DNA of 20,858 nucleotides from a virus. The stretch is from IMG/VR virus record IMGVR_UViG_3300046558_000284, positions 1 to 20,858 of that record. One strand, written 5' to 3'. Below, piece by piece: positions 1-20,858 of the stretch. Every line of letters starts with the position of its first letter. The stretch's first letter is position 1. Both the position numbers and the translations under genes were made by a program. The notes beneath the pieces were generated by a model. That model was given only the letters and a program-made list of their open reading frames with translations, did not search any database and was not told the DNA's origin.

Positions 1-25
1 TGTGAACTGAACCGGAGCGGGCTGT

Positions 26-376
26 ATGGCACGACTGTCGAGCATCAAGCCCGTACTCGGATCGCTGCGCCCGACCATCGGCCGCCTGCCGGGTCGCGAG
101 GCATATGATGCTGATCGTCGCACTGTCACCTGGCGCGGTTGGTACAAGCTGGCGCGGTGGAAACGCCTGCGCCTGGTCATCTTCGCCCGCGACCTGTTCA
201 CCTGCCAGATGGAAGGGTGCGGCAGGATCGAGGGTGACACATCGCAACTAGTGGCGGATCACATTCGCCAGCATCGCGGCGACGAACGCCTCTTCTGGGA
301 CGAAGGCAACCTCCAGACGCTCTGCAAGCCGTGCCACGACGGCGCGAAGCAGCGGGCTGAACGGCAGGAGGCCTGA
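26..376 (+). CDS. HNH endonuclease (phage packaging-associated)
   Basis: A 116-residue protein with a clear HNH nuclease fold in its C-terminal half. Visible are zinc-type cysteines C60 and C65, the catalytic-type Asp78-His79, Asn95 in the motif EGNLQTLC, and the second cysteine pair C100 and C103 followed by H104. The N-terminal 35 residues are basic and unassigned. It sits just upstream of the small terminase, the arrangement of HK97 gp74. In that family the HNH protein works with the terminase in cos cleavage and genome packaging; that role here is inferred from family and position. The ATG at 26 has GGAG about 10 bases upstream. A homing endonuclease is the main alternative, but the neighbourhood favours packaging. 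Confidence 0.85.
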   Translation: MARLSSIKPVLGSLRPTIGRLPGREAYDADRRTVTWRGWYKLARWKRLRLVIFARDLFTCQMEGCGRIEGDTSQLVADHIRQHRGDERLFWDEGNLQTLCKPCHDGAKQRAERQEA

Positions 377-486
377 CCCCCCGGGGGGGGTGAAAACGCT
401 GAAAGGGCTTCGGCCTGGGGACCGCTGATCCTCTCACGCAGGGATTTTTTATTTTGGGCGACGTATTTTTGCATGGAGAGGTCGAT
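377..486. other. HNH-terminase gap with C6G8 palindrome; candidate cos region
   Basis: This 110-nt gap starts right after the HNH stop codon with six C then eight G (377-390), containing a perfect 12-bp palindrome at 377-388. Next comes a small hairpin, GGGC-TTCG-GCCT, with a C(UUCG)G tetraloop. At 427-446 lies a weak stem (GATCCT / GGGATT) followed by an unusually T-rich patch (445-456), which could be a poor terminator. In HK97, cos lies between the HNH gene at the right genome end and the small terminase at the left end, so this is the expected place for cos. The cos assignment is inference; the palindrome and stems are directly visible. Confidence 0.4.
475..481 (+). promoter_or_regulatory. 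Ribosome binding site fixing the small terminase start
   Basis: GGAGAGG lies 5 bases before the ATG at 487. An upstream in-frame TTG at 454 has no such site and lies in the T-rich patch, so 487 is the better start. Confidence 0.75.
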
Positions 487-930
487 ATGTTCGGCGACCC
501 CGTGCCCGCGTCGCGTGGCAAGAAGGGGCGACCACCTCATGTGCCAACCGCAGAAAACCGTCGTTTTGTGACCCTTTCATTGGCGTGTGGCCATGATGAA
601 GACGCCATCGCGGCCGCTCTTCGGATCACGACGAAGACGCTAACCCGTCATTATTTTCATGAGCTTGAAGGAAAGCGCTCCGCTCGCCTGCGGCTCGACA
701 TGAAGAACATGGCGGCGCTGGTCGCTAAGGTCGACGAAGGCAGCGTCTCCGCGATGGCCCAGCTGGATCGCAAGATCGAGCGGATCAAGCAGCAGGAGAC
801 GGCCAGGAAATATCAGCAGCGCTCGCCTGACCCGGTGCCTGCGCCGACTGGCAAGAAAGACGCAGAGCGCGCGGCGGCTGCCAAGGTGGCGGGTAAATAT
901 GCCGCACCGAGCGCGCCGACTATAAACTGA
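487..930 (+). CDS. Terminase small subunit (putative)
   Basis: A 147-residue protein, the usual size for a small terminase, placed directly before the large terminase. Residues about 30-60 form a likely helix-turn-helix: a DEDAIAAAL helix, a turn, then TTKTLTRHYF. This matches the DNA-binding N-terminal domain by which small terminases recognise the packaging site. The middle (about 60-105) is charged and helical, as expected for oligomerisation, and the tail is rich in Lys, Ala and Pro. The start at ATG 487 is set by GGAGAGG. Family sequences are very divergent, so the call rests mainly on the HTH, size and synteny. It would load terminase onto the candidate cos just upstream. Confidence 0.7.
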   Translation: MFGDPVPASRGKKGRPPHVPTAENRRFVTLSLACGHDEDAIAAALRITTKTLTRHYFHELEGKRSARLRLDMKNMAALVAKVDEGSVSAMAQLDRKIERIKQQETARKYQQRSPDPVPAPTGKKDAERAAAAKVAGKYAAPSAPTIN

Positions 931-934
931 TCCG

Positions 935-2686
935 ATGGCTCCGTTCGAATGGTCCACGTCCTGCCCCGACTGGGAGGAGCGGATTGTCCGTCGTGAAAGC
1001 ATGGTTCCGCCGCCGCTGTTTCCCGACGAGGCGGCGGCCGCGCTGGATGTTTTCAAGGGTCTCCGGATTGCTGACGTAATCGGACAGCCGACCTTCGGAG
1101 AGTCGTGCGAACCTTTTGTCTTTGAGTTCGTCGCGGCGATCTTTGGGGCCTATGACGCCAGCAGCGGCCGACGCCTGATCCGTGAGTTCTTCCTGCTGAT
1201 CAGCAAGAAGAACACCAAATCGACGCTAGCCGCCGGGATCATGATCACCGCGCTCGTGCGCAACTGGCGGCACTATAACGAGCTGCTCGTGCTGGCGCCG
1301 ACGAAGGAGGTGGCGGACAACGTCTTCGACCCTGCCATGGGCATGGTACGCCTGGACGAAGATCTATCGACGATCCTCAAGATCGTAGAGTCCGAGCGCA
1401 CGATCAAGCATCTGGTCACACATGCCGAGATGAAGGTCGTTGCCGCCGACAGCGGCATTGTCAGCGGCAAGAAGGCTGGCTTCGTGCTGGTCGATGAACT
1501 TTGGAAATTCGGGAAAGACCCGAAGGCCAGCAATATGCTGCTGGAGGCCACCGGTGGGCTGCTTAGCCGACCGGAAGGCTTCGTAGCATTTCTGACCACG
1601 CATTCTGATGAAGCGCCGCGTGGCGTGATGAAGGAGAAGCTGGACGTTTATCGGGCCATCCGTGACGGGACTGTAGCAAACCCTCGCAAGCTTGGCCTGC
1701 TGTATGAGTTTCCGAAGAAGATGCTGGCTGGCGAGGAATATCTCGACCCCGCTAATTTCTATGTCACCAACCCCAATCTTGGCCGATCAGTCGATGTCGA
1801 GACCATCCTCGAAAAGTTCGACGAGGCGAAGCTAGGCGATCCGGGCGCGTTGCAGGCATTTCTCGCCAAGCACCTCAATGTGGAGATCGGCACGCGGCTC
1901 AGCCGGGATCGCTGGACCGGGGCTGAGTTCTGGGACGGTGCGGTCGATCGGACGATTACCGTCGATGAATTGATCCGCCGTTGCGAGGTCATTGTGGCCG
2001 GTGTCGATGGTGGCGGCCTGGACGATCTTTTAGGACTTTGCCTGATCGGCCGCGAAAAAGGCTCCAAGCGCTGGCTCGTATGGTGCCATGCCTGGGCGTG
2101 GTCGGTCGTTTGGAAGCGCCGACAGGATATCGTCACGAAACTCAACGAGCTGATTGCCGAAGGTTCGCTGACTAGGTGCGAGATGGTCGACGACGATCTG
2201 TTGATCGACCCCGATGCCGATGAAGACGTCGTCGAGCAGGCCGATCTGACCGAGGATGTGCAGGGTGTCGTTGAGGTACTGGTCAAGGTCCGCGACGCGG
2301 GACTGTTTCCGGACACTGGCGCCATCGGGCTTGATCCAATGGGCGTCGCCGCGATCGTCGATGAATTGTCGTCAAACAAGTTCGACAGCGAGACCCAGCT
2401 GGTGTCCATTCCACAGGGCTATAAGCTCAGCGGCGCTGTCAAAGGCTCGGCACGAAAGCTCGCGGCTCGCACGATGCGCCATGCTGGCACCGCTCTGATG
2501 CAGTGGTGCGTAGGCAACGCGAAGATGGAGCCGCGTGGGACCAGTGCGGTCGCCATCGTAAAATCGTCGCCCGGCGCCAAGATTGACCCGCTTGCGGCCA
2601 TGTTCAACGCCGTCACGCTCATGACCAGAAACCCGGAGGCCGCTGGCGGCTTCATCTACGAAGAAAGGGGCATGTTGGTAATCTGA
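935..2686 (+). CDS. Terminase large subunit
   Basis: A 583-residue terminase (Terminase_1/HK97-like) with an ATPase and a nuclease domain. The packaging ATPase has a deviant P-loop around residues 89-97 (ISKKNTKST, Lys-rich instead of GxxxxGKT), a Walker B strand FVLVDE at 183-188, and a coupling motif TTHSD at 221-225. The RNase H-like nuclease domain begins near residue 350; metal-binding candidates are D358 in AGVDGG and D467 in GLDPMG. It drives DNA into the prohead at the portal and cuts the concatemer. It begins 4 bases after the small terminase stop with no strong Shine-Dalgarno, suggesting translational coupling. Its stop overlaps the portal start as TGATG. Confidence 0.93.
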   Translation: MAPFEWSTSCPDWEERIVRRESMVPPPLFPDEAAAALDVFKGLRIADVIGQPTFGESCEPFVFEFVAAIFGAYDASSGRRLIREFFLLISKKNTKSTLAAGIMITALVRNWRHYNELLVLAPTKEVADNVFDPAMGMVRLDEDLSTILKIVESERTIKHLVTHAEMKVVAADSGIVSGKKAGFVLVDELWKFGKDPKASNMLLEATGGLLSRPEGFVAFLTTHSDEAPRGVMKEKLDVYRAIRDGTVANPRKLGLLYEFPKKMLAGEEYLDPANFYVTNPNLGRSVDVETILEKFDEAKLGDPGALQAFLAKHLNVEIGTRLSRDRWTGAEFWDGAVDRTITVDELIRRCEVIVAGVDGGGLDDLLGLCLIGREKGSKRWLVWCHAWAWSVVWKRRQDIVTKLNELIAEGSLTRCEMVDDDLLIDPDADEDVVEQADLTEDVQGVVEVLVKVRDAGLFPDTGAIGLDPMGVAAIVDELSSNKFDSETQLVSIPQGYKLSGAVKGSARKLAARTMRHAGTALMQWCVGNAKMEPRGTSAVAIVKSSPGAKIDPLAAMFNAVTLMTRNPEAAGGFIYEERGMLVI

Positions 2687-3954
2687 TGCTCAGCCCGGAC
2701 GACTATATCCGCGCCGCCAACGGTCGCTACAACGCTGCCGACGGCCGCACCGCCATTGCTCCGGTCGCTGGCCGCCCCGCGCCCTCCAACGTGACGGATG
2801 GCCGCTTCTTCGGCGATGAGAGCTGGACCACGCTCGCGTCGGCGATCCCTGTCGAAGCGAACACGGCGGAGACAGCGGCCCGCGTCGCGGCTGTATTCTT
2901 CTGTGTGTCGATCATTGCCGAGGCAGTGGGAAGTCTGTCGCTGGAGTTTAAGGACAGTAACGGCCCTCGCAACGACTTCCCGCTGGCCAATGTGCTGGCC
3001 TACGAACCGAACCATCTTCAGACTGGCGCTGAATTCTGGGCATCCATGGCGTTCACCTGCGTTCTGCGGGGCGAAGCGTTCGCCGAGCCGACGGTCGGCA
3101 TGGACGGTCTCGAAATCTGGGCGCTCGATCCGCTGCGCACCGTCTCCACCTGGGGTGAGCGTAGCCTGACGGTGGACTATCAGCCCGAACGCGGTCAGCG
3201 CCGTCGTTTGCTGCCGCAGGAGCTGTTCTGGTTCACCGGCCTTGCTGACGGCGGCCTGCGGCCTCTCACGCCCTGGAAGCAGGCCAAGGGCGCGATCGAC
3301 TTCCAGCTGGCGCTGGAAGTTGGTGCGCGCGCCTTCTTCCGCAACGACCGCCGTCCCTCGGGCATCGTCACGACCGAAGCCAAACTGACAGACGAATCTG
3401 CAGAACGGATCGCGGAAGGCGTAAAGAAGTGGAAACGCGGCGGGACGCCCGTATTCGAACAGGGCCTGAAATACGCGCCAGTGGGCGACAGCAACACAGA
3501 CGCCCAGCTGGTCGAACTGTTCAAGCAGCGGACCTTGGAGCTGGGGCGGTACTGGCGCATCCCCCGTTCGATGACCGGGGACGAAGGCGGCAACGCTGGC
3601 AATAATGAGCAGGACACCCGCTCGTTTGTAAACTGGGCGGTTCGTCCGCTTACGCGCCGCATCGAGCAGGCGATCACCGTTCGCCTGCTCCCGCCGGATC
3701 TGCGTCTTCAGAATGTCCGTGCGAAGTTCAATCTGGATAGCATGTTACGCGGTGATGCCGCCACCCAATGGAAGAACGCCGTGCTGGCGCGCACGGCGGG
3801 CATCCTGAGCGTCGATGAAATTCGGACCGACTGGTTCGGACAGACGCCCGTCAATGAAGAATGGTCGCGCGATCCGCGCGCGCCGCTCAACAGCAACCGC
3901 GCAGCCGACACCGCAACGGGCGGTGAGACTGCCCCACAAGACAAGGTGAACTAG
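2686..3954 (+). CDS. Portal protein (HK97 family)
   Basis: A 422-residue portal protein, the normal length for the HK97-type phage portal family. Landmarks are the N-terminal helix around AARVAAVFFCVSIIAE, the tunnel and clip region with RYWRIPRSMTGD, and the late segment NNEQDTRSFVNWAVRPLTRRI, all typical of this family. It would form the dodecameric ring at one capsid vertex that docks the terminase during packaging and later the neck proteins. The ATG at 2686 overlaps the terminase stop (TGATG). The C-terminal 25 residues are low-complexity and polar, as is common. The protease gene follows 3 bases later. Confidence 0.93.
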   Translation: MLSPDDYIRAANGRYNAADGRTAIAPVAGRPAPSNVTDGRFFGDESWTTLASAIPVEANTAETAARVAAVFFCVSIIAEAVGSLSLEFKDSNGPRNDFPLANVLAYEPNHLQTGAEFWASMAFTCVLRGEAFAEPTVGMDGLEIWALDPLRTVSTWGERSLTVDYQPERGQRRRLLPQELFWFTGLADGGLRPLTPWKQAKGAIDFQLALEVGARAFFRNDRRPSGIVTTEAKLTDESAERIAEGVKKWKRGGTPVFEQGLKYAPVGDSNTDAQLVELFKQRTLELGRYWRIPRSMTGDEGGNAGNNEQDTRSFVNWAVRPLTRRIEQAITVRLLPPDLRLQNVRAKFNLDSMLRGDAATQWKNAVLARTAGILSVDEIRTDWFGQTPVNEEWSRDPRAPLNSNRAADTATGGETAPQDKVN

Positions 3955-3957
3955 ACG

Positions 3958-4833
3958 ATGGACCGGTTCCACGCCCCCTCTGCCCTGTGGGCGATGCATC
4001 CCGGCTTCCTTGAAGCCATGCTCAAGAGCGGCTCGATCGATGCGATGCTGCCGGATTCGCTTCGTCAGTTGGCTACGGCCATGAGCGGCGGGCAGACGGC
4101 CGCCAAGCCTGCCGACCCGATCCGCGACGGTTCGACGTTGATCATCCCTGTACGCGGCACACTGGCGCCACAGGGCCTGTATGGCACAACCTACTATAAT
4201 GTCCTGGCGGATCAGGTTCGTGATGCGGCGGCCGATGACAAGATCGGTGCCATCGTCCTCGCTGTCCGTTCGCCTGGCGGCTATGTCTGGGGATGTGCCG
4301 AGTGCGGCGACGCCATTTTCGAAGCGCGCCAGTCTAAGCCTGTCATTGCCGTTGCCGATCCCTATTGTTTCTCGGCGGCCTATTGGCTGGCGACGCAGGC
4401 CACCGCCTTCTACTGCACGACCAGTGGCGAAGTCGGTTCGGTCGGCGTCCGCTCTGGTCATACCGACATGTCAGGCTTTGAAAGCAAGATCGGGATGGTC
4501 ACCACGCTAGTTGCGTCGCACCCGGACAAGATCGCGGGCCATCCTTATGGCCCGCTTGCGGACGAAGACCGCGCAGAAATCCAGCAGGGTGTCGACGAAT
4601 CGAACGGCTTGTTCGCCGCCGCCATCGCGCGCGGCCGTGGCATGAAGGTGTCCGATGTCGCTGCGGTCCACGGCACCGGCAAAACATTCTCCGCCCCGCG
4701 CGCCATGGCAAATGGCGCGATCGATGGCGTCAGCACGCTTCGCGACGTGGTCGCCAAATATAACACAGGTCGCGCTCGCCTGTCGCTGATGCGGCGGCAG
4801 GCGGCGGCGATGGAGATGGCCCTAGCCATTTAA
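3958..4833 (+). CDS. Head maturation protease, S49 (SppA/lambda C-like) ClpP fold
   Basis: A 291-residue serine peptidase of the S49 family. Visible are the SPGG motif (residues 105-108), the nucleophile Ser139 in the YCFSAAYWLA context, and Lys191 in PDKIAG. The Ser-Lys spacing of 52 residues equals that of bacterial SppA (S147/K199 in B. subtilis), supporting a Ser-Lys dyad. Such proteases cleave the capsid N-terminal delta domain and themselves inside the prohead. There is no long C-terminal scaffold extension as in lambda C/Nu3; here the scaffold role probably lies in the capsid N-terminus. The residues after about 265 are basic and Ala-rich. Confidence 0.88.
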   Translation: MDRFHAPSALWAMHPGFLEAMLKSGSIDAMLPDSLRQLATAMSGGQTAAKPADPIRDGSTLIIPVRGTLAPQGLYGTTYYNVLADQVRDAAADDKIGAIVLAVRSPGGYVWGCAECGDAIFEARQSKPVIAVADPYCFSAAYWLATQATAFYCTTSGEVGSVGVRSGHTDMSGFESKIGMVTTLVASHPDKIAGHPYGPLADEDRAEIQQGVDESNGLFAAAIARGRGMKVSDVAAVHGTGKTFSAPRAMANGAIDGVSTLRDVVAKYNTGRARLSLMRRQAAAMEMALAI

Positions 4834-4925
4834 CGAGATCCTCCGACCGGAGGAAAGACGAGCGGACCGCCGTGGTTCGCCCGATGCGGGCGCACGCCCA
4901 CCCACAAACGAGAAGGAAATCCATC
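4834..4925 (+). promoter_or_regulatory. 92-nt leader of the capsid gene with two hairpins
   Basis: An untranslated gap in an otherwise almost gapless operon. A perfect 6-bp hairpin TCCTCC-GACC-GGAGGA lies at 4839-4854, and a GGGC-GCAC-GCCC hairpin at 4888-4899. The capsid Shine-Dalgarno AGAAGGAAA lies just before ATG 4926. The first hairpin locks up a GGAGGA that has no start codon at proper distance. A role in mRNA stability or processing for high capsid expression is plausible but not shown. No convincing promoter was seen. Confidence 0.45.
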
Positions 4926-6224
4926 ATGAACCTTGCGGTTCTGAAAGCGGAGGCGCGTGCGACCGCTCAGCGGCAACAGGCGCGTCTCCAGACGGCGATC
5001 GACGAAAATCGCGACTTCACGGCTGAGGAAGAAGCGGCCGACGCCGACGACAAGGCGAAGCTTGCGCGCTTGACGGCGCAGATCCAGCGCGCTGAAGCGG
5101 CCATGTCCGCCGCTGCGGCCGTCGGAGCCTCGCCAGTTGAAACGCCGCCGTCGCAGGCGCCCCCTGTTGGCACTGTGCCGACGCAGCCTCGCGCCGCGCT
5201 TGATACCGGCGGTTTCCGCGACCTTGCGGAGTTCGCTCAGGCCGTCCGCTGCGCCAATCCGCAGGCCGGTCAAGGCTTCCGCATGGACGATCGACTGGCA
5301 GCGCCGGCCAACGTCCATATGGAAGGCGGCGACGAAATGGGCAGCTATCTCGTGCCGCCCGAATTCCGCCAGCAGATCACCGACCTCGTGTTCGGCGGCG
5401 GCAATGATCCGATCATGGATCTGATCGCCCCGGAGGCAACCGGCTCCAACCGCGTCATCGGTCTGGGCGACGAAACCACCCCGTGGGGTTCGACCGGCGT
5501 AAAAGCCTTCTGGCGCGTGGAAGCCGAACAGATGCGTCCGACGCGCGCCCAGCTGACGCCGCGCGAAACCAAGCTGAACGAAATTTATGCCTTCGTCCTG
5601 GCGAGTGAGGAATTGCTTCAGGATGCGCCCCGTGTCGCCGGGCTGCTGACCAATCATGCGTCGGCGGCCATCCGCTGGACCGTGGCCGAAGCCTTCATGT
5701 TCGGTGATGGCATCGAGAAGCCGCTGGGCTGGATGGCCTCGCCCGCTGCGATCACGGTGTCCAAGGAAGCCGGGCAGGCCGCCATGTCGTTCACACGGCG
5801 CAATTTCTTCCAGCTCTATTCGCGGATGATCATGCCGAGCCAAGCGACCTGGCTGATGAACAGCGAAGCCGTCGAGGCGCTGGCCGACCTCAACGACGAA
5901 GCAAAGCGCCCGGTTTGGCTGGAGAATTTCCACGATAGTCCCGGCGGCGCGATCCTTGGCCGCCCCGTCGTATTCAACGAACACTCACCTTCGCTGGGCC
6001 AGCGCGGCGACGTTCAGTTCGTCAATCCGAATGGCTATGAGGCCTTCCGCCGCCAGAACGCGGCTACCTTCGCCGAGTCGATCCACCTCTATTTCGACTA
6101 CGCGCTGACCGCATTCCGCTGGATGTTCCGCATCGGTGGGCAGCCGGTCCTGTCGAAGCCGATCCAGATGCCCAAGAGCAGCCGGACCAAGTCCCACTTT
6201 GTCACGCTCGCCGAGCGCGCCTGA
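4926..6224 (+). CDS. Major capsid protein (HK97 fold)
   Basis: A 432-residue major capsid protein. The first 70 or so residues are a charged, Ala/Gln/Glu-rich coiled coil (LKAEARATAQRQQ onward), matching the delta domain that HK97-type proteins use as a built-in scaffold and that the upstream protease removes. A Pro/Ala-rich linker follows, then the conserved body: GGDEMGSYLVPPEF at the start of the core, TKLNEIYAFVLASEELLQDA in the spine/P domain, and YDYALTAFRW-like C-terminal strands. ATG 4926 is chosen because AGAAGGAAA precedes it. An in-frame GTG at 4872 would add 18 Arg/His-rich residues with no usable Shine-Dalgarno. Confidence 0.93.
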   Translation: MNLAVLKAEARATAQRQQARLQTAIDENRDFTAEEEAADADDKAKLARLTAQIQRAEAAMSAAAAVGASPVETPPSQAPPVGTVPTQPRAALDTGGFRDLAEFAQAVRCANPQAGQGFRMDDRLAAPANVHMEGGDEMGSYLVPPEFRQQITDLVFGGGNDPIMDLIAPEATGSNRVIGLGDETTPWGSTGVKAFWRVEAEQMRPTRAQLTPRETKLNEIYAFVLASEELLQDAPRVAGLLTNHASAAIRWTVAEAFMFGDGIEKPLGWMASPAAITVSKEAGQAAMSFTRRNFFQLYSRMIMPSQATWLMNSEAVEALADLNDEAKRPVWLENFHDSPGGAILGRPVVFNEHSPSLGQRGDVQFVNPNGYEAFRRQNAATFAESIHLYFDYALTAFRWMFRIGGQPVLSKPIQMPKSSRTKSHFVTLAERA

Positions 6225-6244
6225 CCTTTCGAGGAGGAACGACC

Positions 6245-6691
6245 ATGTTTCACAATCTCAACCTGTCGTCGCGGATCGCGCTGCTCGGGGGCATCAGTCC
6301 CCGAGCAGCGGCGGTCGGCTCCATCAGCACGCCTTGGCTGGACATACAGATGCTGTTCACCGTCATGGCCCTTATCAGCATCGGTGCATTCGGTGCGAAC
6401 GCAACGATCGACGCCCAGATCGAACAGGCTACCGACGGCAATGGCGCCAACGCCAAGCCTGTTCCCGGCAGTCAGATCACCCAGCTGGTCGCTGCCGGTG
6501 GCAATGACCGTCAGGCGCAGATCGACCTTCGACAGGAGGATTTCGATCGCAACGCGGGCTTCCGGTTCTTTCGTCTGACCGTGACGGTGGGTGGGGCGGC
6601 GACCGAATTGGCAGCGCTGATCCTTGGCACGGATTTCCGCGCGGGCAACGGCACCAGCAACGACGCGGCATCCGTTGCGCAGACGGTCTAG
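6245..6691 (+). CDS. Small head-associated protein, probable decoration or accessory
   Basis: A 148-residue protein immediately after the capsid gene with one of the strongest Shine-Dalgarno sequences in the window (GAGGAGGAAC, 6231-6240), so high expression is expected. The N-terminus is basic and mildly hydrophobic. Residues 35-50 (MLFTVMALISIGAFGA) are very hydrophobic and followed by ATIDAQIEQATDGNG. The rest looks beta-rich with RLTVTVGGAATELAAL and a closing NDAASVAQTV. Similar proteins recur after capsid genes of alphaproteobacterial phages, from my memory of such genomes. Position and RBS strength suggest a decoration or head-stabilising protein. A minor head protein is the alternative. 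Confidence 0.5.
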   Translation: MFHNLNLSSRIALLGGISPRAAAVGSISTPWLDIQMLFTVMALISIGAFGANATIDAQIEQATDGNGANAKPVPGSQITQLVAAGGNDRQAQIDLRQEDFDRNAGFRFFRLTVTVGGAATELAALILGTDFRAGNGTSNDAASVAQTV

Positions 6692-6700
6692 GAGGCTGCC

Positions 6701-7387
6701 ATGATCGAGTTCTTGCAGGATTATCGTACCGAGGCGTTGCCGCCGGAGGAATTCAAAAAAGGCGATCAGGTCTCTCGCGAAGAGACCAGCGAACGTTATT
6801 TCGTCGGGCGCGGCCTGGCCGGGTATGTCGTCGACGGCAAGCTGGTCGATGCCAACCATCGGCCGATCGTCACCGAAACGATCGTTGTCGAAGTGGTGCG
6901 CCCGGGTGAGTGGCGCGCGGACCTTGCGGTTCGCGCCGGCGAAATCATGACGGGACAGCCGCCGCGTGCCACATCCGGCCCGGGTGTGCCGTTCGTCGAG
7001 CCATCGTCGGGTGTCGAAGGTGCCCCTGCCGTCGTGTTGGAAGATGAAATCGAGCGGCTGAAAGCAGCGTTGGATACCAGCAATGACCTTTTCCGCGACA
7101 TGAACAACTCGCATGAAGAGACGGCGACTGCACTTCGGGCTGACCTCGAACGGCTGACTAAGGGCGAGGCCGATGCGGTGGTAGCGCGTGATCAGGCGGT
7201 CAAGGATCTGGGCGACCTTCGCACGCAACACGATGACATCGTGAATGAGTACAAGGCGGCGCGGGAAGAGCTGGACGCCCGTGATGATCGTATCGCGGAT
7301 CTCGAATCTCGACTGAAATCAGCATCTGGCGGTACTGCCGCTGATGCGGATGCGCAGTCGCAAAAGTCCGGCAAGGCAAAGGGCTGA
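6701..7387 (+). CDS. Unidentified head-region protein with C-terminal coiled coil
   Basis: I do not recognise this 228-residue protein. The N-terminal 65 residues form a small domain (GDQVSREETSERYFVGRGLA, then a beta-like TETIVVEVVRP) resembling short phage proteins encoded between capsid and connector genes. A Pro/Gly/Ser-rich linker (about 85-108) leads to a long, highly charged helix from about residue 110 to 205 with regular Leu/Ile/Val spacing, a probable coiled coil. The tail is Ser/Ala/Lys-rich. It has AGGAGG just before ATG 6701, and the next gene follows after 3 bases. A small head domain fused to a coiled coil could form a head spike, fibre or internal assembly factor. The function is open. 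Confidence 0.6.
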   Translation: MIEFLQDYRTEALPPEEFKKGDQVSREETSERYFVGRGLAGYVVDGKLVDANHRPIVTETIVVEVVRPGEWRADLAVRAGEIMTGQPPRATSGPGVPFVEPSSGVEGAPAVVLEDEIERLKAALDTSNDLFRDMNNSHEETATALRADLERLTKGEADAVVARDQAVKDLGDLRTQHDDIVNEYKAAREELDARDDRIADLESRLKSASGGTAADADAQSQKSGKAKG

Positions 7388-7390
7388 TCC

Positions 7391-7969
7391 ATGAGGCGTG
7401 TCATTGTCACTGTCCCGCCGGAGCGTGTCGTTTCGGTCGAGCAGGCTAAACAACATATCCGGATGGACAGTGACGATCACGACCTTTTGATTGGTGCCTT
7501 CATTGACGCCGCAACCTCCCATATTGACGGGCCAGATGGATGGTTGGGTCGCGCGATCGGCGTCCAAACGCTGGAAGCTGGGCTTGATGGGTTCGTTTAT
7601 GACCCGATTTCCTTGCCATATCCGCCCGCACTCGCGGTCGAACGCATTGTGTATGATGACATTAGCGGCATTGAGCGCGTGCTTGATCCCGCAACCTATG
7701 AGTTTCGCGGCGGTGTGATCGGCTCGGCCTGGGGCAAATCGTGGCCCTCTACGCGAGCGTACCGTGGTGCAAGCCGATCGGTGCGCATAACGTACCGCGC
7801 AGGATACGAAATCGTGCCAGCCCCGATCATCGTCGCAATTCTTATGATGGTCGCCGATATGTTCCGCTTTCGCACCACAGCATCGGACTCGAGTATGGCG
7901 ACGTCCGTCATTCCGATGTCTGTAGGCGTGGATACGCTGTTGCAGCCATTTCGGGTCTATCGCGCATGA
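7391..7969 (+). CDS. Head-tail connector protein (gp6-like / phiE125 gp8 family)
   Basis: A 192-residue protein with the hallmarks of the gp6-like head-tail connector family. The N-terminal VSVEQAKQHIRMDSDDHD is the classic start of these proteins, followed by the helix LLIGAFIDAATSHIDG, a beta middle with LPYPPALAVERIVYDD, then VRITYRAGYEIVPAPI and a C-terminal helix. These proteins form the ring beneath the portal that receives head closure proteins. It starts 3 bases after the preceding stop, and its TGA overlaps the next ATG (ATGA), so coupled translation is likely. Confidence 0.85.
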   Translation: MRRVIVTVPPERVVSVEQAKQHIRMDSDDHDLLIGAFIDAATSHIDGPDGWLGRAIGVQTLEAGLDGFVYDPISLPYPPALAVERIVYDDISGIERVLDPATYEFRGGVIGSAWGKSWPSTRAYRGASRSVRITYRAGYEIVPAPIIVAILMMVADMFRFRTTASDSSMATSVIPMSVGVDTLLQPFRVYRA

Positions 7970-8307
7970 CCCTTGATCCGGGCAAGCTGGACCGCCGTGT
8001 AACGATTATGACGGCGGCAAAAGATGATGATGGGTTTTCGTCTGAACCGGGCGTTCCTGCGGAAGTCGGCAAGCGCTGGATGTCGCGTGTCGACGTGAGC
8101 GATGGCGAAAGGATGCGTGCGGAGAGTTTCGGCGCCAAGATCACAAGTCGTTTTGTCTGCCATTATGATTCGATAACAGCGACGATCCGTGCCGAGACAT
8201 TTTCCCTCGTTTGCGAAGGTCTGACCTACAATGTCACCGGCGTTAAAGAGATCGGTCGATGTGAAGGTCTCGAAATCACCACGGCGTCGGATCTGGCCCA
8301 ATCATGA
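7966..8307 (+). CDS. Head closure / head-tail adaptor protein
   Basis: A 113-residue protein of the phage head-tail joining type (SPP1 gp16-like). The opening PGKLDRRVTIM is diagnostic: these proteins begin with a short 'G.L..RI.i' strand. Then come the VGKRWMSRVDVSDGERMRAE helix-strand unit and a C-terminal beta region containing GLTYNVTGVKEIGRCEGLEI. It plugs the connector after packaging and binds the tail. The ATG at 7966 (ATGA overlap with the connector gene) is chosen over upstream in-frame starts lying inside the connector gene. It is followed by another ATGA overlap. Confidence 0.8.
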   Translation: MTLDPGKLDRRVTIMTAAKDDDGFSSEPGVPAEVGKRWMSRVDVSDGERMRAESFGAKITSRFVCHYDSITATIRAETFSLVCEGLTYNVTGVKEIGRCEGLEITTASDLAQS

Positions 8308-8717
8308 AATCGGGTTTCCGGATCGAGGGTTTCGAAGATGCTGATCGCAACCTCGCCCGGCTCAACGACATGGCCGATGCCGATCGGCTGAAGACGCTTG
8401 GCATAGACGCTCTACAGCCTGTCGCCGATACGGCAAAGGCGCTTGTGCGTCGCCGGACCGGCGCCTTGGCAAATTCTATCCATGCCGGGGACCAGCTGAG
8501 CCGCGCCCAGGCGGCTCGGCATGCGCCTGAACCTGGCACGGTCGAAGTCTATGTTGGGCCGGGGCCGCTCCCCCAGGCCATCACGGAAGAATTCGGCACT
8601 GTGCATGAAAGTGCGCATCCATTCCTGCGGCCGTCTTGGGATGGCCGTTTGGGGGAGGTGCAAGGCCGCCTTCGCGCGGCGCTTGGCGATCGCATGACGC
8701 GTCTCCTGAGAGGCTAG
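8304..8717 (+). CDS. HK97 gp10-like neck/tail completion protein
   Basis: A 137-residue protein of the HK97 gp10 family. It shows the family's two motifs: RRRTGALANSI after an N-terminal helix (about residues 49-59) and ITEEFGTVHESAHPFLRPSWDG (about 92-113), in which the EFGT and the HPFLRP are the conserved pieces. The family is found at the neck between head closure and tail terminator genes; its exact structural role is less settled than that of its neighbours. The start overlaps the preceding stop as ATGA. The C-terminal helix is basic. Confidence 0.88.
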   Translation: MKSGFRIEGFEDADRNLARLNDMADADRLKTLGIDALQPVADTAKALVRRRTGALANSIHAGDQLSRAQAARHAPEPGTVEVYVGPGPLPQAITEEFGTVHESAHPFLRPSWDGRLGEVQGRLRAALGDRMTRLLRG

Positions 8718-8721
8718 GCTC

Positions 8722-9099
8722 ATGGAAGAAGAATTTCGCGCGGCGCTGCTTGCAAATGCGGGTCTGGCGGCGCTGGTTTCCGCCCGCATCGAATGGGGAC
8801 TGCGCGCGCCACAAAGCCCGTCAGTCCGCCTTCAGGTCATCAGCGGCGTCCGTTTCTACACCCATGGCGGGCGTGACGGGATGACACCCTATCTGGTGCA
8901 GGCCGACTGTTTTGGCGCTCGCTACGGCGATGCCAAGAAAGTGGCGCGGGCGTTGGAAGCGGCTGCCGAAGCGCTTGGCCTTCCGCACTTTGATTCCTGT
9001 TTCGTCGAAAACGAGCGCGACGACCAGGATGTGGATGCAGCGAACAAGCCCATCCACCGCACATCGCTCGACCTGCGCCTCTGGCATCACGCATCTTAA
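8722..9099 (+). CDS. Tail terminator / completion protein (DUF3168 type)
   Basis: A 125-residue protein of the DUF3168 tail terminator type. It begins with a helix (EEEFRAALLANAGLAALV), followed by the strands SVRLQVISG and PYLVQADCFG, a second helix AKKVARALEAAAEALG, and a final strand HRTSLDLRLWH. This alpha-beta pattern matches lambda gpU and HK97 gp11-like tail terminators, which form the hexameric ring capping the tube and joining it to the neck. Order fits: it follows the gp10-like gene and precedes the tube gene. The RBS is weak (GAGAGGCTAGG). Confidence 0.85.
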   Translation: MEEEFRAALLANAGLAALVSARIEWGLRAPQSPSVRLQVISGVRFYTHGGRDGMTPYLVQADCFGARYGDAKKVARALEAAAEALGLPHFDSCFVENERDDQDVDAANKPIHRTSLDLRLWHHAS

Positions 9100-9116
9100 A
9101 CACAGGAGAATAAGCT

Positions 9117-9551
9117 ATGGCAGGTAACAGCCAGGCGATGACGGGTCTTGGGATCAAGATCCGCATGAAAGTCCCACCGGCGGCAGCCTTTGCGGAAATC
9201 GGCGAGCCGATCGAAATTACGCCGCCCCAGCAGCTCGATGACGAAATCGAGGTGACCCACTTCAGTTCGCCCGATGGCGTGAAGGAGTATATCGGCGGCC
9301 TGACCGATCCGGGCGAGTGTTCGTTCGGCGTCAATTACGTCCCCGGCGGCGCTACTGAAACGTTGATCCTTGCGGCCAAGGCAACCCGCAAGCCGGTGCC
9401 ATTCGAGTTCGAATGGCCCAACGGCGCGGTCTGGGCCTTCGATCTGCTGGTGCGCGGCTTCCAGCCCACTGCGCCGCTGAATGACCGACTGACCGCACAG
9501 GTCACCGGTCGGTGCAGCGGTTCGATCGTTCGCGGACCGGCGGGGGGCTAA
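9117..9551 (+). CDS. Major tail tube protein
   Basis: A 144-residue tail tube protein of the lambda gpV N-domain type. The pattern 'GLGIKIRMK..AAFAEIGEPIEITPP' (ordinary tube proteins begin with a similar strand describing the subunit barrel), then DDEIEVTHFSSPDGVKEYIGG and a final beta region with LNDRLTAQVTGRCSG. It would stack as hexamers round the tape measure protein. A good RBS (CAGGAGA, about 10 bases before the ATG) agrees with high expression. No C-terminal Ig-like domain is present. It lies between the tail terminator and the chaperone genes, the standard order. Confidence 0.85.
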   Translation: MAGNSQAMTGLGIKIRMKVPPAAAFAEIGEPIEITPPQQLDDEIEVTHFSSPDGVKEYIGGLTDPGECSFGVNYVPGGATETLILAAKATRKPVPFEFEWPNGAVWAFDLLVRGFQPTAPLNDRLTAQVTGRCSGSIVRGPAGG

Positions 9552-9554
9552 GTC

Positions 9555-9911
9555 ATGGCCAACGCGGTGAAGGGTGAAGTTTCCTTCAAGATCGAGGGGC
9601 AGGAATTCATTCTGCTCTACGATTTCAATGCGCTCTGCACGATCGAGAACGATCTGGGCGTCGATGTCGCGGAAGTGGGCGACAAACTGGCGAGCCCGAC
9701 CATGATCCGGTCCATCTTCCGTGTCGGCCTGGAAGCTAAGCACGGTCTGATGTCGGATCTTGAAGCGGGCAACATGATCCACCGGCTTGGTGTGCAGCCT
9801 GCGGCCGAGATCATCGCCCAAGCATTCCAGGCGGCGTTCCCCGCACCCGACGCGAGCGCGGAGGGAAAGGCGCAGACGTCGAAGAAGACTGGAACTGGGA
9901 AAGGGCGCTGA
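9555..9911 (+). CDS. Tail assembly chaperone, short form (G-like, GTA gp10/Phage_TAC)
   Basis: A 118-residue protein resembling the gp10 tail chaperone of gene transfer agents: GEVSFKIEGQEFILLYDFNALCTIENDLGV at the N-terminus, then a helical middle with a GLMSDLEAGNMIHRLG segment. Long-tailed phages place this gene between tube and tape measure and make two products through a -1 frameshift. Here the zero frame ends at 9909-9911, while a conserved-looking extension is open in the -1 frame. Codons 104-105 (GGA AAG) lie on the heptamer G GGA AAG. The chaperone coats the tape measure protein during tube assembly and is absent from the virion. Confidence 0.82.
   Translation: MANAVKGEVSFKIEGQEFILLYDFNALCTIENDLGVDVAEVGDKLASPTMIRSIFRVGLEAKHGLMSDLEAGNMIHRLGVQPAAEIIAQAFQAAFPAPDASAEGKAQTSKKTGTGKGR
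9863..9869 (+). other. -1 ribosomal frameshift slippery site GGGAAAG
   Basis: The heptamer is in the correct X XXY YYZ phase of the upstream gene (G9863, GGA 9864-9866, AAG 9867-9869). It is the same heptamer used by lambda G/GT. A -1 slip continues as GGC GCA GAC at 9869 and stays open to TAA at 10199-10201. Confidence 0.85.
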
Positions 9912-10201
9912 CGATCTGGACCGAGCTTGGTCTCGGTCCAGACGCCGACAGCTTCTTCCGCAGCACTCCGCGCCTGATGAGCATCTTGGTCGATGGCAAA
10001 CGCCGCGCCGCCGAGAATGACCATCAGGACCGGGCCTGGCTTGCATGGACGACTGCGGCCCTCCAGCGGGCCAAGGCTATGCCCGCGCTTAAGGAAGTGG
10101 CCGGGCCGCGCCGTAGCGAAAAGAAAAAGCGTCCGATGACTGCCGACCAGCTGTTGGTCATGGCGCGGCTCTGGACAGCCGCTGCACCGATAAAAGGGTA
10201 A
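9869..10201 (+). CDS. Tail assembly chaperone, frameshift extension (T-like segment)
   Basis: A -1 frame coding segment without its own good start, giving 110 residues fused to the first 105 of the short form, so a 215-residue GT-type product. The reading starts GADVEEDWNWERALTIW and continues with TELGLGPDADSFFRSTPRLM, then a basic helical stretch ALQRAKAMPALKEV and MTADQLLVMARLWT. The 'W..AL..W....' followed by 'F..STPRLM' pattern is typical of T-domain extensions. An internal ATG at 9977 would cut off the conserved start, so independent translation is unlikely. The T part recruits tube subunits to the tape measure in the lambda model. It ends 5 bases before the tape measure ATG. Confidence 0.8.
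   Translation, partial: GADVEEDWNWERALTIWTELGLGPDADSFFRSTPRLMSILVDGKRRAAENDHQDRAWLAWTTAALQRAKAMPALKEVAGPRRSEKKKRPMTADQLLVMARLWTAAAPIKG
9915..9942 (+). other. 11-bp hairpin downstream of the slippery site
   Basis: TCTGGACCGAG pairs perfectly with CTCGGTCCAGA around a 6-nt loop (CTTGGT), within the T-frame coding segment and just after the zero-frame stop. It begins 45 nt after the heptamer, farther than a usual frameshift stimulator (5-9 nt). It has no U-tract, so it is not a terminator. Confidence 0.6.
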
Positions 10202-10206
10202 AATTG

Positions 10207-13200
10207 ATGAGCAGTCCCGCCGTCATTGGCGCTCTTAGGGGCGTCCTTGTCCTGGACACCAATGATTGGGCGCCTGCTGTCACCAAGACGCGGAGCGATC
10301 TTGCCAGTCTGAAAGGGTCGTTCGAGCAGTTGGGGTCGGCCCTGGATGACATGACCCGCAAAATGCGGATTGTGGGTATCAGCATGACGGCGGGTCTGAC
10401 TGTGCCATTGGGCGCGCTGGCAGCGGCTTCGAACAAAACCGCCGGCACGTTCGAAGCCTCAATGAAACGTGTCGAGGCCGCCCTGCAAGGGGTTACCGGC
10501 AAGGAACTCAAGCAGCTGTCGGATCAGGCAAAGTCGCTTGGTCCTGCGGTGGGCAAGGGTGCAACGGACGCGGCGGATGGTATCGAGGCGCTCGGCCTGG
10601 CCGGTGTTGCGACGTCCGACATTCTGGGCGGCGCCCTTAAGGCGACCCTCGACCTTGCCGCTGCCGGCATGGTGAACGTCACCCCTGCGGCTAGCTTGGT
10701 CACCGACGTAATGGGCCAGTTCAAGGCGACCACGGCTGAGCTACCTGCTGTGGTCAACGACGTAGTGGGGGCGCTCGATGCGTCGAAATTCGGCTTTGAG
10801 GATTTCCAGCTTGCCGTAGCGCAGGGCGGCGGCGTCGCGGCGGCAGCCGGCATCAGCTTCCGCGATTTTGCGACAGCGGTCGCTGCCACCAGCACGCAAT
10901 TTAGCAGCGGGTCTGATGCCGGCACCAGCTTCAAAACCTATATTCAAAGCCTTGTGCCGGTGTCGAAGGAAGCCGAGCACGCTATGAAGTTGCTCGGCAT
11001 CGAATTTTTCGATCTCAAGACTGGGCGCATGAAGCCATTGGCCGAGCAGGCCGAGATCCTGCGCAAGGCGCTGGGCAACCTATCGGATAAATCAAAGACC
11101 GAAGCCCTTAAGACCATATTCGGCTCTGACGCGTCGCGCACGGCCATTGCGTTGATGGAAAAGGGACGGCAGGGCATCCTCGACGTCCAGAATGAAATCA
11201 TGCGCGGTGATGTCGGCGCGAAGATCGACAAGCGCCTTGAAGGCGAGGCGGCGGCTAGTCAGCGCGTGGCCAATGCGTTCGAAAGCGTGAAGATCGCCAT
11301 TGGCGAAGCCGGTCTGACTGCGCTCATTACTTCGGTGAAGACTGCTTTTGCCGAGATGCTGGAATCGATCGCTCGCGCTAACCCGGCCATCCTGAAGGTC
11401 GGCGTCATTATCGGGGCACTGGTCGCCGCGCTAGGGCCGCTTGTGGCTGTCCTGGGCATCATGGCGAAGGTCGTATTGGTTCGGTTCGCCAAATCATTCG
11501 GCATTATCGGCCGGGCGATATCGTTCATCGTCGCACCTGCGGAAGCCTTGTTATCGACCTTGCTGGAATTCGGCGCTGCCCGTGCGCTGACCTCTGGTCT
11601 GGGCATGGCTGCGCGGGCCTTTCTAGGCCTGACCGGACCGATAGGCTGGGCGATCGGCGCGTTCCTCTTGTTCAAGGATAGCGTCGTGCCTGCCCTTCAA
11701 CGGGTATGGGGCATCGCAACTCAGGTGCTTGGCCCGCCGCTCGCGGCGCTGTTCGCCCAGGTCGGCGCCGTGGTTGGCAACGTCGTGAACGGGCCGATAG
11801 GCACGGCGTTCGGCGGGTTGATGTCGCTTCTTCGCGGCGTCCTCGACGTCGTCGGCACGATCGTCGCCGGATTGATCGAACTGCTGGGCCTGACGCTGGT
11901 CGCCACCATCAACGTCGCGGTGACGGCCATCAGCGGCATCGTGTCGGTCATCGGCAATGTCGTGCAGGCTGTTTCCGCGCTTCTATCTGGTGATTTCGCC
12001 GGGGCATGGACGGCTGCCGCTGCGGCGGTTGACGCGGCGCTACAGACCATCATCAATGTTGCAGACGCGGTTCTTCCCGGAATCGGCGGCGCGCTGCAAG
12101 CGGTCTACGAAAGCGCAAAGGCCTGGTTGGTCGACGCCTTTGGAGCCGTTGCCGATGGCTTCACATCGCTCGTTGCCGGCGCGGTCAATTGGGTTGCATC
12201 CGCTTTCCCCAATGTCACCGCCGCCGCGAAGGGCGTCTACGAGGGCGTGAAGGGCTGGCTGGTCGACAAGTTCGGCGGTCTGATGACCTGGATCGGTAAC
12301 GCTGCGAAGTGGATCGGTGACAAATATGCGGCGCTGAAAGACCGTCTTGGCCTTGGCGGTGCGAAACCGGATCAATCCGGCGGCGCACCGGCGGCACCGG
12401 CGCCCGTAGCGGCGCCAAGGGCCGCGGCGGGTGTCGGTCGCACTGTCAATTTTGATGATGCTGGCAAAACAAAAAAGGGTGCGAAGGGTCGCAACACCCA
12501 ATATGACGCCGATAACCGTCAGCAACTCCAGATGCAGGCTGAGCTGGAGGCGGCCCGCCTACGTGGCGATCACGCGGCTGAACAGCGCATGCAGGATCAA
12601 CTCGCCCTGTCTCGGCAGATCGAAGCGTATCAGCGGACTGGCATGTCGCTAGACCAGGCCAAGATCGCTGCCAACCGCGACATGAACCTGTTGCAGTCGG
12701 CGCGGACGGCGGCGGTCGCCAAGGAATTGGACGCTGAACGCTTGTCGGTGTCGATCGAGGTCGCGCGCCTCAATCGTGATCAGGCGCTGGTAGATAGTCT
12801 GGAGCGCCAGGAAGAGCTTAAGCGGCGCATCGCCTACTATTATGAGCAGACAAAAAATCTGGCCGAAGCGACGCGCCTGGCTGAGGCCGATCAATTCCGC
12901 ATGGACGAAGCGCGGGCGGCTGTTCGCGCTAGGTGGATCGCCGATGACACGGCCGACAGGGCTTTGCGCCTGGCGCAGGATCGCGGCGACAGCGAAGCCA
13001 AGATCAAATCGCTTCAGCGCGAAATCGATATCCGCACTCGCGCGCGTGAACTGGAGGAAAGCAGGTCGCTCGATCGCAATGCTGCAATCGCCCAGGCCGC
13101 GACCGAATGGGATCAGGAGGACCGCGCTCGCATGGTCGGCAACGTCCGCGCGACTTTCAAAGATGGCATCCGTTCCGCGTTGGACGGCAACATCGGTGAC

Positions 13201-13764
13201 TGGTTCAAGAACTGGTGGCGCGATCGGATAGCGCGCGGGATGGAAGAAGCGATCAATTCACTTGCTGACCTGGTGATGAAGTTATTCTCCAATATCGGCC
13301 GGGGCGGATCGTCCGGCGGCGGTAAGGGGCTGTTCGGTAGCATCCTCGGCGCCGTGGGCGGCCTGTTCGGCGGGGGCAACGCCATCGCCGGATCGCTGGA
13401 GGCTGCATATAGCAACGTCGGTTCCCTGGCCGCCAATCTGAAGCCAGGCTTGATAGATGTGGCGTCGATTCCGGCCTTCAATACGGGAGGATCGTTCAAG
13501 GTCGGCGGCATGTCAGGCGTCGATGCAAACCTCGTGTCGATGCGCCTGACAAAGGGCGAAATGGTCGATATCCGCAAGCCCGGCAACGACAATAGCGGAA
13601 CCGCTCGGGTTCTGGTTGAGCCGTCGCCCTATTTCGAAGCCGTGGTCGACGGCCGAGCGGCCAAGGTTGCCGCCCCGATGTCGGTCGCCTCGGGCATGCA
13701 GGCCCGGTCGGCCGCCGGCAGCGACGCCGCCCGCGCCGCGCGCCGTCGCATTCCCGGAAGGTAA
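10207..13764 (+). CDS. Tail tape measure protein (TP901 core type)
   Basis: An 1185-residue tape measure protein. The N-terminal third has the TP901-type core (ASNKTAGTFEASMKRVEAAL, GATDAADGIEALGLAG, LAAAGMVNVTPAASLVTDVM). Hydrophobic segments span about 399-427 and 519-600, consistent with membrane interaction at DNA ejection. A duplicated VYE..K.WLVD.FG motif lies near residues 633 and 677. A charged helical region follows from about 777, with three 70-residue repeats. The C-terminus has a Gly-rich stretch and then FNTGGSFKVGGMSGVDANL, common in these proteins. At about 1.5 A per residue the tail would be roughly 0.18 micrometres (estimate). ATG 10207 is preferred to TTG 10204; AAGGG lies upstream. 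Confidence 0.92.
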   Translation: MSSPAVIGALRGVLVLDTNDWAPAVTKTRSDLASLKGSFEQLGSALDDMTRKMRIVGISMTAGLTVPLGALAAASNKTAGTFEASMKRVEAALQGVTGKELKQLSDQAKSLGPAVGKGATDAADGIEALGLAGVATSDILGGALKATLDLAAAGMVNVTPAASLVTDVMGQFKATTAELPAVVNDVVGALDASKFGFEDFQLAVAQGGGVAAAAGISFRDFATAVAATSTQFSSGSDAGTSFKTYIQSLVPVSKEAEHAMKLLGIEFFDLKTGRMKPLAEQAEILRKALGNLSDKSKTEALKTIFGSDASRTAIALMEKGRQGILDVQNEIMRGDVGAKIDKRLEGEAAASQRVANAFESVKIAIGEAGLTALITSVKTAFAEMLESIARANPAILKVGVIIGALVAALGPLVAVLGIMAKVVLVRFAKSFGIIGRAISFIVAPAEALLSTLLEFGAARALTSGLGMAARAFLGLTGPIGWAIGAFLLFKDSVVPALQRVWGIATQVLGPPLAALFAQVGAVVGNVVNGPIGTAFGGLMSLLRGVLDVVGTIVAGLIELLGLTLVATINVAVTAISGIVSVIGNVVQAVSALLSGDFAGAWTAAAAAVDAALQTIINVADAVLPGIGGALQAVYESAKAWLVDAFGAVADGFTSLVAGAVNWVASAFPNVTAAAKGVYEGVKGWLVDKFGGLMTWIGNAAKWIGDKYAALKDRLGLGGAKPDQSGGAPAAPAPVAAPRAAAGVGRTVNFDDAGKTKKGAKGRNTQYDADNRQQLQMQAELEAARLRGDHAAEQRMQDQLALSRQIEAYQRTGMSLDQAKIAANRDMNLLQSARTAAVAKELDAERLSVSIEVARLNRDQALVDSLERQEELKRRIAYYYEQTKNLAEATRLAEADQFRMDEARAAVRARWIADDTADRALRLAQDRGDSEAKIKSLQREIDIRTRARELEESRSLDRNAAIAQAATEWDQEDRARMVGNVRATFKDGIRSALDGNIGDWFKNWWRDRIARGMEEAINSLADLVMKLFSNIGRGGSSGGGKGLFGSILGAVGGLFGGGNAIAGSLEAAYSNVGSLAANLKPGLIDVASIPAFNTGGSFKVGGMSGVDANLVSMRLTKGEMVDIRKPGNDNSGTARVLVEPSPYFEAVVDGRAAKVAAPMSVASGMQARSAAGSDAARAARRRIPGR
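12553..13182 (+). repeat. Three 70-residue repeats in the tape measure protein
   Basis: Three units start at residues 783 (ARLRGD), 853 (ARLNRD) and 923 (AQDRGD), exactly 70 residues (210 bp) apart. They align without gaps over at least 40 residues: a D near position 6, a helix with L/I spacing (QDQLALSRQIEAY, ERQEELKRRIAYY, QREIDIRTRAREL), and a final Ala-rich helix. DNA identity is low, so the duplication is old. Confidence 0.75.
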
Positions 13765-13766
13765 TT

Positions 13767-14369
13767 ATGGCAGTCATTGTTATGCCCGATTGGGTGGTGC
13801 CGAACGGTGCCACCCCCTTCCTGCGAGACTTCGGGACCGTGCTGACGCCGTTTTTGGGTGGCCCGGAGCAGCGTATCAACCGCCTCGGCACCCGCTTTGG
13901 CCTGCGCGTCACGTTGCCGTCCATGCCGACGCGCGACAAGGCGCTGATCGTCCAGTCCCGGCTACTGCGGGCACGCGAGGATCGGCTGCGAATGGAGATT
14001 CCGCAGCCCGATTTCGATACGGGCGCGCCCGGCGCTCCGCTGGTGTCGGCGTCGGTCACGTCCGGCACCACGCTTCCGCTGAAAGGTATGACGGCGGGCT
14101 ATACCGTGAAGGAAGGCCAGTTCCTGTCCATCATTCATGCCGGACGATATTATAATTACATCTTCGCGGCGGATGGCACGGTATCGGGCGGTGGCACCCT
14201 GAATGCTGCCATATGGCCGCTGCTGCGAACCTCTCTGTCGGTCAATGATGTGGTGGAGATCGCGGCGCCGAAAATCGAGGGGCTGGTATCGCCGGGCGAA
14301 GAATTGTCCTGGCAGATTTCTGTCGATCGGCTCGCCAGCTTCAGCTTCGCGCTTTCCGAAGGCGCATAG
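13767..14369 (+). CDS. Distal/minor tail protein
   Basis: A 200-residue protein just after the tape measure gene, the place of the distal tail or baseplate hub component. The N-terminus (PDWVVPNGATPFLRDFG) contains a 'W.VP.G..P.LRD.G' pattern. The middle RFGLRVTLPSMPTRD and LIVQSRLLRAREDRLRM suggest a belt-like domain. The C-terminal half is beta-rich, with GMTAGYTVKEGQFLSIIHAG, YYNYIFAADG and an IAAPKIEGLV segment like a small galectin-like or OB barrel. I do not recognise a named family with certainty. The ATG at 13767 has AAGG upstream and lies 2 bases after the tape measure stop. It is followed by the only long gap of the tail operon. Confidence 0.6.
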   Translation: MAVIVMPDWVVPNGATPFLRDFGTVLTPFLGGPEQRINRLGTRFGLRVTLPSMPTRDKALIVQSRLLRAREDRLRMEIPQPDFDTGAPGAPLVSASVTSGTTLPLKGMTAGYTVKEGQFLSIIHAGRYYNYIFAADGTVSGGGTLNAAIWPLLRTSLSVNDVVEIAAPKIEGLVSPGEELSWQISVDRLASFSFALSEGA

Positions 14370-14391
14370 CCGCATATATTGGTATTTAAGT

Positions 14392-14537
14392 TTGCGCTTT
14401 GATGGGTGTTGCCGAGTCAGGTTTAAGGCTGAACCCGAATAAGTAAGGGCGTGACGTGCTAGTTTGGCCGGGTGGCGCACGATAGCCGATACCCGACCAA
14501 CCGTGGGTCCGAATCCCAACCACCTATTGAAGCGCAA
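14392..14537 (+). ncRNA. Candidate structured RNA with class II tRNA-like features
   Basis: A multibranched structure read directly from the sequence. P1 is a continuous 17-bp helix (14392-14408 with 14521-14537, three G-U pairs). P2 is GCC/GGC at 14411-14413 and 14427-14429, with loop GAGTCAGGTTTAA, very like a tRNA-Ser/Leu D arm (A14, G15, G18, G19, A21 equivalents). P3 is a weak CCC/GGG (14434-14436, 14447-14449). P4 is a 9-of-10-bp hairpin (14464-14473 with 14491-14500) with an inner GGC/GCC, like an oversized variable arm. P5 is TGGG/CCCA with 7-nt loop TCCGAAT (14504-14518), like a T arm carrying one change. There is no canonical anticodon arm and no CCA, and it is about 35 nt longer than a tRNA. 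Confidence 0.6.
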
Positions 14538-14547
14538 TTTATCTGAC

Positions 14548-14580
14548 AGGGCTGCCCTCACGGGTGGCCCTTTTTCTTTT
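14548..14580 (+). terminator. Strong intrinsic terminator inside the tail operon
   Basis: A 10-bp stem, AGGGCTGCCC paired with GGGTGGCCCT around the loop TCAC (two G-U pairs), is followed by TTTTTCTTTT. It lies 10 nt after the structured RNA and 11 nt before the next tail gene. No terminator is expected here unless read-through is controlled or the RNA is a separate transcript. Confidence 0.85.
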
Positions 14581-14591
14581 GGGGATCATCC

Positions 14592-15203
14592 TTGGACGCA
14601 ACGCTAAAGAACGCGCTGGCCCAGCCAGCGCCGCTGCTGTTCGGCGCGCTCAGGATTGAGCTGCCTGACTATACGCTTCGCCTGCTGGACGGATCGGCTG
14701 CGCTGATCATCAACGGCGAAACCTATACCGGGCTGGACGCCACGTTCGGCACAATCTCCAGCATCTCCGAACTGACCGAAGAGATTGGCGACAGCGCCCC
14801 GGAAATCACCGTCACGCTGTTCCCGCCCGATGTGAGCGCGACGGCGGTCCTGTCGCACCCGAACATGCAAGGGTGCGTCGCGACGCTGATGGTCGGCGCC
14901 GTGGATGCCACGTCCGGCACCGTCATCGGTCAGCCGGAGATCCTGTTCATTGGCGAGATCGACGTGCCCACGATCGGCATCGATGAGAGCGGCGCGCGGA
15001 CGCTGGAATATACCATCGTCAGCGTGTTCGAGCGGCTGTTCGAGGTCGAGGAAGGCCAGCGCGCCTCCAATGGCTGGCACCAGTCCATCTGGCCCGGTGA
15101 GCGCGGCCTTGAGTTCATGACCGGCACCGATGTCAATCTTTACTGGGGCGTGAAGCCTCCGCTGGGTGCCAATACCTCTCGCACAATGTGGAACGGCAAA
15201 TGA
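14592..15203 (+). CDS. Distal tail / hub protein
   Basis: A 203-residue tail tip component between the distal tail protein and the NlpC/P60-like gene, the position held by the GTA gp13/DUF2163-type hub. Notable pieces are LLFGALRIELPDYTLRLLDG near the start, FGTISSISELTEEIGDSAPEI, SHPNMQGCVATLMVG, a beta segment GEIDVPTIGIDESGARTLEY, and the C-terminal HQSIWPGERGLEF and NLYWG, all features of phage tail hub proteins. The start is a TTG at 14592 with GGGGA about 7 bases upstream. No ATG occurs in frame nearby. Its translation site lies immediately behind the terminator U-tract, so its expression depends on read-through or an unseen promoter. Confidence 0.65.
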   Translation: MDATLKNALAQPAPLLFGALRIELPDYTLRLLDGSAALIINGETYTGLDATFGTISSISELTEEIGDSAPEITVTLFPPDVSATAVLSHPNMQGCVATLMVGAVDATSGTVIGQPEILFIGEIDVPTIGIDESGARTLEYTIVSVFERLFEVEEGQRASNGWHQSIWPGERGLEFMTGTDVNLYWGVKPPLGANTSRTMWNGK

Positions 15204-15616
15204 CCCCACTTGAACGCCGCCACGCCGCGATCGAGGCAACCATGGCCCGCTACCGGGATCGACCCTTCGCATGGGGTAAGGTCGATTGCGCCAAGGTTGT
15301 CGCCTTCCACCTCAAGCGGCTGGGGTACAAGATACTGATCAGCAAGGCGGGGGCATATTCGTCTTCCCTGGGTGCCCACCGTGCCATCAGGCGTATGGGC
15401 TATGACACGCTGCCGCTGCTGCTCGATGGGCTTGGCCTGACCCGCATCCCGTACAGCCGCCTCTTGCTTGGCGATGTCGTGGAGATCGAAGGAGCGCCAC
15501 CCGGCGCCATCGGCCTCTACGCGGGCAACGGAAACATCTTCGGTTTTCACGAAGATCACGATGCACTGGTGACGGTCCAGCCCTCGCAAATCCTGACTGC
15601 CTGGAGCGTCCTGTAA
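15200..15616 (+). CDS. NlpC/P60-like tail peptidase (DUF6950 type)
   Basis: A 138-residue protein of the phage DUF6950/NlpC-P60-like type. The N-terminal RYRDRPFAWGKVDCAKVVAFHLKRLG carries the catalytic-type Cys in a W-G-x-x-D-C context. A His candidate follows in IFGFHEDHDAL, or in the segment GAIGLYAGNGNI typical of the fold. Such proteins sit in the tail tip and may open peptidoglycan for DNA entry. ATG 15200 is chosen because it overlaps the previous stop (ATGA) and has a weak GGAA before it; an in-frame ATG at 15188 has no Shine-Dalgarno. The stop overlaps the next start as TAATG. Activity depends on an unverified catalytic His. Confidence 0.75.
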   Translation: MTPLERRHAAIEATMARYRDRPFAWGKVDCAKVVAFHLKRLGYKILISKAGAYSSSLGAHRAIRRMGYDTLPLLLDGLGLTRIPYSRLLLGDVVEIEGAPPGAIGLYAGNGNIFGFHEDHDALVTVQPSQILTAWSVL

Positions 15617-18600
15617 TGTCGAAGTTTATGCGTACCGCAGCGATGGTCGTCGGCGCGGTCGCGCTGATTGCAGCGACTGCTGGCGCGGCGGCACCTGGTA
15701 TTGCTGGCGCGACCGGTGCTGCTGGTGCAGGCGGCGTAGCGGGTGTGTCCGCAGCCACGCTGACCGCTGTCGGCACTTATGGCGGCCTTGCTGCTGGCGT
15801 ATTGTCTGCCGCCTCTGCTGTCACCGCGCCCGGCATCAGCCAACAGGGTAGCAAGACCAGCTTCACCACGAACCCACAAAGCGGCCTGCCCTATGCGATG
15901 GGTCGCACTCGCATGTCCGGCCTGCGTTTCTTTGCCGATACGAACACGCGCGCGGGCTACACGAAATTCAACGATCTGCTCTGGTTTGGCGCGTTGCTGA
16001 GTATCGGCGGGCAGATCGAGGGTATCGAAAAGTTCACCGGCGATGGCGAACTGGTCACGTTTAATGCAGCCACTGGCAACGCCAACGGCACCTATCGTGA
16101 CTATATGGCCCAGAAGCTGCATCTGGGCGGACCGCAGGCAGCGGCGGTCAACCTGACCCTGATGGGCAGCGGTGCGCCCGGCTGGACCTCCCAGCATAGG
16201 TTGTCTGGCATCACACATGCGATGTGGTGCCTACGCTATAACAAGCAGGGCGAGATGTTTGGCGCGGGGGCGCCTGAGCCTGCCTGGATCGGTAAATGGG
16301 TCAAGGTTTACGACCCGCGCCTCGACAGCACCTATCCCGGCGGTAGCGGATCGTGCCGCGCGCTGAACGAAACCACTTATGTCTGGAGCCAGAATCCCGG
16401 CCTGCACGCGCTGACATGGGCGCTGGGTCGCTGGGAGAACGGCAAGCGTACCTGTGGCATCGGCGCGCCTGTCGCGAATATCCGCGTGGCCGAATTTGTC
16501 GAATGCGCCAACGTCTGTGATGCCAATGCCTGGAAGGTTGGCGGGGTCGAGTGGACCACGGACAGCAAGTGGGACACGCTCAAGCGTATCATGCAAGCTG
16601 GCGGCGCACGCCCGACCCAGACCGGCGCGATGATCGGGTGCCTCGTCTCCGCACCGCGCACGGCCATTGCGACGATCGAGAGTCGTCACCTTCTGGATGG
16701 CCTATCGATCGCCGCGACCAAGAGCCGCCGCGATCGGTTCAACGGCGTCATTCCGCGCTATGTCGATGAAGATAGCGATTGGGCTGTCATTTCTGGCACG
16801 TCGGTCACGGTTCCCGAATTTGTGACCGCTGACAAAGGCCAGCGCACCAAGGAAATCGATTATCCTCTGGTGCAGGTGTTCGCGGGCGAAACTGCCATCC
16901 AACCCGGTCAGCTGGCGGCCTATGACATCGTCAACAGCCGTGAAGCTGGGCCAATCACCTGGACCACCGGGCCGGAATGGATCGGCCTGAAGACCGGCGA
17001 TGTCATCTACCTGAATGTGCCAGAGGAAGGGCTGGTCAATCAGCCGGTCCTCATCACGCGCCGCGCGCCCGATCCATCGACAGGCAAGGTATCGTTCGCG
17101 GCCGAGACGGAAACCTATTCCAAGCACGCCTATGCGCTGGGGCAAAGCACGACACCGCCCGCACCATTCAGCTTGACCGCACCCGACCTGAAGCCGTCCG
17201 CGCCTCTTGCGGCCAACTGGTCGGTTTCGGGCAGCACGACAGGCGAAGGGTTGCCCTGTGTGGTATTGGCGGGGTCGTCTGAACACCCGTCAGCTGAAGC
17301 CATCCTTGTCGATTATCGGATCGCTGGCGATGCAGAATGGTCGCAGTCGGCCATCCTGCCCGCGACAGCCGATGTCCTGCATACGATCGCGCCTCTGGCA
17401 TCGCAGACCTTATATGAGGTCAGGATAGGCTATCGGGTCGGTGCCTATGACGGCCTCTATACGGTTCTTCCGGCTGTTCTGAGTGGCGCTGGCAAGCTTT
17501 CCACGATTGAGGAAGGCGCGACCGTCGGCGCCACGCCTGAACAGGCAGCGCAGATCGATCTGCTCGAAGAGGACATCGCTACCGCCCAACAGCAGATCGC
17601 CGATCTGTTCGACACCTATGGCGACAGCGCAAGCGCGGCGGCTTCGGCCTCGGCGGCCGCCCTGTCGGCACAATCGGCACAGGGCTATTCCAGCACCGCC
17701 AGTGCGGCGTCGGCCAATGCCGGGACGGCGCGGGATCAGGCGGAGGCGGCCTTTGTCGCAGCGGATGCCGCGAAGGTCAGTGCGCTGGCGGCCAAGGGCG
17801 ATGCGCTGGCGGCCTTCACCGGTTCGGCCACCGCGCGCGACGCCGCGATTGCCGCGCGCACGGCGTCGGAGACGGCGCGCAATCAGGCGCAGACCTATGC
17901 GACCAATGCGTCGGGATCGGCGGCGGCGTCGGCCGGATCGGCCAGCAATGCGGCAACCAGCGCCAACGAGGCAGGCGATAATGCCTCGGCTGCCGCCGCC
18001 AGCGTGGTCGCGGCGTCGTCCGGCGCGGAGAATGCGTCCTTTCTCGATATCGCCCTGGTCGCGGATTTCTCCACCGGCGGGGTCCATAGTTTCACGGCCT
18101 TCGGCGCGACTCTGGCTGGCGGGACTGGCGGAGCGATCGTCACCTCGACATCAAGCGACCCCTATATCATGCGCGCGGGGCTGTCCTTCGCCGGTAGCCG
18201 CTTCACCCGCGTCATCATCGACCTGACACGCACGGCTTCCCGCACGTCCGGCGGTTGGGATGGCGCGCTCTATTGGGCGACGGCGGGCCATAGCTGGAAT
18301 AGCAGTTACCGGTGCTTTGCCACCGGCGCGACCGATCCGGTGTTGAACCGGCGGACGCAACTGACATTCGATCTGCCCAATGCCCAGTTTGGAGCCTCCG
18401 ACTGGACGGGCAGCACGATTACCGGCCTGCGCTTCGACACCGATGGGGGCAATGGTGGTGCGTTTGCCATTCACTCGATCCGGGTGGTCGGCCCCGATGG
18501 GCTGGCCCCGGCGAATGCGGCCACGGCGGCAGCGAGCAGCGCGGCAAGCGCCGCCACCTCCGCCGGTGCGGCCGGTACGTCGGCGACAGCGGCCCAGACC

Positions 18601-20858
18601 AGCGCGACAGCGGCGAACACCAGTGCGGGCAACGCCTCAACCTCCGCCTCGCAGGCCAGCACCAGCGCGACCAACGCCGCCGGATCGGCCTCGACTGCAT
18701 CGACACAGGCGGGCGCGGCGGCAAACTCTGCCCTCGCGGCGGGCAACAGCGCCACGGCGGCCAGCGGATACGCCAGCACGGCGGCGACCAAGGCCACCGA
18801 GGCGGGCAACAGCGCGTCAGCCGCAGCGGCCAGCGCGGTATCGGCGCAGTCCAGCTTCACCGCGACGCAGGCGACGATCGCCAACCAGTCGCAGGCGCTG
18901 CCGTTCGATTTCAGCGATGGCCTTGCCTATTGGACCAATGAACGGGTGGGCAATCCCAATGTGGTGCCCCGGCCCGTCAGCACCACCGTCATTGACGGGG
19001 ACGCCTCATTCGGGCGCTGCGTCGAGATCAGCAACTGGACGACCGTTGGTCAGAACCTGATGACGCGGGGTGTAGTCCCGGCAATAGCGGGCCGCTTTTA
19101 CGAGATCCGCGCCCGGTTCAAGGTCGTGGCGGGCGATGGGGCCTATTCGTTCAACTTCACCTGCGCCGGACTGGACGCAGCCTATGCGGGGAACGGCGCT
19201 TTTGCCACATTCTCGCCTTCGGTCGCGGTCACAGGGTCCGGCGTTGTCGAACTCTCCGCGCTGTTTTCCAATAGCGCCGCCAATGGTGCGATAGCCTGGG
19301 TAGCCGGCGCGACCTATCTGCGGCTTGGCCTGCGGCTGGATAGCAGTGAAGTGGGCATGGTCCCGCGCGTCCAGTCGATCCGCGTCACCGATGTCACCGA
19401 ACGGCTGGCCGCTGCCAACAGCGCGTCGGCGGCGGCGACATCAGCATCGGCGGCGCAGACGAGCGCCACGTCGGCAGGCAGCAGCGCGTCATCGGCCTCG
19501 ACCGCCGCCAACACGGCGACCAGTCGGGCGACCGAAGCGGCCAACAGCGCCACCGCCGCATCGAACAGCGCGTCGAGCGCCGCCACGGCGGCCACCAATG
19601 CAGGCAATAGTGCGTCGGCGGCCCAGACCAGCGCGACGGCAGCGAATACCAGCGCGGGCAACGCCTCCACCTCCGCCGGACAGGCCAGCACCAGCGCGAC
19701 CAATGCCGCCGGATCGGCCTCGACCGCATCCACGCAGGCGAGCAACGCCGCGAACAGCGCGCTGTCTGCGGGCAATAGCGCCTCGGCGGCCAGCGGTTCG
19801 GCCAGCACCGCATCGACCAGGGCGACCGAAGCGGGCAATTCAGCGTCAGCGGCGGCGGCAAGCGCTGTGACGGCCTCCTCCGGTAGTGAAAACGCGTCCT
19901 TCCTCGATATCGCCCTGGTCGCGGATTTCTCCACCGGTGGGGTCCATAGTTTCACGGCCTTCGGCGCGACCCTTGCCGGGGGCACTGGCGGAGCGATCGT
20001 CACCTCGACATCGAGCGACCCCTATATCACGCGCACGGGGCTGTCCTTCGCAGGCAGCCGCTTCACCCGCGTCATCATCGACCTGACGCGCACGGCTTCC
20101 CGCACGTCCGGTGGTTGGGATGGCACGCTCTACTGGGCGACGGCGGGGCATAGCTGGAATAGCAGTTACCGATGCCCTGCCACCGGCGCGACCGATCCGG
20201 TGTTGAACCGGCGGACGCAACTGACATTCGATCTGCCCAATGCCCAGTTTGGAGCCTCCGACTGGACGGGCAGCACGATTACGGGCCTGCGCTTCGACCC
20301 CGATGGTGGCCCCGCTGGCGCGTTCGCCATCCACTCGATCCGCGTGGTCGGCCCCGATGGGCTGGCCCCGGCGAACGCCGCCACGGCGGCATCGGCCAGT
20401 GCATCATCCGCTGCGACCTCAGCCAGCAGCGCCAGTAACAGCGCGACCGCTGCATCGAACAGCGCCAACACCGCAACCACCCAGGCGGGCAGCGCATCCT
20501 CATCCGCCAGCAGTGCATCGACATCCGCCGCCAACGCCAACAGTTCGGCGGTCAACGCCTCCAACAGCGCCACCGCCGCCAGCGGCCATGCCAATACCGC
20601 GCAGATCAGGGCGAACGATTCTGCCTCGTCGGCGTCGTCGGCATCAACCAGCGCCAGTGCCGCCAGTGCGTCTGCTGCTTCGGCCAGCACCTCGGCCAGC
20701 AATGCGTCGTCCTTCGCGGGGCAGGCCAGCAGCAATGCGGCCACGGCATCGAATGCAGCGACGGTCGCGACCGACGCTGCCAGCGCAGCGCAGACCAGCG
20801 CTACGGTGTCGGCTCAGGTGGGGGCCGCATCGATTAACCCGAACCCGGTGTTCGCAAA
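15616..20858 (+). CDS. Giant tail tip / host-recognition fibre protein (partial, cut by right edge)
   Basis: At least 1747 residues, open to the window's right edge. Residues 1-75 are Ala/Gly-rich and hydrophobic, a membrane-type or insertion segment usual in such tip proteins. Next is GLPYAMGRTRMSGLRFF (about 94-110), the start of the conserved tail-hub body found in alphaproteobacterial phages. The body runs to about residue 665 and includes fibronectin-like segments (TLYEVRIGYRVGAYDGLYT). The rest alternates rods of alanine heptads with globular beta modules: rod (670-804), module A1 (805-962), rod (967-1078), module B (1096-1262), rod (1268-1421), module A2 (1425-1582), rod (1587-1733), then INPNPVFA beginning another module. 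ATG 15616 overlaps the preceding stop. Confidence 0.82.
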   Translation, partial: MSKFMRTAAMVVGAVALIAATAGAAAPGIAGATGAAGAGGVAGVSAATLTAVGTYGGLAAGVLSAASAVTAPGISQQGSKTSFTTNPQSGLPYAMGRTRMSGLRFFADTNTRAGYTKFNDLLWFGALLSIGGQIEGIEKFTGDGELVTFNAATGNANGTYRDYMAQKLHLGGPQAAAVNLTLMGSGAPGWTSQHRLSGITHAMWCLRYNKQGEMFGAGAPEPAWIGKWVKVYDPRLDSTYPGGSGSCRALNETTYVWSQNPGLHALTWALGRWENGKRTCGIGAPVANIRVAEFVECANVCDANAWKVGGVEWTTDSKWDTLKRIMQAGGARPTQTGAMIGCLVSAPRTAIATIESRHLLDGLSIAATKSRRDRFNGVIPRYVDEDSDWAVISGTSVTVPEFVTADKGQRTKEIDYPLVQVFAGETAIQPGQLAAYDIVNSREAGPITWTTGPEWIGLKTGDVIYLNVPEEGLVNQPVLITRRAPDPSTGKVSFAAETETYSKHAYALGQSTTPPAPFSLTAPDLKPSAPLAANWSVSGSTTGEGLPCVVLAGSSEHPSAEAILVDYRIAGDAEWSQSAILPATADVLHTIAPLASQTLYEVRIGYRVGAYDGLYTVLPAVLSGAGKLSTIEEGATVGATPEQAAQIDLLEEDIATAQQQIADLFDTYGDSASAAASASAAALSAQSAQGYSSTASAASANAGTARDQAEAAFVAADAAKVSALAAKGDALAAFTGSATARDAAIAARTASETARNQAQTYATNASGSAAASAGSASNAATSANEAGDNASAAAASVVAASSGAENASFLDIALVADFSTGGVHSFTAFGATLAGGTGGAIVTSTSSDPYIMRAGLSFAGSRFTRVIIDLTRTASRTSGGWDGALYWATAGHSWNSSYRCFATGATDPVLNRRTQLTFDLPNAQFGASDWTGSTITGLRFDTDGGNGGAFAIHSIRVVGPDGLAPANAATAAASSAASAATSAGAAGTSATAAQTSATAANTSAGNASTSASQASTSATNAAGSASTASTQAGAAANSALAAGNSATAASGYASTAATKATEAGNSASAAAASAVSAQSSFTATQATIANQSQALPFDFSDGLAYWTNERVGNPNVVPRPVSTTVIDGDASFGRCVEISNWTTVGQNLMTRGVVPAIAGRFYEIRARFKVVAGDGAYSFNFTCAGLDAAYAGNGAFATFSPSVAVTGSGVVELSALFSNSAANGAIAWVAGATYLRLGLRLDSSEVGMVPRVQSIRVTDVTERLAAANSASAAATSASAAQTSATSAGSSASSASTAANTATSRATEAANSATAASNSASSAATAATNAGNSASAAQTSATAANTSAGNASTSAGQASTSATNAAGSASTASTQASNAANSALSAGNSASAASGSASTASTRATEAGNSASAAAASAVTASSGSENASFLDIALVADFSTGGVHSFTAFGATLAGGTGGAIVTSTSSDPYITRTGLSFAGSRFTRVIIDLTRTASRTSGGWDGTLYWATAGHSWNSSYRCPATGATDPVLNRRTQLTFDLPNAQFGASDWTGSTITGLRFDPDGGPAGAFAIHSIRVVGPDGLAPANAATAASASASSAATSASSASNSATAASNSANTATTQAGSASSSASSASTSAANANSSAVNASNSATAASGHANTAQIRANDSASSASSASTSASAASASAASASTSASNASSFAGQASSNAATASNAATVATDAASAAQTSATVSAQVGAASINPNPVFA
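17623..18018 (+). repeat. Alanine-heptad rod 1 of the fibre
   Basis: About 130 residues of Ala/Ser-rich sequence in a 7-residue rhythm with Ala mostly at two positions 3 and 4 apart. It is less regular than the later rods, with more charged residues (for example TARDQAE). Confidence 0.7.
18028..18530 (+). repeat. Fibre module A, copy 1
   Basis: A 503-bp direct repeat with 19888-20390 (offset 1860 bp, exactly 620 codons). By hand I count about 35 differences, near 93% identity, most of them synonymous. It encodes a beta-rich module (SFLDIALVADFSTGGVHSF to HSIRVVGPDG) that looks like a carbohydrate-binding jelly roll. Confidence 0.9.
18514..18849 (+). repeat. Alanine-heptad rod 2 of the fibre (16 heptads)
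   Basis: Sixteen consecutive 21-bp units, each encoding x-x-Ala-x-x-Ala-x (for example TSATAAN, TSAGNAS, GSASTAS), from residue 967 to 1078. Confidence 0.85.
18589..18711 (+). repeat. 123-bp rod repeat, copy 1
   Basis: About 90% identical to 19618-19740 by hand count (12 differences). It encodes 41 residues with one change (S to G). The offset of 1029 bp is exactly 49 heptads. Confidence 0.85.
19417..19878 (+). repeat. Alanine-heptad rod 3 of the fibre (22 heptads)
   Basis: Twenty-two consecutive heptads from residue 1268 to 1421 with Ala at positions 3 and 6 throughout (for example NSASAAA, TSATSAG, TRATEAG). Confidence 0.88.
19618..19740 (+). repeat. 123-bp rod repeat, copy 2
   Basis: The partner of 18589-18711, lying inside rod 3. 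Confidence 0.85.
19888..20390 (+). repeat. Fibre module A, copy 2
   Basis: The partner of 18028-18530. Seven amino acid differences are seen: M852T, A854T, A884T, F901P, T942P, N946P and G947A (copy 1 numbering). The last three cluster in one loop. Confidence 0.9.
20374..20814 (+). repeat. Alanine-heptad rod 4 of the fibre (21 heptads)
   Basis: Twenty-one heptads from residue 1587 to 1733. Ala is at position 3 always and at position 6 in all but two (IRANDSA, TSATVSA, where Ser replaces it). Confidence 0.85.

Follow-up and report, generated by a model that had tools for sequence, protein, structure and literature searches.

Non-decoding tRNA-like RNAs and phage tRNAs

Only a few tRNA-like RNAs that do not decode are known, namely tmRNA, YrlA, the 3' ends of some plant viruses and the rnaC and rnaD RNAs of phage T4, and several of these revealed new biology. 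In YrlA, a tRNA-like domain sits atop a longer closed stem. The RNA described here shares such a domain, and an extended closed stem without CCA, with YrlA (RF02553); unlike YrlA, it has a pseudoknot. A tRNA-like elbow combined with a pseudoknot is also found in tmRNA (RF00023 and relatives), but the phage RNA differs from tmRNA in having no tag ORF, no CCA, a single pseudoknot and a real 3-bp D stem. The T4 rnaC and rnaD RNAs (species 1 and 2 RNA) are stable phage RNAs with a T-arm-like end, annotated without function. They lack the motif of our family, and rnaC scores only 14.3 bits with our covariance model via its T arm and acceptor. Homology to Y RNA or to rnaC/rnaD has the support of neither sequence nor model. 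A different use of tRNA by phages is seen in T5 and T6, whose tRNA-Tyr counters tRNA-targeting defence (retron-Eco7/Septu) (PMC13096335). There, too, the phage supplies a class II tRNA-like molecule (PMC13096335); however, those are real tRNAs, whereas the RNA described here is incapable of decoding.

A structured RNA in a siphophage tail operon

The window, that is, the whole stretch of DNA analysed, is the 20,858-base IMG/VR virus record IMGVR_UViG_3300046558_000284 (positions 1-20,858). It carries siphophage late genes for terminase, capsid, major tail protein, tape measure and Dit. Because its closest relatives by late-gene proteins include prophages of Sphingobium and Novosphingobium, the host of this phage is likely a sphingomonad. 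A structured RNA of about 146 nt lies at 14392-14537 on the plus strand, between the genes for Dit and a phrog_2048 tail protein. Its parts and neighbours are as follows:

10204-13764, tape measure gene
13767-14369, plus strand, Dit (distal tail protein, phrog_1302), upstream neighbour and left edge of the cargo slot
14392-14408, plus strand, 5' strand of the acceptor-like helix P1; the seven core-side bases, 14402-14408, are the acceptor equivalent
14409-14410, plus strand, linker equivalent to tRNA positions 8-9; U8 is invariant (alignment A3/A4)
14411-14429, plus strand, D arm with a 3-bp stem, GCC/GGC (GCY/RGC in most members)
14434-14449, plus strand, hairpin at the anticodon position, with a 3-bp stem and the 10-nt loop GAATAAGTAA
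14455-14460, plus strand, 5' strand of predicted pseudoknot stem X, partner 14476-14481; five of six possible pairs form in the window
14464-14473, plus strand, 5' strand of predicted pseudoknot stem Y, inside the stem X loop, partner 14491-14500
14476-14481, plus strand, 3' strand of stem X; the pairs formed in the window are 14455-14459 with 14477-14481
14482-14490, plus strand, loop 3 of the pseudoknot, reading ATAGCCGAT; most members have ATANCCRAT here, and its A/C/AU positions are invariant
14491-14500, plus strand, 3' strand of stem Y
14503-14519, plus strand, T arm; the G53, C56, A58 and C61 equivalents are invariant, and position 55 is C in the window
14521-14537, plus strand, 3' strand of P1, without a free CCA end
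14548-14579, plus strand, intrinsic terminator downstream of the RNA, with a 10-bp stem and a T tract
14592-15203, plus strand, tail protein phrog_2048, downstream neighbour and right edge of the cargo slot

The closing helix is exact over 17 uninterrupted base pairs (14392-14408 with 14521-14537, three G-U pairs included), just as the original prediction had described it. Its two strands alone fold at -27.5 kcal/mol and the whole 146-nt segment at -59.2 kcal/mol (z = -3.3), values reached by 0/200 shuffles in either case; the minimum free energy fold of the single sequence misses the D arm and the pseudoknot. The D-like arm, the hairpin of 3 bp and 10 nt and the T-like arm had also been placed correctly, and homologues support them. 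By contrast, what had been read as a 14-nt linker followed by a 37-nt variable hairpin is one pseudoknot, both stems of which covary strongly; judged from this comparison, the variable arm is an H-type pseudoknot. The letters of the central hairpin loop in the window have also been given as GAAUAAGUAA, and the family consensus of this 10-nt loop is GAAYAAGUAA, which is near-invariant.

The phrog_2048 tail gene is followed by a gene for a DUF6950 protein, and the window ends within a very long tail-fibre-like gene (15616-20858) with Ala/Ser/Thr-rich repeats, which is open at the window end. An Rfam match to isrG within this repetitive gene (15624-15880) was sub-threshold (26.8 vs 100 bits) and was rejected.

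Homologues and their carriers

A blastn search of the window RNA against plasmids returned a single plasmid with a member, pRlX5 of Rhizobium leguminosarum (L058; 72% identity, E = 8e-5). The central string common to the window and L058, CCGAATAAGTAAGG, was used to pull further members from IMG/VR, and a looser pattern around the central hairpin brought in additional ones. Beyond the window, the searches yielded eight distinct members: L058 from the Rhizobium plasmid and seven types from IMG/VR virus contigs. The full set is the window, L058, L071, L088, L107, L132/L133, L134, L139 and L141; L081, L094 and L108 are nearly identical to L071. The D arm, hairpin, pseudoknot and T arm occur in one order in all members, and the search patterns held only the hairpin, with the other shared parts lying outside them. 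Pattern matches L130, L131, L135-L138, L140 and L142-L146 have no D or T arms and were set aside as chance. Scans of viral_contigs with exact patterns of the window D arm or of the full motif returned nothing, because the other members differ in those parts.

Since seven of the eight homologues (all but L058) were found via the hairpin motif, the invariance of the central hairpin is partly a product of construction and is to some extent overstated. There are only two signs of real constraint on it: the C/U change at its position 4, and the retention of the CC/GG stem in all true matches when the stem was left free.

The RNA family is rare and is carried by mobile elements, including unrelated phages. 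No member was found in GenBank phages, in 398 Sphingomonadaceae genomes, in 398 Pseudomonadota genomes or, using the covariance model, in 289 alphaproteobacterial genomes, and no description of the RNA was found in the literature searched. One carrier, of 116 kb, encodes a DNA polymerase and a ribonucleotide reductase and appears to be a lytic phage. The L107 record also carries a probable amber-suppressor tRNA (9596-9671, plus strand; anticodon CTA, reading UAG; called tRNA-Pyl by ARAGORN). In L139 (5994-6200), the motif GTGTAAACAC is present as inverted copies around the RNA and its terminator, with a third copy beyond; these copies may mark an operator or the end of an element.

Covariation across the family

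Eight members were aligned (alignment A3), and L107 was excluded because its D loop contains an additional hairpin. The structure scored comprised P1, the D arm, the central hairpin, stems X and Y and the T arm. With this structure 88.6% of pairs are standard, and compensatory changes on both sides are found at 23 of 34 pairs. The covariation score was 0.606, compared with 0.187±0.030 for shuffled alignments (0/500 as high) and at most 0.132 for slid pairings. The pseudoknot alone scored 0.788, compared with 0.217±0.048 for shuffled (0/500) and at most 0.123 for slid pairings. Stem X has compensatory changes at four of its six pairs (variants include CGTGC/GCACG, CCGTC/GACGG, CTGAC/GTCAG, TTGGC/GCCAA and CGCGC/GCGCG) and stem Y at eight of ten; stem Y is in register and gapless in 8/8 aligned members. 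In the central hairpin, the outer pair of the stem shows a C-G/G-C swap in L058. A covariance model derived from the eight aligned members recovered the excluded L107 with a score of 74.1 bits (E = 1.7e-18, covariance-model E-values being rough).

The extended closing helix varies more in form. In most members P1 reaches 10-17 bp, and its pairing is mostly interrupted by a bulge or an internal loop some 4-6 bp away from the core. It extends past the acceptor equivalent, beating all 200 shuffles, in eight of nine members; the weak case is L088, where 14/200 shuffles were as good. A free CCA after P1 is absent in all nine. Thus, the two features that the original prediction had proposed to look for in homologues, covariation and retention of a helix of this type, are both present, the former at the 23 compensatory pairs and the latter in the eight members.

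Likeness to tRNA-Ser

Comparison of the members indicates that the RNA follows a class II tRNA plan and is most like tRNA-Ser. An elbow alignment of all nine members, made after cutting out the D-loop hairpin of L107, shows that the equivalents of U8, A14, G15, G18, G19, C48, G53, C56, A58 and C61 are invariant (9/9), A14, G15, G18 and G19 being those in the D loop. These positions, nearly all of the tertiary-consensus set, are bases that hold the tRNA elbow together. When 289 alphaproteobacterial genomes were searched with the model, the best non-member matches were host tRNAs at 30-37 bits, and the top 20 were all tRNA-Ser according to ARAGORN. Among the 46 tRNAs of Sphingobium faniae, tRNA-Ser(UGA) is the best match to both arms in the window, scoring 15 of 22 with the D arm and 17 of 21 with the T arm. 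It also ranks first for L133 and L141, and for L139 with a tie in the T-arm score. For L071 and L088, the likeness to tRNA-Ser is weak when measured against Sphingobium tRNAs, which are possibly not those of their hosts.

The resemblance thus covers the order of elements, the sequence of the D and T arms, the tertiary bases of the elbow and the place of the variable arm: the central hairpin is at the position of the anticodon arm, and the pseudoknot is at that of the long variable arm of tRNA-Ser. Unlike tRNA-Ser, the RNA has no anticodon arm of 5 bp and 7 nt, a pseudoknot replaces the variable hairpin, and the acceptor is a closed extended helix without CCA. A tRNA interrupted by an intron was considered and rejected, as the sequence around the central hairpin shows no anticodon stem of 5 bp. 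ARAGORN calls no tRNA gene at the RNA locus, and the Rfam tRNA model matches neither the window nor the homologues.

The RNA also looks to be outside every family catalogued in Rfam 15 (4227 models). No match over the RNA was obtained in the window (E<=5), in L071, L088 and L107 (E<=1) or in L132, L134, L139 and L141 (E<=2). The original prediction of a tRNA-like RNA of unknown family therefore stands, now with tRNA-Ser as its type: the members tested gave no reportable Rfam 15 match, and neither a confident match to a known family nor an ARAGORN tRNA call emerged.

A free-standing gene in a cargo slot

In many relatives of the window phage, the Dit and phrog_2048 genes overlap or abut, with a gap of -1 to +20 bases. 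In others the gap is filled by a gene for a membrane protein of 141-172 aa without a Pfam match (e.g., L017, L018, L019, L024, L026, L027 and L047), and in L013/L044 by such a gene together with an HTH/ParE toxin-antitoxin pair. Seen across the window (14369-14592) and the equivalent gap in L013-L047, this slot is empty or holds a membrane protein, an HTH/ParE pair or the RNA. Because relatives hold accessory protein genes there, the window slot is a cargo slot that carries an RNA. The window terminator is 90% identical over 51 nt to that of L017/L018, where a protein gene precedes it. No upstream match to the sigma-70 promoter was found in the window at consensus level; the terminator is present. 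Downstream terminators were also recognised by eye in L139, L141, L088 and L107.

Other members place the RNA differently. In L134 (record G694), it is in the same slot on the opposite strand, between proteins 45% and 36% identical to those of the window, which indicates a free-standing gene. In L088, the RNA is antisense to both neighbours, and in L133 the RNA and a DUF1353 gene converge, with a few bases between the RNA and the stop codon of that gene. In L141 (G696), it is flanked by genes for replication initiation and for the small terminase (TerS), which it precedes, and in L132 (G692) it lies near a repressor-like gene. Neither a neighbour gene conserved across the member loci nor a partner protein was found. 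The tail-operon location that had been proposed is thus right for the window and fails as a general rule, being one of several. By these comparisons the RNA appears to be a free-standing, non-coding "moron", in keeping with a slot that is empty (0-20 bp gap) or differently filled in close relatives.

Proposed function and alternatives

The loss of the anticodon arm and the acceptor end, with the elbow kept, means that the RNA cannot translate. That the elbow is conserved while the helices vary freely is an argument that something reads its shape, and a specific second contact is indicated by the near-invariant loop GAAYAAGUAA and by the loops of the pseudoknot. Most simply, we suggest, the RNA is a mimic that competes with class II tRNA for a protein. 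In its specific form, a trans-acting mimic of tRNA-Ser that competes with tRNA for a host protein, we hold it tentatively, at somewhat short of even probability. A separate RNA would be transcribed from its own gene and would offer its elbow and the surface of its variable region to a host protein able to recognise class II tRNAs; the conserved loop and pseudoknot would inhibit or occupy that protein. Candidate partners may be a tRNA-targeting antiphage effector, seryl-tRNA synthetase or a tRNA-processing enzyme. Comparison of the members supports the fold, the pseudoknot, the tRNA-Ser likeness, the independence of neighbours and the distribution over phages and mobile elements. The mimic or phage small RNA that the original prediction had listed among its options is thereby supported, and its separate transcription, its action in trans and its competition with tRNA are what we infer.

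It is conceivable, though doubtful, that the RNA serves counter-defence and stands for a new class of phage RNA inhibitor, as a tRNA-Ser impostor that is mobile cargo of unrelated phages and disarms a factor that handles or attacks serine tRNAs.

An unlikely alternative is a base-pairing small RNA, in which the exposed GAAYAAGUAA would pair with a transcript of the host or the phage, the tRNA-like body serving stability only. In favour of this, no segment is more constrained than the loop, and a body of this shape would shield the RNA from nucleases; yet nearly all the elbow tertiary bases and a 16-bp pseudoknot are kept, which goes beyond what stability needs.

It is also rather unlikely that the RNA is a scaffold or sensor like YrlA, with a tRNA-like domain on a long closed stem gripped by a protein that it tethers or gates. 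The layout is the same in principle: eight of the nine members have a long P1, which usually shows an irregularity 4-6 bp away from the core. However, the YrlA model RF02553 has no match in the window record and none above cut-off in any member record, and the nine phage records, most of them fragments, contain no Ro/TROVE gene. A TROVE gene does occur on the Rhizobium plasmid, about 371 kb from the RNA, and it has a weak YrlA-like neighbour of its own: on NZ_CP140867.1 (pRlX5), the TROVE/Ro gene at 481963-483063 has a weak YrlA-like match (30.6 bits) directly upstream. The two are likely a Ro/Y RNA pair of their own, distinct from the RNA family described here.

A tmRNA-like role, with the RNA entering stalled ribosomes, is improbable. 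An elbow and an H-type pseudoknot do occur together, and in one carrier, the 116-kb phage (record G691), a permuted tmRNA lies about 4 kb from the RNA (L170:14185-14401, minus strand; RF04321, 51.6 bits against a gathering cut-off of 47; also called a tmRNA by ARAGORN). Against this, the RNA itself matches no tmRNA covariance model, lacks CCA and has a real D stem, and the alignment contains no conserved tag reading frame. The start-to-stop string GTG ACG TGC TAG at the base of the pseudoknot (window 14452-14463) was rejected as a minimal ORF (NTG-NNN-NNC-TAR): the start of this three-codon string is present in only six of nine members and the TAR stop in eight.

A cis-acting role in the tail operon, as a processing signal, an attenuator or a 3' end stabiliser, is highly improbable. 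Although the window RNA lies just ahead of an operon-internal terminator, the same terminator occurs in relatives in which a protein gene replaces the RNA, and the opposite-strand (L134), antisense (L088) and convergent (L133, with the DUF1353 gene) copies, together with the other loci, speak against it. Finally, a decayed phage tRNA or the relic of a tRNA-derived attachment site, the former also an option in the original prediction, has a clear sequence likeness to tRNA-Ser and the commonness in phages of tRNAs and att copies of tRNA ends in its favour, but it is refuted, to the point of being negligible, by extensive compensatory change across members, a pseudoknot foreign to tRNA, a near-invariant non-tRNA hairpin and several genomic locations away from integration modules.

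Implications

Phages have kept this well-supported fold while exchanging most of its base pairs, and one loop is almost letter-perfect. The RNA appears to represent a new type of tRNA impostor in viruses, and the mimic reading raises the question of which of the host factors recognising serine tRNA the phage needs to occupy. The slots in which phages carry accessory genes can hold RNA genes, and these are overlooked by gene callers. If the counter-defence reading were true, phages would be countering defence with an RNA that mimics tRNA, in place of a protein or a spare tRNA.
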